NCBI RefSeq assembly: GCF_001887355.1
Contig: NZ_MPIN01000013.1
Coordinates: 192,409 to 256,408 of the forward strand
Direction: 5' to 3'
DNA: 64,000 bases
Source: Cystobacter ferrugineus
GTDB taxonomy: Bacteria > Myxococcota > Myxococcia > Myxococcales > Myxococcaceae
Numbering within the stretch: the first letter of the stretch is position 1; every line of letters starts with the position of its first letter. Positions 1 through 64,000 of this stretch are shown in pieces. Both the position numbers and the translations under genes were made by a program. The notes under the pieces were generated by a model, which saw only the letters and a list, made by a program, of their open reading frames with translations, was not told the DNA's origin and searched no databases.

Positions 1-1464
1 GGTAGCCCGGGGGCGCAAGGGCCCCCCATGCATCTCCCAGCCAATCACCTGTCCACGCTCCCCCTGGGGGCCGGGCGCGAGGTCCACGCAGTACAGGTTG
101 CCCCCACCGTCCTGCGCGAAGGGAATCCAGCCGGGATGCCACCAGGTCCAGGCCACCTGCTTCTGATCCTCGGACAGCTCGTGAGGACTGACGTCCGCGA
201 AGGTGCCTTCCTCCCGGAGCTTTCCGAGTCCCTTCCATCGGCTCAGGATCTGCTCCACGGAGAGCACGTCGTATTCGGCGATGGACAGCCCCCGGTCGGA
301 TGGCGCGCCCCCTCCGAAGCGCAGCAGGAAGGCGCGGAAGTCCGCCGGCAGTTCCGTCTCGAGCGCCTCCTCCAGGGCGGCCACCTTCGCGGGCGTCGCG
401 GGGCGGGTCCGCTCGAGGTTCTCGGCGTATGTCGGGTGGTTCTGGGCGTACCACGTCCCGATGCGCTTCCAGATTCCCTCCATGCGCTCGGCCGCCGCCT
501 GCTCCAGCGTGGGGCTCCCCGCGGCGAGCAGACGCTCCACCACCTTGGCGTGGCCCCGGTGGCTCGCGGTGTCGATGGGGTAGTTGCCGTTCGCATGCGG
601 GCGCCTCGCGTCCGCTCCGGCCTGGAGGAGCAGCTCGGTCAGCTTCACGTCCTCGAGACAGGCCGCGAAATGGAGGGGCGTCCATCCCCTCGCGTTGGGC
701 GTGTTCGGATTCGCACCCGCGCGCAGGAGCACGCCCAGCACGTCCGCGGAGGGCTCGCCATGGAGCTCATCCAGGTTGAGAGCCAGCGTCAGCGGGGTGT
801 TGCCCTCCGTATCCTCGGTGGCCTGGTGGATGTCGGCCCCCTTGGCGATGAGCCGCTCCACCAGGGGTGCGTTGCCGCATTGGATGGCGTGCATCAGCGC
901 CGTCATTCCCCAGCGGCCCACCGCATTCACCTGGGCGCCATGTTCCAGGAGCAGCTCGGCCAGTTCCGGCTGCTGCTTGTAGCCGGCGGCCAGCATCAGC
1001 GGCGTCTCGTTCTGACCGTTGGGGCGGTTCGGATCCGCGCCCGCGTGCAGCAGGGTCCGCAGGATCTCCGCGGAGGGTTCCTCGTTGTTCTCCTGGTTCA
1101 GGAGATCGGTGAGCACGGTGGAGCGCGCCTCGTCCTCCCACTGGTGGTTGACGTTGGAGCCCCTGGCGATGAGTTGCTTCACCATCGCGACGGCGTTGTC
1201 GCCCGTGTGCGCGGTGGCGAAGCAGAGGGCGATCGCCGAGTCCGAAGCGGGCCCATTCACGTCCGCTCCCGCCTCGAGCAACAGCTCGACGATTTCGGCG
1301 CTCGCATTGGCGGCGGCGCTGTGGAGTGCCGTATGGCCCTCTTGGTTACGGGCGTTGGGATTGGCTCCGGCCTTCAGGTGACTGGCCACTGCCTTGGTGT
1401 CCGAGGCCTCGATGGCGGACAACAACTCGGTGTCCAGCTTCGACAGGTTCTTCTTGGGGGGCAT
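1..1464 (-). CDS. Ankyrin-repeat protein with C-terminal SMI1/KNR4 (SUKH) domain, 3' end outside window
   Basis: Reading the minus strand from the ATG at 1464 (MPPKKNLSKL...) gives 488 codons without a stop, so the gene runs off the left edge. Residues about 10-310 hold roughly eight ankyrin-type repeats, recognisable by AGADPN/AGANPN turns and TPLH, TPLM and TPLT starts followed by VELLL/AELLL helices. From about residue 360 the sequence changes to a SUKH/SMI1-KNR4 pattern: ELPADFRAFLLRFGG, then DGGGNLYCVDLAPG and GQVIGWEMHGG near the truncated end. There is no signal peptide, so it should be cytoplasmic. SUKH domains are frequent immunity proteins of polymorphic toxins and ankyrin repeats bind proteins, so an immunity or binding role is possible. 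No partner toxin is visible, but the left neighbour is unseen. The domain reading is firm; the function is inference. Confidence 0.85.
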   Translation of the reverse strand, partial: MPPKKNLSKLDTELLSAIEASDTKAVASHLKAGANPNARNQEGHTALHSAAANASAEIVELLLEAGADVNGPASDSAIALCFATAHTGDNAVAMVKQLIARGSNVNHQWEDEARSTVLTDLLNQENNEEPSAEILRTLLHAGADPNRPNGQNETPLMLAAGYKQQPELAELLLEHGAQVNAVGRWGMTALMHAIQCGNAPLVERLIAKGADIHQATEDTEGNTPLTLALNLDELHGEPSADVLGVLLRAGANPNTPNARGWTPLHFAACLEDVKLTELLLQAGADARRPHANGNYPIDTASHRGHAKVVERLLAAGSPTLEQAAAERMEGIWKRIGTWYAQNHPTYAENLERTRPATPAKVAALEEALETELPADFRAFLLRFGGGAPSDRGLSIAEYDVLSVEQILSRWKGLGKLREEGTFADVSPHELSEDQKQVAWTWWHPGWIPFAQDGGGNLYCVDLAPGPQGERGQVIGWEMHGGPLRPRAT

Positions 1465-1572
1465 GGAGACGCTCCGGACATCGGACGTTGGCACCGGGCG
1501 ATGGGCGCGGGGGGCGTTCTACCCAAGTCGGCTACACGAGAGGTAGTGTCCATGGAGCGAAGGAAGAGGCAC

Positions 1573-1601
1573 GGCGAGTCCCTCGGCGGGAAGGACTCGC
1601 C
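1573..1601 (-). terminator. Hairpin downstream of DUF4397 lipoprotein gene
   Basis: A perfect 9-bp inverted repeat (GGCGAGTCC / GGACTCGCC, loop 11 nt) lies 18 bp past the stop codon of the minus-strand gene ending at 1620. No T-run follows on either strand, so it is either a weak intrinsic terminator or a 3' stabilising stem. Confidence 0.4.
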
Positions 1602-1619
1602 TCGCGGGTGGGCCAGGGT

Positions 1620-3302
1620 TCACGGATCGCTGAAGGTCCCCTCCGGCGCCGTGGCGGACCAGGTGTTGATGCGGACGTTGAGCGCCCGGAACTGCAGCGA
1701 GGTGCTCCAGTCACCCATCAGCACGATGAAGTTCGGCGTGGTCAGGGCCCGGCCGTTCACCGAGCGCTCGATGGCCGTCCCGCCCACCGTGGCCCGGACG
1801 CCGTAGTAGACGTAGGGGCTCCCGGCCGCGGGGGTGATCACCTGGGGCTGGAAGGCAGCCCCCTCGATGGGCCCAGCGGCCGCGCCATAGCCCGCGCCAG
1901 TGATGACGGGCGTGAAGGCTCCCCGGGTGACACCGTCCGCCTCCGCCGCGAAGTGGCCGAAATCGAGCGTCGGCGGCGCGTGGGTCGCTGCCTGGATGAG
2001 CCGGACCATAGGGGAAGGGACCGCGTCCGGCGCGAACTCCTCCTTCACGACGGTCAGCCGCACCTGTGCGCCCTCGGTGCCGCTCACCACGGCCAGGTAG
2101 CGCCGGCCCGCTTCGAGCGGACCCGTCGAGGTATCCGCCAGCACCGTCTTGGTGCTGTCGCCGGAGGCCGTGATCCGCAGCGTCCCTCCCGCCGGGGATA
2201 CAGGCAGATCGCCGATGGCCGGCGCGGCTCCATACCGGAGGTTGTTGGCGATGATCTGCGAGCCATGCAGGACCTGCAGCGGGGTGGCAGACGCGTCGAC
2301 CGTGGCCGGATTGACCGCGTGGAAGAAGTAGAGGAGGGGATCCCGCTTCAGGCGGACGGCTCCATCCTTTCCCGCGGGAACCAGCAGCAGCGCGGGAGCG
2401 CCCTCGTCCTGCAAGGTGCGGCGGTCATCCCCCGTGGTGATGGCGAACCAGGCGCTCGCCGCCGCCAGCGTCCCGTTCGGAGGAGAGAAGAACAGCTTGC
2501 CACTCTGCGAGGGCGTGAAGTTGGGCGCGCCGATGATCGCCAGCCGCTGGAGCTCCGCCGGAATGGAGACGCCGCCCGTGGCCGCCATGTCGGCCGAGTA
2601 CGGCTCCACCGCGGTGGTGTAGGGCGTCGTGCCCGTCTCGTTGGCGAGCCGGCGGTTGCGGTTGGTTCCCGTGGCGCGGTCCGCCGTCACGTAGCGCACC
2701 CGGACCGAGCCCTCCTCGGCCGGCTCGAAGGACTCCTTCAACACCAGCAGCCGCGGCTTTTCCATGCGGTCCTGCCCGGCGTACACGATGTTCCCGGTGC
2801 CCACGAGGGTGAGCCGCTCGCCCTCCTCGAGGGTGATGGCCTCCGAGGTCGCCACCGGAGCCTCCGAGGGCTCCGACTCCGCGTTGCGCACGACGAACTG
2901 CACGCTCTCACCGGGGGTCAGCTCGAGCTCACGGTAGGCCGTCACCGCCTCGTCCCCTGGCTCCAGCGATACCGGGAACAGCTTCGTGTCCCCGACGTAG
3001 AGGTCGATCTTGTACGGCACCCACGGCGCGTCGGCCTTGTCGCTGGGGTTGTCCTTCAGGCCGAGGTAGGCATTGACGAAGCGGACATAGGCCTTGGGCG
3101 CGGCGGTGCCCGCGTCCGGCGGGGGCTCGATGACGGGTCCACCGTCTCCTCCATCCGGTAGACGGGTTCCACCGTCCACCGGGGTCACCCCCGCGTCCGT
3201 GTCACCGGGCGGGTTCCCCGGGTCGCCGCAGCCGGTGGTGGTCCCGGCCGACAGGGCGAGGACCGTCATCAACAACCAGACACCCAGAACGTTCCTCTTC
3301 AC
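1620..3302 (-). CDS. Secreted lipoprotein with DUF4397-like repeats
   Basis: The GTG at 3302 is chosen because a GGGAGA ribosome site lies about 8 nt upstream and the peptide then begins as a lipoprotein signal (VKRNVLGVWLLMTVLALSAG, Cys at about residue 25 in TTGC). The product is 560 residues. A Pro/Asp/Gly-rich linker follows the lipid Cys. The rest is made of several Ig-like segments opening with AYVRFVNAYLG, VRVRYVTADRA and VRLIQAATHAP, each followed by a lifestyle of beta strands ending in GT/GTEG turns. This resembles the DUF4397 family of surface repeats (VRVVHASPD type). The gene lies 43 bp downstream of the cytochrome-like lipoprotein gene on the same strand, so the two are probably co-transcribed and may act together at the cell surface. 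No catalytic motif was found; the exact role is unknown. Confidence 0.75.
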   Translation of the reverse strand: MKRNVLGVWLLMTVLALSAGTTTGCGDPGNPPGDTDAGVTPVDGGTRLPDGGDGGPVIEPPPDAGTAAPKAYVRFVNAYLGLKDNPSDKADAPWVPYKIDLYVGDTKLFPVSLEPGDEAVTAYRELELTPGESVQFVVRNAESEPSEAPVATSEAITLEEGERLTLVGTGNIVYAGQDRMEKPRLLVLKESFEPAEEGSVRVRYVTADRATGTNRNRRLANETGTTPYTTAVEPYSADMAATGGVSIPAELQRLAIIGAPNFTPSQSGKLFFSPPNGTLAAASAWFAITTGDDRRTLQDEGAPALLLVPAGKDGAVRLKRDPLLYFFHAVNPATVDASATPLQVLHGSQIIANNLRYGAAPAIGDLPVSPAGGTLRITASGDSTKTVLADTSTGPLEAGRRYLAVVSGTEGAQVRLTVVKEEFAPDAVPSPMVRLIQAATHAPPTLDFGHFAAEADGVTRGAFTPVITGAGYGAAAGPIEGAAFQPQVITPAAGSPYVYYGVRATVGGTAIERSVNGRALTTPNFIVLMGDWSTSLQFRALNVRINTWSATAPEGTFSDP

Positions 3303-3345
3303 GCGTGTTCTCCCACAGGAAAAAGAAGACAGACATGTTCGTGGC

Positions 3346-6075
3346 TCAGCGCTTGTCGCACTCGCCGCGCAGCGGGTAGATGCGGCCCTTGGACAGCTCA
3401 TCACGCAGGTAGAAGTAGGCCATGACGCCCGCGTTGAACTGCGCGTGCTGGAGCCACTCCGAGACCGCGGCGGAATCCGTCCCCGCCTCGATCTCCGGAG
3501 TCAGGGGATTGTCGAGCGTGCAGATCTTCCTCCACAGGGTGGCGCCGCCGATGGCGCTGGGGTTGCCGCTGGGCGGCTCGCTCGAGCCGGTGCCGAACTT
3601 GCCGACGCGCACGAGATCGCAGGCGCCGCGAGCCGCGCCGAGCATGTTGGCGCCCCACTTGCCCCAGTCCGTCTCCCGGGGCGAGAAGTCGATGTCCACC
3701 TCGCCGTATTTGATCCACGCCTGCATGAATTCCGGAGTGAAGGTCACCGTGGTGCCGCCCGCGGCCATCCACGTCATGTAGCGCGCACCGCCGTGCTGCC
3801 CGAGCACCCGCTCGAACATCGCCAGGTGGGGCTCGCCGGTGGAGGAGGTGCCGAACAATCCCTTGGCGAGGTTGGCCACGCGCGCCCCGTTGAGCGCGAC
3901 CAGCGTCTTGGCGGCGCCGCTCTGCCCATCACCCGCTCGGCCGTGGCAGTTGGCGCAGATGCCTTGGAACACCGCGGCTCCGGGCGTGGTGGAGTACAGC
4001 TCGCCCCACGGCTGCTTGGGATTGCCCAGCCTGTCCATCATCCACGGTTCGATCGTCCCCGGCGGCGGCGCGTTGGTGTCGAAGTGGCAGCCCGGTTTCG
4101 GCGTCCAGAAATTGGTGGGGATGCGCTGATGGGCGAGCGCCTCGTGCGCCTCGGTGATGGGGTAGCGCGTCAGGTAGTCGAAGGGCGGGACACCGATGCT
4201 GGACTGCCAGTGGGTGTTTCGTGGCTCGTAGGGGACCTTGTCGGTGAAGTCCTCGGAGATCCACCGCACGTCGGGGGGATCCTCGCAGGTCTCCTTCACG
4301 GCGAGCTCCGCCTGGCGCAGGCGCTCCTGGCGGTTGGCTTCCTTCTGCGTCGTGCTCAGCCCGCTGTCGCGAGGCCAGTCCAGCGAGGCGAGCCACCGCG
4401 CCACCAGCAGCGGCGCGCGGCAGTCCTGGCCGGGGACGTTGGCGGGCATGTGGATGATGCGCTCGTCGGTGTCGCGGGCCACGCGCTGGAAGAGCGTGCT
4501 GGAGGGGGTGGGGCTGCGCAGGTCGGCGGCGAAGTCCGTCACCCCGAGGTTGACGTAGGAGCGCAACCCATTGCTCTCCTTCAGCGTGGTGGGGAACTGG
4601 AACAGGCTGCCGCCCGCGGAGAAGTCGAGCGAGGCGATCGCCGGGTTGCTGATCACCGCGAAGCCGTTCGGGTTGTGGCACTGGGCGCAGTTGGCGATGA
4701 AGTAGCCCTGGAGCTCCAGCTCCTGCGTGTTGCGCGGGCGCTTGCTCCCGTACGTCTCCAGCCTGGGCAGGTCCGCGCTCGAGTTGATGCCCGTGAGGAC
4801 GCCATAGCGGATCAGCCGGTCCACCTGCGACAGCTCGTCCTCGAGCACGTCCGTCTCGGCGTCCACACCGCCCTCGCCGCCGGGCCGGCGGTTGAGCTGC
4901 AGCGGGGTGAAGCCGAGGACGAAGTTCTGCCCCTCGGAGCCGGTATGACAGTCGATGCAACGGTGGCGGCCGGGAATGGCGTAGTTGCGCGTGGCGCCGG
5001 TGGCCTCGTCCGTGCGGTAGACGATGACACGGTCGGAGAAGCTCGAGCCATCGCGGTAGCGCAGCTCATGCAGCTCCGCCACCGTCTCGTCCTCGTTCCA
5101 GATGTACGTGCCGAAGAGCGAGTCCTTCCACGGCTGGCGCACGACGATGAGCCGCGTCTCGATCTTCCGGTAACCCACCTGGCCCTGGGCGTCCTTCACC
5201 GGCTTGAAGAACGTCTTGTAGAAGCGGGTGTTGGGAGGGATTTCGAAGTGCTTCGTCTTGGAGTCGTACCGGATGGACGTGCCGGCCGGGACGTGCACCT
5301 GACGCAGCTTCTTGGCGTGGTCCGAGAAGAGAGGGTAGGTGGGCGCGAAGGCAACGGTCCCATGCTGGGCCAGCTTCTCCGCGTCGAAGGTCACGATGTC
5401 CGTGTCCGTCTCGGACAGGAAGCGGGGCAGGGCGGTGGCACGGGCGAACCAGGCATCCTTCTCCGGATCGCTGCCCAGCGGGGCGTTCTCGGGGATGCAA
5501 TTGCCCAGATCGGTCATCGCCTCGCCCACGCCTCGTGCCACGTCCACGCCGCCGTCGCTCGAGCCTTCCTCCCGCACCTCGAAGGCGCCCTCGGGCGTGC
5601 CCTGCGCGAGCCAGGACGAGAGCGCCTGTCCGAGCGCCACCGCCTGCTTGAGCTGCTCGGAGGAGGGCAGGGGAGGCATGGCGCCCTGCGTGGCCATCCG
5701 GGCCATGGCGGGGGCCAGCTCTCGCAGGCTGGCGAGGTCCGAGGTGTATTGGAAGCCGCCTCGGATTTCGGGGGCCTTGTGGCACGAGCCACACTGCGCG
5801 TCCACGCGCACCCTCAGGTTGTCGAAGGTCTCCGTGACGACCTCACGCGTCGCCGCGCGGCGCATGGGAATGCGCTCGTTCGAGCGCGCCGGGGCGCAGG
5901 TGAGGCGAGGGGTTCCCGCGTCATCCGGGCCGGGCCCGTCCCCACCCGGCGAGCCAGCGTCCGGGACATCAACGGGCTTCTCCGGGGACGGGCAGCCTCC
6001 CATCGTCGTGGCAACCACGAACATGGACACACCGAGAGCGAGGCCCGTGACGAGCCCATTCCTTGTCATCACCAT
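3346..6075 (-). CDS. Large lipoprotein with four CxxCH c-type haem motifs
   Basis: The 909-residue product starts at ATG 6075, with AGGAGGAGAT about 8 nt upstream. Residues 1-28 form a lipoprotein signal ending in MGGC, followed by a Pro/Gly/Asp-rich linker. CxxCH haem-attachment motifs are CGSCH (95-99), CIDCH (373-377), CAQCH (463-467) and CANCH (707-711). The last sits in CANCHGRAGDGQSG, typical of a class-I cytochrome c domain; methionines in GAMPPLP and HMPANVP could be distal ligands. The long region 200-360 has no haem motif and may hold a separate beta-rich domain. Large CxxCH proteins of this plan occur in myxobacteria and planctomycetes as envelope electron-transfer or c-type-haem surface proteins; the redox partner is unknown. 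It is probably the first gene of a two-gene operon with the DUF4397 lipoprotein. Confidence 0.85.
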   Translation of the reverse strand: MVMTRNGLVTGLALGVSMFVVATTMGGCPSPEKPVDVPDAGSPGGDGPGPDDAGTPRLTCAPARSNERIPMRRAATREVVTETFDNLRVRVDAQCGSCHKAPEIRGGFQYTSDLASLRELAPAMARMATQGAMPPLPSSEQLKQAVALGQALSSWLAQGTPEGAFEVREEGSSDGGVDVARGVGEAMTDLGNCIPENAPLGSDPEKDAWFARATALPRFLSETDTDIVTFDAEKLAQHGTVAFAPTYPLFSDHAKKLRQVHVPAGTSIRYDSKTKHFEIPPNTRFYKTFFKPVKDAQGQVGYRKIETRLIVVRQPWKDSLFGTYIWNEDETVAELHELRYRDGSSFSDRVIVYRTDEATGATRNYAIPGRHRCIDCHTGSEGQNFVLGFTPLQLNRRPGGEGGVDAETDVLEDELSQVDRLIRYGVLTGINSSADLPRLETYGSKRPRNTQELELQGYFIANCAQCHNPNGFAVISNPAIASLDFSAGGSLFQFPTTLKESNGLRSYVNLGVTDFAADLRSPTPSSTLFQRVARDTDERIIHMPANVPGQDCRAPLLVARWLASLDWPRDSGLSTTQKEANRQERLRQAELAVKETCEDPPDVRWISEDFTDKVPYEPRNTHWQSSIGVPPFDYLTRYPITEAHEALAHQRIPTNFWTPKPGCHFDTNAPPPGTIEPWMMDRLGNPKQPWGELYSTTPGAAVFQGICANCHGRAGDGQSGAAKTLVALNGARVANLAKGLFGTSSTGEPHLAMFERVLGQHGGARYMTWMAAGGTTVTFTPEFMQAWIKYGEVDIDFSPRETDWGKWGANMLGAARGACDLVRVGKFGTGSSEPPSGNPSAIGGATLWRKICTLDNPLTPEIEAGTDSAAVSEWLQHAQFNAGVMAYFYLRDELSKGRIYPLRGECDKR

Positions 6076-6219
6076 GAGACGGGATCTCCTCCTACGCTGC
6101 GTGCGAGCCTTATCGGAGAACGTGGAAAGTGGTTTGAAAAAACATCGTGACGAGCGCCGGGCTGGAATCTTCCAACGCCACGGAGTTCGTCACGATTGTA
6201 TGTCTTTGACGGACAGGTG

Positions 6220-6252
6220 ACGGCCGGAGGAGCGGAAGGCTCCTCCGGCCGT
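6220..6252 (-). terminator. Strong hairpin after PstS-like gene
   Basis: A perfect 14-bp stem (ACGGCCGGAGGAGC / GCTCCTCCGGCCGT, 5-nt loop) starts 28 bp past the stop codon of the minus-strand PstS-like gene. No U-tract follows, as is common for GC-rich genomes. It probably ends that transcript or protects its 3' end. The rest of 6076-6279 shows only the upstream region of the cytochrome-like gene. Confidence 0.6.
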
Positions 6253-6279
6253 GGAGTGGCTCAGGGGGTGGGATTCAGC

Positions 6280-7347
6280 TCACAGGCCCTTGCACACGCC
6301 GGCGCCGCGGCCCAGGTCCCCGCCGCAGTCGAGCGGGCTGATGTCACTGCAGGAGATGAAGCCCTGCTGGACCAGGAGGTCCTCGAAGTCCTGGGTGTTG
6401 GTGCTGTAGACCCAGTCATACAGGGCCTGCTCCTGGGTGGCCTTGGCGTAGTTCACGTTCTCGTTGAGGAAGAGCTTGCGCGAGAGCGGATAGACGCCCG
6501 AGGGGTTGCTGGAGATCAGCTTGCGGACGTTGGCCGCGGTGGGGGCGATGCCGTCCACCTTGAGCGCCGCGTTGCCGGTGCGCCTGGCCGAGTCCCCGGC
6601 GTAGCCGATGGCGTTGGCGTTGTTGGCCGTCAGCTTGCCGATGCAGGTGGTGGCGCTGTCGGAGGTGGTGCAGGGCGAGGGGTTGGTGGAGGACTCGTCG
6701 TTGATGACGACCACGTCGGCACAGAAGGTGGTGCAGCCGAGCAGCGACTTGAAGGTGTCCGTCGTGCCGGACAGATCGTCACGGCGGTACTTCGCGATGG
6801 TGCCAGTGGTGGGGCGGCCCAGCGCGGACCAGTTGCTGACGCAGGTGCTGGCGCTGCCGCTGCCGTCGCCACAGAAGACCTTCTTCAGGTTGGCCGTGGA
6901 GATGCTGTTGCCGGCGAGGGCGTTGTAGGTGGAGCTGCTGACGAAGGCATTCACCGCGTCGAGCGCGACGACGTTGCTGGACTCGCCAGGGCAGCAGGCG
7001 CCGCTGGAGGCGGTGCCACCCGCGCAGGTGCCCGCCTTGAAGTCGCGCGACATGGGCGCGAGCGTCTGCTGACGGCCGATACACGAGGTGCCAGAGCCGT
7101 TGCGCAGACAGCCCTCACCCACGCCCGAGCCCTTGCCCTCGATGGTCAGGCCAGCGCCCGACTGGACGTTGGCGGCGATCAGGGCCTCCTTCAGGGTGTC
7201 CGAGCCGTAGAACTCGTTGTTGGGACCCAGGTTCTGGACCACCGAGCCGAGCTGCTGCTGCTCGGTGCTCATGGAATCACCACCACAGCCCACCACGGAC
7301 ATCGTCACCACCACGGCGGCCGACATGGCCCACTTCATCTTGTTCAT
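6280..7347 (-). CDS. PstS-family substrate-binding lipoprotein
   Basis: Start ATG 7347 has GGGAG about 9 nt upstream and opens a lipoprotein signal (MNKMKWAMSA..., Cys21 in VVGCG). The 355-residue protein shows PstS/phosphate-binding features: EFYGSDTLKEAL at 45-56, the glycine loop GKGSGVGEGC, and further on AKYRRDDLSGTTDTF, the segment that in PstS lines the anion pocket, then YPLSRKLFLN near the end. Extra Cys pairs (CTTFCAD, CCPGES, CSDISPLDCGG) suggest disulphides in an extracytoplasmic protein. It stands alone, without pstCAB or phoU beside it, so it could be an orphan binding protein for phosphate or another oxyanion, or a sensor. Family assignment is good; ligand and partner are inferred. 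Confidence 0.82.
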   Translation of the reverse strand: MNKMKWAMSAAVVVTMSVVGCGGDSMSTEQQQLGSVVQNLGPNNEFYGSDTLKEALIAANVQSGAGLTIEGKGSGVGEGCLRNGSGTSCIGRQQTLAPMSRDFKAGTCAGGTASSGACCPGESSNVVALDAVNAFVSSSTYNALAGNSISTANLKKVFCGDGSGSASTCVSNWSALGRPTTGTIAKYRRDDLSGTTDTFKSLLGCTTFCADVVVINDESSTNPSPCTTSDSATTCIGKLTANNANAIGYAGDSARRTGNAALKVDGIAPTAANVRKLISSNPSGVYPLSRKLFLNENVNYAKATQEQALYDWVYSTNTQDFEDLLVQQGFISCSDISPLDCGGDLGRGAGVCKGL

Positions 7348-7943
7348 GACGGATGCTCCCAGTTGCGAGGGTTTGATTCTGGACAAGGCAATGCCTCTCC
7401 GCCGAGCGGGTACGGGAACGCGGGCTTCGGGGAGAAGCGTCGAGCCCGGTAGGGGCCGGTTCGACGGAGCGCAAGGTGCCTCAGTCCCCGGGCTTCTTCG
7501 CGCTCCAATTGCGTCAAATCTCCGCCAATGGCGGTTCACATGTCAGGAATGTCCATCGTGTCACGGGAACGTGTTGTGGAGCGCTCCGCCATGGCCAGCC
7601 AATCCTCTTCAGGGGGTAGAATGCCTGGATAACCAGATTAATATAGGTTAGTCTGATTAATTCATATCGCCGCGGTCAATTTCTTTGAAAGAAAGAACTC
7701 GTATTCCAAAACATCAGGAAGGAAGGTGGGAAGGGAATATCCACCGGGGGTGCTTGACAGGCTGAAAGTGAAACGTTTACCTATTCTTCACTCCCGCGCG
7801 AGAGAAAGAGTTGCATGCGGGCTGGCGGATCGAGGCGGGGTCGGCGTTTCTCTCGCTCATGTTTCGTGCGTGCTTCACGAGGAGCACGTTCCGAACCGGG
7901 CTACCCACCCGGAGCTGCACACCCCCGAAAGAAGAGAGCCCCC
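7348..7943. other. 596-bp intergenic region between divergent genes
   Basis: This gap separates the minus-strand PstS-like gene from the plus-strand protease. It has a GC-rich half next to the PstS gene and an AT-rich stretch at about 7620-7730 with repeated ATTAAT words (AGATTAATATAGG, CTGATTAATTC). No codon-biased ORF or RNA gene was recognised. Both genes' promoters should lie here; the only good hexamer is listed separately. Confidence 0.5.
7754..7783 (+). promoter_or_regulatory. Possible promoter for trypsin-like protease
   Basis: A perfect TTGACA (7754-7759) is followed after 18 nt by TACCTA (7778-7783), a poor -10 match, about 160 bp before the protease ATG. The -35 is convincing and the -10 is not, so this is tentative. 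Confidence 0.25.
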
Positions 7944-9104
7944 ATGTCCCAGCATCACGTCGTCCGGATGATGTTCCTTCTCGGTTCCGCCAGCACGGCC
8001 CTGCTCGTCGGTTGTGGTCCCCAGGAGACCGTGGCCCCCCAGGAGTCCCTCGGTTCGGAGCGCCAGGAGATTGTCGGCGGAAGCGACACGAGCATCTCCA
8101 CCCATCCCTGGCAGATCTCCTTCCAGTCCACGTCGGGTGGCGCCTTCTGCGGGGGCTCCATCCTGAACGAGAGGTGGATCCTCACGGCCCAGCACTGCGT
8201 CTACGAGGGGGGCTTCGCGGTGACCTCGCCGAGCACGGTCCGCATCGCCGCGGGCAGCTCCAAGCTCAGCACGATGGACAGCGAGGGACAGATTCGCTTC
8301 GTCGACGACGTCATCTCCTTCCCGGGCTTCGCGGGCGTGAAGAAGGGCAAGGACGTGGCCCTGCTGCATCTGTCAAAACCGCTCACCTTCAACGGCAAGG
8401 TGGCGCCCATCGCGCTGGCGACCGCGGAGGACGAGGCGGCGGGCCTGACGGCTCCGGGAGTCATCTCCACCGTGACGGGCTGGGGCGACCTCTCCTACAA
8501 CGGCTCCTCTCCGGACGCCTTGCAGGCCGTCGACGTGCCCCTCCTTTCCCACGAGGATGCCGACGCCGCGTACCCGGAGGTCATCACCGCGGATCAGCTC
8601 GGCGCGGGCCTCATCGGCGTGGGCGGCATCGACTCGTGCCATGGTGACAGCGGCGGCCCGCTCATCGTGAGCAAGGGCAGCGGCAAGGTGCTCGCGGGCG
8701 TGGTGAGCTGGGGCAGCGGGTGCGCGGCTCCCGCCTACCCTGGCATGTACGCGCGCGTCTCGCACTTCCAGCCGTGGATCTCCTCCTTCCTGAAGAGGTC
8801 ACCCACCATCCGCCTCAACACGACCAACCAGTCGGGCGGCGAGGGCGCCTGGAAGCACTACCGGGTGAGCATTCCGTCCGGCCTCGAGGTGTTCAACGTG
8901 CACATCTCGGGCGGCACGGGTGACGCCGACCTCTACGTCCAGCACGGCTCCCAGCCGACGGAGGGCAGCTTCACCTGCCGGCCGTACGCCAATGGCAATG
9001 GCGAGACCTGCAGCATCCCCCACCCGGCGGCCGGCACCTGGTTCATCTCGGTCCTGGGCTACTCCTCCTTCTCGGGTTTGAGGGTGCACGCGACCTCCTA
9101 CTGA
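7944..9104 (+). CDS. Trypsin-like serine protease lipoprotein with PPC domain
   Basis: The ATG at 7944 is preceded by AAGAGAG and starts a 386-residue protein with a lipoprotein signal (Cys24 in LLVGC). A short propeptide runs to IVGG (43-46), the usual activation site of S1 proteases. The catalytic triad is His84 (TAQHC), Asp137 (KDVALL) and Ser236 (GDSGGPL). Asp230, six residues before the Ser, occupies the S1-pocket position that gives trypsin its Lys/Arg preference. Residues about 295-386 form a pre-peptidase C-terminal (PPC) domain (GTGDADLYVQHG, AAGTWFISVLGYS). It should act outside the cell or in the envelope. It converges on the RiPP-like cluster, and its Lys/Arg preference would suit the Lys-ending linkers of that cluster's precursor, but this link is only an inference. 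Confidence 0.9.
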   Translation: MSQHHVVRMMFLLGSASTALLVGCGPQETVAPQESLGSERQEIVGGSDTSISTHPWQISFQSTSGGAFCGGSILNERWILTAQHCVYEGGFAVTSPSTVRIAAGSSKLSTMDSEGQIRFVDDVISFPGFAGVKKGKDVALLHLSKPLTFNGKVAPIALATAEDEAAGLTAPGVISTVTGWGDLSYNGSSPDALQAVDVPLLSHEDADAAYPEVITADQLGAGLIGVGGIDSCHGDSGGPLIVSKGSGKVLAGVVSWGSGCAAPAYPGMYARVSHFQPWISSFLKRSPTIRLNTTNQSGGEGAWKHYRVSIPSGLEVFNVHISGGTGDADLYVQHGSQPTEGSFTCRPYANGNGETCSIPHPAAGTWFISVLGYSSFSGLRVHATSY

Positions 9105-9134
9105 GCGCGCCCCCACGGGTCCTCTCGGGACTGA

Positions 9135-9181
9135 ACGCCTCGAGCGGCGCTCCTCGCGCCTGCTCGGGGCGTTTTCCTTTT
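9135..9181 (+). terminator. Intrinsic terminator between convergent genes
   Basis: A 12-bp stem (AACGCCTCGAGC 9135-9146 with GCTCGGGGCGTT 9163-9174, one G-T wobble) is followed by the T-rich run TTTTCCTTTTT. It ends the protease transcript 30 bp after its stop and is near enough to act on the convergent MFS transcript too. Confidence 0.8.
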
Positions 9182-9185
9182 CGGG

Positions 9186-10379
9186 TCAGGTCGCGGCGTG
9201 GGGCCGGGGGCGGTGGATGTGCCAGGAGAGAGCCATCAACCCCAGCACCAGCACCAGGCCCAGGCGCACCAGGCCATTCCACCCCAGCACCGACAGGAGG
9301 GCCCCGGACGTCAGTGACGCCAGGCCGCTGGCGGCGAACACGCACAGATCGTTGATGCCCTGGGCGCGGAAGGACTCGGCGCCCGAGCGGCTGCGCGCCA
9401 CCAGGGTCGTCGCGGTCACGAACACGAAGCACCAGCCCACCCCGATCAACGCCAGCCCGATCAGGTGCCCGCCCAGCCCCTGGACCCAGCTCACCAGGAA
9501 GCCCACGAGCAGGAACAGCAGCCCCAGTGCCTGCACCCGCGCGATCGACATCCTCTTGAGCAGGGCGCCGATCGACAGCGACGGCAGGTACATGCACAGC
9601 AGGTGCAGTTGGATCACCCAGCTCGCCTGCCGGATCATGTACTTCTCCACGCCGCACATCTGGAGCGGCGTGGGCACCATGAGCAGGCTCATCACCAGGA
9701 AGGCTCCGGCCCCCATGGCCACCATCGGCCAATACAGCTCGCGAGCCCGCGCGTCGGAGGCAGTGGAGGCCGCCGCCACGAGCGTGGCCTGGGGTTGCTG
9801 GTACAGCACCAGCGCGAACGCGCCCAGCACCTGGAGCAGCGCCAGGGTCAGCAGGGCCCAGGGCACATAGTCGGAGGTTCTTCCCTCCAGGAGGCTGAAG
9901 AGCGAGATGCCGGGAATGATGCCCGCGGCGCTGGCGAGCTGGATCCGGGTCAGCAGGCGCGGGGCGTTGCCGCTCTGCTGCCCCTCGAGGATGGCGAAAC
10001 GGTACTGCTGGACGAAGGCGCCTTGCAGGCCCACGCCCAGAACGGCCGCGCAGAACAGCCAGAAATCCATCCGGTGCACCGCTCCCGCGGCGAGCACCAG
10101 GCAGCCCGCGCCCAGCAGAGCCGCGGCGATGAAGCACGGCTTGCGTCCGAAGCGGCGCATGAGCTGACTGGCGGGCCAGGTGCCCAGGGACGCGGACAGC
10201 ACCAGCACGGCCACCGGCAGGGTCGCCAGCCGCATGTCCATCGCGAGCCCCTTGCCCACGAGGCCGCCCACGAACTGGATCGCGGACACGCTGGCGATCC
10301 CCACCACCTGACACAGCAGGAGGACGCCCGTGTTGAGGGACGGAGCGGACGCGGCCCACGGAACGCGAAGGCTCAACAC
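9186..10379 (-). CDS. MFS transporter, putative exporter of RiPP-like cluster
   Basis: Starting at GTG 10379, inside the end of the upstream gene (its TGA is 10373-10375), the product has 397 residues, normal for a major facilitator. About 11-12 hydrophobic segments are visible, among them TGVLLLCQVVGIASVSAIQF, LPVAVLVLSASLG and the C-terminal LVRLGLVLVLGLMAL. The cytoplasmic loop ASQLMRRFGRKPC matches the MFS loop 2-3 motif (G-x-x-x-D/R-R-x-G-R-K/R). The frame can be extended upstream, but that part reads through the preceding gene and looks non-coding. It is the last gene of the tightly coupled set with the DEVWH protein and the adenylating enzyme, so export of the matured peptide is the natural guess. 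The substrate is not shown by sequence. Confidence 0.85.
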   Translation of the reverse strand: MLSLRVPWAASAPSLNTGVLLLCQVVGIASVSAIQFVGGLVGKGLAMDMRLATLPVAVLVLSASLGTWPASQLMRRFGRKPCFIAAALLGAGCLVLAAGAVHRMDFWLFCAAVLGVGLQGAFVQQYRFAILEGQQSGNAPRLLTRIQLASAAGIIPGISLFSLLEGRTSDYVPWALLTLALLQVLGAFALVLYQQPQATLVAAASTASDARARELYWPMVAMGAGAFLVMSLLMVPTPLQMCGVEKYMIRQASWVIQLHLLCMYLPSLSIGALLKRMSIARVQALGLLFLLVGFLVSWVQGLGGHLIGLALIGVGWCFVFVTATTLVARSRSGAESFRAQGINDLCVFAASGLASLTSGALLSVLGWNGLVRLGLVLVLGLMALSWHIHRPRPHAAT

Positions 10380-10921
10380 GCGCGCTCCGCGTCGGGTGGA
10401 GCGGAGGACGGAGCCTCCGCCTCGAGCTCCGCGATCTCCTCCAGGGAGAGGCCCATCCGCTGGTGGAGGAAGCGCACCATGGTCCAGTGCGGCAGCGCCC
10501 CCTCGTCGAAGGGACCGAACTCCTCGCGATACAGCGGCAGCCAGCGCAAGGCCTCCTCCAGCATCCGCTCCCGGTTGGGTTGCCCCTGCTGGTAGTCCTC
10601 GTACGGCAGGCTGCGGTGGTGGATGAAGAAGCGCCCCGGGAGCCGCTCCTCGCACAGCTCCCGGTACTCCCGGGTCTGGAGGATCAGATAGTGCCAGACC
10701 TCGTCAATGGCCTGCTCGACCGGCAGGAACAGCCCGACCAGCCGCTCCGGGTAGCGGGAGAGCAGATACAGGTATCTCAGACATTCGAGGAGCTGACGCT
10801 CGACGTATGCGGGCTCCGCTCCGGTGGTGAGCACGAAGTGCCGGACCACGCCGGAGTAGAGCGACTCATCGAGCAGGCCCTTCAGCGTGGCGGTCGTCAC
10901 CTTGGCGGAATGGGGCTTCAC
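10373..10921 (-). CDS. DEVWH/HH-motif protein (glycine-rich-domain-protein-like)
   Basis: This 182-residue soluble protein starts at GTG 10921, in a 4-base GTGA overlap with the stop of the adenylating enzyme, and its own end overlaps the MFS start. The central segment AIDEVWHYLILQTREYRELC (71-90) followed by FFIHH (98-102) matches a pattern known from GRDP/DUF1399-like proteins (D-x-VWH-x-x-x-x-x-T-x-x-Y-x-x-C...HH). The conserved Asp, His and Cys could bind a metal, though family function is not established. Residues 1-65 are helical. The overlapping gene order says it works with the adenylating enzyme, perhaps as a modification enzyme or carrier for the precursor peptide. That function is inference; the motif is what is seen. 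Confidence 0.7.
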   Translation of the reverse strand: MKPHSAKVTTATLKGLLDESLYSGVVRHFVLTTGAEPAYVERQLLECLRYLYLLSRYPERLVGLFLPVEQAIDEVWHYLILQTREYRELCEERLPGRFFIHHRSLPYEDYQQGQPNRERMLEEALRWLPLYREEFGPFDEGALPHWTMVRFLHQRMGLSLEEIAELEAEAPSSAPPDAERAC

Positions 10922-12189
10922 GGCTCACCTCGTCCAGTCATCTCATCCTCCCGTACCAGCCACGCATACTTCCCGGACTTGCCGATCGCGATGTGAGCAC
11001 GATGCTCGAGGACGCTCTCGAGCCCGGTGGCCTCCAGGATGCCTTGCCGCAGTGCCTGTGCCGCGGCCGGCTCGATGGGTCCGCCGTCGAAGGTCGTGTA
11101 CAGCAAGCGCGCCCGCCGGGGTGCCTCCAGGTGGAGCTGATAGACGAAGATGGAGGGGGTGGCGTCGGCGATCCAATCGTCGAGATGGGCCTGGGAGATC
11201 ACCCCTCCATGTTCGAGCCGCAGCAGTTCCTTCTCCCTCCCGCAGAACCGGCGGATCCGCAGCGGGTCGGGGGAGCCATCGAGCGTCTCGGCGCAATCGC
11301 CAGAGCGATAGCGGATCAGCGGCATGTAGGGGTTGCGCAGGCTCGAGACGATGATGCTGTAGATCTTGCTGCCCTTTTCGACGGGAATCAGCTCCAGGTG
11401 CATCTTGTCGAGATAGGGCCAGTACCGCCCGTGACGGTCACTGAAATACAGATATCCCAGCTCGGTGCTGCCAAACAGGTCGATGACCGGGCACTCGAAG
11501 TGTTGCCGCAGGAAGCGCTGGACGTTCCTCGGCGTGTACTCGTAGGCGTGAATGATGCTGGCGGGCTCCGGGAAGTGCTGCCACAGGCCCCAGTCCAGGG
11601 CCTTCCGCACCAGATGCGCGAGGTGGTAGCTGTCGCAGTCGAGGTGATACCAACCCCGCGGATGCGCCTGCTGGATGGTGCTCATCTCCTCGAGCATGCG
11701 CTCCACCTCGCCGCGCTCCCAGAGCGCCGGATCGAGCCGCAGGTTGAGATAGAGCGTGCGTGGATCGAGCCGCCGCTCCTCGAGGCTCGGAAGGGCGGGG
11801 ACCTCGACGCCGCGCTTTCTCGCGTTGAGCCGCGCCACGTGCTCGGTCGCCAGCACCGTGGTGATCGACACTCGCTGGCAGTCCTGTTTCCAGGTGTCGG
11901 AGATGTCGGGATGCTCGCTCCAGAGCTGGTAATACGATTTCAACAAGAAGAAGGGTGGGCGGATGATCTGCATCCGCGCGTGGTTGGTTCCCGTCGAGAG
12001 CACGAACTCCGCCGCGCCTTCCTTCAGCGCATCGGCGAGCCTCGGGGTCATCCAATTGTCCGGGAATCCCCTGGCGATCTCCGGCTTCTCCAGGATCGGG
12101 AAGTACCCCTGCTCGATCGACGGGCGATAGATGGGGATGTCCCTGACCTGATCGATCATCTCGGCGAAAGTCTGTTTATGGGCGTTCAT
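10918..12189 (-). CDS. PaaK/coenzyme F390 synthetase-like adenylate-forming enzyme
   Basis: The 423-residue product starts at ATG 12189 (MNAHKQTFAEM). It has the sequence landmarks of the phenylacetate-CoA ligase/F390-synthetase branch of adenylate-forming enzymes: STGTN at 66-70 for the ATP phosphates, FGSTELG at 239-245 (A5-like) and RYRSGD at 293-298 (A7/A8-like), then a short C-terminal domain (EATGLESVLEHRAHIAIGKSGKYAW). Such enzymes activate a carboxylate as an acyl-AMP and pass it to a thiol, amine or alcohol. It is the first gene after the repeated-core precursor, from which it is separated by a strong hairpin, and it overlaps the next gene. A role in acylating the peptide, or in activating its carboxylates, is the simplest idea. 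Substrate unknown. Confidence 0.82.
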   Translation of the reverse strand: MNAHKQTFAEMIDQVRDIPIYRPSIEQGYFPILEKPEIARGFPDNWMTPRLADALKEGAAEFVLSTGTNHARMQIIRPPFFLLKSYYQLWSEHPDISDTWKQDCQRVSITTVLATEHVARLNARKRGVEVPALPSLEERRLDPRTLYLNLRLDPALWERGEVERMLEEMSTIQQAHPRGWYHLDCDSYHLAHLVRKALDWGLWQHFPEPASIIHAYEYTPRNVQRFLRQHFECPVIDLFGSTELGYLYFSDRHGRYWPYLDKMHLELIPVEKGSKIYSIIVSSLRNPYMPLIRYRSGDCAETLDGSPDPLRIRRFCGREKELLRLEHGGVISQAHLDDWIADATPSIFVYQLHLEAPRRARLLYTTFDGGPIEPAAAQALRQGILEATGLESVLEHRAHIAIGKSGKYAWLVREDEMTGRGEP

Positions 12190-12257
12190 CGGTTGAGTCT
12201 GGGAAAGACAGTCGAACGGGCCATCCAGAAGTGTTGCACCCACCCATCGAAGTGGCC

Positions 12258-12307
12258 GCGAGCGCGGCGGGCATCCACGAGGATGTGGATGCGCTCGCCG
12301 CGCTCGC
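12258..12307 (-). promoter_or_regulatory. Strong hairpin between precursor gene and maturation genes
   Basis: GCGAGCGCGGCG plus GCATCCAC on one arm pairs with GTGGATGC and CGCCGCGCTCGC on the other, a 20-bp stem with one small bulge and a 6-nt loop (GAGGAT). It starts 18 bp after the precursor stop and lies 69 bp before the next start codon. No T-run follows. Such stems between a RiPP precursor and its enzymes often reduce read-through or protect the precursor mRNA, giving an excess of substrate peptide. Confidence 0.65.
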
Positions 12308-12324
12308 GACCCGGGACGACCCTC

Positions 12325-12528
12325 TCAGCTGATGCAGCCCGCCTTGGAGGAGATGCAGCCCGCCTTCGCGGGGCCGGAGATACAGCCAGCCTTCGCGTGT
12401 CCAGAGATACAGCCAGCCTTCGCGGGACCGGAGATGCAGCCGGCGTCCACCGCCTCGGCGGGCGAGTTGGCTTCCACCCACTGGTTCCACAGTTGATCCT
12501 GGGCGAGCTGGCGAATCAGGTGCTTCAT
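12325..12528 (-). CDS. Putative RiPP precursor peptide with five AGCIS core units
   Basis: The 67-residue ORF starts at ATG 12528 with GGAGG 9 nt upstream. Residues 1-28 (starting MKHLIRQLAQDQLWNQW) form a helical, Gln/Trp-containing leader. Residues 29-67 are five copies of AGCIS, the first three followed by GPAK, GHAK and GPAK, the fourth by SK, and the fifth ending the protein. Every unit has one Cys and at least one Ser, the usual substrates for RiPP modification. The strong ribosome site, the promoter-like sequence upstream, the hairpin downstream and the overlapping enzyme/exporter genes all favour a real expressed gene. No lanthipeptide synthetase, YcaO or radical SAM gene is nearby, so the chemistry would differ from the main classes. 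A Cys-rich metal-binding peptide is the main alternative. Confidence 0.8.
   Translation of the reverse strand: MKHLIRQLAQDQLWNQWVEANSPAEAVDAGCISGPAKAGCISGHAKAGCISGPAKAGCISSKAGCIS
12328..12444 (-). repeat. Tandem core repeats of precursor peptide (27, 27, 27, 21, 15 bp)
   Basis: Units lie at 12418-12444, 12391-12417, 12364-12390, 12343-12363 and 12328-12342. The DNA of units differs at several third-codon positions (GCC/GCT/GCG, TGC/TGT, TCC/TCT/AGC) while AGCIS stays fixed. This shows selection on the peptide rather than very recent slippage. Confidence 0.85.
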
Positions 12529-12658
12529 TTGGATGAACCTCCGAGAATGGACTGGTGGATGATGCGTATTGACCACACTTCCACTGCTCGCACCCCGCTG
12601 CGATCGGGTGCTCCACGACCGGGCGGACCGGCTCTTCTTGTTGCCTGGTCGTATGTTT

Positions 12659-12687
12659 GTTTTAAGGACCAGGCACTTGAAGGTCAA
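12659..12687 (-). promoter_or_regulatory. Sigma-70-like promoter for RiPP-like cluster
   Basis: On the minus strand TTGACC (12682-12687) and TAAAAC (12659-12664) are separated by 17 bp, in a locally AT-rich stretch about 130 bp before the precursor ATG. Five of six and four of six positions match consensus. It lies just after the monooxygenase stop, so the cluster may be transcribed apart from that gene. Confidence 0.5.
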
Positions 12688-12735
12688 GGATTTATTTGAT
12701 TGCAGTGATGACGCGAATTGTCATTACTCCATGGG

Positions 12736-14478
<1,743 letters not shown>

Positions 14479-14677
14479 CTATAGCGACTGGTTTTTGCGC
14501 AAAGGACTTCCGGGGTAGGCGTGGATGAATTGTTTCACCGGAATATGTCTTGTCGACTACCAGACATTCATGATAGGTATGGAAAACAAGCAATTAAAGG
14601 CAAATGGATTGACATCGGCCTGGGAGGCGTGAGCACCACGCGTCCCCAGGTGCGCGAACAGCCCCCTGCCGGAGTGC

Positions 14678-15631
14678 CTACTTCTTCGCCACCGACAGCA
14701 CCACCTTGCCGCGGCCGTGCCCCGAGTCGAGCTGCCGGTGCGCCTCGGCCACGCTCTCCAGCGGCAGCACGCGCTGGATGATGGGCCGCAAGTGCTTGCG
14801 CTCGATGAGGGCGGTCATCTCTTCCAGGCGGCGGCCCTCGCGCACGAGGAAGACGCCGTGCAGGGTGAGGTTGCGCGGGTAGAAGGCCGACACGTCCCCG
14901 TTGAAGCCGAGGATGGTGGCGATGCGGCCGAACGGACGGGTGGCCGGCATGCTGGGGATGACGTTCTTGCCCACCGTGTCGAAGACGGCATCCACTCCCT
15001 GGCCGCCCGTCTCGCGCAGGGCCACCTGGGCGGGGTCCTCGCGCTGGTAGTCGATGACCACGTCCGCACCCAGCTCGCGCAAGGTCTCCAGGTTGCCCGA
15101 GCCCGCGGTGGCGAGCACTCGCGCTCCGGCCGCCTTGGCGATCTGCACCGCGAACGAGCCCACGCCCCCGGCTCCCCCGTGGATGAGCACTGTCTCCCCG
15201 ACGCGCACTTGGAGCCGCCGCACGATGGCGTCCCACGCGGTGCCTCCGGCGAGCGGAATCGCCGCGGCCTCCTCATGCGAGAGGCTCGGCGGCTTCCTCG
15301 CGATGATGCGGGCCTCCACCACCGTCAGCTCCGCATAGGTGCCATGGGGGTTGTGGAAGATCTCCGGGGTGAAGAAGACCTCGTCGCCGGACTTGAAGCC
15401 GGTGACGCCGGGGCCCACCTGCTCGATGACACCCGAGGCGTCGTAGCCGAGGACGACGGGGGGCTGGAGTCCGGCCCAGGAGCCGTCCTGGCGCAGCTTG
15501 GCGTCCACCGGGTTGGTGCCCGAGGCGATGACGCGCACGAGCACCTGGCCAGGGCCGGGCGTGGGGGTGGGGACGTCGCGGACTTCGAGGAGTTCAGGAC
15601 CGCCGAAGCGGGGGAGGACGATGGCGCGCAT
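14678..15631 (-). CDS. NADPH:quinone oxidoreductase-like zinc-free medium-chain reductase
   Basis: The ATG at 15631 (MRAIVLPRFGGPELLEVRDV) gives 317 residues and is preferred over longer in-frame starts because the family begins exactly here. It has the GroES-like fold (GTNPVDAKLR, GYDASGVIEQVGPGV) and the NADPH-binding loop HGGAGGVGSFAVQIAKAAGA, then GVDAVFDTVG. The zinc-binding cysteines of true alcohol dehydrogenases are absent, as in quinone oxidoreductase/zeta-crystallin. It reduces quinones or enones with NADPH in the cytoplasm. It is divergent from the VOC-family gene 180 bp away; the AT-rich 14440-14677 stretch downstream holds the monooxygenase promoter region and no gene. Confidence 0.88.
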   Translation of the reverse strand: MRAIVLPRFGGPELLEVRDVPTPTPGPGQVLVRVIASGTNPVDAKLRQDGSWAGLQPPVVLGYDASGVIEQVGPGVTGFKSGDEVFFTPEIFHNPHGTYAELTVVEARIIARKPPSLSHEEAAAIPLAGGTAWDAIVRRLQVRVGETVLIHGGAGGVGSFAVQIAKAAGARVLATAGSGNLETLRELGADVVIDYQREDPAQVALRETGGQGVDAVFDTVGKNVIPSMPATRPFGRIATILGFNGDVSAFYPRNLTLHGVFLVREGRRLEEMTALIERKHLRPIIQRVLPLESVAEAHRQLDSGHGRGKVVLSVAKK

Positions 15632-15813
15632 GGGGCGGCAGGTAAGGTCCGGGCGAGCCCCTGACAACCCGGGCCCCCTGGGGAACGTCCATGGCCCGAC
15701 GCCCCGCGCCAACGTCATGACGCGATGCGTCGGTCGATTTTCTTCCGGGTGACCGATGAGTTTGGTGCCGTCCGGGGGTCTGTACCCGCGAACCCTGTTT
15801 CTTGGAGGCACCC

Positions 15814-16239
15814 ATGACCACGAACCGCTCCCCCCGGATGATCTTCGTCAACCTCTCCGTCCGCGACCTGAAGCGCTCGATGGAGTTCTTCTCCCGGCTC
15901 GGCTTCGAGTTCAATCCGCAGTTCACCGACGACAAGGCCGCCTGCATGATCATCAGCGAGCAGGCCTTCGTGATGCTGCTGGCCGAGCCGTTCTTCAAGA
16001 CCTTCACGAAGAACCAGATCTGCGACACGAGCGCCCAGACCGAGGGTCTCTTCGCGCTGTCCTGTTCCAGCCGGGCGGAGGTCGATCAGATGGTGAAGAA
16101 CGCGATCGCGGCGGGCGGCAAGCATGCGATGGACCCGCAGGACCACGGCTTCATGTACGGCTGGAGCTTCTACGATCTCGACGGCCACCACTGGGAAGTC
16201 ATGTGGATGGACCCGAAGGCCGCGGCGGGGCAGCAGTAG
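15814..16239 (+). CDS. VOC-family (glyoxalase/bleomycin-resistance fold) protein
   Basis: The start is ATG 15814, which follows GGAGG by 5 nt (a longer frame from 15802 would put the ribosome site inside the gene). The 141-residue product begins with an ordinary VOC beta strand (MIFVNLSVRDLKRSMEFFSRLGFEFNP) and ends with SFYDLDGHHWEVMWMDP, the usual D-x-D-G-x-x-x-E metal-site strand. Proteins of this subgroup are annotated as lactoylglutathione-lyase-like with unknown substrates. It stands alone and is divergent from the quinone oxidoreductase gene. Confidence 0.88.
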   Translation: MTTNRSPRMIFVNLSVRDLKRSMEFFSRLGFEFNPQFTDDKAACMIISEQAFVMLLAEPFFKTFTKNQICDTSAQTEGLFALSCSSRAEVDQMVKNAIAAGGKHAMDPQDHGFMYGWSFYDLDGHHWEVMWMDPKAAAGQQ

Positions 16240-16433
16240 GCGCGCCGCGCCGACTGTGGGCTCGGTGCATACGCGCAGTAACAGGAGAACTGCACTGCGA
16301 ATGACACAGGATTAGTTTTTCTACATGGAATAGGTACTCTCTTCCATCTCACACCAGCCGATTGGTTTGATCCGAAAACAGGGCGTTTTTAGGGTCGAGG
16401 AAGCTGTTGCTGTTGAGAAAGGGGAGGACCCAC

Positions 16434-16730
16434 ATGAAGACGCTCATCCTGTGCACCGCTGTCACCACCCTGGGCTTGTTCGGCTGTTCGCATTCGCAAC
16501 AAGCATCCCGTTCGAGCGCGAACGAGCTTTCCTACCACCAGCACTTCAAGCACGGCCGGGGGACGACCTCGGCCAACTGCTCGGATTCGCAACTCGCCAC
16601 CCAGTCGGGCGCCAACGAGCTCCCCTACCAGCGGCACTTCAAGCATGGCCATGGACCGGGGACGGCTTCGGCCGATCAGGCCTCGTCGCAGGCCGAGTGC
16701 CCCCCCGAGTCCTCGAACGCCGAGAAGTGA
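16434..16730 (+). CDS. Small lipoprotein with two ANEL-x-Y-x-x-HFKHG repeats
   Basis: ATG 16434 follows a strong GGGGAGG site. The 98-residue product has a lipoprotein signal with Cys18 (LFGCSH) and then two copies of one motif, ANELSYHQHFKHG (29-41) and ANELPYQRHFKHG (60-72), 31 residues apart in a Ser/Ala/Gln-rich, low-complexity background. The His clusters (HQHFKH, RHFKHGHG) might bind metal. I do not recognise a family. It is flanked by non-coding gaps of about 200 bp and appears monocistronic; the AT-rich stretch 16300-16420 should hold its promoter. Confidence 0.7.
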   Translation: MKTLILCTAVTTLGLFGCSHSQQASRSSANELSYHQHFKHGRGTTSANCSDSQLATQSGANELPYQRHFKHGHGPGTASADQASSQAECPPESSNAEK

Positions 16731-16944
16731 AGTGAAGCGCTCCGGTCCCCCGCGCCGGTGAGCGGGGAGTCCCAGGTCATGCCCCTCGCACGGCATGGTC
16801 CCTCGTCACGTCCCCCCCTTCGTGATGGTCCTCGGCCCGCGGGCGCTCCGCCCGGGCCTGGAGTGACCTCGCGCCAGGGGGCGGGCGTCCCCCACGAAAA
16901 AAAAGAAGAAGGGGAGTAACGGATCCCTCCGGGCGCGGTGTTCC

Positions 16945-17454
16945 ATGCCGCCGAAAGAGGGAGGCGTCAGTCCGTTGGCCATCGATGTCGAGGCTTATTA
17001 CCGCCGTTACGGCCCCCAGGTGCTCCGGCGCTGCCGCTTCCTCCTGCGCGATGAGGAGAAGGCGGTGGATGCCATGCACGACGTATTTGTTCAGCTCCTG
17101 CGTCATCGGGAGGACTTGACGCACAGCGCTCCCTCGAGCCTGCTCCATCAGATCGCCACGCGGGAGTGCCTCAACCGGCTGCGCGGCGCCCGCCGCCGCC
17201 CCGAGGACCCCCAGGACGAGCTGGTGCTGCGCATCGCCTCTTCCGAGGACGCCGGGGCGCGTACCGAGGCGAGGGGCCTGTTGGACAGGCTCTTCGGCCG
17301 GGTGCCCACCTCCAGCCGGGACATCGCCGTCCTCCACCTGGTGGATGGGATGACGCTGGAGGAGACCGCCCGCGAGGTGGGGTTGTCCGTCTCCGGGGTG
17401 CGCAAGCGCCTCCGGACGCTCTCGACCGTGCTCAAGGAACTGGAGGCCGCATGA
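16945..17454 (+). CDS. ECF-type RNA polymerase sigma factor
   Basis: The 169-residue protein has an ECF layout: region 2 at about 15-75 (YYRRYGPQVLRRCRFLL, then EKAVDAMHDVFVQLL) and region 4 at about 110-165 with a helix-turn-helix (DGMTLEETAREVGLSVSGVRKRLRTL). It should direct RNA polymerase to a small regulon. Its stop overlaps the next start as ATGA, and that next gene encodes a one-TM protein typical of an anti-sigma factor, so activity is probably held at the membrane. ATG 16945 is used; a TTG about 36 nt further, behind a GAGGGAGG site, is an alternative start. No self-promoter was recognised in 16731-16944. Confidence 0.9.
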   Translation: MPPKEGGVSPLAIDVEAYYRRYGPQVLRRCRFLLRDEEKAVDAMHDVFVQLLRHREDLTHSAPSSLLHQIATRECLNRLRGARRRPEDPQDELVLRIASSEDAGARTEARGLLDRLFGRVPTSSRDIAVLHLVDGMTLEETAREVGLSVSGVRKRLRTLSTVLKELEAA

Positions 17455-18245
17455 CATCCCCCCACCGCACCCCGGACTGGTTGTTGGAGCGCATCGCCCT
17501 GGGCGAGCTGCCCGCGGATGAACTGGCCGCGGCCCGCGCCCGTCTGACCCAGGAGCCCGAGGGCGAGGCCCGTCTGGCCGCGCTCGAGGCGGAGAACCGC
17601 TCCCTGTTGGAGAAACTGCCCCCGTCCGTCGTGGCGCGCGAGGTGGAACGCCGTGCGCGGCGGAGCGAGGTCCGCTCGTACGAGGCGAGCCCCTGGCACC
17701 GGTGGCGTCCCGCGCTCGCCCTGGTGCCCGTGCTGGCCGTGCTCCTGCTCGTGGTGGCGCGTCCGGGCACGAGGCCGGGCGAGCTGGAAGGGGAGAGCGC
17801 CGAGGAGACGCGCACCAAGGGCCTGCCGCCCCAGCTCGGTCTGTATCGCCTGGCGGCCCAGGGCCCGGAGGCGCTCGCGCAGGGGGCCCAGGCCTCGGAG
17901 GGGGACGTGGTGCAGGTCTCCTACGTGGCCGCGGGGGCCCGCTTCGGCGTCGTCTTCTCCGTGGATGGCCGGGGCACCGTCACCCTCCATGCCCCCGAAG
18001 GCGGCCTGGACGCCATGCCGCTCGAGCCCTCGGGGACGCACGCGCTGCCCCAGGCCTATGCGCTGGATGACGCCCCCTCCTTCGAGCGCTTCTTCTTCGT
18101 CACCTCGGACGATCCCTTTTCCCTGGAGGAGGTGCTCGCCTCCGCCCGCGTGCTCGCCACGTCGGACGGGGCGCGCACCGCGCTCCTCCCGCTCGCCGAG
18201 CGCTTCCGGCAGGTGTCCTTCACCCTCGAAAAGAGTTCCCCATGA
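17451..18245 (+). CDS. Single-pass membrane protein, probable anti-sigma factor
   Basis: It starts at ATG 17451 inside the sigma gene's stop (ATGA) and has 264 residues. Residues 1-80 are cytoplasmic and charged (TPDWLLERIALGELPADELA is the usual start of zinc-less myxobacterial anti-sigma factors). A membrane segment follows at about 86-103 (RPALALVPVLAVLLLVVA). The outer domain (120-264) has beta strands around GARFGVVFSVDGRGTVTLHAP and FFVTSDDPFSLEEVL, like DUF4384-type domains found next to caspase-like genes. It would bind the sigma factor inside and respond to a signal outside. Its stop overlaps the caspase-like gene (ATGA), so the three genes form one coupled operon. Confidence 0.82.
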   Translation: MTSPHRTPDWLLERIALGELPADELAAARARLTQEPEGEARLAALEAENRSLLEKLPPSVVAREVERRARRSEVRSYEASPWHRWRPALALVPVLAVLLLVVARPGTRPGELEGESAEETRTKGLPPQLGLYRLAAQGPEALAQGAQASEGDVVQVSYVAAGARFGVVFSVDGRGTVTLHAPEGGLDAMPLEPSGTHALPQAYALDDAPSFERFFFVTSDDPFSLEEVLASARVLATSDGARTALLPLAERFRQVSFTLEKSSP

Positions 18246-20473
18246 GCCGAATGATTTCTGTCCTGTTGTGGTCGGCCCTGCTGTTGGGCTCCACCGTGGC
18301 CGATGCGGCGCCCGCCAATACCAACAATGGGGTGCGCCGGCTGGCGCTCCTGGTGGGCGTCAATGACGGAGGGCCCGAGCGGACGCGCCTGCGCTACGCC
18401 GCCACCGATGCCCAGTCCTTCTCCCAGGTGCTGGGGGAGCTGGGCGGTGTGGCTCCCTCGGATCGGGTGCTGTTGCTGGAGACGGGCCGGGCCGGGTTGC
18501 TGGAGGGCTTCGAGCGGATGAAGCGCCTGGTCGCGTCGTCCAAGGCCTCGGGGGCGAGCCGGGTGGAGGTGCTCCTCTATTACTCGGGGCACTCGGACGA
18601 GACGGGGCTGCTGCTCCAGGGCGAGCGCCTGACGTATGGCGAGCTGCGCCGCGCCCTGGAGGGGCTGCCCGCGGACGTGCGCATCGCGGTGCTGGACTCC
18701 TGTGCCTCGGGGGCGTTCGCGCGCCGCAAGGGCGGCTCGCCCCGGCCCGCCTTCCTCGTGGATGCCGGCAGCCGGGTGACGGGGCAGGCCATCCTCACCT
18801 CGTCCAGCGAGGACGAGGCCTCCCAGGAGTCGGATCGGCTGGGGGGCTCCTTCTTCACCCACCACCTCATCTCCGGGCTGCGGGGCGCGGCGGACATGAC
18901 GCGGGATGGACGGGTGACGCTCAACGAGGCCTACCAGTTCGCCTTCCACGAGACGCTCTCGCGCACCGAGCGCACCCAGCGAGGCGCCCAGCACCCGGCC
19001 TATGACATCGAGCTGGCGGGCACGGGAGACCTGGTGATGACCGATCTGCGCGCGACCTCCGCGGCGCTGGTGTTGACCGACTCGCTGGAGGGGCGGCTCT
19101 TCGTGCGCGACGAGGCGGGGCGGCTCGTCGTGGAGGTGATGAAGGTGGCGGGGCGGTCCACGGAGCTGGGCCTGGCGCCCGGACGCTACCGGGTGCGGCG
19201 CGAGGTGGACGGCGGGCTGTCCGAGGCGTCCTTCGTGCTCGCCGAGGGCCGGAGCACGCAACTGGTGACGGCGAGCTTCTCCTCGGTGCTGGGCGAGGCC
19301 ACGGTGTCGCGGGGCGGTCCGGTGGAAGAGGTGAAGGAGGCCGTCCCCGGCCGCCGGCGTCTGGCCTTCAACTTCGGCATCGCGCCGGCGGTGAGCAGCA
19401 ATGACTGGTTCGCGCGGGGCGCGGAGGTGGAGAACGGGTGGGCGTTTGGGTTCATGAACCACGCCGCGGCCCTGAAGGGAGGCGTGTCCCTGTCGGTGTT
19501 GTCGAACGGCTACGGCGACGAGTCGGACGGGGCGCTGGTCACGGCGGGGGTGAACGTGGTGGGCGGGGGCATGCGGGGGGCACAGGTGTCCTCGATCCTC
19601 AACGTCACGGGCCGGGAGCAGCGCGGCGTGCAGTTGACGGGTGGGGTGAACGTGGCGGGTGGGGACATGCGGGGCACGCAGGTGTCCTCGATCCTCAACG
19701 TCACGGGCCGGGAGCAGCGGGGCGTGCAGCTCACGGGGGGGATGAACCTGGCGGGCGGGAGCATGGTGGGAGGCCAGATCGCGGGAGCGGTGAACACGGT
19801 GGGCGGGACGATGTCGGGCTTCCAGGTGAGCGGGGCCGTCAACCAGGCGCGGAGCGTCTCGGGGTTGCAGCTCTCGCTCGTCAACGTGGGCGGGGACGTG
19901 TCCGGCGCGCAGGTGGGGATCGTCAACGTGGGCAAGGTGGTGCGCGGCGCGCAGGTGGGGCTCATCAACGTGGCCGAGGAGGTGCACGGCGCGCCCGTGG
20001 GGTTGCTCTCCTTCGTGAAGCAGGGGCAGTTCCACCTGGAGCTGTGGTCGAGCGACATCCACCTCACCAACGTGGGCGTGAAGCTGGGCGGCCGGCACGT
20101 GTACTCCACGTTCGTGGGGGGCATCGATCCGACGCAGCGGCTCCAGAGCTTCACCCTGGGCTTCGGGCTGGGCGTGCACATCCCCCTGGGGACGACACGC
20201 TTCTGGGTGGACGTGGACGCGGTGGGCCACAGCGTGTACCTGCTCCGGGATCCTCTCGAGGGAAACAACCTGCTGGCCCAGGCCCGGGCGATGGTGGGCT
20301 TCCAGATCCTCCCGCGGCTCGCGGTGTTCGCCGCGCCCACGTACAACGTCTACTTCGCCTTCTCGCCCGAGGAGCGGCGTGACATGACGCGGTTCACGCC
20401 GCGCGAGCTTTCGCTGGGCGGTGGCGGCTCGATGCAGTACTGGCCCGGCATCCAGCTCGGCCTGCGCATCTGA
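18242..20473 (+). CDS. Secreted caspase-like (C14) protein with LA_2272-type surface repeats
   Basis: The 743-residue product has a signal peptide (residues 1-22, cut near ADAAPA). A caspase/metacaspase p20-like domain follows, with the catalytic dyad His117 (YYSGHSDETG) and Cys154 (LDSCASGAF), then an FFTHHLISGLRGAADMTRDGRVTLNEAY segment usual in this subfamily. After a carboxypeptidase-regulatory-like beta region (260-350) comes a run of about eight LA_2272-like repeats (GVNVAGGDMRGTQVSSILNV pattern, about 410-600). An amphipathic, barrel-like C-terminus ends in LGLRI. It should be exported and probably sits at the outer membrane. Third gene of the overlapping ECF sigma/anti-sigma operon, it may be the effector or the signal-processing protease of that pathway. 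Target unknown. Confidence 0.88.
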   Translation: MSRMISVLLWSALLLGSTVADAAPANTNNGVRRLALLVGVNDGGPERTRLRYAATDAQSFSQVLGELGGVAPSDRVLLLETGRAGLLEGFERMKRLVASSKASGASRVEVLLYYSGHSDETGLLLQGERLTYGELRRALEGLPADVRIAVLDSCASGAFARRKGGSPRPAFLVDAGSRVTGQAILTSSSEDEASQESDRLGGSFFTHHLISGLRGAADMTRDGRVTLNEAYQFAFHETLSRTERTQRGAQHPAYDIELAGTGDLVMTDLRATSAALVLTDSLEGRLFVRDEAGRLVVEVMKVAGRSTELGLAPGRYRVRREVDGGLSEASFVLAEGRSTQLVTASFSSVLGEATVSRGGPVEEVKEAVPGRRRLAFNFGIAPAVSSNDWFARGAEVENGWAFGFMNHAAALKGGVSLSVLSNGYGDESDGALVTAGVNVVGGGMRGAQVSSILNVTGREQRGVQLTGGVNVAGGDMRGTQVSSILNVTGREQRGVQLTGGMNLAGGSMVGGQIAGAVNTVGGTMSGFQVSGAVNQARSVSGLQLSLVNVGGDVSGAQVGIVNVGKVVRGAQVGLINVAEEVHGAPVGLLSFVKQGQFHLELWSSDIHLTNVGVKLGGRHVYSTFVGGIDPTQRLQSFTLGFGLGVHIPLGTTRFWVDVDAVGHSVYLLRDPLEGNNLLAQARAMVGFQILPRLAVFAAPTYNVYFAFSPEERRDMTRFTPRELSLGGGGSMQYWPGIQLGLRI
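19547..19738 (+). repeat. Two near-identical 96-bp tandem units in LA_2272-repeat region
   Basis: Units 19547-19642 and 19643-19738 encode 32 residues each (GVNVVGGGMRGAQ... and GVNVAGGDMRGTQ..., both ending GREQRGVQLTG). They differ at only a few bases, much less than the flanking repeats, so this is a recent in-frame duplication. Confidence 0.75.
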
Positions 20474-20485
20474 GCGGGGCCTTCA

Positions 20486-20514
20486 CCCGGGCGGCTTCCC
20501 GCCGGCCGCCCGGG
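20486..20514 (+). terminator. Hairpin after caspase-like gene
   Basis: A perfect 10-bp stem (CCCGGGCGGC / GCCGCCCGGG, 9-nt loop) lies 13 bp past the caspase-like gene stop. There is no T-run. The remaining 20515-20689 gap contains the esterase ribosome site and nothing else that I can support. Confidence 0.45.
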
Positions 20515-20689
20515 CCCGCACCTTCTCCGCGACGTCCGGCCGGATGTTCTCCGCGCCCTTCTCCGCCATGTCAGAGGTATCGGCCGGAGCGCGGCCCTCG
20601 GCCCGGTTCGTGTGGGGGCTGTGCGCCCTTTTCTCCGTCGGGGGTGGGCCCGTCCTTCTGGTATGGCGAGCCGCCAGGAGGAACAATCG

Positions 20690-22345
20690 ATGCGTTCTGG
20701 TCGTCCGTCCGTGGTGTCCGCTTCATCCGCCCTGATGGGCCTGCTCGCGTGTGTCCTGGCGAGCGGCTGTGCCCACATCCCTCGCTCCGAGAACAAGGCC
20801 CGGGAGACCCAGGACCAGGGGCCGGTGATCGCGGACACGGCGCAGGGTCAGGTGCGCGGAGCCACCCTCGATGGCATCCGCGTCTTCAAGGGCATCGCCT
20901 ACGGAGGTCCCACCTCGGGCAAGAACCGCTTCATGCCCCCCACGCGGCCCGAGTCGTGGAGCGGTGTGAAGGATGCGCTCGCGTTCGGCCCGCGCTGTGC
21001 CCAGCGCAGCGCCATTGGCGCGAACGTGGCCCCCGAGGTCATCTCGGCGCTCGTCACTCCCGACACGAAGGAGATGAGCGAGGACTGCCTGCGCCTGAAC
21101 ATCTGGACGCCCAACGTGGCGGATGGCGGCAAGCGCCCGGTCATGGTCTGGCTGCACGGCGGGGGCTTCGTCGAGGGCTCCGGCTCGGCCGCCATGTATG
21201 ACGGGACCGCGCTCGCGAAGCGGGGTGACGTCGTGGTCGTCACGCTCAACCACCGGCTGGGCGTGTTCGGCTACCTGTACCCGGGCGCCGCGGCGGGCGA
21301 GGCGTGGGCCTCCTCGGGCAACGCGGGCATGCTCGACATCGTCGCGGCGCTGCAGTGGGTGCGCGACAACATCGCCTCGTTCGGCGGTGACCCGGGCAAC
21401 GTCACCCTCTTCGGCGAGTCGGGCGGCGGCATGAAGGTGACGCTCCTGCTCGCCATGCCCGCGGCGCAGGGGCTGTTCCACCGCGCCATCAGCCAGAGTG
21501 GGGCCATGTTGAAGGCGCTGGCGCCCGAGCCGGCGGCCACGCAGGCCGGAGAGGTGCTCGCCGAGCTCGGCCTCAAGCCCGGTGACTTCGCCTCGCTGCA
21601 GGAGCTTCCCGTGGAGAAGGTGCTGGACGCCCAGACCGCGGTGCTCAAGAAGAACCGGGGCGCGTTCAGCTTCAACTCGCCCTTCACGCCCGTGGCCGAT
21701 GGGACGGTGCTGCCCGGCCATCCGTTCACTCCCGAGGCTCCGGCCCTCTCGGCCAACGTGCCCCTGCTCATCGGCACCAACAAGGACGAGATGACGCTCT
21801 TCCTCTACGGACAGACGTCGCTCATGACCGATGGCATGGCGCGCATGGGCATTGGCCGGATCGCGGGGGAGGCGGCCGGTCCGCTCTTCGATCACTACCG
21901 CGAGCGGCTGCCCGACGCCTCGGCCAAGGAGGTGCTCATGACCGCGGGCAGTGACATGTTCCGCGCGTCCTCGCTCCTCGTCGCCGAGCGCAAGGCGGCC
22001 CAGCAGGCCCCCGTCTACGTGTACCAGTTCGACTGGGAGACGCCCGTGCTCGACGGCAAGCTCAAGGCCACGCACGCCCTGGAGATTCCCTTCGTCTTCG
22101 ACAACGTGGACCTGATGCCGAGCCTCACCGGCCGCGCCCCCGAGCTCGCGGGGCTCGCCGACCAGATGAGCACCGCGTGGATCTTCTTCGCCCGCTCGGG
22201 CAACCCCCAGCACCCGGGCATCCCCGAGTGGCCCGCCTATGACGCGCAGCGGCGCGCCACGATGCTCTTCAACCTCCAGTCCCAGGTGCGGAGCGATCCG
22301 GGACGCGAGGAGCGCCTGCTCTGGCAATCAGTCTTCACGAAATGA
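20690..22345 (+). CDS. Type-B carboxylesterase lipoprotein
   Basis: ATG 20690 is chosen because AGGAGGA lies 7 nt upstream and the peptide then starts as a lipoprotein (Cys at about 27 in LASGCAH). Of its 551 residues most form a carboxylesterase/cholinesterase-type alpha/beta hydrolase: EDCLRLNIWTP, the oxyanion segment WLHGGGFVEGSG, the nucleophile in LFGESGGGMKVTLL (Ser in GESGG), Glu in GTNKDEMTLF and His in THALEIPFVF. It would hydrolyse carboxyl esters in the envelope. It is probably monocistronic: a hairpin follows its stop and a hairpin precedes its leader. Confidence 0.9.
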   Translation: MRSGRPSVVSASSALMGLLACVLASGCAHIPRSENKARETQDQGPVIADTAQGQVRGATLDGIRVFKGIAYGGPTSGKNRFMPPTRPESWSGVKDALAFGPRCAQRSAIGANVAPEVISALVTPDTKEMSEDCLRLNIWTPNVADGGKRPVMVWLHGGGFVEGSGSAAMYDGTALAKRGDVVVVTLNHRLGVFGYLYPGAAAGEAWASSGNAGMLDIVAALQWVRDNIASFGGDPGNVTLFGESGGGMKVTLLLAMPAAQGLFHRAISQSGAMLKALAPEPAATQAGEVLAELGLKPGDFASLQELPVEKVLDAQTAVLKKNRGAFSFNSPFTPVADGTVLPGHPFTPEAPALSANVPLLIGTNKDEMTLFLYGQTSLMTDGMARMGIGRIAGEAAGPLFDHYRERLPDASAKEVLMTAGSDMFRASSLLVAERKAAQQAPVYVYQFDWETPVLDGKLKATHALEIPFVFDNVDLMPSLTGRAPELAGLADQMSTAWIFFARSGNPQHPGIPEWPAYDAQRRATMLFNLQSQVRSDPGREERLLWQSVFTK

Positions 22346-22352
22346 GCCCGGT

Positions 22353-22377
22353 GCCCGGAGGACTCCTTCCTCCGGGC
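22353..22377 (+). terminator. Hairpin after carboxylesterase gene
   Basis: A perfect 9-bp stem (GCCCGGAGG / CCTCCGGGC, 7-nt loop) begins 8 bp past the esterase stop, without a T-run. Confidence 0.5.
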
Positions 22378-22432
22378 GTCAGCGGCCCATGCTTCGCGCT
22401 ACAGTCCGCGAGCTTTCCCAGGAGGTCGAGAC

Positions 22433-23743
<1,311 letters not shown>

Positions 23744-23762
23744 CCCCGCGGAGACCACGCCC

Positions 23763-24194
23763 GTGTCCGACGCCGAGACCGCCAATCACTATCGTTACTT
23801 CCTGCCCATCACCACGCGGTGGATGGACAACGACGCCTACGGCCACATCAACAACGTCACCTACTACAGCTACTTCGACACGGTGGCCAATCACTACCTC
23901 ATCCACGAGGGCGGGCTGGACATCCTCGCGAGCCCCGTCATCGGCCTGGTGGTGGAGTCCAAGTGCTCCTACCACGCGCCGCTCGCCTATCCGGATGCGC
24001 TCCGGGCGGGGCTGCGCGTGGACAAGCTGGGCAACCGCTCGGTGACGTACGGCATTGGCATCTTCAAGCAGGGCGAGGAGCGCGCCGCCGCCCACGGCTA
24101 CTTCGTGCATGTCTTCGTGGACCGGCACACCCGCAAGGCCGTCGCCATTCCCGAGCGCCTGCGCGCGGCACTCGAGCGGCTCCTGCCGGCGTGA
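23763..24194 (+). CDS. Acyl-CoA thioesterase of YbgC/4-hydroxybenzoyl-CoA type (hotdog fold)
   Basis: The start is GTG 23763 behind GGAGACC. The 143-residue product shows the single-hotdog signature [22 protein letters not shown], in which the Asp and the HxNN segment are the usual active-site region, followed by [18 protein letters not shown]. It hydrolyses acyl-CoA in the cytoplasm. It follows the transhydrogenase gene closely, which fits a shared role in clearing CoA esters of short hydroxy or keto acids; substrate unproven. Confidence 0.88.
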
Positions 24195-24206
24195 ACGACA
24201 TGGGGG

Positions 24207-24365
24207 GAGATCCCAGGGCACAAGGGGCCTCATCCCGAGGAGTACCATCAGGAGGTTTATGATCGGCTCGAGAAGGCAGTCAGGCGCCGCGAAACCACGG
24301 TGCAGTGTCGGGAGGCGCTCACCCGGGAATTGGGGAAGCTGGCCGAGCAAATCAAGTACGTAGAC
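24207..24365 (+). pseudogene. Remnant of AHH-type toxin/lipoprotein C-terminus
   Basis: The frame from 24207 reads EIPGHKGPHPEEYHQEVYDR and then VQCREALTRELGKLAEQI. This is the conserved C-terminal end of myxobacterial AHH/HNH-like lipoprotein toxins (H-x-GPHP-x-x-YH-x-x-VY-x-RL...C-x-x-x-L). No start, signal peptide or AHH motif precedes it: the segment begins directly after the thioesterase stop and its homology fades after about 53 codons. It is a gene relic. The rest of 24366-24524 has no recognisable content. Confidence 0.5.
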
Positions 24366-24524
24366 GAGCTCGCTGCCACCCCCAGGGCCATCTGCTACAC
24401 ATGGCCGGGCTATCGGCAGAACTGCGCGCTCTCCGGAAGCTCCACCTGCTCGAGCGCCCGGTTCACTTCCCGGATGGGGAGGGCCGCATCGACGAGCACG
24501 GTGCCCTCTGGCCCCTCCCTTTTG

Positions 24525-24541
24525 TACTATTGAAGGTAGTA
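24525..24541 (+). promoter_or_regulatory. Palindromic operator before blaI-like gene (TACTAT-N5-GTAGTA)
   Basis: TACTAT-TGAAG-GTAGTA is an inverted repeat with TACTA/TAGTA half-sites, like BlaI/MecI/CopY operators. It lies 26 bp before the GTG of the BlaI-like repressor gene, so autoregulation is likely. The same palindrome with a different centre recurs at 25997-26013. Confidence 0.7.
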
Positions 24542-24567
24542 GAGAGCCGGGGCACGATGGAGGCATT

Positions 24568-24960
24568 GTGAAGAAGCGCACCTGGGAACCGCTGGGCCGC
24601 TTGGAAACGGCCGTCATGGATGTCGTCTGGGCCCGTGCCCCGGTCACGGCTCGCGAGGTGTGCGACCGGATGACGGGGGCCGAGGAGCGGGCCTACACCA
24701 CCATCATGACCACGATGGACCGGCTCCACCGCAAGGGGCTGCTCGTTCGCGAGAAGGACGGGCTGGCCTGGCGGTACGCGCCCGCGCTCGGCAAGGTCGA
24801 GTTCGAGAAGGCACTCGCGGATGGACTGGCGGCGGGAATCCTTCAGGCGCACGGCGAGGTCGCGCTCTCGGCCTTCGTCGATGCGGCGGCCGAGGTCGAT
24901 GAGGGGCTGCTCGACCAGTTGGCGCAGCTCATCGCCCAGCGGCGCAAGGGGCGCGGGTGA
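24568..24960 (+). CDS. BlaI/MecI/CopY-family transcriptional repressor
   Basis: The start is GTG 24568, 4 nt after GGAGG. The 130-residue protein has the BlaI winged-helix pattern: LGRLETAVMDVVWARAPVTAREV, then RAYTTIMTTMDRLHRKGLLVREKDGLAWRYAPA, and a C-terminal dimerisation helix region. Family members bind TACNN/TAGTA-type palindromes as dimers and are inactivated by proteolysis (BlaR1/M56 partner) or by metal (CopY). The M56 protease gene overlaps its stop (TGATG), and the operator lies just upstream. No CopY-type Cys-x-Cys metal hook is present, which favours control by the protease. Confidence 0.92.
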   Translation: MKKRTWEPLGRLETAVMDVVWARAPVTAREVCDRMTGAEERAYTTIMTTMDRLHRKGLLVREKDGLAWRYAPALGKVEFEKALADGLAAGILQAHGEVALSAFVDAAAEVDEGLLDQLAQLIAQRRKGRG

Positions 24961-25946
24961 TGGCGGCCCTGGCCTTCCTCCTGGAGTGTGCGGCGACGGC
25001 GGCTCTCATCGGGCTGGCCGTCTCGCTGCTCGTGTGGCCGGCGCTTCTGGCCCTCCGAGGCCGGGTGTTGCGGCGCGTTCCGTCGCTCCGGGCGGATCTG
25101 GCCTTCGTGCTCGGCACGCTCCCCGCGCTGGCCTCGATGGGGGTGGTGGCCGCCGCTGGTGCGCCTTCGTTCGCCGCGGCGCTCGGTCTGGTGGCTGACC
25201 ACTGTCTGGGTCACGGGCACCACGTACACCTGTGCTTCGTCCACTCGACGCACGTGAGACCGCTCCTGGCGGCGGTGGGGGCCTTCTCGCTCGCCGTGTT
25301 TCTCTTCCGTGCCGGAGGACTCGTCCTTCGGTTGATGCGGATGCAGGCGCGGTTGGCCGCCCTCGAATCGCTTGGCACCTCGCGCCCGGGGCTCTTCTCC
25401 ATCGTCGCGGTCCCCGGGGCTCCGCAGCTCTGCCATGCGGTTGGATTCGTGCGCCGGCGCATCCTGCTCTCGGCCACTCTGGAGGAGTCGCTCACCCCGA
25501 CGGAGCTGCGTTCGGCACTGGCGCACGAGGAGGCCCACCTGCGCCGTCGAGATCCGTTGCTCGGGCTGCTCCTCGGGGTGGCCGGGCTCTTCGCCGCGCC
25601 GTTCCTCGCACGCGCCTGCGCAGCCGTCTACCAGACGGCCGCGGAGGAGGCATGCGATGCCGAAGCGGCGGCGACGGTGGGTGATGGGGGGCTGGTGGCG
25701 GGCGCGCTCGTCAAGGTGGCGGCTCTCCAGCGGAAGCTCTCCCACGTCGCAGGGGCGGCGCCTGCCTTCGGGGCACTCGCACTGGAGCGCCGTGTCCGGC
25801 TCCTCCTCGACGAGGAGGCGCGAGCCATCACGGCGCAGGCCCTTCGCGTCGCCGGAGCCGTGGCCCTCGCCGCCGGGCTGTTGGTCCTTGCTCACATCGC
25901 CTTCCTCCACCACGCGGTGGAGACGGCCCTCCATCTCCTTTTCTGA
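24960..25946 (+). CDS. M56 (BlaR1-like) membrane protease with His-rich extracytoplasmic loop
   Basis: ATG 24960 shares one base with the repressor stop (TGATG); an in-frame GTG three bases earlier is also possible. The 328-residue protein has membrane segments at about 8-35, 47-68, 100-125 and near 290-310. The zinc-protease motif HEEAH (189-193) sits in LAHEEAHLRRRDPL. Between the second and third membrane segments is an unusual cluster, DHCLGHGHHVHLCFVHSTH (80-98), with seven His and two Cys. BlaR1-type proteins sense a ligand outside and trigger cleavage of the BlaI partner. Here the His/Cys loop suggests metal sensing, in line with the downstream metal-type efflux genes. There is no penicillin-binding domain. 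Confidence 0.88.
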   Translation: MAALAFLLECAATAALIGLAVSLLVWPALLALRGRVLRRVPSLRADLAFVLGTLPALASMGVVAAAGAPSFAAALGLVADHCLGHGHHVHLCFVHSTHVRPLLAAVGAFSLAVFLFRAGGLVLRLMRMQARLAALESLGTSRPGLFSIVAVPGAPQLCHAVGFVRRRILLSATLEESLTPTELRSALAHEEAHLRRRDPLLGLLLGVAGLFAAPFLARACAAVYQTAAEEACDAEAAATVGDGGLVAGALVKVAALQRKLSHVAGAAPAFGALALERRVRLLLDEEARAITAQALRVAGAVALAAGLLVLAHIAFLHHAVETALHLLF

Positions 25947-25958
25947 GAGCCCCAGGCC

Positions 25959-27251
25959 ATGTGCATGCGCTCGCCCCCTCGGAGTCCGTCTTCCCCTACT
26001 ATCCTGGGTAGTATCGCCCTCTTCTTGTTGTTGAGCGGTACGGCCGTGGCCCAGCCCACGCTCGACGAATCGCAATACGTGGAGCGGGTGCTCTCCGTGA
26101 GCCTGGAGGCCCGCGTCGCCGAGCTCGAAGCCGCGCTCGGCCGTGCCGAAGCCGTGGGCGTCGGCTTGTGGCCCAACCCCGAGCTGGGGTGGGAGCGCCA
26201 GAAGACAACCTCCGGAACACGGGAAGGGGAGAGCCAGGATGTGCTGGTGGCCTCCATCCCCCTGGTGCTCTCCGGACGGCTGGGGTTGGAGCGCGAGGCA
26301 GCGGACCAGAACGCGAGGGCCGCCGAGGCACGGCATGAGTGGGCCCGGGCCGGCCTGCGGCATGAGGCGACGAGGGCGTTCTCCGCGGTGCTGGCGGCTC
26401 GGGAGCGCCGGTCCATCCTGGAGCAGTCACTCGCCGAGCTGCGGCGCCTGGCCGAGGCCATTGCCACCCGCGAGCGGGCGGGGGAGGCGGCCGGCTACGA
26501 CAGGCTGCGCATCGAGCTGGAGGCGGCGACGGTGCGGGATGCGCTGCGCGGCGCCGTTCTGGACGAGCAGCAGGCCGAAGCCCAGGCGCTGCGGCTCCTC
26601 GGGCCCGGGGTGACGGAGCTGCCCTCGTTCAAGGGCTCTCTTCAGGTGGAGCGACCCCTGCCGGAGGGGGCCTCGCTGTTGGCGGAACTCGAAGAACGGC
26701 GTGGCGACCTGCGCGCCCTCGCGCTCGAAGCCAGTGGCGCGCAGGCCGCCCAGCGTGCGGCGGGCCGGGGTTGGATTCCGGAGCCCTCCGTCCGCGCGGG
26801 CGCGCAATTCCTCGACGTGGGACTGCCGGGTGCCGGGGTGGGGTACGTGGTCGGCGTGGGGCTGCCGCTGCCTTTCTTCGACCGCCGGCAAGGCGAGGCG
26901 GCCCGGGCGGAAGCGCGTCGGGGACTCGCCGAAGCACGTCGCGCGGCACTACTCCACGAAGCACGGACCCGGCTCGCGGTCGTTCTCGAGGCGGTGTCTG
27001 GCCGGCGGGAGAGACAGGCGCGGCACCGGACCGACGTGCTCGGACGTGCGCAGGAGCTGCGCCAGATCGCCGCGACTGCCTACCGGGGTGGAGGTGCTGA
27101 GCTCCTCGTCCTGGTGGATGCCGAGCGTGCCGCCCGTGAGGCTCTGCTGACCGCTGTCGAGCTGGCGGTGTCCCTGGTCGAGGCGGAGACAGATCTTCTT
27201 CTTCTCGCGGGTGCCTATGACGGCGCCTCGCCCCGGAGTGCCACCCGATGA
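25959..27251 (+). CDS. Outer-membrane efflux channel of CusC/CzcC type
   Basis: From ATG 25959 the 430-residue product has a short basic start, a hydrophobic signal (ILGSIALFLLLSGTAVAQP) and two TolC-like repeats of long amphipathic helices (RVAELEAALGRAEAVGVGLWPNPELGWE; AARVGWIPEPSVRAGAQF-like turn in the second half). The typical PNPEL and GVGLPLPFFDRR segments of CzcC-family channels are present. It forms the trimeric outer-membrane exit of the RND pump encoded downstream. The second TACTAT-N5-GTAGTA palindrome lies inside codons 13-19, before the signal core. The gene overlaps the adaptor gene by ATGA. Confidence 0.87.
   Translation: MCMRSPPRSPSSPTILGSIALFLLLSGTAVAQPTLDESQYVERVLSVSLEARVAELEAALGRAEAVGVGLWPNPELGWERQKTTSGTREGESQDVLVASIPLVLSGRLGLEREAADQNARAAEARHEWARAGLRHEATRAFSAVLAARERRSILEQSLAELRRLAEAIATRERAGEAAGYDRLRIELEAATVRDALRGAVLDEQQAEAQALRLLGPGVTELPSFKGSLQVERPLPEGASLLAELEERRGDLRALALEASGAQAAQRAAGRGWIPEPSVRAGAQFLDVGLPGAGVGYVVGVGLPLPFFDRRQGEAARAEARRGLAEARRAALLHEARTRLAVVLEAVSGRRERQARHRTDVLGRAQELRQIAATAYRGGGAELLVLVDAERAAREALLTAVELAVSLVEAETDLLLLAGAYDGASPRSATR
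25997..26013 (+). promoter_or_regulatory. Second TACTAT-N5-GTAGTA operator, at start of efflux-channel gene
   Basis: TACTAT-CCTGG-GTAGTA repeats both half-sites of the operator before the repressor gene; only the 5-bp centre differs. It overlaps the first codons of the channel gene. A repressor bound here could block an internal promoter or act as a roadblock, letting one BlaI-like protein control the efflux genes separately. Confidence 0.65.
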
Positions 27252-28855
27252 GCCGTTCCCTCCTTCTCGTCCTCTCCCTGGCGTGCATGCTCGCCTGCAA
27301 GCGGGCCCCGAGTGACCACGGCCATGAGCACGGCGCCGGGCGAGGCCATGAGCATGGAGCCGCTTCCACCAGCGAGCCGGAGCGCCCAGACGAATCCGTC
27401 ACCGTCTACCAGGAGGGTCTGGAACTGTTCATGGAGTACCCGGCGTTCGTGGTGGGCCAGCCCTCGCCCCTGGTGGCACACTTCACCGACGCGCGCGACT
27501 CCAACGGTTTCCACGTGGTGACGAAAGGGCGCGTGACGGCCACCCTGCGCTACGCGGACGGCACGGAGGAGCGCTTCGTCGCCGAGAAGCTGCTGCGCGA
27601 CGGCATCTTCAAGCCGGAGGTGCGGCCCACGAAGGCGGGAGAGGGCACGCTCACCCTGCGGCTCGAGGGCGAGCAGGTGTCGGGCACCGTGGACGTGGGA
27701 AAGGTGGTGGTGTACCCCACCGCCGCCGCGGCCGTGGCCGCCGCACCTCCCGAGGAGGGGGGCGAGGCCACGGTGGGTTTCCTCAAGGAGCAGCAGTGGA
27801 AGACGCAGTACGCGACGGCACCGGCCGAGCCGCGTGTCCTCCAAGGTGGGGTGCGCGCCAATGGTGAGCTGAAGCCCGTGGCGGGCCAGTCCGCGGAGCT
27901 GTCCGCCCCGGTGGCCGGACGCCTCTCCGTGGGGGACAAGGTGGTGCACCTGGGGCAGCGCGTCCGCAAGGGCGAGGTGCTCGTGCGGCTGCTACCCACC
28001 AGCTCGGCGAGCGGCACGGACCTGGCTTCCGTGGAGATGGAGGCGGCTCGGGCCCGGGCGGAGCTGGGCCTCGCGGAACGGGAGGTGAAACGCGCCGAGG
28101 AGATGTTCGCGGGCAAGGCCATCCCCGAGAAGCAGCTCGATGCGGCCCGGGTGGCGCATGAGGTGGCGGCGGCGCGGGTAGTGGCCACCGAGCGCCAGCT
28201 CGCGCTCTACCGCAGCACCCAGAGTGGGTCGGCGGTGGGCCCTGGCGGCGCGGCCTTCGAGCTGCGCTCCCCGGTGGACGGAGTGGTGTCCTTCGCGGAT
28301 GTCATCCCCGGGGCGGTGGTCGAGGCGGGGAGGCTCCTCGTTTCAGTGGTCAACCCCGAGCGGCTGTGGCTGGAGGCCCGCGTGTTCGAAGCGGACGCGC
28401 CCAAGGTGGAGCGCTCGTCCGGGGCTTCCTTCTCCGTGGCGGGTTTCGAGCACGAGTTCTCCGTGGACGAGAAGACGGGGCGCCGGGTCGCGGTGGGCTC
28501 GGTGGTGGACAGGGCCACGCGCACGGTGCCGATCATCTTCGAGCTGCCCAACCCCGATGGCGTCCTCAAGCCGGGCATGTTCGCCAAGGTCACGCTCTAC
28601 ACCGGGCAGACGGTGCGCGGGGTGGCCATCCCCGAGTCGGCCCTCGTGGACGACAACGGCAAGCCCACCGTCTACGTCATGGAAGGGGGAGAGTCCTTCT
28701 TCAAGCGCGCTGTCCGCGTGGGCGTCCGCTCCGGCGGCTACGTCCAGGTGCTCGAGGGCGTGAAGGAGGGGGAGCGGGTCGTCTCCCGCGGCGCCTACGA
28801 AATCAAGCTGTCCACCGCCACGGGGGCCATCCCCGAGCACGGCCACCAGCACTGA
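27248..28855 (+). CDS. RND periplasmic adaptor (CusB/CzcB type), His-rich lipoprotein
   Basis: The start overlaps the channel gene (ATGA at 27248). The 535-residue product has a lipoprotein signal (Cys at about 17, CMLACK) followed by a metal-binding-looking stretch HGHEHGAGRGHEHGA, and it ends EHGHQH. Residues 50-150 form an extra beta domain found in HME-type adaptors. The usual lipoyl and hairpin parts follow (SAPVAGRLSVGDKVVHLGQRVRKGEVL, paired helices, FELRSPVDGVVSFADVIPGAVVEAG). It bridges inner pump and outer channel and may collect metal through its His runs. Confidence 0.9.
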   Translation: MSRSLLLVLSLACMLACKRAPSDHGHEHGAGRGHEHGAASTSEPERPDESVTVYQEGLELFMEYPAFVVGQPSPLVAHFTDARDSNGFHVVTKGRVTATLRYADGTEERFVAEKLLRDGIFKPEVRPTKAGEGTLTLRLEGEQVSGTVDVGKVVVYPTAAAAVAAAPPEEGGEATVGFLKEQQWKTQYATAPAEPRVLQGGVRANGELKPVAGQSAELSAPVAGRLSVGDKVVHLGQRVRKGEVLVRLLPTSSASGTDLASVEMEAARARAELGLAEREVKRAEEMFAGKAIPEKQLDAARVAHEVAAARVVATERQLALYRSTQSGSAVGPGGAAFELRSPVDGVVSFADVIPGAVVEAGRLLVSVVNPERLWLEARVFEADAPKVERSSGASFSVAGFEHEFSVDEKTGRRVAVGSVVDRATRTVPIIFELPNPDGVLKPGMFAKVTLYTGQTVRGVAIPESALVDDNGKPTVYVMEGGESFFKRAVRVGVRSGGYVQVLEGVKEGERVVSRGAYEIKLSTATGAIPEHGHQH

Positions 28856-28872
28856 GCCGGAGCCCCACGACG

Positions 28873-31800
28873 ATGAATCGCCTCATCCGCTGGTCCATCG
28901 ACAACCGCCTGCTGGTGGTGGCGGCCTCCGTGCTGCTGCTCATCCTCGGGGTGGAGACCGCCCGGAAGATGCCGGTGGACGTCTTCCCGGACCTCACCGC
29001 GCCCACCGTCACGGTCATCACCGAGGCGCATGGGCTCGCGCCCGAGGAGGTGGAGACGCTCGTTACCTTTCCCATCGAGACATCGGTGAATGGCGCCACG
29101 GGCGTGCGCCGGGTGCGCTCGGCGTCCGGAGTGGGCATCTCCATCGTCTGGGTGGAGTTCGACTGGGGCACCGACATCTACACCGCCCGGCAGGTGGTGA
29201 ACGAGAAGCTGCAACTCGTCGCCAGCCAGCTCCCGGCGGACGTGCCGCCGCCCACCCTGGCGCCCATCTCCTCGGTGATGGGAGAAATCCTCTTCCTGTC
29301 CGTCTCCTGGAACAAGGACGCGCTGGCGCGGGATGCGGCCGGGCGTGAGGCGCAGATGATGGAGGCGCGGAGCGCGGCGGACTGGGTGCTGCGCAAGCGC
29401 CTGTTGTCGGTGGCGGGAGTCTCCCAGGTGGTGCCCATCGGCGGGGCGGTGAAGCAGTATCAGGTGCTGCTGCGGCCCGAGGCGCTCCAGGCGCTCCAGG
29501 TCAGCTTCGAGCAGGTGGCGCACGCGCTGCGGACGACGAACCAGAACTCCTCCGGAGGCTTCTACGTGGAGGGTGGGCAGGAGTACCTGCTGCGGGCCGT
29601 GGGACGGGCCCGGGGGTTGGAGGACGTCGCCAACACGGTCGTCACCGTGCGAGCGGGCCAGCCCATCACCGTGGGACAGGTGGCCGACGTGAGGGTGGGC
29701 CCCAAGCCCAAGCGAGGGGAGGGGAGCACCAACGCGGAGCCCGCCGTCATCCTCGCCGTGATGAAGCAGCCGGACGCCAACACGCTGGAGCTCACCCGGC
29801 GTCTGGACGCGGTGCTGGATGACATCCAGCGCACCCTGCCCCAGGGCATGGTCATCAACCGCGACATCTTCCGGCAGTCGGACTTCATCTCGGTGGCGGT
29901 GCACAACGTGTCCGTGGCGTTGCGCGACGGCGCCATCCTCGTGGCCGTCATCCTGCTCGTGTTCCTGATGAACCTGCGGGCGACGTTCATCTCGCTCATG
30001 GCCATTCCGCTGTCGCTGGTGGTGGCGGTGCTGGGACTCAAGGCGTTCGGCGTCACGCTCAACACGATGACGATTGGTGGACTGACCATCGCCATCGGGG
30101 CGTTGGTGGACGACGCCATCATCGACGTGGAGAACGTCTTCCGGCGCCTGCGGGAGAACGCGCACCTGCCCGAGGGGCAGCGCCGGTCCGCCTTCGAGGT
30201 CATCTACCGGGCCTCGGTGGAGGTACGCGGCTCCATCGTCTTCGCCACCCTCATCATCGTCCTCGTCTTCGTGCCGCTCTTCTTCCTGTCGGGACTGGAG
30301 GGGCGGATGCTGGCGCCGCTGGGGCTGGCGTACATCGTGGCCATCACCGCGTCGCTGGTGGTGGCGGTGACGCTCACGCCCGCGCTGTGCGCGTACCTGC
30401 TGCCGCGGGCTCGCTCGCTAGGAGCCGAGGAGGGGGCGGTGCTGCGCTGGCTGAAGGCGCGCTATCAGCCGCTCCTCGCGTGGGCGCTGGCGCGGCCCAG
30501 GGCCATTCTCGCCGGGGCCGGCCTGGCCTTCCTGGCCACGCTCGCCATCGTCCCGTTCCTCGGGCGCTCCTTCCTGCCCGAGTTCAACGAGGGGACGCTC
30601 ACCCTCAACGTCGTCACGCTGCCGGGCACTTCGCTGGAGGAGTCGGACAAGCTTGGCCGGCGGGTGGAGCTGGCGCTGCTGGCCATCCCCGAGGTGGTCT
30701 CCACCTCCCGGCGCACGGGCCGCGCGGAGCTGGACGAGCACGCCCAGGACGTCAACGCGGCGGAGCTCGACGTGAGCCTGGACTTCTCCAAGGGCCACCG
30801 CGGCAAGGAGGAACTGCTGGAGGCGATGCGCAAGTCGCTCGCCCAGGTGCCAGGGGCCGTCATCACCATTGGCCAGCCGCTCTCCCACCGCATCGACCAC
30901 ATGCTCTCGGGCTCCCGGTCCGCCATCGCGCTGAAGCTCTTCGGGGACGACCTGGAGAAGCTGCGAGAGCTGGCCGAGCGGGTGAAGAAGGTGGCCGAGG
31001 GCATCCCGGGGGCAGTGGACGTCTCCATCGAGCAGCAGGTGGACATCCCAGAGCTGGAGATACGCACCGACCGGGACGCGGTGGCGCGCCATGGCCTCAC
31101 CACGGGTGAGGTGGCCGAGGCGGTGGAGCGGGCCTTCGCCGGGCAGACGGTGGGCCTGGTGCTGGAGGGCCAGCGGGCGGTGGACCTCGTGGTGCGCCTG
31201 GACGACGCCTCACGGGCGGACCTGGACGCCATCGCCTCCACGCTCATCGACACGCCCGCGGGGCCCCGCATCCCACTGAAGATGCTGGCGAGCCTCACGC
31301 GCGAGTCCGGCCCCAACACGATCAGCCGCGAGGGGGTGCAGCGCAAGATGGTGGTGCAGGCCAACGTGGCGGGGCGAGACCTGTCCGCTGTCGTGGACGA
31401 CCTGAAGGCTCGAGTCGCCAGCGAGGTGCCGTTTCCCGAGGGGTACTACATCGTCTATGGCGGCCAGTTCGAAAGCGCCGAGGAAGCGACCCGCAGCATC
31501 GCTCTGCTCAGCGTGGTGGTGGTGGTGGGCATCTTCCTGCTGCTGGTGGTGGCCTTCGCGTCGGTGCGCAACGCGCTCCTCACCCTCATCAACCTGCCGC
31601 TGGCGCTCATCGGCGGAGTGGTGGCGGTGGTCCTCACCTCGGGGGTGGTGAGCGTGGCCTCGCTGGTGGGCTTCATCACCCTGTTCGGCATCGCCACGCG
31701 CAACGGCATCCTCATGGTGAGCCACTTCGAGCACCTGATGACCGAGGAGGGCAGGAGCCTTCCCGAGGCCGTGGTGCAGGGCTCGATGGAGCGCCTGGCG

Positions 31801-32019
31801 CCCATCCTCATGACGGCGCTGTGCGCGGGGCTCGCGCTGGTGCCGCTCGTCATCGCCGGCGGTGAGGCGGGCAACGAGATTCAGGCCCCCATGGGAGTGG
31901 TCATCCTGGGCGGGCTGCTCTCCTCCACCTTCCTCAACATGCTGGTGGTGCCGGTGCTCTTCCAGCTCTTCGGTAGGCCACCCAGAGTTCGGGCGGCCAC
32001 GGCGCCAGGTGAGGTCTGA
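28873..32019 (+). CDS. Heavy-metal-type RND efflux pump (CzcA/CusA family)
   Basis: ATG 28873 gives 1048 residues, the normal size. The protein begins MNRLIRWSIDNRLLVVAASV and carries the HME-RND features PVDVFPDLTAPTVTVITEAHGLAPEEVE and two sets of six membrane segments with large periplasmic loops. The fourth segment reads IGALVDDAIIDVENVFRRL, with the acidic residues that serve proton coupling. That motif differs from CusA and CzcA, so the metal (or other cation) cannot be named with certainty. It ends the five-gene operon repressor/protease/channel/adaptor/pump; the 39-bp gap after it separates it from a convergent gene. Confidence 0.92.
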   Translation: MNRLIRWSIDNRLLVVAASVLLLILGVETARKMPVDVFPDLTAPTVTVITEAHGLAPEEVETLVTFPIETSVNGATGVRRVRSASGVGISIVWVEFDWGTDIYTARQVVNEKLQLVASQLPADVPPPTLAPISSVMGEILFLSVSWNKDALARDAAGREAQMMEARSAADWVLRKRLLSVAGVSQVVPIGGAVKQYQVLLRPEALQALQVSFEQVAHALRTTNQNSSGGFYVEGGQEYLLRAVGRARGLEDVANTVVTVRAGQPITVGQVADVRVGPKPKRGEGSTNAEPAVILAVMKQPDANTLELTRRLDAVLDDIQRTLPQGMVINRDIFRQSDFISVAVHNVSVALRDGAILVAVILLVFLMNLRATFISLMAIPLSLVVAVLGLKAFGVTLNTMTIGGLTIAIGALVDDAIIDVENVFRRLRENAHLPEGQRRSAFEVIYRASVEVRGSIVFATLIIVLVFVPLFFLSGLEGRMLAPLGLAYIVAITASLVVAVTLTPALCAYLLPRARSLGAEEGAVLRWLKARYQPLLAWALARPRAILAGAGLAFLATLAIVPFLGRSFLPEFNEGTLTLNVVTLPGTSLEESDKLGRRVELALLAIPEVVSTSRRTGRAELDEHAQDVNAAELDVSLDFSKGHRGKEELLEAMRKSLAQVPGAVITIGQPLSHRIDHMLSGSRSAIALKLFGDDLEKLRELAERVKKVAEGIPGAVDVSIEQQVDIPELEIRTDRDAVARHGLTTGEVAEAVERAFAGQTVGLVLEGQRAVDLVVRLDDASRADLDAIASTLIDTPAGPRIPLKMLASLTRESGPNTISREGVQRKMVVQANVAGRDLSAVVDDLKARVASEVPFPEGYYIVYGGQFESAEEATRSIALLSVVVVVGIFLLLVVAFASVRNALLTLINLPLALIGGVVAVVLTSGVVSVASLVGFITLFGIATRNGILMVSHFEHLMTEEGRSLPEAVVQGSMERLAPILMTALCAGLALVPLVIAGGEAGNEIQAPMGVVILGGLLSSTFLNMLVVPVLFQLFGRPPRVRAATAPGEV

Positions 32020-32058
32020 AGTGATCGACCACCTGGGGCGGGGCCGTCCCCCGGCGCC

Positions 32059-33435
32059 TCAGGGCTTGAACGTGTCCACCGTCCCGGAGACCTGCTTGCC
32101 GCGATGCCAGACGGCGTGGATCGTCTTCGTCCGGGAGATGTCGGTGCTCGGGTCGCCGTCCAACACCACGAGGTCGGCCTGCTTGCCGGGGGCGAGGACG
32201 CCCCGATCCTCCAGCCCGAGGAGGGTGGCGGCCTCCCGGGTGGCGAGCGTGAGCGCTTGCAGGGGCGTGAGTCCGGCCTCGGTCATCAGGACCAGCTCCC
32301 GGTGCTCCGCGACGCCGGGGATGCGCAGGGGCGTGGCGCCCGAGTCCGTGCCGAACCCGATGCGCACGCCCGCGTCATACAGGGCCTTGAGGTTGCGCTG
32401 GTTCATCGCCACGTCCTTCCGGGCCTTCTCCGACTTCGGCTCCGCGCGCGTCTTCTCCGCCCAGGCCGGGTCGGCGAACTGCGCGCGCAGCGCGGGCTGC
32501 ACGGCGCGTTGGAAGAAGGGCTCGGCCATCCACTCGGGACGGTCGGCGTAGATGAAGGTCGCCTCGTCCAGGCTCAGCGTCGGGACGTACCAGACCGAGC
32601 GCTCCTTCATGAGCTGGATGAGCTCGGCGTCCACGGGCTGGTCGCGCACGCCATGGGCCACGATGTCGGCGCCCGCCCGGATGATCGTCTTGGCGTCCTC
32701 GAGATCATGGATGTGGGCGGCGACGCGCACGCCCCGCTGGTGGGCCTCGTCGATCACCGCCTGGTAGATGTCTGGCTTCATCTTGACGGGCAGCGAGCCA
32801 CCGAAGTCGTCCAGCCACAGCTTCACCACGTCCGTCTTGCGCGCCACCATGTCGCGCACGGCCTGACGCGCCTGCTCCGCCGTCTCGGGGCGGGCGAGTT
32901 GATCCTCACCCACCGGGCGTCCACCCAGCGTCGGCGGCGCGCCCTTGGGCACGCCAATGCCCCGGTCGGCCCCGAAGAGATCGGCGCCGGGCCCGCGGCC
33001 CGTGTGCTGCTGCGTGCGGAGCTGTTGCAACAGGGGACCATTCAGCCCGAGCGCCATCACCGTGGTGATGCCATAGGCCTCGTACTGGCGAAGCTGCCGC
33101 GAGATGTTGGCGCGGGTGTAGTTCCCCGCACCCATGTTGGCGTCCTGGGTCTGGCCCACATGCGAGTGATTGGAAATCAATCCCGGGATGAGTGTCTTTC
33201 CCTGGTAGTCCACCACCCGGGCCTTGGCTGGCACCGTCGTGCTCGAGGCCGGACCCACCGCGAGGATGCGCCCGTCCTGGATGACGACCACGGAATCCTC
33301 GACGGGGGCACCTCCCTGGCCGTCGATGAGCCGCGCGCCGCGCAGGGCGACGGCTCCCGGAGCGGTCTTCGCGGGAGCGGCGGACGCCAGGAGCGGGGCG
33401 GCCAGGAGCGAGAAGAGCAGGGCGTGTGATTTCAG
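32059..33435 (-). CDS. Secreted amidohydrolase-family metal-dependent hydrolase
   Basis: The reading frame is open from ATG 33492, but GGGAGG lies 6 nt before a CTG at 33435, after which the peptide starts as a clean signal sequence (LKSHALLFSLLAAPLLASA). CTG 33435 is therefore chosen (458 residues); ATG 33492 would overlap the divergent GST gene's start. The amidohydrolase metal ligands are visible: SNHSHVG (HxH), the likely carbamylated Lys in VVKLWLDD, His in VAAHIHD and IVAHGVRD, and Asp in FGTDSG. The N-terminal beta part (ALRGARLIDGQGG) and C-terminal PGKQADLVVLDGDP complete the fold. Substrates of these imidazolonepropionase/prolidase-like enzymes vary. Confidence 0.87.
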   Translation of the reverse strand: MKSHALLFSLLAAPLLASAAPAKTAPGAVALRGARLIDGQGGAPVEDSVVVIQDGRILAVGPASSTTVPAKARVVDYQGKTLIPGLISNHSHVGQTQDANMGAGNYTRANISRQLRQYEAYGITTVMALGLNGPLLQQLRTQQHTGRGPGADLFGADRGIGVPKGAPPTLGGRPVGEDQLARPETAEQARQAVRDMVARKTDVVKLWLDDFGGSLPVKMKPDIYQAVIDEAHQRGVRVAAHIHDLEDAKTIIRAGADIVAHGVRDQPVDAELIQLMKERSVWYVPTLSLDEATFIYADRPEWMAEPFFQRAVQPALRAQFADPAWAEKTRAEPKSEKARKDVAMNQRNLKALYDAGVRIGFGTDSGATPLRIPGVAEHRELVLMTEAGLTPLQALTLATREAATLLGLEDRGVLAPGKQADLVVLDGDPSTDISRTKTIHAVWHRGKQVSGTVDTFKP

Positions 33436-33490
33436 GGGGCACCTCCCAGAAGGGTCGATCGAAGCGCGGGGCACCCTATACTCCCGTGCC

Positions 33491-34141
33491 ATGAGAATCC
33501 TCTTTCACATCGCCAACTCGCCGTTTGCTCGACGTACCCGCCTCGCCCTCGCCGCCAAGGGGTTGATCGTCGAACTGCGCGACGTGCGCGCCCACCCCGA
33601 GTTCTTCGAGGAGTCCCGGCGGCTCTCCCCGCTCAAGACGGTACCCGTGCTGGTCGAGGAGGATGGACGGGTCCTCGGAGACTCGACGGCCATCTCCCAC
33701 TATCTGGATCGGGCCTACCCCTCGACGCCGCCGCTGTGGCCCTCCGAGCCCGACGAGGCCTTCGCCGCCTTCGAGGTGGCCTCGCTCGTGGACCTGGCGG
33801 TGAACACCGTGGTGGACCTCGGGGGGCGCTACCACGCGCTTCGCACCTCCGAGGACTGGGAGACCGTTCGGGCCGAGGCCATGGAGCGCGTGCAGCGCGC
33901 GTTGGACGCCCTGGCCCAGCGGGCCGCGGCGCTCTCGCGTCCCACCTTCTCCCGCCAGGGCTGGTCCGCGCCGGACATGTGGCTGTTCACCGCGGAGCAT
34001 TGGCTCGCTTCACTGCCCGCGCGTGCGGCCACCTTCCCCGTGGCTGCCCAGGTCCTCTCCCTGGGCTGGCGTCTGCCTCCCGAGCTCTCCCGCTGGGCTG
34101 ATCAGCACCGCGACCGGCCCGACGTGCGCGCACTCGCGTAG
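33491..34141 (+). CDS. Glutathione S-transferase family protein
   Basis: The 216-residue product starts at ATG 33491. The N-terminal thioredoxin-like half (MRILFHIANSPFARRTRLAL, then LKTVPVLVEEDGRVLGDSTAI with the cis-Pro and the DST/ES-type glutathione loop) is followed by an all-helical half. The first-strand SPFARR segment has no Cys, so a Ser/Tyr-type or atypical enzyme is more likely than a glutaredoxin-like one. It is divergent from the amidohydrolase gene with a very short shared upstream region. Confidence 0.85.
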   Translation: MRILFHIANSPFARRTRLALAAKGLIVELRDVRAHPEFFEESRRLSPLKTVPVLVEEDGRVLGDSTAISHYLDRAYPSTPPLWPSEPDEAFAAFEVASLVDLAVNTVVDLGGRYHALRTSEDWETVRAEAMERVQRALDALAQRAAALSRPTFSRQGWSAPDMWLFTAEHWLASLPARAATFPVAAQVLSLGWRLPPELSRWADQHRDRPDVRALA

Positions 34142-34181
34142 TCAGACGGGAGCAGCCAACCCCTCTCGTCCGTCTTCATAG

Positions 34182-34274
34182 ACATCGCCGAGAACACTCC
34201 CGCCCGGAACCGAGGCCGGGTCAGTCAGGCAGGGGACGTCAGGAACGGGAGCGGCGACGCTCCCGTTTTCTTTG
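34182..34274 (+). pseudogene. Relic of a second M35 protease gene (3' end plus terminator)
   Basis: The stretch 34182-34219 matches the last codons and start of the 3' UTR of the M35 protease gene (35566-35603) at 32 of 38 bases, including ACATCGCCGAGAACA. The stop codon TGA has become CGA. It is followed at similar distance by the same terminator sequence. The rest of the gene is missing, so this is the stub of a deleted tandem copy. Confidence 0.6.
34244..34274 (+). terminator. Intrinsic terminator, twin of the one after the M35 gene
   Basis: A 10-bp stem (AACGGGAGCG / CGCTCCCGTT) with GCGA loop is followed by TTTTCTTTG. The stem and loop are the same as at 35629-35659. It now terminates the GST transcript. 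Confidence 0.8.
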
Positions 34275-34438
34275 CCTGGGGGCAGACCCATTTCACCCCA
34301 TACGGAATGCTACAGGGCGTCCCTTCCATGTCGCACCCCGTGTCAGGGTGTTCTCGCTTTGCCTTCAAAGCACCAGGTTCATATTAAGAACTATTTCTGT
34401 GTCCTTCAGTACCTGTACCTAATCCACGGTTATCGAGT

Positions 34439-34480
34439 TATAATGGGCCCACCGGGGTAGCAGAGCTACCGGTCCTTTTT
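34439..34480 (+). promoter_or_regulatory. TATAAT box and 5' stem-loop before M35 gene
   Basis: A perfect TATAAT (34439-34444) without a good -35 is followed about 6 nt later by a stem-loop (ACCGGGGTAGC / GCTACCGGT, loop AGA) and TTTTT, then the AAAGGA ribosome site and GTG at 34497. The transcript would begin with the hairpin, which could protect the mRNA or act as an attenuator. 34275-34438 has no gene. Confidence 0.45.
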
Positions 34481-34496
34481 GAAAGGATTTGACTGC

Positions 34497-35597
34497 GTGA
34501 GCCAGAACGTGCGTGGTTTCAAGTGGCTGGTGGGCGGAGTGGTCGGAATGTCCCTGCTGGGCGCGTGTGGCGCGCCGATGGAGGGGGAGGACACCTCGTC
34601 CGAGCTGAGCGATCAGGCCCTGGGCGACGTGGCGGTGAGCCTGTCGGTGGCGAGCAGCAGCATGAGCGCCCGTGAGGACGTGGCGGTGACGGTGACCTTC
34701 ACCAACGTGTCCTCCCAGCCGGTGCAGCTCTTGCGCTGGTTCGTGCCCGGCACCGAGGGCATCAAGGCCGGCCTGTTCGAGGTCTCTCGCAACGGTGAGG
34801 AGGTGGATTACATCGGTCCCCACATCAAGCGCGCGGCTCCCCAGGCCGAGGACTTCGTCACCCTGGCCCCCGGCGAGAGCCTGTCGGGCACCGCGTCCCT
34901 GTCGGGCATGTATGACCTGAGCGAGAGCGGCACGTACTCGGTGCGCTTCGCCGCCCAGTCCACCAACCAGCACAACGTGGGGCTCACCCGCGCCGCCAAC
35001 CTCGACTCCAACATCGTGAGCCTGTGGATCGAGGGCCGCCCGGAGCGCGAGCCGCAGCTCCAGGCGCAGGCCGTGACGGCCCAGGGCCTGACCACCGCCA
35101 GCAACTGCTCGAGCACCCGCGCCTCGCAGATCTCCACGGCGTTCGCCTCCGCCAAGACGTACGCGAGCAGCACGTCGAGCTACCTCAACGGCATCTCCTC
35201 GGGCACCACGCGCTACACCACGTGGTTCGGCACCTACTCCAGCACCAACGTGGCCACGGCCCGCTCGCACTTCACGAAGATCAACAGCGCCTTCGCCTCC
35301 GCGGCGGTCACGGTGGATTGCGGCTGCACGGACTCGGCCTACGCCTACGTGTACCCGTCCCAGCCGTACAAGATCTACGTGTGCAGCGCCTTCTGGAGCG
35401 CGCCCAACACGGGCACGGACTCCAAGGCGGGCACGCTGGTCCACGAGATGAGCCACTTCACCGTGGTGGCCGGCACGGATGACCACGCCTACGGCCAGAG
35501 CGCCGCCAAGAGCCTGGCCAAGTCCAGCCCCACCCGGGCCTTGGACAACGCGGACAACCACGAGTACATCGCCGAGAACAACCCCGCCCAGAACTGA
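34497..35597 (+). CDS. M35-type zinc metalloprotease lipoprotein (Lys-specific type fold)
   Basis: GTG 34497 lies about 9 nt after AAAGGA and begins a lipoprotein signal (MSQNVRGFKW..., Cys24 in LLGACG); the earlier TTG would precede the ribosome site. In the 366-residue protein residues 45-185 form an Ig-like N-terminal domain (VAVTVTFTNVSSQPVQLLRW, then DYIGPHIKRAAP). The aspzincin catalytic domain follows, with HEMSH (316-320) and GTDDHAYG (326-333), the M35 HExxH plus GTxDxxYG pattern, and an ending NADNHEYIAENNPAQN. Peptidyl-Lys endopeptidases have this fold. It should act outside the cell. A separate lipoprotein resembling its N-terminal domain follows, and a relic of a second copy precedes. 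Confidence 0.9.
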   Translation: MSQNVRGFKWLVGGVVGMSLLGACGAPMEGEDTSSELSDQALGDVAVSLSVASSSMSAREDVAVTVTFTNVSSQPVQLLRWFVPGTEGIKAGLFEVSRNGEEVDYIGPHIKRAAPQAEDFVTLAPGESLSGTASLSGMYDLSESGTYSVRFAAQSTNQHNVGLTRAANLDSNIVSLWIEGRPEREPQLQAQAVTAQGLTTASNCSSTRASQISTAFASAKTYASSTSSYLNGISSGTTRYTTWFGTYSSTNVATARSHFTKINSAFASAAVTVDCGCTDSAYAYVYPSQPYKIYVCSAFWSAPNTGTDSKAGTLVHEMSHFTVVAGTDDHAYGQSAAKSLAKSSPTRALDNADNHEYIAENNPAQN

Positions 35598-35628
35598 GGC
35601 GGAGCAAAACGAGAAGTTGAAGGAAGGG

Positions 35629-35659
35629 ACGGGAGCGGCGACGCTCCCGTTTTTTTTTT
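35629..35659 (+). terminator. Intrinsic terminator after M35 protease gene
   Basis: A 9-bp stem (ACGGGAGCG / CGCTCCCGT) with GCGA loop is followed by ten Ts. It is a textbook terminator 31 bp after the stop and a twin of 34244-34274. Confidence 0.92.
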
Positions 35660-35707
35660 GCCAGGGGGTCCGTTCCGGGCTCCCTCCCAGAGGAGAACAC
35701 CCTGTTT

Positions 35708-36343
35708 ATGACGCGTGGACATGTGGGTTGGGTCGCGCTGTGCTGTCTGGCGCTGAGTGGTGGAGGTTGTACTCGCCGTGAGTCCGCGGAAACCAAGCCC
35801 CCGGAGCCGCCGGCGCCAGCTCAGCCCTCGGCACCCGCGCAGCCCTCGGCGCAGACGCCCCCCGAGACGCAGGCTCCCGAGCAGAAGGAGACTCCTCCCA
35901 TGGCCACGACCCTGGAGTGCAAGTTGAGCGTGCCGGCGAGCGTGCCCGTGGGCCAGCCGGTGGAGCTGCTCTTCCAGCTCACCAACCGCACGGCGGCCCC
36001 TCTGTACGTGCTCTCCTGGCGCACGCCGCTCGAGCCCTTGGGGGGACGTGACTTCGACATCACCCGCGACGGCGCCGAGGTGGCCTACCAGGGACCGATG
36101 AAGAAGCGCGCCGCGCCCCCCCCGGACCAGTACCGGGCGGTGGCGCCGGGGGCCACGGTGGAGGGGCGGCTCGATCTGGCCCAGGCCTACGACCTGAGCC
36201 AGCCCGGGCGCTACCGCATCGCGTTTCCCGGCCCGCTCATGGACGTCACCGACAAGCTGCCCGACACGGCGCGCTCGTTCGAGGTCATGACCGCCCGGCC
36301 GGTGACGTGCCCGGTCGTCGAGACGACGCTCACCAAGCCCTGA
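35708..36343 (+). CDS. Lipoprotein homologous to the N-terminal domain of the M35 protease
   Basis: The 211-residue product has a lipoprotein signal (Cys21, GGGCTR), a Pro/Ala/Gln-rich linker (about 30-65) and one Ig-like domain. This domain aligns with the N-terminal domain of the preceding protease: LLFQLTNRTAAPLYVLSWRTPLE against the protease's VTVTFTNVSSQPVQLLRWFVPG, EVAYQGPMKKRAAP against EVDYIGPHIKRAAP, and YDLSQPGRYRIAF against YDLSESGTYSVRF. No catalytic domain follows. It may be an inhibitor, chaperone or anchor for the protease. A terminator lies between the two genes, so it has its own promoter. Confidence 0.82.
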   Translation: MTRGHVGWVALCCLALSGGGCTRRESAETKPPEPPAPAQPSAPAQPSAQTPPETQAPEQKETPPMATTLECKLSVPASVPVGQPVELLFQLTNRTAAPLYVLSWRTPLEPLGGRDFDITRDGAEVAYQGPMKKRAAPPPDQYRAVAPGATVEGRLDLAQAYDLSQPGRYRIAFPGPLMDVTDKLPDTARSFEVMTARPVTCPVVETTLTKP

Positions 36344-36451
36344 TTCGCGCGATGTCTCTGGCGCGCTCGCACCACATCCTCCATGGTGCGGTTTTACGCG
36401 GCGCGGCAAATGGCCGCGCCGCCATCTCCGCCCCTGCATCGAGGAAGAGGA

Positions 36452-37318
36452 ATGAGTCGCGTCCTGGAGGACCTGCTGGAGCTCCTGAAGCTGGAGCCCA
36501 TTGAGGAGAACCTGTTTCGCGGACGGAGCCAGGATCTCGGTTTCCGGCAGCTATTCGGGGGGCAGGTGCTGGGGCAGTCGTTGTCGGCGGCCAGCCAGAC
36601 CGTGCCCCCGCACCGGCCCGTGCACTCGCTGCACGGCTACTTCCTGCGCCCCGGGGATGCCAGCCTGCCCGTGGTCTACACCGTGGACCGGTTGCGCGAT
36701 GGCGGCAGCTTCACCACCCGCCGGGTGGTGGCCATCCAGAAGGGGGAGCCCATCTTCTCGGTGATGGCGTCCTTCCAGGGCGAGGAGCCCGGCTTCGAGC
36801 ACCAGACGAAGATGCCCGAGGTGCCCGGCCCCGAGGGACTCCCCACGGACCTGGAGCTGCTCGGCCGCAAGGCGCACCTCATCCCCGAGAAGATCCGCGA
36901 CAAGATCCTGTGCGAGAAGCCCATCGAGATCCGCCCGGTGACGCAGCAGGATCCCTTCGATCCCCTCGTGCTCGAGCCCGTCAAGCACGTGTGGTTCCGC
37001 GCCGATGGCGCGCTGCCCGACGACTCGCGGGTGCACCGCTACCTGCTCGCCTATGCGTCGGACTTCAACCTCATCACCACCGCGCTCCAGCCGCATGGCA
37101 CCAGCCACATGCATCCCCAGATGCAGCTCGCGAGCCTGGACCACGCGCTGTGGTTCCACGGCAACCTGCGGATGAATGACTGGCTGCTGTACTCCATCGC
37201 CAGCCCCTGGGCTGGCAACGCGCGCGGCCTGTCGTATGGGCACATCTTCACGCGGGACGGCCGCCTGGTGGCCTCCGTGGCGCAAGAGGGGCTCATGCGC
37301 ATGCGCCCACCGAAGTAG
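36452..37318 (+). CDS. tesB: Acyl-CoA thioesterase II
   Basis: ATG 36452 follows GAGGAAGAGG; the 288-residue length matches E. coli TesB (286). It has the double-hotdog pattern: LFRGRSQDLGFRQLFGGQVLGQSLSAA at the start, HSLHGYFLRPGD, then the second half with LASLDHALWFHG (active-site Asp), ALQPHGTSHM and SVAQEGLMRMR (active-site Gln). It cleaves medium- and long-chain acyl-CoA. The gene appears monocistronic. Confidence 0.93.
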   Translation: MSRVLEDLLELLKLEPIEENLFRGRSQDLGFRQLFGGQVLGQSLSAASQTVPPHRPVHSLHGYFLRPGDASLPVVYTVDRLRDGGSFTTRRVVAIQKGEPIFSVMASFQGEEPGFEHQTKMPEVPGPEGLPTDLELLGRKAHLIPEKIRDKILCEKPIEIRPVTQQDPFDPLVLEPVKHVWFRADGALPDDSRVHRYLLAYASDFNLITTALQPHGTSHMHPQMQLASLDHALWFHGNLRMNDWLLYSIASPWAGNARGLSYGHIFTRDGRLVASVAQEGLMRMRPPK

Positions 37319-37335
37319 GGCGGCGTCCTCGCGGC

Positions 37336-37875
37336 TCAGGCGGGGGAGGAGGGGTTCGCGAACCAGGAGCCGAACCAGCGCCCTCCCTGGGAGTCCTGGG
37401 CGTGGGCCACCCCGCGCAGCCCGCCCTCCGTGCCCACCGCGCGGAAGTGCAGCGTGGCGCCGAGGAGCCTCGCGTCGTCGAGGGAGAAGGCCAGTGCCTC
37501 GCCCTCCACCCGGGGCGTCACGTCCCCCTCGAGCGGCGCGTCTCGTGGAAACAGGATGCGCACCTGACCGGTGAGCCGTGTCCCGCGGGGCTCCACCGAG
37601 AGCCACATGGGCACGGGTGCCATCTCCAGCTCCGCGGGGTAGAGCGAGAGCGTCCCCTGCCACGTGCCCACCAGCACGACGTGGCTCCAGGCTTCCCCGC
37701 GCAGCAGCTCCCTCGCCTCGCCCCGCTTCCAGTGCGACTCGAGCGTCGCTCCGCCCAGAAGCACCGCGCCCGTCTCCATCCGCGTCCCCGGAGACAGCGC
37801 CCGCACGAGGCCCTCCAGCATCCCCGGAAGATCGTTGTTGTAGGTGTAGCTGTTGCCAATGAAGAGCACGCGCAC
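37336..37875 (-). CDS. Chimeric protein: SGNH-hydrolase start joined to unrelated C-terminus
   Basis: From GTG 37875 the 179-residue product starts RVLFIGNSYTYNNDLPGMLE, the nucleophile block (G-N-S) of DUF4886/SGNH-type hydrolases, and continues in that family to about WSHVVLVGTW (70). The later SGNH blocks, including the catalytic D-x-x-H, are absent. Residues 72-179 (EMAPVPMWLSVEPRG, TGQVRILFPRDAPLEG) read as a beta-rich domain that I do not recognise. The short length and abrupt change suggest a deletion fused two genes. A working hydrolase is unlikely. Confidence 0.55.
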   Translation of the reverse strand: MRVLFIGNSYTYNNDLPGMLEGLVRALSPGTRMETGAVLLGGATLESHWKRGEARELLRGEAWSHVVLVGTWQGTLSLYPAELEMAPVPMWLSVEPRGTRLTGQVRILFPRDAPLEGDVTPRVEGEALAFSLDDARLLGATLHFRAVGTEGGLRGVAHAQDSQGGRWFGSWFANPSSPA

Positions 37876-38022
37876 GGTGGCCTTGGGAGGGCGGGGCGGG
37901 AAGTCGTTGGAGGTCTAGCCTACATAGACGGACTATGTGAATGGGCGTGGGATCATATCTCGATAGACAGACAATAAGTGCGAATCATGTGTCTTGGATT
38001 GATTGGCCCAGAGATTGCATTT

Positions 38023-38067
38023 TGTTTGTGTTTTATTTGTTTTGTTTTCGCCAATAAAACACAAACA
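38023..38067. repeat. Perfect 15-bp AT-rich inverted repeat in a low-GC island
   Basis: TGTTTGTGTTTTATT (38023-38037) and its exact reverse complement (38053-38067) surround a 15-nt loop. The 37980-38120 stretch is far poorer in GC than the rest of the window. A further small palindrome, ACATAG-N5-CTATGT, lies at about 37920. The gap 37876-38131 holds no gene. The stem may end the ABC-transporter transcript, or bind a protein. Confidence 0.6.
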
Positions 38068-38131
38068 TTTTTCGCGAATGAAATGATATTGATTGTCAAT
38101 TATTGTCAACCAATACCAACAGTGTCTGTCT

Positions 38132-39175
38132 TTACTGCGGAGTGGCGGGGGCAGGCGTGCCCATGTCGACGAATTCCGGCAGCAGGAAGTCGTCCAGGGC
38201 GGGCACCTTGTCGATGAGACCCAGGTCCACGAGCTGTCGTGCCAGGGTGTCCCAGCGCTCGCGGCTCATGGTGCCCAGGCCCTTGGCGCGAGTCTGCTCC
38301 GTTTCGATGAGGGGCTTCTGGGCGCGCGCCGCCTCGGCGAACGTGTCCGCGTCCATGGAGGTGTTGAGCTTGCCCATGACGGCGTTGGTGGCCGTGGGGT
38401 CGTCCAGGTAGGCCCGCCAGCCCTCGCGCACCGCCTCCACGAAGTCCTTCACCCGCGACGGCTGCTTCTGCCAGAGCTCCCGGCGGGTGATGAGCACGGC
38501 GATGTAGGGATTGAATCCCTCGTCGGCCACCAGGAACACGGCGGGATCCGCGCCCTGGCGCCGCGCGGCGATGGGCTCCGAGGTGATGAAGCACTGCTGG
38601 CTGAAGTCCTTGTCCGCCACGAAGCGCGCCACGCCGCCGTCGTAGGGCACCACCTTCACCTTGTCGAAGCCATACTTCTTCTTCAGGTACGCGGCGTAGG
38701 GCAGGCCCGGCTCCAGGGCCACCGTGCCCGAGGAGAGCAGATCCTTGATGTTCTTGGCGCCGCGCGACGCATGGGTCATGAGGGCTTGTGGCGCCGTCTG
38801 GTACACGGCGAACAGCGGAATCACATCCACGCCCCGTGCCCGGGCGGTGAGGATTTCATCCGCGCCGGCGATGCCGAAGTCCACCTGGCCCGACGCCACC
38901 ATCTGCATCACCGGCACCCCGGCGCCGCCGCCCTGGATGCTCACGTCCATTCCGCGGCGCTTGAAGTGCCCCAGATCCCTCGCGGCGTAGAAGCCACCGA
39001 ACTCGGGCTCGGCCACCCAGTTGAGGGCCAGCTTGACCTGTGTCACCTGGGGGGCGGCGGCACTTCCCGCGTCCCCTCCCGCCGCCTGGGGCGCGTTCTC
39101 CTTGGCGCGCGAGCACGCCCCGGCCACCACGAGCAGCACCAGTCCACCCACGACTCCAGCCAGACGTCCTTTCAC
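38132..39175 (-). CDS. NMT1/THI5-like ABC transporter substrate-binding lipoprotein
   Basis: GTG 39175 follows GGAAGG. The 347-residue protein has a lipoprotein signal (Cys21, VAGACSR) and the SsuA/ThiY/NMT1 fold: VKLALNWVAEPEFGGFYAARDLGHFKRRGMDV, then GGGAGVPVMQMVASGQVDFGIAGADEIL. Family ligands include thiamine precursors, sulfonates and nitrate-like compounds. The preceding genes encode the permease and ATPase, and an LLM monooxygenase lies farther upstream, so it probably imports the substrate of that oxygenase. Ligand unknown. Confidence 0.9.
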   Translation of the reverse strand: MKGRLAGVVGGLVLLVVAGACSRAKENAPQAAGGDAGSAAAPQVTQVKLALNWVAEPEFGGFYAARDLGHFKRRGMDVSIQGGGAGVPVMQMVASGQVDFGIAGADEILTARARGVDVIPLFAVYQTAPQALMTHASRGAKNIKDLLSSGTVALEPGLPYAAYLKKKYGFDKVKVVPYDGGVARFVADKDFSQQCFITSEPIAARRQGADPAVFLVADEGFNPYIAVLITRRELWQKQPSRVKDFVEAVREGWRAYLDDPTATNAVMGKLNTSMDADTFAEAARAQKPLIETEQTRAKGLGTMSRERWDTLARQLVDLGLIDKVPALDDFLLPEFVDMGTPAPATPQ

Positions 39176-39205
39176 GTGTGCCTTCCTCTCCGATGCAAGG
39201 GTTTC

Positions 39206-39991
39206 TCACGGCCCCGACGAGGCCGAGGGGTGCCAGCGTTTGAGCAGCCGGAAGCCCGTCAGGTTCACCGCGCCAAACAGCGCCAGCCCCAACACCGCCG
39301 CCGCCAGCACGGCGGCGAAGAGCAGGTCCGTGCGCAATTGCCGGTAGGCCGTCAGCACCAGGATGCCCAGGCCCGCGCCTTCCTCGGAGAAGCCCGCGAC
39401 GAACTCGCCCACGATGGCGCCAATGACGGCCAGCCCCGAGGCGACGCGCAGTCCGGTGAAGAGTTGCGGCAGCGCCGCCGGCAGCTCCAGCTTCCACAGC
39501 GTGGCGAGCCGCTTCGCCCCGTACAGGCGGAACAGGTCGCGCAGCGCCGGCTCCACCGAGCGCAGCCCGGTGAGCGTGTTGGTGATGACGGGAAAGAGCG
39601 AGACGATGAAGGAGGAGATGGCCACGGCGCGCGTGCCCGGGCCGAACCACAGCACCAGCAGCGGGGCGATGGCCACGATGGGCACCGTCTGGAGGAAGAG
39701 CGTGTAGGGGTAGAGCGCCCGCTCCAACAGCCGCGAGGAGGCCAGGAGGATGGCGATGAGCACGCCCACCCCGGCGCTCAAGCCGAAGCCGATCAGCGAG
39801 GCACGCCCGGTGGTGAGCATCGCGTTCCACAGGGAGGGCGCCTCGTGCGCCCCGGCGAGGGCGATGGCGGACGGGGGCGGCAGCAGCCAGACGGCGATGC
39901 CGAACACCCGCGTCACCCCCTCCCACAGCGCCAGCAGCACCCCGAGCGCGACCAGGGGCGGCACCACCTGTCGCAGGAAGGAGCCGTTCAT
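39206..39991 (-). CDS. ABC transporter permease (SsuC/ThiX/TauC type)
   Basis: ATG 39991 overlaps the ATPase stop (ATGA) and gives 261 residues with about six membrane segments, among them VVPPLVALGVLLALWEGV and LIGFGLSAGVGVLIAILL. The EAA-loop region reads RDLFRLYGAKRLATLWKLELPAALPQLFTGLRVA, the contact to the ATPase. Belongs with the genes on both sides to one nitrate/sulfonate/thiamine-precursor-type importer. Confidence 0.92.
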   Translation of the reverse strand: MNGSFLRQVVPPLVALGVLLALWEGVTRVFGIAVWLLPPPSAIALAGAHEAPSLWNAMLTTGRASLIGFGLSAGVGVLIAILLASSRLLERALYPYTLFLQTVPIVAIAPLLVLWFGPGTRAVAISSFIVSLFPVITNTLTGLRSVEPALRDLFRLYGAKRLATLWKLELPAALPQLFTGLRVASGLAVIGAIVGEFVAGFSEEGAGLGILVLTAYRQLRTDLLFAAVLAAAVLGLALFGAVNLTGFRLLKRWHPSASSGP

Positions 39992-40806
39992 GCCGAGTCT
40001 CCCCGCTCGAGGGCTTCCTGGAGCAGACCCAGCTCCCGGGCGAAGCCGGGCTCGGAGCGCAGGGAGGCGCGGCGCTCCGCGGGCAGGTCGAGCCGCCGGT
40101 CCAGCATCACCCGCGCGGGCCGCCGCGACAGCACCACGGCGCGCTGGGCCAGGTAGGCCGCCTCGGAGAGCGAGTGGGTGACGAAGAGCACGGTCATCCC
40201 CAGCTCCTTCCACAGCGCGAGGAGCTGATCATCCAGCCGGTTGCGCGTCAGCTCGTCCAGGGCGGCGAAGGGCTCGTCGAGCAGCAGCAGCCGGGGACGG
40301 GTGACGAGCGCCCGGGCGAGCGACACGCGCATGCGCATGCCGCCCGAGAGCTCCGCCGGGTAGCGCGCGGTGGCGTCCCCCAGGCCCACCTCGGTGAGCA
40401 GGGCCCGCGCCGCCGCGTGGCGCTCGGGGGTGGGCACTCCCGTCAACTCGAGCGGCAGCGCCACGTTGTCCAGCACCGAGCGCCAGGGCAGCAGGTGCGC
40501 GTCCTGGAAGACGTAGGCGATGGGGTTGCGCGCGCCCCGCGTGCGCTCGAGCGGGGGAGAGAAGGTGAGGGTGCCCGCGTTGGGCTGGTCCAGTCCCGCC
40601 ACCAGCTTGAGCAGGGTGGACTTGCCGCAGCCCGAGGGGCCCACCAGCGCCACGAAGGCGCCCGCGCCGATGTCCAGGTCCATGCCCGTGATCACGGGCA
40701 CTCCGCCCGGGAAGGTACGCCGCAGGCCCGAGAGCCGCACACGCACGCCCCCCGAGCCCTCGTCGGGCGCCACGGGGGTGGAGGAATCCGAGGGGGTGGA
40801 AATCAT
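39988..40806 (-). CDS. ABC transporter ATP-binding protein (SsuB/TauB/ThiZ type)
   Basis: Start ATG 40806 (MISTPSDSSTP), 272 residues. Walker A GPSGCGKST, Q-loop YVFQDAHLLPW, signature LSGGMRMRVSLARAL, Walker B RLLLLDEPFAALDE and the H-switch FVTHSLSEAAYLAQR are all intact, in the arrangement of sulfonate/nitrate-type importers. The 166-bp stretch before it, after the LLM gene, has no strong stem, so read-through from the upstream pair is likely. Confidence 0.93.
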   Translation of the reverse strand: MISTPSDSSTPVAPDEGSGGVRVRLSGLRRTFPGGVPVITGMDLDIGAGAFVALVGPSGCGKSTLLKLVAGLDQPNAGTLTFSPPLERTRGARNPIAYVFQDAHLLPWRSVLDNVALPLELTGVPTPERHAAARALLTEVGLGDATARYPAELSGGMRMRVSLARALVTRPRLLLLDEPFAALDELTRNRLDDQLLALWKELGMTVLFVTHSLSEAAYLAQRAVVLSRRPARVMLDRRLDLPAERRASLRSEPGFARELGLLQEALERGDSA

Positions 40807-40972
40807 GAGGTGCGAGGGTTCTACCCGCCCCACGCGCCGAGGGCCAACCTCATCTGACCCCACGGCGGCTGGCACGGCCCGCGCAAGGTCCGGATCCCAC
40901 CCCCATCCCGGCTCTTGGATGCCCCCCAGGGCCTCGCCAGTCTCCCCGCGGGCCCCGGGAGGGGCGCGGCGC

Positions 40973-42007
40973 TCAGGCCGCCTTGCGCTCCGGCGCGATG
41001 ATCGCCGAGGAGAAGCGCTCCATCTCCTCGAGCTGCGGGCTCATCTGTAGCAGCAGCAGATCCACGCCGGCCTTCTCGAACTCGGCGATCCGCTCGCGCA
41101 CGCGCTGGGGCGTGCCCACCAGGCCCGGCCGCAGCCCGCGGTTGGAGACCGAGTACTCCTTGATCTTCAGCTCCCGCTCGAGCTGCGTGCCGGACAGCCA
41201 CTGCTCGAAGTTGGCGAAGCCCGCGGCCTGGGGATCCAACGTGGTGATGCGCTCGACCTCGGCCTGGGCCTCCTCCTGGCTGTCACGCACGATGGCGTAG
41301 GCGGCCATGCCGAAGCGCATCGGCGGCAGGCCCTCGCGCTCGCGCCGCGCCCGCATGTCCTGGATCTTCCCGGCGATCACCTCCGGTTCGTCCCCGTGCA
41401 TGACGTAGGCGTCGCACTGCCGCGCGATCATCTGCTTGGCCGCCTCGGACTCGCCCCCCGCGTAGAGGAGCGGGCGCGGCGAGGACAGGGGCTTGGGCTC
41501 GCAGATGGCGTCCTTGAGCTGGTAGCGCTGGCCCTCGAAGCTGAAGGGCGTGCGCGACCACAGCCCGTCCACCACCTGCAACCACTCGGTGGTGCGGGCG
41601 TACCGGTCATCGTGCTGATCGAACTGCAGGCCGTACTGCCGCGCCTCGTCCGCCCACCACGACGACACCACGTTGAGCGCCAGCCGGCCCCCGGAGATGC
41701 GATCGATGTTGGCCGCCTGCTTGGCGAACAACGCCGGGTGGTGGAAGTTGGGCCGCACCGCCACCATCAGCTCCAGCCGGCGGGTGACCGCCGCGAGCGC
41801 CGCCGCGGTGGACCAGGCGTCCAGGGCCGGCTCGGTCACGCCCTTGATGTCGTTGAGGTTGAGCTCGGCGATGAGCGTCAGGTCATAGCCGATCTCCTCG
41901 GCGCGCCTGCACAGCCGGCTCATGTACTCCCAGCTCGCCTCCATCCCCTCGTCCCGCACGTTGCGCAGCCAGCCGCCGAAGACGGGCGCCCAGAATCCGT
42001 ATCTCAT
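40973..42007 (-). CDS. LLM-class flavin-dependent monooxygenase
   Basis: ATG 42007 overlaps the ATP-grasp stop (ATGA) and has GGAGG upstream inside that gene. The 344-residue protein is a bacterial-luciferase-like TIM barrel: MRYGFWAPVFGGWL at the start, TLIAELNLNDIKG, AVRPNFHHPALFAKQAANIDRISGGRLALNVVSSWW, and LYAGGESEAAKQMIARQCDAYVM. The closest known plan is the SsuD/SfnG alkanesulfonate/dimethylsulfone branch, which uses FMNH2 and O2. A flavin reductase is not seen nearby. Tight coupling to the ATP-grasp gene suggests sequential steps on one small molecule. Confidence 0.9.
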   Translation of the reverse strand: MRYGFWAPVFGGWLRNVRDEGMEASWEYMSRLCRRAEEIGYDLTLIAELNLNDIKGVTEPALDAWSTAAALAAVTRRLELMVAVRPNFHHPALFAKQAANIDRISGGRLALNVVSSWWADEARQYGLQFDQHDDRYARTTEWLQVVDGLWSRTPFSFEGQRYQLKDAICEPKPLSSPRPLLYAGGESEAAKQMIARQCDAYVMHGDEPEVIAGKIQDMRARREREGLPPMRFGMAAYAIVRDSQEEAQAEVERITTLDPQAAGFANFEQWLSGTQLERELKIKEYSVSNRGLRPGLVGTPQRVRERIAEFEKAGVDLLLLQMSPQLEEMERFSSAIIAPERKAA

Positions 42008-42939
42008 GCCGCCTCCCCGCGCCGCGCCTTGGCGACGACGCCCTCGAGATAGTCCACCAACTGCTCGTGCGGATCCCACCCCAGCACCTCGAGCGGTCTG
42101 GCCACGAAGTTGGACAGTCCATTGATGTCGTAGAAGCGGCGCACCCCGTCGCGCTCGTCGATCATGAACTCGATGCCGCACAGCTCCATGTTCGCCGCGC
42201 GGGAGATGGCCTCCACCGCGCGGATGGTGTCGGCGTCCAGGGTCGTCTGCTCGAGGGTGACCTGGGGCTTGCCCACCATGCACGCATCGGCGGGGCACAG
42301 GTCGAAGGTGCCGCCAGTCGTGGTCACGGTGATGGCGTAGAGGAAGCGGCCGTTGAGCGTCTCCGCCCGGACGATGTGGCGCTCCTTCGTGGGCACGTAC
42401 TCCTGCACGAGCAGCACGCTGTCGATGCTGTCGGGCGTGGAGCGCTCCTCGACGGCCTGGGCCAGCTCCTCGGCGCTCTCGTAGCGCACGACGCCCGCCC
42501 CCGAGCCGCCGATGTTGACCTTGACCACGATGGGAAAGCGCAGGCCCTCGGCGGCGCGCACCAGGTCCGCCCGGCGATGCACCACGCGCGTCGCCGGCGT
42601 CGCGTAGCCCAGCGAGTTGATCAGCGAGAGCTGGCGCGCCTTGGACGTGTCCACCGCCAGCGCCGGGTTGCCGTTGATGATCCGCGCGCCCGCCTGCTCC
42701 CAGTGCGAGTAGAGCGACTGGGTATAGAAGATGGCGTGCTCGCCCTGACGCAGGAAGGAGCTCATCGCCAGGCGGCTGAAGATGACCGGCGCCGGCGGCT
42801 TGCGCTCGCTCAGGTCGAAGAAGTGCTGATCGATGCGGAGGGGCACGTAGGGCACGCCCCGCCGATCGAGGACCGCGAACAACGGTTTGAACCACTCGGG
42901 GTGTTCGTAGACGACGGCGAGCTGCGGCTCGGGACTCAT
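42004..42939 (-). CDS. RimK-like ATP-grasp ligase
   Basis: The 311-residue protein starts at ATG 42939. It has the ATP-grasp order: N-terminal domain (LAVVYEHPEWFKPLFAVLDRRG), then INSLGYATPATRVVHRRADLV, the Lys-strand FPIVVKVNIGGSGAGVVRY, the Glu hinge LLVQEYVPTKERHIVRAETLNG and the metal-binding end CGIEFMIDERDGVRRFYDING-type segment with Glu, Asp and Asn ligands. Such enzymes join a carboxylate to an amine or thiol with ATP. First gene of the probable operon with LLM monooxygenase and ABC importer; substrates unknown. Confidence 0.9.
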   Translation of the reverse strand: MSPEPQLAVVYEHPEWFKPLFAVLDRRGVPYVPLRIDQHFFDLSERKPPAPVIFSRLAMSSFLRQGEHAIFYTQSLYSHWEQAGARIINGNPALAVDTSKARQLSLINSLGYATPATRVVHRRADLVRAAEGLRFPIVVKVNIGGSGAGVVRYESAEELAQAVEERSTPDSIDSVLLVQEYVPTKERHIVRAETLNGRFLYAITVTTTGGTFDLCPADACMVGKPQVTLEQTTLDADTIRAVEAISRAANMELCGIEFMIDERDGVRRFYDINGLSNFVARPLEVLGWDPHEQLVDYLEGVVAKARRGEAA

Positions 42940-43057
42940 GGGTCACCTGCGGGTGAGACGGTGGGGGAACAGGTACTCACCAGGCGGAGGCGGGGTGTAG
43001 AACGACCCCGACCGCCCTGCAACTCCCCCCGGTTCCACCCCAGGGCCCGTCTACTGC

Positions 43058-43759
43058 CTACTCGTAGTCCACCTCGGAGCCGCCGGAGCGCTCCACCTGG
43101 ACCTTGGCGGGCTTGGACCCGGCCTTGACGGTGGAGCCTCCGGACAGCTCACCCCGCAGTTGTTGCGTGGGCGAAGCCTCCACGTGGGTGCCCCCGCTGG
43201 CCTCCACCTCCAGCGTCTCCACCTGGACCTTGCGCGCCTGGATGGTCGAGCCGCCACTGCCCTCCACCTTCATCTCCGCCGCGCGGCCCCGGAGGGTCAC
43301 CTCCGCGCCGCCGCTGGCCTCCACCTCCAGCTTCTTCGTGTCCACCCCGGCCACGAGCAGCTCACCGCCGCCGCTGGCCTCCAGCTCCAGCTCGCTGGCG
43401 GGGGTGACCTCCGCGTCGACATGGGCGCCGCCGCTGGCCGACACGTGCTCGATTCGCGGGTTGGTGACGTAGAGGCGCACGTCCCGGATTCCCGAGGAGA
43501 ACCACGAGCCCTTGTCCACCCGCGTCGTCAGGATGCCGTCCTTCACCTCGAGTTTGATCCGCGCCAGATCCTCGGCACGGCCCTCCAACCGGACCGACCT
43601 GGCGCCCGGCTTCACCTCGGCGCGCAGGCCATGGCTCACGGCCACGCCGCGGAAGTCGGGGACCTCGATCGTGCCTGGACTCGGGGGGGCGGCCTTGTCC
43701 TGCGCGAGCACGGGAGCGGACACCAGGAGGACCAGGGGCAGCAGCAGGGAGCGTGACAT
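43058..43759 (-). CDS. Secreted DUF2807 (GIN-domain) beta-helix protein
   Basis: ATG 43759 begins a 233-residue protein with a signal peptide (MSRSLLLPLVLLVSAPVLAQ). A DUF2807-type putative auto-transporter head domain follows: FRGVAVSHGLRAEVKPG, SGIRDVRLYVTNPRIEHVSASGGAHV and then regular strands each with ASGG or GSGGS turns (about seven), giving a right-handed beta-helix look. It should be periplasmic or surface exposed. No enzymatic residues are evident. Confidence 0.85.
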   Translation of the reverse strand: MSRSLLLPLVLLVSAPVLAQDKAAPPSPGTIEVPDFRGVAVSHGLRAEVKPGARSVRLEGRAEDLARIKLEVKDGILTTRVDKGSWFSSGIRDVRLYVTNPRIEHVSASGGAHVDAEVTPASELELEASGGGELLVAGVDTKKLEVEASGGAEVTLRGRAAEMKVEGSGGSTIQARKVQVETLEVEASGGTHVEASPTQQLRGELSGGSTVKAGSKPAKVQVERSGGSEVDYE

Positions 43760-43877
43760 GTCTGTGACCTCGGGAAGCAGGAGGCGCGGGGCCTCGGAGT
43801 CCTCGGGTCCTACGTCCCACTCCCGGGCCGATTGCACCCGGGCCGCTCGCCTGCATCCTCACCAGGCGGTGACGGGC

Positions 43878-44600
43878 TCACGGCTGGACGGTGACGGAGC
43901 CGGCCAGGTTGCGCAGGATCTGCTCGGTGGCCGAGCTTCCCGCCGCCACGGAGTCCACTCCATCCAGCCACCGGTCATAGGCCAGGTGCAGGGTGCGGCT
44001 CGCCTCCAGCGACTCGGGCGACAGGGTGAGCCCCCCCAGCGTCACCTCGGTGTTGATGATGTCGCTCGTCTCCACGTGGAAGGGCACGGCGGGTCCACCC
44101 TCGGCGGGAATCCGCTCCCCCTCCAACACCAATGTCTTCCCCTCCATGTCGGGGTGCTCGCCCAGGCCCTCGGCATCCGCGTCCGCCGGGGCGAAGAGGA
44201 GGTGGACGCGGCAGTAGCTGTCCGGCGGAGGCCGCAGGGTGCCCAGCGCCAGTGCCTCGCCGTCCGCGGGCCCGAGCCCCATCACGTACGGCGTGCCGAG
44301 CTTCCGGGGACTGCCTTCCGAGTGCGCCTCGGCCGTACCGATGGGGGAGAGCGCGCGCAGCCACTTCCAGGCCGTGCTCTTCTGGCAGGCGAAGATCTCC
44401 ACGGCGCTGAGCGTGACGCGGGCGCGGTGCAGGCGGATGCGGTCTCCCCGGTCGTTGAGGAACTCGCGCGTGGTGCCCTCCGCCCGCACTTCCTTCGCCG
44501 GGCGGAAGTCGAGGCCGAGGTGCAGCCGGGTGCCCTCCTCGCGATAACCACACGCGCACAGGGTCAGCAGGGCGAGGAGGAGAGGGGAGGAGGTTTTCAT
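43878..44600 (-). CDS. Lipoprotein, possibly MbnP-like
   Basis: ATG 44600 overlaps the stop of the outer-membrane gene (ATGA). The 240-residue product has a lipoprotein signal (Cys17, LCACGY). Its first part (LHLGLDFRPAKEV, then EFLNDRGDRIRLHRARVTLSAVEIFAC) resembles the beta-sandwich of MbnP-like proteins, which accompany methanobactin/copper genes, and the pair order with a barrel protein fits. The match is by pattern only and no copper site can be confirmed, so the label is tentative. It is the second gene of the pair. Confidence 0.6.
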   Translation of the reverse strand: MKTSSPLLLALLTLCACGYREEGTRLHLGLDFRPAKEVRAEGTTREFLNDRGDRIRLHRARVTLSAVEIFACQKSTAWKWLRALSPIGTAEAHSEGSPRKLGTPYVMGLGPADGEALALGTLRPPPDSYCRVHLLFAPADADAEGLGEHPDMEGKTLVLEGERIPAEGGPAVPFHVETSDIINTEVTLGGLTLSPESLEASRTLHLAYDRWLDGVDSVAAGSSATEQILRNLAGSVTVQP

Positions 44601-45490
44601 AGATCGTGGACGAGCGCGGCCTGGAGGATGGGGGTGGGCCGGACGTTGCCGCGCAACTGGTTGAAGACGGGCACGCGCACCCCGAGCTGCACCACCACGT
44701 CCGTGACGGGGCTGAAGAGCACGTCGGGCGACACGTACGCGATGGCGCCGCTGCCCACCTCGTCCCGGACGCCGGCCTGGTTGCTCTCGCCCTCCACGCG
44801 GCCATCCACGGCGAGCCGCAGCGCCCAGGTGGGGCTCGGCTGGAACTGCGCGGCCAGGGTGGAGAGCACCGAGGGGCCCGCGCGGAAGTCCTCGCGCCCG
44901 CGCGTGGGGAGGTAGCCCGTGGCGCTGGCGATGAAGGACCAGTCCCCCGCGTAGGCCGTATAGGACAGCCCCAGGAAGGGATCCCACGAGCCCGTGCCGA
45001 GCTGGGCATCCAGCGACAGCGGCAGGCCCCGGGCCGTCTGGGTGACGGAGGTGGGCAGCCGGCTGCCCACGAGCACGCTCACGAGGTGGTTGGCGGAGAA
45101 CTCCCGGTCCCGGAAGAGGAAGAAGCGGGCGCCGACCTCCATGTCCCCGAGGCCCCAGCCCCCCTCGCGCGCGAGGCTGACGTCCTGGACGCTCCGGGCC
45201 TGCAGGGGCGCCGTGACGGACAGGAAGAGCCAGGGCACGGGGGCATAGGCCACCGAGAGATCCATGCGCAGCTCGCGCAGATCGAGGTTGTCCACGCGGG
45301 GCTGGCCCGACGCGAGGCTCCAGGCGCGCACCTGGGTGGCCAGACGCAGGCGCCCGGCGAAGGGCTGCTCGGTGCCCATGGACGTCAGGGTGGGGTCACC
45401 ACAGGCACAGGTGGCGCAGGCGAGTGCCTCCCGGGGCATCAGGAGGAGCAGGGGGGCCAGGGCGGCGAGGGCGAGTCGGATCTTCCACAT
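44597..45490 (-). CDS. Outer-membrane beta-barrel protein with N-terminal CxxCxCGDP motif
   Basis: The 297-residue protein has a signal peptide followed by ACATCACGDPTLTSMGTEQP, a Cys-rich start seen in a group of proteobacterial porin-like transporters. The rest alternates amphipathic strands ending in aromatic residues (RMDLSVAYAPVPWLFLSV; GLSYTAYAGDWSFIASATGYLP; FSPVTDVVVQLGVRV), giving an outer-membrane barrel. It is the first gene of the two-gene unit with the MbnP-like lipoprotein. The exposed Cys cluster could handle a metal; the cargo is unknown. Confidence 0.75.
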   Translation of the reverse strand: MWKIRLALAALAPLLLLMPREALACATCACGDPTLTSMGTEQPFAGRLRLATQVRAWSLASGQPRVDNLDLRELRMDLSVAYAPVPWLFLSVTAPLQARSVQDVSLAREGGWGLGDMEVGARFFLFRDREFSANHLVSVLVGSRLPTSVTQTARGLPLSLDAQLGTGSWDPFLGLSYTAYAGDWSFIASATGYLPTRGREDFRAGPSVLSTLAAQFQPSPTWALRLAVDGRVEGESNQAGVRDEVGSGAIAYVSPDVLFSPVTDVVVQLGVRVPVFNQLRGNVRPTPILQAALVHDL

Positions 45491-45547
45491 GGCGCACGCA
45501 CTCTAGGGCGAGCCGCCCGCCCAGCCCCCTGCGGCGAGTTGTCGCGC

Positions 45548-46360
45548 CTACCCCTTGGAGTCGTGATGGTCGCCTACTCCACGTTTCCAGTAGCCGGTCA
45601 CCCGGGTCCACTCCTTCTTCAAGCCGCGCTCCTGGGTCAGGTGCTCGCGGATGGGCTTGAGCGTGGTGGCCTCGCCCGCCACCCAGGTGAAGCCGTCCCC
45701 CGGGGGCAGTTGCACCTGGCGCAGCGCCTTCTCCAGGAGGTTCGTCGTCCCGGGCTCGGCCCCGTTGCGGTGCAGCCAGGTGATGGTCGCCTGGGCCTTG
45801 GTGTCGAAGCGCTGCTCCTCGGAGGCGTCGGCCACCTCGATGAAGACGAGGGCGCGCGCCCCGGCGGGGAGCTCCTCGAGCCGGCGGCCGATGGCGGGCA
45901 GGGCGCTCGCGTCGCCCGCGAGCAGGTACCAGTCGAAGTCGTTGGCCACGTAGAACGTGCCGCGGGGGCCTCCCACGCCGAGGAAGTCTCCCGGCTTGGC
46001 CTGGGCGGCCCACGACGAGGCGGGCCCGGCGCCATGCAGCACGAAGTCGATGTCCAGCTCTCCCTTGGCCGGGTCATACCGGCGGGGCGTGTAGTCGCGC
46101 GAGGCGGGCTTGGGCTTGCCCTCCGGCATCGTCAGCCCCTGGGGCCCCAGCACCGGCATGGACGGCATGCGCTGCCCCGGCTCGGCGAAGAACAGCTTCA
46201 CGTGATCATCCGCCCCGGGGCTCTGGAAGCCCTCCAGCTCCGGGCCTCCCACCGTGATCCGCCGCATGTGCGGGCCGATCTGCGTCACCCGCTGCACCTC
46301 GAGCAGCCGCAGCTTCACGGGTAGGGGTCCTCGCCGGCCAGCGCGTTCGGTTGGCTCCAT
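45548..46360 (-). CDS. Siderophore-interacting protein (ViuB/YqjH family ferric reductase)
   Basis: ATG 46360 gives 270 residues. The FAD-binding start (RVTQIGPHMRRITVGGPELEGF, then SRDYTPRRYDPAKGELDIDFVLHG with the RxYTxR loop) and the NAD(P)H part (YLLAGDASALPAIGRRLEELP) are typical of SIP reductases, which release iron from imported ferric siderophores in the cytoplasm. The C-terminal helix is WVAGEATTLKPIREHLTQERG. A Fur box lies 24 bp upstream of the start, so iron-repressed expression is expected. Confidence 0.93.
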   Translation of the reverse strand: MEPTERAGRRGPLPVKLRLLEVQRVTQIGPHMRRITVGGPELEGFQSPGADDHVKLFFAEPGQRMPSMPVLGPQGLTMPEGKPKPASRDYTPRRYDPAKGELDIDFVLHGAGPASSWAAQAKPGDFLGVGGPRGTFYVANDFDWYLLAGDASALPAIGRRLEELPAGARALVFIEVADASEEQRFDTKAQATITWLHRNGAEPGTTNLLEKALRQVQLPPGDGFTWVAGEATTLKPIREHLTQERGLKKEWTRVTGYWKRGVGDHHDSKG

Positions 46361-46383
46361 CAGTCTATCTCCTGGATATTATT

Positions 46384-46402
46384 GATAATGATTCGCATTG
46401 TC
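46384..46402 (-). promoter_or_regulatory. Fur box upstream of siderophore-interacting protein gene
   Basis: GATAATGATTCGCATTGTC matches 15 of 19 positions of the Fur consensus, with the first nine bases exact. It lies between the SIP gene and the plus-strand genes and is best placed to control the SIP gene. Confidence 0.8.
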
Positions 46403-46591
46403 ATATTGGACGGAGAGCCGGGGGGCAACCTGAATCCGCCTCCTGGGTAGGGAGGCAGGGGAGCCCCTCGCGGGTGGCCGCCGGGTGACGGGAAGGTGAA
46501 GCGGGCGGGAAGAGGGCAAGCGAAGGGACGGGGATGCTGGGGGCGGGCGGGAGTGTGCTAGAAAACATACGCCATTCCCCCCCTGCTCTCT

Positions 46592-47071
46592 ATGCTGGAT
46601 TCCCTCTCCGTACCGAAACGACGTGTGGCGGCCGAGTTCATCCTGCCGGGTGGCTCCTCACGCAAGGTCGCCGTGTTCCTCGCCGAAGCCACTCCCGCGC
46701 GCGCCGGAGGCGAGCGGCTCTCGGATCTGCTCAACGACAGTGGCTCCCAGTTCATCCCCGCGCTCGACGCGGAGACGGAGACCATGACGTTCGTGCACTG
46801 CGAGAACCTCGCCATGGCGCGCGTGGCCGCCGAGCACGAGCCCAACGTCGTCGATCCGTTCAACATCCCCACCGAGCACGAGGTGGAGGTGCGGCTGACG
46901 GACGGGCAGCGGCTGCGCGGGCTCATCACCTACGTGCTGCCCGAAGCCCACTCGCGCCTGACGGACTACCTCAACAGCGCCCCTCCGTTCTTCCCCATCC
47001 TTCAAGAGGCGGGGCAGGTCGTTCTCGTCAACAAGAAACACGTCGCGTACGTGGAAACCCTTCGCCGCTGA
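46592..47071 (+). CDS. Small protein upstream of PilT-like ATPase gene, unknown function
   Basis: The 159-residue product lacks a signal peptide. It begins with a basic strand (VPKRRVAAEFILPGGSSRKVAVFL) and ends with PFFPILQEAGQVVLVNKKHVAYVETL, a strand pair that looks like the DUF6812-type fold. No catalytic residues are apparent. It lies 6 bp upstream of the PilT-like gene on the same strand, so it is probably co-transcribed and may serve the same motility or secretion machine. Confidence 0.7.
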   Translation: MLDSLSVPKRRVAAEFILPGGSSRKVAVFLAEATPARAGGERLSDLLNDSGSQFIPALDAETETMTFVHCENLAMARVAAEHEPNVVDPFNIPTEHEVEVRLTDGQRLRGLITYVLPEAHSRLTDYLNSAPPFFPILQEAGQVVLVNKKHVAYVETLRR

Positions 47072-47077
47072 GTAGCC

Positions 47078-48739
47078 ATGGCCCGGTTCGACGCCTTCAT
47101 CGACAAGCTCTACAAGGAATCCGCTGTCGCCATCATGCTGGAGACCGGCAGTGGCATCACCCTGCGCACCGCCACGGGCAACGTGCCCATGGTCAAGGCG
47201 GGACTCAACTCGCAGCAGATCATCGGCGCGCTCTCGGAGATCGTCCCCGCGGATCTGCGCGCCAACTTCCCTCCCGAGGGGGTGTCCACCTTCCCGTACT
47301 CGGCCCCCGCGGGCGCCGTGCAGGTGAAGGTGCAGAACGTCTCGGGCCACCTGAAGGTGGCGCTGGTGCCCTACAAGGCCCCGGCCGCGGCGGCCAACAC
47401 CGTCGTGGCGGCGCCCTCGGCCCCAGCCGCCCTGGATCTGCCCCCGTCCTCCGGTGAGGAGAAGCTGGAGCTGGCCTCGCCCGCGGACATGATGGACCTG
47501 GCGGCCCGGGGCTCCGGGGGCGCCTTCACCTCGCCCCCGCCCGCCGCCGCCAGGGCCCCCGCCAAGGCTCCCGCGCCGACGCCGGCCCCGGCTCCGGCCG
47601 CCCCCGAGCCGTCCAACATCAAGGTCCTGCCCGTGGAGGCGGATCCGGACGCGCACAAGACGCTGCTCGGCCTGCTCAACCGCATGCTCGACAAGAAGGC
47701 CTCGGACCTTCACATGTCCAGCCAGGTGGTGCCCATGCTGCGCATCGACGGCGACATGGTGCCCCAGGAGGACTACCGCGAGCTGTCGCATGACCGGCTC
47801 AAGGCCATGCTCTGGAGCATCGCGCCGGAGAAGAACAAGAAGCAGTGGGAGGAGACGCGCGACACGGACTTCGCCTACGAGACCGACCGCGCCCGCTTCC
47901 GCGTCAACGTCTTCGAGGATCGCAAGGGCATCGGCTCGGTGATGCGGCAGATCCCCACGAAGATCATGACGGCCGAGGACATGGGCCTGTCCAAGCACAT
48001 CCTCGACCTGTGCTTCCTGAGCAAGGGCCTGGTGCTCGTCACCGGCCCCACCGGCTCGGGCAAGTCCACCACGCTCGCGGCGATGATCGACTACATCAAT
48101 CGCAACCGCGAGGATCACATCATCACGATCGAGGACCCGATCGAGTTCGTCCACCCGAACAAGAAGTGTCTGGTCAACCAGCGCGAGGTCCACGTCCACA
48201 CGCACGGCTTCAAGAACGCGCTGCGCGCCGCGCTGCGCGAGGACCCGGACATCGTGCTCGTGGGCGAAATGCGAGACCTGGAGACGATCGCCATCGCCAT
48301 CGAAACGGCCGAAACGGGCCACCTCGTCTTCGGCACCCTGCACACCAACACGGCGCCCTCGACGGTGGACCGCATCATCGACCAGTTCCCCGCGGACCGT
48401 CAGGAGCAGATCCGCATGATGCTCTCCGAGTCCCTCAAGGGCGTCATCTCGCAGATGCTCGTGAAGAAGATTGGTGGAGGCCGCGTGCCCGCGCAGGAGG
48501 TGCTCCTGTGCACCAGCTCCGTCGCCAACCTCATCCGCGAGGGCAAGACGTTCCAGATTCCGTCCATCATGCAGACCTCGCGCGGCATCGGCATGTCCAC
48601 GCTCAACGACTCGCTGTTCGATCTCGTCAAGCGCAAGCTGTGCGAGCCGAATGACGCCTACATCAAGGCCGTGGCCAAGGGCGAGTTCAAGCAGATGCTC
48701 GAGCGCGCGGGCTACAAGCTCGACCTGCCCACGACCTGA
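47078..48739 (+). CDS. PilT/PilU-type retraction ATPase with extra N-terminal domain
   Basis: The 553-residue protein has a normal PilT core at about 190-550: ASDLHM (208-213), Walker A GPTGSGKST (323-331), Asp box IEDPIEFVH (351-359), Walker B DIVLVGEMRD (391-400) and His box GHLVFGTLHTNTA (414-426). PilT proteins are about 340-370 residues, so about 190 residues are extra. Residues 1-100 (AIMLETGSGITLRTATGN, LSEIVPADLRANFPPEG) look like a further N-terminal PilT domain without ATPase, and 101-185 is an Ala/Pro linker. It should power retraction of type IV pili, or regulate it, in gliding motility. Confidence 0.9.
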   Translation: MARFDAFIDKLYKESAVAIMLETGSGITLRTATGNVPMVKAGLNSQQIIGALSEIVPADLRANFPPEGVSTFPYSAPAGAVQVKVQNVSGHLKVALVPYKAPAAAANTVVAAPSAPAALDLPPSSGEEKLELASPADMMDLAARGSGGAFTSPPPAAARAPAKAPAPTPAPAPAAPEPSNIKVLPVEADPDAHKTLLGLLNRMLDKKASDLHMSSQVVPMLRIDGDMVPQEDYRELSHDRLKAMLWSIAPEKNKKQWEETRDTDFAYETDRARFRVNVFEDRKGIGSVMRQIPTKIMTAEDMGLSKHILDLCFLSKGLVLVTGPTGSGKSTTLAAMIDYINRNREDHIITIEDPIEFVHPNKKCLVNQREVHVHTHGFKNALRAALREDPDIVLVGEMRDLETIAIAIETAETGHLVFGTLHTNTAPSTVDRIIDQFPADRQEQIRMMLSESLKGVISQMLVKKIGGGRVPAQEVLLCTSSVANLIREGKTFQIPSIMQTSRGIGMSTLNDSLFDLVKRKLCEPNDAYIKAVAKGEFKQMLERAGYKLDLPTT

Positions 48740-48933
48740 GGCACCCGGCGGGGGCGCCGCCGCGCGCGTGGCGGCGCTCCCTTCAAGTTGCGTGGTGGTC
48801 TCCGGCTCCTCCCCGGCCGCGGCGACCGTCACCTCCACCTTCTCGGCCCCGCGTGAGGGCATCCCCCTCTGTATGGTTGGATGCCCCGCGTCCTATCCTT
48901 CAGGGTTGTTTCACCTGGGGGAAAGGTAGCGCC

Positions 48934-49788
48934 ATGGAGAATGAATACCGGAGTCCCGAGGCGGGGAAGGGCGGCGGTACGCAGCTTGAGGTTCGGCGGA
49001 ACCCGCGGGGCACGCCGTGGTGGGCCTCGCGATTTGTGGCGCTGGTGCTCCTCGGGCTGCAGACGGCATGCGCGACGGGCTACCCCATGGGCGGGATGCT
49101 CGCTGGCGGCGCGCGCCATCGGTTGCGGGTGCAGCGCACGAGTCCCAGGTCACAGGAGGGCGCTGGCCAGGCCCAGAGGGTGTCTTCAACGAGGACCGGG
49201 GCGGCCATTGAGGACACCGAGGGCACTGATGCTGGCACTGAGGCGCGCGAAGCCGCGGTCCCGACGGAGGTTGGCGCGGCCGAGTCTGCCAGGGCGCCGG
49301 AACGGGCCCGGAATCGATCGCGCGGCGTGCGCGTGGTGGACGAGGAGGTACACCCGGAGGGGAAGGGCGGTGGATGGCCGGATGGAGTGGGTGACGGGCG
49401 GCCGTTCGATGTGCCCATGACGCTCGACTACTTCCAGGGGTTCCTCGCGCAAGCTGGCGTGCCCAGCACCGTGTTGCCCAGGGACGGGCGCACACTGGCG
49501 CCTCAGCAGGCATTGGAGCTGGTGCAGCACCTGCTCTCCACGCCGGTGACGCTGGGCAACTTTGGGCTGCGCCGCATGGCGGCGCACCTGCTCTTGGAGG
49601 TAGCCGCTGGCGGCGAGGGGGTGACGAGGGACGAGCTCCATGCGCGAATGCGGCGCTTCTCGCGGTTGCTGGTGCTTCGTCCGGACGGATACCTGGTGAG
49701 GGCTACAACGGGAGTGGCGGTCCAGCAAGCCGGTCAGGTCGTACTCGCCGAGGGCTTCTCGCGGTGCGTCTGGTCGCGGTTCCTGTAG
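48934..49788 (+). pseudogene. N-terminal part of a SitA-like lipoprotein toxin, frame broken
   Basis: ATG 48934 opens a lipoprotein (Cys at about 40 in LQTACATG, after a long charged start), an Ala/Glu/Arg-rich middle and a conserved stretch MTLDYFQGFLAQAGVPS...YLVRATTGVAVQQAGQVVLAEG seen in myxobacterial Tox-REase-5 lipoproteins. The frame then runs into TAG at 49786. The next frame, starting at about 49764, continues with the later part of the same protein family (VAVPVGG...). The region between is shorter than expected, so a deletion plus frameshift near 49760 separated the transport part from the toxin. Confidence 0.75.
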
Positions 49789-50306
49789 GGGGATCCGTTG
49801 CTGTAGCGGGCAACGCGCTGAGTGCCACCTACGTCCTGCACATGGCCAACGTGGGAGCGCAGGGTGGCGGGGGGGGGAGCGGCTGGCCTCCCTCGGGTGG
49901 TCCTGGGAAGTGGGAGCCGGCAAACGAGAGCATGTCGGAGGACTCTCGCTGTTACCAATGCCAGGTGACAGGAGCGCCGCCGGGGTGGGTCTACCGCGTG
50001 TGGAGGAACGGAGAGAAGGCGGACTTCGACGGCTACAGCATCTCGGAGGGTGTTCTACAGGACGGCAAAGCGTTCAGCTATGCCAAGCACTTCGACGAGA
50101 ACCTTGAACCCAAGGAATATTTTCGAGGCGCAAAGAAGATGCTGGAGACAGCGAAGCGCCAGCTCAGGGTAGCCGATGGTGTCCCTATTCGGTGGTACGT
50201 GGCGGAGCCGGAGATGGTCGGTATTCTTGAGAAGATGCTTGAGAATGCGGGCCTTCACGGGATTGAGGTTGTCTACCAGCGGGCTTCAGCGGGAGGCGTG
50301 CCATGA
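49764..50306 (+). CDS. Tox-REase-5 (restriction-endonuclease-fold) toxin domain, detached by frameshift
   Basis: This 180-residue ORF overlaps the end of the preceding frame. It begins with VAVPVGGSVAVAGNALSATY, normally internal, and carries the toxin domain: SRCYQCQVTGAPPGWVYRVWRNGEKADFDGY, then VLQDGKAFSYAKHFDENLEP and KKMLETAKRQLRVADGVPIRWYVAEPE. The Asp in DFDGY and the D-x-K in QDGK could form the nuclease site, so the domain may still be active if translated. It has no lipoprotein signal of its own. Its stop overlaps the immunity gene start (ATGA). Confidence 0.7.
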   Translation: MRLVAVPVGGSVAVAGNALSATYVLHMANVGAQGGGGGSGWPPSGGPGKWEPANESMSEDSRCYQCQVTGAPPGWVYRVWRNGEKADFDGYSISEGVLQDGKAFSYAKHFDENLEPKEYFRGAKKMLETAKRQLRVADGVPIRWYVAEPEMVGILEKMLENAGLHGIEVVYQRASAGGVP

Positions 50307-51022
50307 CGGAGAGGTACTACGCAGGCGTCTACTGGCCAGCCCGGCTTGAGTCCGCGGAGGAGTGCGCCCGGCGTTCGGTTGCATTCTTTCGTCTCCTCGC
50401 GCAGTGCGACGAGATTTACGCTCGTTGGTTCGAGCAGGGGGACTCACTGGAGGAAGCGCTTCAGAGGGAGTTCACGCCGGATGTTGGGACCTTCCTTCGC
50501 TACTTCCAGTGTGAGGAAAACCAGCTCGGAAAGGACGGATTTAGCCTTGGCGCCTGGACGGGGCACGCGGAGGCCGGGCGCGGGGGCATGGTGCAACTCA
50601 CTTGTGGGGATGCATCTGGAGCCTACCCCAATAGCTGCGTGCTTTATCTCCCCCGGGCGGACGTTGAACCAGAGGGTGCACGCGTGCTGACAGCTCCCGT
50701 CCTGGTGCGCGTGCTGCGGGCAATGGTGCTCGCGTGGGAGCCGCTCTTCGGCGTCATCGCCACCCATGAGTTTCGTAGGGCGCTTCGACCTGCGAGAGAT
50801 CCGCGGGGCTTCGCGGGTTGGCTCACCTACGTAGCGCGTGCGCGCGGGGATGTGCCTCCGCTGCCTCCGCCCGTCCGAGCGGAGCCAGTAGAGGACAAGG
50901 GGACGGTCATGATCCTGGCACCGGAGCGTCTGAGCGCCTCCAACCCAGAGCACCTGGCGCTCGGTCGCAGGGTCCAGGAGGTGTTGGACGCGAAGGGCCT
51001 ACTCCGCCCAGTGCTCTCGTAG
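50303..51022 (+). CDS. Imm52-family immunity protein
   Basis: It starts in the ATGA overlap with the toxin domain and has 239 residues without signal peptide or membrane segment. MTERYYAGVYWPARLESAEECARR, then EENQLGKDGFSLGAWTG and the C-terminal VMILAPERLSASNPEHLALGRR are typical of Imm52 proteins beside Tox-REase-5 toxins. It should bind and neutralise the nuclease in the cytoplasm. It looks intact although the toxin gene is broken, as expected if immunity against kin is still useful. Confidence 0.85.
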   Translation: MTERYYAGVYWPARLESAEECARRSVAFFRLLAQCDEIYARWFEQGDSLEEALQREFTPDVGTFLRYFQCEENQLGKDGFSLGAWTGHAEAGRGGMVQLTCGDASGAYPNSCVLYLPRADVEPEGARVLTAPVLVRVLRAMVLAWEPLFGVIATHEFRRALRPARDPRGFAGWLTYVARARGDVPPLPPPVRAEPVEDKGTVMILAPERLSASNPEHLALGRRVQEVLDAKGLLRPVLS

Positions 51023-51200
51023 AGGCTGCGTGCGCCCCAACGTCCACTTCTCTGGATATGGGCGCGAGCGCTGGCCGTAGGAATCGGGCTCTCGGCCCCC
51101 TCCTGCTGCCCAGAGGTGACTGCTCGACATGCGCCCCATGGACCCCTACTCCCTGAGTCCCTGACGCGGGCGCGGCTCCGGCGCTAACCTTGGTTCTCGA

Positions 51201-51965
51201 ATGAAGGACTCCAGCGAACCGCCTCCCGTCATCTACCTGTCCGACCGGCGGCCCACCCTCAAGGATCTCCCCACCTTCAAGCCCGCCGGGGAGTCCACCT
51301 CCGAGGCTCCGTCCCCGGACGAGGGCCTGTCCGAGGCGGAGTTGTTCCAGGAGATCGAGGTGCGCCAGGCGCTCCTGCTCGAGCGGCTCATCCCCCTGGC
51401 CGCCCCGGCGATGAAGCACTTCCAGCTCGCCCCCCTGCGCGAGCGCCTCGACTTCCCGGCCGGCTCGCTGGAGGCGCGGCGGCGCGCCCTGGAAGCGCGG
51501 CTGGGCACCCATCCGGACAAGGTCCTGCGCGAGGCGTGGTTGGACTCGCCGGGCTATCCGCTCGGGGTGGATTCCGGCCTGTCGGTCTCGGGACAACCCC
51601 GCTGCGGCTCCCAGAACGGCGTGCACCTGCGCCGCTCCCTGTTCCTCCTGCCCGACGAGATGCTGGCCTACGTCGAGGAGGTGGGAATCTGGTGCAGTGG
51701 GGGCCCGGACGGGTACGAGAGCACCTTCACCCCGATGAACGCGCGGCGCATCGTCGTGCTGGACGCGGTGCGCCTGTTTCCCTTGCACCGGTTGATCGCG
51801 GGACTGCGCGGCCTGCTGTGGTTCGACCGGGGCGCGCCCCAGCTCCCGCCCGAGCCGGGACTGGAAGCGCGGCGGGCGGGCTTCCTCTCCCTGGTGCGCG
51901 ACTTCTCCCAGGCCACGGCCGTCTACAACGAGCGGTTGCGCCAGATGGCGCTCGATTCCACCTGA
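51201..51965 (+). CDS. Conserved soluble protein of unknown function
   Basis: ATG 51201 gives 254 residues, without signal or membrane segments. A disordered Pro/Ser/Glu-rich start (1-50) is followed by two helical blocks and a middle part with PRCGSQNGVHLRRSLFLLPDEMLAYVEEVGIWCSGGPDGYESTFTPMN. I do not recognise a family. It lies between the immunity gene and a convergent MFS gene, 12 bp from the latter's end, and has its own upstream gap (51023-51200) without clear signals. Confidence 0.6.
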   Translation: MKDSSEPPPVIYLSDRRPTLKDLPTFKPAGESTSEAPSPDEGLSEAELFQEIEVRQALLLERLIPLAAPAMKHFQLAPLRERLDFPAGSLEARRRALEARLGTHPDKVLREAWLDSPGYPLGVDSGLSVSGQPRCGSQNGVHLRRSLFLLPDEMLAYVEEVGIWCSGGPDGYESTFTPMNARRIVVLDAVRLFPLHRLIAGLRGLLWFDRGAPQLPPEPGLEARRAGFLSLVRDFSQATAVYNERLRQMALDST

Positions 51966-51977
51966 GCGCGCCGGGCG

Positions 51978-53498
51978 TCAGCTCTCCACGCGCACGGGCT
52001 CGGCGAGAGGCGACAGGGTGGTGCCCTGGGACTCCACCACCGGGGCCCGCCGCCGGGACGGGCGCACCAGGGCCCAAAGCGCCCCGAGTGAGTCCACGCT
52101 CCGCACCCCCGGCTCGAGGATGCGCAGGGCGAGCAGCGCCGCGCACAACCGCGCCACCGCGGACAGGGCGAAGAGCACCTGGAGGTTGGCCCACACGTGG
52201 CCGCCCAGGGTGAACTCCTTGGGCAGCGCGCTCGCCAGCGCCCCTCCCACGGACGTGGCCAGCGCGTAGGACAGTCCCGCCGCCGTGGAGAACGCCGCCA
52301 GGTAGAAGGGGCGGCCCTGGCGCGGGGCCACCGCGAGCGGCAGCGCGAAGATGGCCAGGTTGTGGCCTCCCCACAGCACGCCCGCCATCAGCGCGTCGAG
52401 GAGGAGCGGCCAGAGGAACGTGGCCGTGGGGAACAGCCACACGAGTGGCAACAGGCCCAGGGTCAGCGAGCACAACACCACCACGGGCTGCGCCCCCAGC
52501 CTGTCGATGAGCTTGCCCCACATGGGCGCCGCCAGCATGCGCACGGCGGCCACCGCCGCGAGCTGCACGGACATGAGCAGGAAGCTCATCTTCAGGTTCT
52601 GCAGCATGAAGAAGGAGTAGAAGGGCGCGGACAGGCCCACCGCCGCGTTCCAGAACATCTGGTACACGAGCACCCGGCGCGCCCGCTCGTCGCGCAGCGG
52701 CACGAGCGCCACGCGCAAATCCAGCTTCGGCTTCTCCCGGGTGCCGGGGGGCGCCGGATCATGCTGCCGCGCCATCAGCACCGTGCACACGATTCCCGCC
52801 GCGCACGACACCGCCGCCAGCAGGGGCAGCGCCGGACCCACGCCCGTCGCCGGCCGCAGCCTGTCCATCACCACGCCCGCCACCAGCGAGGCGATCAGGT
52901 TGCTCAACGTGCACAGCGCCGTGCGCCGGCCGAAGAAGCGCCCGCGGATGGACTCGGGTACCAGCTCGCCCATCCACGCCACCCAGGCGTTGTTGCCGAT
53001 GACGCCCAGCACCGCCCACAACCCCGCCACCGACATCAGCAGCCGCTGCTGGCCCACCAGCGGCAAGGGCAGCCACGGCAGCGCGCACAGCGCCAGCATC
53101 ATCAGCCGGGAGACGAGCACCACCGAGAGCGCCATGCGCCGGTGGCCGAAGGTGGACGTCAACCACGCCGCCGGGAACTGCACGAACTGGGCGAAGAAGG
53201 GCAGGGCGGTCATCATCCCCACCTGGAAGGGGCCCAACTCGAGCGCCAGTGCCCACGCGGTGAGCGCCGTGGAGCCCGCGCCCGCCGTCACCACCTCCGC
53301 CATGATGCCCTCGGCCACCGAGGCCCGGAGCGACCGGCGCAGGCGCCGCCGCGCCTTGCGGCTCGAGGGCCCGTGGGCCGTGGTGCTCGTGGAGGGGGCG
53401 CCCGCGAGGGGCGCGGAGCCGGGCCGGGCGAACGGCACGACGGAGGCGAGGGCGGCGAGACTGCGCAGGACGTGACGGTGCAGGACGGCGAGGGGCAC
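51978..53498 (-). CDS. MFS-family membrane protein
   Basis: The start is uncertain: the frame is open to ATG 53588, but that part (WEEDSRPWSRR) is not protein-like, so GTG 53498 is taken (506 residues). About 12 membrane segments are visible, among them VGMMTALPFFAQFVQFPAAW, LLMSVAGLWAVLGVIGNNAW and LFALSAVARLCAALLAL. Loop motif GRFFGRRTALCTLSN lies between segments. It belongs to a myxobacterial MFS group in which an N-terminal Arg/Ala stretch precedes the first segment. Substrate unknown. It is divergent from the polyprenyl synthase gene. Confidence 0.75.
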   Translation of the reverse strand: MPLAVLHRHVLRSLAALASVVPFARPGSAPLAGAPSTSTTAHGPSSRKARRRLRRSLRASVAEGIMAEVVTAGAGSTALTAWALALELGPFQVGMMTALPFFAQFVQFPAAWLTSTFGHRRMALSVVLVSRLMMLALCALPWLPLPLVGQQRLLMSVAGLWAVLGVIGNNAWVAWMGELVPESIRGRFFGRRTALCTLSNLIASLVAGVVMDRLRPATGVGPALPLLAAVSCAAGIVCTVLMARQHDPAPPGTREKPKLDLRVALVPLRDERARRVLVYQMFWNAAVGLSAPFYSFFMLQNLKMSFLLMSVQLAAVAAVRMLAAPMWGKLIDRLGAQPVVVLCSLTLGLLPLVWLFPTATFLWPLLLDALMAGVLWGGHNLAIFALPLAVAPRQGRPFYLAAFSTAAGLSYALATSVGGALASALPKEFTLGGHVWANLQVLFALSAVARLCAALLALRILEPGVRSVDSLGALWALVRPSRRRAPVVESQGTTLSPLAEPVRVES

Positions 53499-53679
53499 GC
53501 GCCAGTCTCTACCCGACCCCTCCCACCCGCTCCAACCGGCCCCCCGGGCCCGCCTGCTCCAGGGCCGAGAGTCCTCCTCCCACCCCACCGTCCTCCCCCT
53601 GGACTCCTCGGACCCACAGGAAGCTGGTGCGGTTCATGCGGTCTTGAACTATATGAACGGACCCGGAGGAGAGGGGTAC

Positions 53680-54684
53680 ATGGAATTGGCGCGTGAGCTG
53701 GCGGACTTTCTGGGGAGCGTGGAGCAGCGGCTGGGCACCATGCTGGACGACGGAGACGCGGGACCGGATACCCAGGGAGACACGTTGATGGAGGCCGCGC
53801 GCCACCTGTGCCTGGGCGCTGGCGGCAAGCGGGCCCGGCCCCTGCTGGTGCGCCTCTTCGGCGGCGTGTTCGGCGTGCCCCCCGAGAAGCTGCTCGACGT
53901 GGCCGTGGCCGCGGAGATGATCCACTCCTCCAGCCTCCTGCACGACGACGTGGTGGACGCCGGCATGTTCCGCCGCGCCCGGCCCACGGTGAACGCGCGC
54001 TGGGGCAACATCGTCGCGGTGATGAGCGGCGACCTCATCCTCTCCACCGCGCTCTTCCGCCTGAGCCACCTGGATCCGCGCCTCACCCAGAGCGCGCTCG
54101 CGGTGGTGATGGAGATGTCGCGCGCGGCCATCGCCGAGGTGGAGTCGCGCGGCAACCTGGAGCTGTCCCTGGAGCGGCTGCGCTACGTGGCCGAGGGCAA
54201 GACGGGCTCGCTCTTCGGCTGGTGCGGCCATGCCGCCGCCACGCTCGCCGGCCAGCCCGAGGCCGCCCAGCGCTTCGACGCCTTCGGCCGCCGGCTCGGC
54301 GTGGCCTTCCAGATCGCCGACGACATCCGCGACGTGCTCGGCACCGATCCCGGCAAGCCTCGCTACGCGGACATGCTCTCCGGCACGCCCTCGCTGCCCA
54401 TCCTCCTGGCCGTGGCGCGCGATGGCTCCCTGCGCGGCAAGCTCAAGGACGCCTGGGCCTTCACCACCATCAACCCCGAGCGCACGCGCGCCCTTGGCGA
54501 CGCCATCGAGCGCACCGACGCGGTGCCGCTGGCCGTCGAGCGGATGAACGCGGAGATCGCCGCCGCGCTGGAGGCGCTCGGGCCCTACGCGCAGCAGGGC
54601 ATGGGCTCGGAGCTGGTGCGTTGGGCGCGCCAGCTCTCCGAGGGCATCACCGCCCAGGCCGAGGCCCGGAGCCGGGCGGCATGA
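53680..54684 (+). CDS. Polyprenyl (trans-isoprenyl) diphosphate synthase
   Basis: ATG 53680 follows GGAGGAGAGG; 334 residues. The first Asp-rich motif LLHDDVVDAG, the second AFQIADDIRDVLG, and the GAGGKRARP allylic-substrate motif are all present, in the order of IspB/HepPP-synthase enzymes. It makes the long prenyl chain for quinones, or a similar product. Overlaps the next gene (ATGA), encoding a GbsR-like regulator. Confidence 0.92.
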   Translation: MELARELADFLGSVEQRLGTMLDDGDAGPDTQGDTLMEAARHLCLGAGGKRARPLLVRLFGGVFGVPPEKLLDVAVAAEMIHSSSLLHDDVVDAGMFRRARPTVNARWGNIVAVMSGDLILSTALFRLSHLDPRLTQSALAVVMEMSRAAIAEVESRGNLELSLERLRYVAEGKTGSLFGWCGHAAATLAGQPEAAQRFDAFGRRLGVAFQIADDIRDVLGTDPGKPRYADMLSGTPSLPILLAVARDGSLRGKLKDAWAFTTINPERTRALGDAIERTDAVPLAVERMNAEIAAALEALGPYAQQGMGSELVRWARQLSEGITAQAEARSRAA

Positions 54685-55253
54685 AGGGCTACCTGTGGAC
54701 GGGTGGCGAGACGGGCCGCGGGGGGCCGCCCGTCTCCGGGCACCTGGCTCCCTGGGAGGCCGTCGCCACGGACGCGGTGGGCAACGTCATCGAGTTCTGG
54801 GGCTTCAAACGCAACCAGGGCCGGGTGTGGGCGCTGCTCTACCTGCGCGGCGAGCCCCTCACCGCGGGCGAGCTGGAGCGCGAGCTGGAGCTGTCCAAGG
54901 GTGGCGTGTCCATGCTGCTGCGCGACCTGGAGCGCTGGGGCGTGGTGCGGCGGGTGCGCTCGCCCCAGGACAGCGCCTGGCGCTACGCGGCCGAGACGGA
55001 TCTCATCCGCATGGTGTCGCACGTGGTGGAGGAGCGCGAGGCGTCCTTCATCGCCCGTATCCGCGCGGATCTGCTCGAGGCGCGCCGGCTCGCCGAGACG
55101 CAGGGCCTGGTGCCCGCCGAGCGGCTGGCCCGGCTGGAGAAGATGGCCACGCTCGCCGAGCGCGTGGAGCGCGCGCTGCGCCTGTTCATCAAGACGGCGC
55201 GGCTGGACGTGGGTGGAATCCTCGACGCGCTGCGCGAGGAGTCGAACCGGTAG
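54681..55253 (+). CDS. GbsR/MarR-like winged-helix regulator
   Basis: It starts within the prenyl synthase stop (ATGA) and has 190 residues. The winged helix at about 45-105 (FKRNQGRVWALLYLRGEPLTAGELERELELSKGGVSMLLRDLERWGVVRRVR) matches GbsR-family regulators. A helical C-terminus (MVSHVVEEREASFIARIR...) would form the dimer. Its place suggests local control of the prenyl synthase or membrane genes; targets unknown. Confidence 0.85.
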   Translation: MKGYLWTGGETGRGGPPVSGHLAPWEAVATDAVGNVIEFWGFKRNQGRVWALLYLRGEPLTAGELERELELSKGGVSMLLRDLERWGVVRRVRSPQDSAWRYAAETDLIRMVSHVVEEREASFIARIRADLLEARRLAETQGLVPAERLARLEKMATLAERVERALRLFIKTARLDVGGILDALREESNR

Positions 55254-55277
55254 TCCCGTCGTGAGGAGGAGCACCCC

Positions 55278-55799
55278 ATGGACTCGCATTACGATCAGGT
55301 GATGAAGGCCCGGAACGCGGCGGACTCCGGGGCGTCGCGGCTGTACTTCGCCTACTCCACCATCCTGGACCGGGAGGCGTTCCTGGAGTGGAGGGATCAG
55401 CACAGCTACGGCTTCTTCGAGCTGCCCGAGGGCCGGCTGGCCGAGGCGTTGGACGTGGATCTGGTCTACGACTTTCCCTCGCGGTGGTGGGGAGGGCGGG
55501 TGGCGGGGCTGACGGACGCGCCGGGGCGGAGCGTGTTCGGGCGGCTGTTCGAGATTGGGGGCAAGGACTGGCCCATCATCCAGCACAAGGAGGGGGCGGT
55601 GACGGGGATGTGCGTGGAGCGCGAGGTGCGCGTGCGCGTGGAGGGCCAGGAGGTGAAGGCCACGGCATTCGTGACGTCGCCCCGGCGCGCGTCCACGGAG
55701 GGGCCGGTGAGCCCGCGCTTCATCGAGGCGCTGGTGCGTGGCGCGAAGAGCGCGGGCCTGCCCGCCGAGTACATCGAGCGCCTGGCCCGCGGGCCCTGA
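55278..55799 (+). CDS. Gamma-glutamylcyclotransferase-fold protein
   Basis: GAGGAG precedes ATG 55278. The 173-residue product has the start RLYFAYSTILDREAFLEWRDQH (compare FAYGSNL in the GGCT/AIG2 family) and RSVFGRLFEIGGKDWPIIQHKEGAVTG, where the Glu of E-G is the usual catalytic position (KEG). It may cleave gamma-glutamyl amines or related amides. It is the third plus-strand gene after the prenyl synthase and may be co-transcribed. Confidence 0.82.
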   Translation: MDSHYDQVMKARNAADSGASRLYFAYSTILDREAFLEWRDQHSYGFFELPEGRLAEALDVDLVYDFPSRWWGGRVAGLTDAPGRSVFGRLFEIGGKDWPIIQHKEGAVTGMCVEREVRVRVEGQEVKATAFVTSPRRASTEGPVSPRFIEALVRGAKSAGLPAEYIERLARGP

Positions 55800-55818
55800 T
55801 GTGCAGTGCTCGACTGGC

Positions 55819-56697
55819 ATGAGGTGGCACTCGCGCATGGGCGCGCTGGCCATGGCGTCGCTCCTGCTGGTGACGGCGTGCGCCACGGGAGGTGCCTCGG
55901 CCAGGAGACTGACGGCTGGCGGCTACCACGAAGGCTCGGCCGAGGCGGAAGCCGTCTTCGCCACACTCCCGGCGGATTTCGCGCCGGTGCGGGTCAGCGA
56001 GACCGAATTCACGGATGTCGTGACAACGATCTGGCTGAGTGTGCCCCTGCGGGTGGCTTCCGGCCCGTCGCTGTATGTTGGCCGCGAGCTGGCGCTGGCG
56101 TCATCGCCTTCGATGCGTGGAGCATGTTCATCCGACCTGGCGCGATCCTACGGACAATATTGCGAGAGGCGTGGGAGCCCGGGTGACTGTCTGACCCTGT
56201 TCGAGGATGGGTCCCATCTCCAGGCCGATGATAAACGAAGCATCGCGCTGGCCTTGGCGGTGGGCCCCGCCTTGGAAGGTGTGAACGCGGAAGTGCGGTC
56301 CATACTCAACCCGACGCGGGTGCTGGCTACTCTGAGCATTGGAATCACTGCCTACATGGCGTTATTGGTTGCGCCGGTGCCTGAGCCAGTGACCAAGGGG
56401 CTTGCCGCCACATTGACCGTGCTGCTGTGGGGTTACCTTGGGTGGGAGTTTTTCGACCTGCTGCGGGCCTATGCGCAGCTCTACGAAGACGCCCCTCAGG
56501 CTTCTACGGTAGCCCGCGGACAGGTGCAGCACCACGAGCACGGTCGCGGGGAAGTCCTGGGGAAGCTGCGCGACCAGCTTCATGAGCGCCTCGACCCCTC
56601 CGGCCGAGGCTCCCACGACCACGATGTCCCGGTGCATGACAGGCTTGCGTGCCATTCGAGCTGTTCCCTTCGGAACTCAGCGCCTCATTCAACCTAG
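55819..56697 (+). pseudogene. Truncated SitA-like polymorphic toxin lipoprotein (N-terminal part only)
   Basis: ATG 55819 (or 55837) begins a lipoprotein (LLLVTACATGG) whose residues to about 230 match the conserved N-terminus of myxobacterial AHH-type SitA-like lipoproteins: EFTDVVTTIWLSVPLRV, SYGQYCERRGSPGDCLTLFEDG, ALAVGPALEGVNAEVRSILNPTRV and [21 protein letters not shown]. At about 56511 the homology stops. The frame then continues only as the antisense of a cheB fragment to its stop at 56697. The toxin domain is missing, so a deletion has removed it. Confidence 0.75.
56513..56655 (-). pseudogene. N-terminal fragment of a CheB-like methylesterase gene
   Basis: The minus strand reads [27 protein letters not shown], then [21 protein letters not shown]. 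This is the start of a stand-alone CheB methylesterase, with the nucleophile in GASAGG. After about 48 codons it breaks off at the same point where the plus-strand toxin homology ends (about 56511), so a single rearrangement truncated both genes. Confidence 0.7.
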
Positions 56698-56895
56698 GGA
56701 TGCCCACTACCCGCGTCCATCCGAGGGGGCAGGTAACCGATCGCAAGCATTCCACTCCTCGTCCGCGGGCACTTCAGCCCTCCCTGGGGACGGTGGGGAT
56801 CCTGATTCTCCGATCCGAGCAGGTGAAGGCTCGGGTAGCGTGTGGGGTGCCGCGTGCCGGAGGGCTCGCGGTCTTGTCTTCACTTGGGGGAGTGC

Positions 56896-59520
56896 GTGCG
56901 ACGTCAAGGTTCGATCCTGTTGTCATGGCTGACAGTGGGGCTGATGTGGATGGTCTCGGGTTGCCATCCGGATGTGCCGGAGGTGCCTGGCGCGCCCGTC
57001 ACGGCGGGCGCGGCCCGGGTGGTGGCCCATCTCGAGCAGGCTCCGGCGGAGGTGGCGCGGGTGTCCGTCACGCTCTTGGCGGAGGGCCTGGAGCCGCGCA
57101 CCGTGGAGCTGGCGCGGGGGGAGGGCGAGTGGGGCGGGACGATGGAGGACCTCCCCGCGGGGGAGGCTCGCGCCTTCCACGCGGAGTCCTTCGGCGCGGG
57201 GGGCGCGAAGCTCCTCGTGGGCGAGGCCCGGGACGTCACGATCGTGGCGGGACAGACGGCCCGGGTGGACATCACCCTGCGGCCACTCCTGGGTCCTCCG
57301 CCCCCCCTGCCTCCCGAGGTGGTGGCGGCCACGCGCTCCGCCGAGCAGGCGACTCCGGGGGGCACCCTCACGCTGCGCGTGGAGGCGAGGGATCCCCAGG
57401 GCAGCGCGCTCGGCTTCACGTGGTCGGCGAGCCTGGGGCGGCTGGGCACGCCGGTGGAGGGCGCCTCGGCGAGCGAGATCTCCTGGACGGCGCCCCCGTG
57501 CGTGTCCGCCGGGGAGACGCCGTCCATCACCGCCACGGTGAGCAACGCACTGGGGCTGTCCACCTCGCGCGCCTTCACCTTCGGCGGGCTGCCGGAGTGC
57601 TCGCGGCTCGCGCCCGGCTCGTGGAGCGCCATCGCGGGGTTGAGCTGGGGCCGGGAATCCTTCTCGGCGACGCTGCTGCCCTCGGGCGGGGTACTGGTGA
57701 TCGGCGGCGTGGCGACGCCGCTCCACGCGCGGATGACGGAGGTGTACGAGCCGTCACTGGGGGTCTCGCGGTTGACGGGCGGATTGAACGAGCGGCGGGA
57801 CTGGCACACCGCCACCGTGCTGCCCTCGGGCAAGGTGCTGGTGGCGGGGGGCTACACCGCCACGGCCGAGCTGTACGATCCGGCGACGGGCACGAGCACC
57901 CCGACGGGCTCCATGTCCGGTCGGCGCTCCTCGCACACGGCGACGCTGTTGCCCTCGGGCCTGGTGCTGGTGGTGGGGGGTTGGAATGGCGACGCCCTCG
58001 CGACGGCGGAGCTGTACGATCCGGCGACGGGCACGTGGAGGCCGGCGCGTCCTCCGCTCACGAGCCACGGGAGCCATACGGCGACGTTGCTGCCCTCGGG
58101 CAAGGTGCTGGTGGTGGGAGGCGATACCGCCTCGGCCGAGCTGTACGATCCGGCGACGGACACGTGGTCCTCCGCCGGGTCCATGCAGGAGGCCCGGATG
58201 CGCCACGTGGCGGTGCCGCTGCCCTCGGGCAAGGTGTGGGTGACGGGGGGCCTGCGGGAGGCTTCTTTCGAGGCGACTTCGGAGGTCTTCGATCCGGCGA
58301 CGGGCGCGTGGTCTCCGGCGGGGGAGCACCGCGACGGCGTCGCGGCGGTGGTGCTGCCGTCGGGAAAGGTGTTGGTGCTGCTCGGTTGGCAGCGGGGCGC
58401 GGAGCTGTACGATCCGGCGACGGGGGCCTGGGCGCCCACTGGCCCCATGGTGCGCCCCCGCTATCTGCCCGCGATGACGTTGCTGCCCTCGGGTGAGGTG
58501 CTGGTGCTGGGTGGCGACAATGATCAGGCCATCGCGGAGCTGTACGATCCGGCGACGAACACCTGGCGCTCGCCGGCCTCCAAGACCCTGAACCGCACGT
58601 CGCACACGGCGACGCTGTTGCCCTCGGGCAAGGTGCTGGTCGCGGGCGGCGGCACTCCAGGGGGAGCGGTGGAGACGGCGGAGCTGTACGATCCGGCGAC
58701 GAACGCCTGGTCCACCACGGGCGGCATGGGCACGCCCCGCCGCGAGCACACGGCGACGCTGTTGCGCTCGGGCAAGGTGCTGGTGGTGGGGGGCGGGGCC
58801 GGAAGCGAGCCCCTGCGTTCGGCGGAGCTGTACGATCCGGCGACGGGCACGTGGTCCCCGGCGGCGGACCTGGAGACGGGCATTTCCACGTCCCCGAAGC
58901 CCGCGGCGGTGCTGTTGCCCTCGGGCAAGGTGCTGCTGGTGGCGGGGGTGTTGGCGGCGCTGTACGACCCGGAGGTGAACACCTGGGTGCCGACGGGAAG
59001 CCTGCTCGCGGATCACCAGACGCCCACGGCGACGCTGCTGCCCTCGGGCAAGGTGCTGGTGGTGGGCGGCGCGCCGTCCGCCACGGCGGAGCTGTACGAT
59101 CCAGCGGCGGGCACGTGGTCCGCGGCGGCGTCCCCGGGCCAGGAGCGCAGGCGGCACACGGCGACGTTGTTGCCCTCGGGCAAGGTCCTGGTGGCCGGAG
59201 GCTCTCCCGTCGACACGGCGCAGCTCTACGAGCCCACGACGGACACCTGGTCCACGGCGGGGAAGCTGCCCCTGGCGCCCCGCGCGAGCGCCACGGCGAC
59301 GCTGTTGCGCTCGGGCAAGGTGCTGCTGGTGGGAGGGGATGACGGGGAGGGCGGGCGGTGGAGCAACCTGTACGATCCGGCCACCAACACGTGGAGCGCC
59401 TCGGAGGACATCGGCAGTCAGCGCGCGTACCACACGGCGACGCTGCTGCCCTCGGGGCAGGTGCTGGTGGTGGGTGGCTACGCCGATGGCTGGGCACTGG
59501 GGATGCTCTACACCCCGTGA
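56896..59520 (+). CDS. Kelch-repeat lipoprotein
   Basis: GTG 56896 lies 5 nt after GGGGGAG and begins a lipoprotein (VRRQGSILLSWLTV..., Cys23 in VSGCHPD). The 874-residue product has an Ig-like N-terminal part (30-240) and then about 14 Kelch-like blades of about 45 residues, each of the type HTATLLPSGKVLVVGG plus AELYDPATGTW, making two propellers. The blades are highly alike in DNA. It should be surface exposed, like the many Kelch/galactose-oxidase-like lipoproteins of myxobacteria, and probably binds ligands. A 74-bp copy of its 3' end lies at 61603-61676. Confidence 0.87.
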   Translation: MRRQGSILLSWLTVGLMWMVSGCHPDVPEVPGAPVTAGAARVVAHLEQAPAEVARVSVTLLAEGLEPRTVELARGEGEWGGTMEDLPAGEARAFHAESFGAGGAKLLVGEARDVTIVAGQTARVDITLRPLLGPPPPLPPEVVAATRSAEQATPGGTLTLRVEARDPQGSALGFTWSASLGRLGTPVEGASASEISWTAPPCVSAGETPSITATVSNALGLSTSRAFTFGGLPECSRLAPGSWSAIAGLSWGRESFSATLLPSGGVLVIGGVATPLHARMTEVYEPSLGVSRLTGGLNERRDWHTATVLPSGKVLVAGGYTATAELYDPATGTSTPTGSMSGRRSSHTATLLPSGLVLVVGGWNGDALATAELYDPATGTWRPARPPLTSHGSHTATLLPSGKVLVVGGDTASAELYDPATDTWSSAGSMQEARMRHVAVPLPSGKVWVTGGLREASFEATSEVFDPATGAWSPAGEHRDGVAAVVLPSGKVLVLLGWQRGAELYDPATGAWAPTGPMVRPRYLPAMTLLPSGEVLVLGGDNDQAIAELYDPATNTWRSPASKTLNRTSHTATLLPSGKVLVAGGGTPGGAVETAELYDPATNAWSTTGGMGTPRREHTATLLRSGKVLVVGGGAGSEPLRSAELYDPATGTWSPAADLETGISTSPKPAAVLLPSGKVLLVAGVLAALYDPEVNTWVPTGSLLADHQTPTATLLPSGKVLVVGGAPSATAELYDPAAGTWSAAASPGQERRRHTATLLPSGKVLVAGGSPVDTAQLYEPTTDTWSTAGKLPLAPRASATATLLRSGKVLLVGGDDGEGGRWSNLYDPATNTWSASEDIGSQRAYHTATLLPSGQVLVVGGYADGWALGMLYTP
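57640..59515 (+). repeat. Kelch-blade tandem repeats (about 14 units)
   Basis: Units of about 120-150 bp share long stretches such as GAGCTGTACGATCCGGCGAC and CTGCCCTCGGGCAAGGTGCT. The similarity allows slippage or recombination, so blade number may vary between strains. Confidence 0.7.
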
Positions 59521-59581
59521 GTGGAGTGTCGCGGTGGGGCCGGTCCGGGAGCGCTCTCCGGACCGGCCTCCCGCGCGACGC
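59508..59581 (+). repeat. 74-bp duplicated segment, copy 1 (Kelch gene 3' end and hairpin)
   Basis: It includes the last codons (LYTP, stop) of the Kelch gene and the hairpin after it. The copy at 61603-61676 matches at 70 of 74 positions. Confidence 0.85.
59539..59567 (+). terminator. Hairpin after Kelch gene
   Basis: A 10-bp perfect stem (GCCGGTCCGG / CCGGACCGGC), extendable by one pair, 18 bp past the stop, without a T-run. The identical stem recurs at 61634-61662. Confidence 0.6.
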
Positions 59582-59594
59582 CCGGGCGCGTCCA

Positions 59595-59790
59595 CCGCGA
59601 GCCGTGCCGAGCCTCAAGGGGTGGGAGCGCCCACCGATCTCCGGGAAGCGCTCGTAGGCCCGTTTGAGCGTGGACAGCGGCTCCGCGTCGTGGGCCGGGT
59701 CCGGGAAGCCGATGGCGCGTGCGGCAGCAGCCGACCAGTAATTCAGCCACCCGAGGTGATGCGGAATCTCTGGCGTGCGCATGGCGCTCG
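59595..59790 (-). pseudogene. Remnant of a DUF5953-like gene
   Basis: The minus strand from 59782 reads RTPEIPHHLGWLNYWSAAAA, RAIGFPDPAHDAEPLS and TLKRAYERFPEIGGRSHPL, a pattern of the myxobacterial DUF5953 family (HHLGWLNYWS...GFPDP...YERFP-x-IGGR). The usual start is missing, a middle piece appears deleted, and the frame then runs on through the Kelch gene without likeness. A decayed remnant. Confidence 0.5.
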
Positions 59791-59816
59791 GGGACTTGAT
59801 CAGACGGCTTGGTGGG

Positions 59817-60275
59817 CTACTGCCCCAACTCCCTCTTGATGCGCTCTAGTACTGAGTTGGGACGTCCCATGAAGGCATCAAGCAGACGTTTTTCGGCACC
59901 GTGCGGCTCCCAGACAGTCGCTGGCTCGAGCCCAATACATTCTTCGGGGGTCGCCTCTCTCGAGTTGCCGATGCTATCGAAAATCGTACATCGGCCGAAC
60001 GGTCCCACCTCCATGCTGAATTGAATAACAGGTTGAGTCAGGTGTTCTTCAATCTTTCTCCACCCGATGGGCTCCCATGACTTCGGATGTGGCTGGCGGA
60101 CAATAATCCTGAAAAGGATGGGCTTGGATGCGATCCTGTCCAGGTCCGCGTCCGGCTCGGTGGTCCTGTAATTGTAGAAGGCATCGAACGGCAGTTCGAG
60201 AACTCTTCCATAGCCGAAGGAGCCATCTGGGAGGGGAATTCTCAAGAATGAACCTGGTTTGTGCGTTGGCCGCAT
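59817..60275 (-). CDS. Imm26-family immunity protein
   Basis: ATG 60275 is 3 bp past the toxin gene stop. The 152-residue product has the Imm26 pattern: GSFLRIPLPDGSFGYGRVLE, PFDAFYNYRTTEPDADLDRIASKPILFRIIV, then GWRKIEEHLTQPVIQFSMEVG. No signal or membrane segment. It should protect the cell from the toxin encoded directly upstream. Base composition is visibly lower in GC than the neighbours, as is common for toxin cassettes. Confidence 0.85.
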   Translation of the reverse strand: MRPTHKPGSFLRIPLPDGSFGYGRVLELPFDAFYNYRTTEPDADLDRIASKPILFRIIVRQPHPKSWEPIGWRKIEEHLTQPVIQFSMEVGPFGRCTIFDSIGNSREATPEECIGLEPATVWEPHGAEKRLLDAFMGRPNSVLERIKRELGQ

Positions 60276-60278
60276 GTC

Positions 60279-61400
60279 CTAGTATCCTGTGTAACGGTGA
60301 AGTTCGCCCCAGCGAATCGTGGCGGCATCGTGAAACCGTCTGCCCCTCGGGTTGTCTTTTGCCACGGCGCGCACGACGTTCTCGGTTCGATGGGGTTTGC
60401 CCGTGTCGGACTGGGCGCCTCCACTGAAGTCCATCAGTTGCTGCTCTCTTCCGCGAATCCGCCAATATGCGGGGTCATCATACCTCTGATCGTAGTCGAT
60501 GGCAGCCCCAAGGTCGAATACATCGAGTTGCGCATCATCGAATGAAACACCGCTTGGATCTTTGTTCTCGTCAACGTGATGACTCATGTCTCGGAACTGA
60601 ATGGCCAACTGTGCCTGGAGTCTGAGAGGCAGGCTGAGGTCAACGACCATGCTGGTCCGCCCAGAGTAGTAAAGGTTGGTTGCCTCATTGAGCTTCCTGT
60701 AGGTTGCATAGAGACGGCCGCGTTTCTTTTTGCTTTCTCTGGCGGATTCCGCATCTGGCCGTCCACTGGGAGGAGCGCGGGGAGAAGGCACTGACTCAGG
60801 TTGGGGCGTGGGCGCGCTTGTCTCTACTGACACCGTGCCATCAGGCGCCTGGCGAATGAGGACCTCCATCTCGATGTTGGCCGGATGCGCAGAGCTCTTT
60901 GGGGGATACCGGCCTTGAATCCATCCAGAAACATCTCCGAAGTGTGTGCCGTAGAACTTGTCCGCGATGTCGATGGGGGGCTGCTCCCCGTCCACAACCG
61001 CTTTGACGGTGAAGCAAAGCAGCAGAACACTGCCCGCGGCCGCGACGACCGCGCCGCCCGTGACCAGGGCTTCTCCTGCCGCGGCGCCAGTGCCTGCTCC
61101 TGCCGCGGTCGTGCCGCCTTGCGGCACCGGGCGGAGCATACCGCGGGGGACCCCATCTCCCGCGCCTCCGCCAGGAAGCCCTCGCAGCGGTGGTGGGGGA
61201 GGGGGCCGTGGAGCCGTCGGCGAGTTCGCTCCCGGCGCGGGCACGGCGGCAGATGCTCCACCTTGTTCTTCCTGCTCGAAGCCGCTGCTCGGGACGTAGA
61301 CGCAGTACCTTGTCTGTCCAGTGGCAGGGAGAACGCGCCGGGAGGCGCTACTACACCCCACGAGCAACATGCACGTCAGCAGCGCTACCCCTCTTGGCAC
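60279..61400 (-). CDS. Lipoprotein toxin with C-terminal GIY-YIG-like domain
   Basis: GTG 61400 lies 6 nt after GGAGG and starts a clean lipoprotein (VPRGVALLTCMLLVGC, Cys16); the longer ATG 61442 frame adds a non-signal stretch. The 373-residue product has a Pro/Gly-rich linker (50-100), a hydrophobic segment (AALVTGGAVVAAAGSVLLL-like, about 108-130) and a charged linker. The C-terminal domain (about 225-373) carries LYYSGRTS (243-250) and RIRGREQQLMDFSGGAQSDT. The Y-x-GRT and RE pair recall GIY-YIG nucleases. The plan resembles SitA lipoproteins, spread between myxobacterial kin by outer-membrane exchange. Imm26 follows immediately. Confidence 0.8.
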   Translation of the reverse strand: MPRGVALLTCMLLVGCSSASRRVLPATGQTRYCVYVPSSGFEQEEQGGASAAVPAPGANSPTAPRPPPPPPLRGLPGGGAGDGVPRGMLRPVPQGGTTAAGAGTGAAAGEALVTGGAVVAAAGSVLLLCFTVKAVVDGEQPPIDIADKFYGTHFGDVSGWIQGRYPPKSSAHPANIEMEVLIRQAPDGTVSVETSAPTPQPESVPSPRAPPSGRPDAESARESKKKRGRLYATYRKLNEATNLYYSGRTSMVVDLSLPLRLQAQLAIQFRDMSHHVDENKDPSGVSFDDAQLDVFDLGAAIDYDQRYDDPAYWRIRGREQQLMDFSGGAQSDTGKPHRTENVVRAVAKDNPRGRRFHDAATIRWGELHRYTGY

Positions 61401-61449
61401 CTGGCGCCTCCGGGCATGGGCTCCGCGCGCGAGGAGCCCCACGCGGGAT

Positions 61450-61602
61450 TACAGGGAGGCTGTGCGGCCGAGTCAACCACGGGACTGCGAACGCGAGGGG
61501 CGGATCGACTGGCACGAGTAGCTCTTCGTGGAGGAATGCGTCGAAGGCCTTGCGTCCGTTCGGGTCGGAGAGGTCGAACTCGGCGGTGCGCAGCCTGTAA
61601 TT
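61450..61602 (-). pseudogene. Short coding remnant upstream of lipoprotein toxin
   Basis: One minus-strand frame reads NYRLRTAEFDLSDPNGRKAF, then DAFLHEELLVPVDPPL, with amino-acid usage of a real protein and without a start or signal. I do not recognise it surely; it may be part of an older polymorphic-toxin gene. It ends against copy 2 of the Kelch 3' duplication. Confidence 0.3.
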
Positions 61603-61676
61603 CTACACGCCGTGAGTGGGGCGTCGCGGTGGGGCCGGTCCGGGAGCGCTCTCCGGACCGGCGTCCCGCGCGACGC
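61603..61676. repeat. 74-bp duplicated segment, copy 2 (relic of a Kelch gene 3' end)
   Basis: CTACACGCCGTGA corresponds to the last codons of the Kelch gene (LYTP, stop), and the hairpin follows at the same spacing (61634-61662). 70 of 74 positions match copy 1. No Kelch blade precedes it. The symmetric hairpin now also stands just after the stop of the minus-strand GH gene. Confidence 0.85.
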
Positions 61677-61677
61677 G

Positions 61678-63729
61678 TCAGGGCACGGTGAAGGTTTGTG
61701 CCACGCTCCAGCCGCTCGGGTTGCCCAGGGAGTTGACCGCGCGGACGCGCCAGACGTGGCGGCCGGGTGGGGTGCTGCGCGTCACCTGGGTCGAGCTGCC
61801 CACGGACGTGATGACCCCATCCAGCCACAGCTCGTAGCGCGCGAGGGTGCCGCCCTGGGCGAGCGCGAGGGCGGGGGTCCACTGGTACGTCACCTGGGAG
61901 CCCGTCGGGGTGGCGCCGTTCAAGGGGGCCACCGCGTCCGGAATGGTGGGCTGGGTCATGGCGGCGCAGTCCGGTGGGGTGGTGCGGTAGGGAATCTCGC
62001 CGCGGATCATCTTGGTGGCCTGCCCGGTGAAGCATAGGTAGGCATCCGAGGGCAGGCCCTGGTTGTCGCGGAAATGTGCCTGGGTGGGAGGCGTCGAGGA
62101 CACCTTGAAGATCTGCGTGCCCTCGTCGATTTCATCGAACATGCCGAGGAACACCGAGGCGGCGCCGATGGACGCGGCGCGCGCGACCTGACTCCACAGG
62201 AAGGCGCCGGATTGCCGGTTGTCGGCGCTGGGGTCCCAGACCTTGCCCGAGCGGTTGAAGTCGCTGCTGCCCGGGTAGATCTGCGGCACGTACATGACGC
62301 CGCGAGCGGCCAGCGCGGCCTGATCCGCCGCCCAGTAGGAGGAGTTGGGGACGTCCCCCGGATTGTTGCCGCTGTTGCCGGTGTTCCAGGGCTGCCAGGC
62401 GCCCATGCGGTAGATGACCTGTTTCCACTCCTCGGGGTAGGGCTCGATGTTCCAGTACCAGGCGCCCGCGCCCTCGACGAAGGCCTGGTAGGGGCCGGGG
62501 CCCTTGAAGATGTCCAGGATGGCGTGGGCGGTGGCGGGGCTGAAGCGGTCGCGGAAGAAGCCGAAGATGCCCACCACGGGCAGGCCGTTGTGGTGCAGGT
62601 AGCGCGAGTCCGAGGTGAGCTTCAGGGTGTCCACCAGGTAGTGCCAGTCGCGGGTGATGGTGGAGACGAGCTCGGACTCGGGCGTGCCGGTCATGTCGTA
62701 CTCGACGAAGAAGGTGCGCCCGGTGAGGTTGGCGGCGGCGCGCGCATGGCTGAGCACGCGCAGGGTGGGCAGGTCCGGGCTCGCGCCGGGGAGGAAGCGC
62801 TGCACGGCCACGCCGTCGATGCCATGGGCCTCCATCCACTGGAAGTGCCGCAACACCGTGCGGGCACTGTTGGCGCTGAACAGGGTGGCCGGAGAGCCAT
62901 CGGGGTTCGTGAAGCCGGTGGCGACGTGGCGTTCGGCCGGGGTGTACTCGGTCATGTCGGGCCAGTAGTCCACGGCGATCTTCGAGGGGCTCATGACGCC
63001 GCCCCAGTCGGGGATGTAGTGCTGCCAGCCCGTGTTGTCGTCGTCTCCCGGGGTGCGGAACCAGCCCTGGTAGCCGCAGATGAGCTTGCCCCGGAGGGTG
63101 GTGGCATCCACCGGCGTGCCCCCGGCATACGTGGGCCCGGTGTAGGGCCCGAGGAAGGCCGTCAGTTGTTGATAGAGCGCGGTGGGCTGATCGCTCACGC
63201 GCACCTGGACGATATGCAATTGCAGGGGGCCGGGCTGGGTGAGGCGCAGGTCCGTGCCACCGTTCTCGGCGTAGCGCAGGTCGGCGTTGTCCAGACGGAA
63301 GACCGCCGTCTTGTAGGCGCCGGAGCCCAGCACGCTGTTGCCGACGGCGAAGCCCGCGAACTGGAAGTCATTGCCCACGGCGTTGTACTGGGTGCCGAAG
63401 TTGCCCGAGCCCCCGATGTCCTTGAAGTCGACTTCCATGTACAGCGTGGCGCCGCGGGTGAAGTTCACGCCCGCGGGCCGCTTGAAGTACATCAACCCCG
63501 TGTAGTTGCCGCCGCCGAGGTTCTGGCCCTGGTAGACGGTCTTCCCATCCAGGCTGATGGTGTTGAAGACGCCGTCGGAACCCGACCACGCCGTCATGAC
63601 CGTGCTCACGGCCCCGGCCCGCCCGGGCAGAAGGGTGAGGCACAGGAGGCTCGCGAGCCATGACCACGAGAGCAGCCGTGGCCCCCAGATTCTGTGATTC
63701 AGTCCACTGGTAATTTTTTCGTATTTCAT
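61678..63729 (-). CDS. Secreted glycoside hydrolase, GH71/99-like, with fibronectin-type C-terminus
   Basis: ATG 63729 begins a 683-residue protein with a signal peptide (LLSWSWLASLLCLTLLPGRAGA). An N-terminal beta domain (40-190) may bind carbohydrate. The catalytic part follows: GKLICGYQGWFRTPGDDD, DYWPDMTEYTPAERH, FFVEYDMTGTPESEL, GAWYWNIEPYPEEW and FLGMFDEIDEGTQIF, the pattern of GH71/GH99-like proteins, with acidic residues in the last two segments as likely catalytic ones. A fibronectin-III-like domain (about 595-683, ARYELWLDGVITSVG) ends it. It probably cleaves a polysaccharide outside the cell. Confidence 0.85.
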   Translation of the reverse strand: MKYEKITSGLNHRIWGPRLLSWSWLASLLCLTLLPGRAGAVSTVMTAWSGSDGVFNTISLDGKTVYQGQNLGGGNYTGLMYFKRPAGVNFTRGATLYMEVDFKDIGGSGNFGTQYNAVGNDFQFAGFAVGNSVLGSGAYKTAVFRLDNADLRYAENGGTDLRLTQPGPLQLHIVQVRVSDQPTALYQQLTAFLGPYTGPTYAGGTPVDATTLRGKLICGYQGWFRTPGDDDNTGWQHYIPDWGGVMSPSKIAVDYWPDMTEYTPAERHVATGFTNPDGSPATLFSANSARTVLRHFQWMEAHGIDGVAVQRFLPGASPDLPTLRVLSHARAAANLTGRTFFVEYDMTGTPESELVSTITRDWHYLVDTLKLTSDSRYLHHNGLPVVGIFGFFRDRFSPATAHAILDIFKGPGPYQAFVEGAGAWYWNIEPYPEEWKQVIYRMGAWQPWNTGNSGNNPGDVPNSSYWAADQAALAARGVMYVPQIYPGSSDFNRSGKVWDPSADNRQSGAFLWSQVARAASIGAASVFLGMFDEIDEGTQIFKVSSTPPTQAHFRDNQGLPSDAYLCFTGQATKMIRGEIPYRTTPPDCAAMTQPTIPDAVAPLNGATPTGSQVTYQWTPALALAQGGTLARYELWLDGVITSVGSSTQVTRSTPPGRHVWRVRAVNSLGNPSGWSVAQTFTVP

Positions 63730-63905
63730 GGATTATCAGTGTAATGCTTGAAATGCTGCTTTTCCAGTAATTCGAATCGACGCCCGCGCGTGGGTGCTTT
63801 ACCCCCGGTTCCTCATGGGCCTGCCTGCTGTAGTCGCCATACGCCGTGGGCGGTGCTCCCTCGTCTGGTAGAGTCCTCCGGCGTTGTACTCCCGCTGGAG
63901 ACCTC

Positions 63906-64000
63906 ATGAAGACCCCGCCCGTGGTGCCTCCGAGCGATGGACCCCCGACGACGCGCATCGAGGGCGTCGCCAAGGTGACGGGCCGCGCCGACTACACCGC
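63906..64000 (+). CDS. Xanthine dehydrogenase-family molybdopterin-binding subunit, 5' end only
   Basis: ATG 63906 follows GGAGACC. The 31 visible codons include TRIEGVAKVTGRADYT, the standard opening of the large molybdopterin-binding subunit of xanthine/aldehyde oxidase-type enzymes (R-x-D/E-G-x-x-KVTG-x-A-x-Y-x). The gene runs off the right edge. 63730-63905 is the divergent upstream region; nothing specific is seen there. Confidence 0.8.
   Translation, partial: MKTPPVVPPSDGPPTTRIEGVAKVTGRADYT

Follow-up and report, generated by a model that had tools for sequence, protein, structure and literature searches.

Ustiloxin and phomopsin precursors contain short, near-identical cores separated by basic residues, and these dikaritins are fungal and secreted, with Kex2-type protease cleavage and DUF3328 oxidation as part of their maturation. 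Cyanobactins are made with a YcaO-type enzyme. Among adenylating enzymes, the PaaK-like AMP ligases NatL2, AjiA1, ClxA and BagE/FevW act on small aromatic acids, and we know of no ribosomal precursor that is used by any of them. Precursors with several cores are called rare in one microviridin study (PMC5934393), which names cyanobactins, cyclotides, orbitides, ustiloxins and phomopsins besides its own microviridin case and gives an ATP-grasp ligase as the enzyme of microviridins.

The locus described here lies in a window of 64,000 nucleotides (the whole stretch of DNA analyzed) from Cystobacter ferrugineus (RefSeq assembly GCF_001887355.1, contig NZ_MPIN01000013.1, positions 192,409 to 256,408). 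Its precursor is like those of the ustiloxins and phomopsins in holding several cores, and like those of the multicore microviridins and cyanobactins in that one leader and several cores are combined in one bacterial precursor (PMC5934393). Unlike the dikaritins, the system is bacterial, has a single Lys rather than a dibasic site in most linkers, and comes with an adenylase and a putatively GRDP-like protein. Pfam scans of ten window proteins found neither a DUF3328-type or Kex2-type family, nor a YcaO or ATP-grasp (graspetide) enzyme, nor a leader-binding domain; neighbours in the other loci were grouped by similarity, and a few of them were scanned for families. The adenylase resembles NatL2, AjiA1, ClxA and BagE/FevW in predicted fold or by a weak family match. 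The cassette belongs to none of the RiPP classes against which it was tested and works like a multicore RiPP, and among the matches listed we found no open paper describing the GCIS motif, the enzyme set or the link to carbonic anhydrase that is presented below.

The precursor gene and its repeated units

The precursor gene occupies window positions 12325 to 12528 on the minus strand, stop included, and encodes 67 residues. Read from the sequence, it has an ATG at 12528, a stop at 12325-12327 and a GGAGG 9 nt 5' of the ATG. The leader comprises approximately residues 1-28 (MKHLIRQLAQDQLWNQWVEANSPAEAVD; 12445 to 12528, minus strand). It is followed by a core region made up of the last 39 residues (12328 to 12444, minus strand; unit comparison and alignment), in which five AGCIS units at 12444-12430, 12417-12403, 12390-12376, 12363-12349 and 12342-12328 are joined, in this order, by the linkers GPAK, GHAK, GPAK and SK. 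The original prediction had placed five such units in exactly this interval and had named these four Lys-ending linkers, and it was accurate in both respects.

The five units are written in different codons: GCC, GCT, GCT, GCG and GCG for Ala, TGC, TGT, TGT, TGC and TGC for Cys, and TCC, TCT, TCC, TCC and AGC for Ser. The 21 codon pairs that differ from unit to unit are synonymous without exception, as compared to an expected 26% of single changes in these codons, which strongly supports the earlier suggestion that selection acts on the peptide. The commonest 5-mer of the precursor is present in five copies, against at most three in 100,000 shuffles of the peptide. At the DNA level the unit region repeats in tandem (period 27, 3.4 copies, 86% matches); the AGCIS units are therefore products of duplication that were afterwards maintained at the protein level. 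Chance or a plain DNA repeat as the origin of the units was ruled out by the shuffles, the exclusively synonymous differences and the homologues described below. An open reading frame on the plus strand (12332-12496) was also set aside, because the pattern of selection suits the minus-strand frame. Upstream of the precursor, a 7-base inverted repeat noticed by eye (CCTGGTC...GACCAGG, 12644-12673) is a possible regulator site.

Distribution of the precursor family

Six more full-length homologues, 66-100% identical, were found among 116 genomes (that of the window included), two of them in the same genus (100 and 99%) and the remainder, four in number, outside the genus but within the family (75-86% in alignment). 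A profile search of the window's family showed the precursor in 7 of 96 genomes. An eighth profile match (G159, E 5e-4) was dropped because a different gene runs across it in the opposite orientation. The weak matches of the search in 116 genomes were dropped as well: seven lie below 1e-16 and the next at 3e-4, and at E values up to 1 a match is obtained in 105 of the 116 genomes. When 84,980 species genomes were scanned with the adenylase alignment, seven loci were recovered, from three Sorangium cellulosum, two Streptomyces, one Amycolatopsis and one Saccharopolyspora, and all seven have a GCIS precursor upstream of the adenylase and the gene of a 182-aa protein downstream. The precursor profile alone detected the family in 49 of 392 Streptomyces genomes, or about one in eight of those sampled, and in 11 of 390 Pseudonocardiaceae genomes, counts which include the query genomes G198, G200 and G201. 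Plasmid records contained no adenylase homologue at E 1e-20, and no model for the precursors was found in the family libraries, where they gave chance-level matches only (best E 0.018). In a quick tree of the adenylases (SH-aLRT support, midpoint root) the ten myxobacterial sequences form one group, placed with the Pseudonocardiaceae rather than with Streptomyces, as would fit transfer between phyla.

Conserved and variable parts of the precursors

We compared 71 precursors (70 distinct) from the window's family, Sorangium, Streptomyces and Pseudonocardiaceae, 57 of which were read from the profile searches of the latter two groups; the start Met was assigned by us. They hold 220 units, 207 of the form GCIS and 13 of the form GCVS, and none of the 71 has a Cys outside these units. 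The number of units per precursor is two in 13 precursors, three in 46, four in 6, five in 5 and seven in one. Several core copies, in a number that differs among homologues, are thus a general property of the family, and the multicore design proposed for the window precursor is strongly supported. The original prediction expected unit number to vary among homologues while the core and the Lys stay, as is observed, and it took AGCIS as the constant unit. Of the latter, the GC[IV]S part is kept and the leading Ala varies, so AGCIS is to be seen as a local form of GC[IV]S. No homologue devoid of repeated units occurs among the 71, but most were found by a profile that holds both leader and repeats, favours conserved members and could miss relatives with one unit.

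Among the 149 non-first units, 148 have a Lys at the second position before the Gly, so that the Lys linkers foreseen for homologues are present throughout except in a single linker (L138). In first units it is found in all 61 actinobacterial precursors and in one of the ten myxobacterial ones, the others having Asp or Glu. Any of A, S, T, N, D, E and Q can occupy the position between Lys and Gly, and the remainder of the linker varies by group in length (1-7 residues) and in sequence (AAPK 46 times, ATPK 15, RK 12, GPAK 7, and others). Further exceptions to the general pattern are a decayed last unit in L141 and a decayed first unit in L051. In the leader, L4, W14, W17 and N21 are invariant in all 71 precursors, as is M1, by construction.

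For an estimate of selection, 23 Streptomyces precursors of one length were compared in 253 non-independent pairs, in which the core shows a pN of 0.000 against a pS of 0.43 and the Lys does not change at all. The leader (residues 2-22) has a pN/pS of 0.36 and the linkers one of 0.22, as compared to 1.3 at the position before Gly. Because they are constrained within Streptomyces, the linkers may be more than spacers. Myxococcaceae precursors have no non-synonymous difference in the core in the four comparable pairs of 21. The family accordingly consists of encoded precursors in which a leader with invariant residues is followed by a separate core under purifying selection, as is usual for a RiPP.

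The cassette and its enzymes

Precursor, adenylase and GRDP-like gene follow each other on one strand and in this order in all 68 loci examined, 54 of which were found through the precursor profile alone; two candidate modifying enzymes are therefore encoded with the precursor at every one of these loci. In the seven loci of the window's family the precursor lies between a flavin monooxygenase gene, which is inverted in three of them, and the genes of the adenylase, the 182-aa protein and an MFS transporter, all downstream on the same strand. The other window genes tested are shared with the four other-genus loci only in the form of one 33% reductase match (G046), which indicates that the cassette block itself is what is conserved.

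A hairpin is predicted between the precursor stop and the adenylase gene (12244 to 12324, minus strand; MFE -57.8, z -6.9 against 40 shuffles) and is a possible attenuator. Hairpins 3' of the precursor with z below -2 were obtained in 59 of the 68 loci (40 shuffles each, median -3.5), and structures of this kind could allow more precursor than enzyme to be made. Rfam gave no match at gathering score in window positions 8500-15000.

The adenylase gene (10918 to 12189, minus strand, ATG at 12189) encodes a PaaK-like adenylate-forming enzyme of 423 aa, as judged from its fold match and conserved motifs. A longer version starting from GTG at 12243 was set aside because, of the four loci in the family's other genera, three lack any start codon 5' of the ATG. 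The AlphaFold2 model has a pLDDT of 76, with values below 50 over most of residues 41-81, and a Foldseek search with it returned PaaK1 first (2y27, E 1.5e-14, TM 0.60), with AjiA1, NatL2 and ClxA lower among the PDB matches at 15-17% identity. The stretches FGSTELGY and YRSGD are invariant in 14 aligned adenylases, and STGTNHARM and GKSGKYAW nearly so; we take all four to be adenylation motifs. Models of AMP-dependent ligases match weakly and far below their cut-offs (NF045666 with 38.7 bits against 300, PF00501 with 12.2 against 29.9), and the NCBIfam model for BagE/FevW matches weakly in 4 of the 14 members. By modelled fold and motifs the cassette enzyme is predicted to be PaaK-like and adenylate-forming, with scores below the cut-offs of its nearest curated families.

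The GTG start of the third gene (10373 to 10921, minus strand) overlaps the adenylase stop. Its product of 182 aa has no credible Pfam or NCBIfam match, the GRDP-like model PF07173 being matched by none of 14 members, and its structural model (pLDDT 73.5) gave no match in the PDB at an E value of 0.001 or below. With hhalign, the family is joined to three distant bacterial relatives with a probability of 97 over 95 columns, and the pattern D-E-x-W-H ... Y ... C ... H is common to all of them. One of the three relatives weakly matches PF07173 (19.2 bits against a cut-off of 22.7). Beside the GRDP-like relatives L046, L047 and L048 neither a GCIS precursor nor an adenylase of this kind was seen; L046 comes from the window's own genome (G000, contig 27).

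Downstream of the three genes lies a gene for an MFS-type transporter (9186 to 10379, minus strand; 397 aa with GTG at 10379 taken as the start), whose Pfam MFS_1 match of 30.3 bits is below the cut-off of 33.4. An MFS gene is present within 4 kb downstream in 53 of the 68 loci, and the queries used found no transporter in this interval in the other 15. The query had been trimmed, residues 1-70 of the untrimmed version matching another frame of the GRDP-like gene. The cassette-linked transporters of myxobacteria and Streptomyces belong to one similarity group and those of Pseudonocardiaceae to another. The flavin monooxygenase of Baeyer-Villiger/FMO type (567 aa; 12736 to 14439, minus strand; Pfam and NCBIfam) has a counterpart near the cassette in 18 of the 68 loci, that is in 10 of 10 myxobacterial, 7 of 11 Pseudonocardiaceae and 1 of 47 Streptomyces loci.

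No peptidase gene common to the loci was found when neighbours were grouped by similarity. The window encodes a trypsin-like protease with a pre-peptidase C-terminal domain (7815-9104, plus strand; Pfam), which was considered as the maturation protease and rejected: in the 20-kb stretches compared it is present in G003, one of the two genus relatives with the cassette, and absent from G002 and four others.

Proposed pathway

It is very likely that the precursor and its neighbours constitute a RiPP-like precursor with its enzymes. The fuller reading that we favour, with somewhat better than even confidence, is that of a multicore, RiPP-like pathway: the adenylase would modify the KxGC[IV]S units, and these would then be cut apart and exported; we are less confident of each chemical detail than of this outline. 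A ribosomal peptide pathway is proposed because a leader, strictly selected repeated cores and an adjacent ATP-using enzyme occur together, often with an exporter of the small-molecule type. The conserved N-terminal leader would bring the precursor to the PaaK-like enzyme and its GRDP-like partner, and the two may then act on each K-x-G-C-[IV]-S unit. The adenylase would most likely activate a carboxylic acid as an AMP ester and acylate the unit at Cys or Ser, although the acylation, like the acyl group, is a guess. Host peptidases would cut the chain at the Lys before each unit, in line with the cleavage after Lys and the release of five short peptides that the original prediction envisaged, and would trim the ends, so that several copies of one GCIS-derived small molecule might be obtained from each precursor, and the MFS transporter is the candidate for export of the product.

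The first units of myxobacterial precursors are kept as cores in spite of having no Lys, which suggests cleavage at the Lys rather than modification of it. Its fixed spacing would also suit a recognition motif. That 9 of the 10 myxobacterial precursors have a first unit devoid of this Lys was counted against the pathway, and so were the lack of a peptidase gene common to the loci and of a leader-binding domain in the proteins scanned, the low family scores of the adenylase, the GRDP-like protein's lack of a fold match, and the 15 loci for which the queries gave no downstream transporter.

A variant of the same multicore pathway is that the adenylase activates the peptide's own carboxyl group, that of the Ser which ends the cleaved unit, and that this is closed onto the Cys thiol or onto an amine to give a small ring. 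Adenylates are competent for ring closure of this kind in other peptide pathways, and 59 of the 71 precursors end exactly in C[IV]S. However, 9 of the 11 precursors from Pseudonocardiaceae and 3 of the 50 from Streptomyces end otherwise, and activating enzymes for small acids are found among the nearest solved folds, so that we consider ring closure improbable and prefer acylation of the unit.

The chances appear to us evenly balanced that the cassette represents a new class of multicore RiPP common to Myxococcota and Actinomycetota. Its marks would be K-x-G-C-[IV]-S cores, a peptide-modifying PaaK-like AMP ligase and a GRDP-like partner, and in Streptomyces it would have a connection to bicarbonate handling. 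If the proposed pathway is correct, a family of adenylating enzymes known for small acids also works on ribosomal peptides, and the GRDP-like family gains a biochemical setting. Most of the interest of the locus lies in the enzyme genes beside the precursor, of which the original prediction made no mention. The cassette is compact, with three genes, and because the gene reveals the core, existing cultures can be searched for candidate products.

Carbonic anhydrase and SulP genes near the cassette

Of the 58 actinobacterial loci, 36 have a gene for a beta-carbonic anhydrase and/or a SulP-type transporter whose start is no more than 6 kb away from that of the adenylase (Pfam scores in example neighbours: Pro_CA 144 bits, Sulfate_transp 194 bits). 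These genes lie downstream in 21 loci, upstream on the same strand in 7 (one of them as a fused gene), far upstream and inverted in 6, and near upstream and inverted in 2; examples are L117, L125, L115 and L171 in Streptomyces and L133 in Pseudonocardiaceae. On the adenylase tree they require at least three changes of arrangement and at least eight of presence. As 42 sampled Streptomyces genomes (5.5-11.3 Mb; 22 with and 20 without the cassette) contain 0-6 SulP homologues each, we calculate that a SulP gene would be found within 6 kb by chance at less than 1% of loci.

The link could point to a target or a building block. One possible explanation is that the product inhibits carbonic anhydrase or bicarbonate uptake, in which case the linked genes would be self-resistance copies, or else that they supply bicarbonate as a building block. 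The frequency of the association, on different sides and strands of the cassette, and its small probability by chance are in favour of such a connection. On the other hand, no such genes lie near any of the 10 myxobacterial loci, just one of the 11 loci from Pseudonocardiaceae has them, and about 10 of the 20 cassette-free Streptomyces genomes have a comparable, unfused pair as well (by reading of coordinates). For these reasons the link looks real but optional, and we regard the explanation as unlikely, to about the same degree as ring closure; it would in any case supplement the multicore pathway rather than replace it.

A formyltransferase/HypX-type-like gene (named by reading) was also observed upstream of the cassette, in opposite orientation to it, at 11 of the 47 Streptomyces loci (L114, L117, L120, L121, L128, L129, L153, L154, L157, L165 and L169).

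Other possible roles of the repeated cysteines

Instead of being released, the peptide might serve as a reusable thiol scaffold that bears acyl thioesters on its Cys residues in the manner of a carrier protein, and would then not be the product. Adenylate-forming enzymes of the PaaK-like type often load thiols, every Cys of the 71 precursors is within a near-identical GC[IV]S unit encoded beside such an enzyme, and the Streptomyces linkers are constrained (pN/pS 0.22). Yet in a carrier one would not expect a Lys to keep its spacing before units with linkers that vary by group in length and sequence, and no acyl-elongating or acyl-releasing enzyme is common to all loci. This makes a scaffold a slightly poorer prospect than the two explanations above, and we retain the multicore pathway with released cores. 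Least probable, and in our view very unlikely, is that the units bind metal or act as a thiol buffer while the adenylase and the GRDP-like protein act on something else, for the regular spacing of the repeated Cys and the conserved His, Asp and Cys of the GRDP-like protein are offset by the presence of only two Cys in 13 of the 71 precursors, the lack of His or paired Cys in the units, and the adenylase gene next to the precursor at all loci examined.

Five distant relatives of the adenylase were noted in Myxococcota, one of them (L068) in the window's own genome. Four of the five (L064, L065, L066 and L068) adjoin, by reading, a cysteine-desulfurase-like gene, and at L064 part of a radical SAM/SPASM-like protein was recognized nearby by eye. 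The desulfurase-linked relatives possibly belong to another peptide pathway or to a sulfur-transfer pathway.
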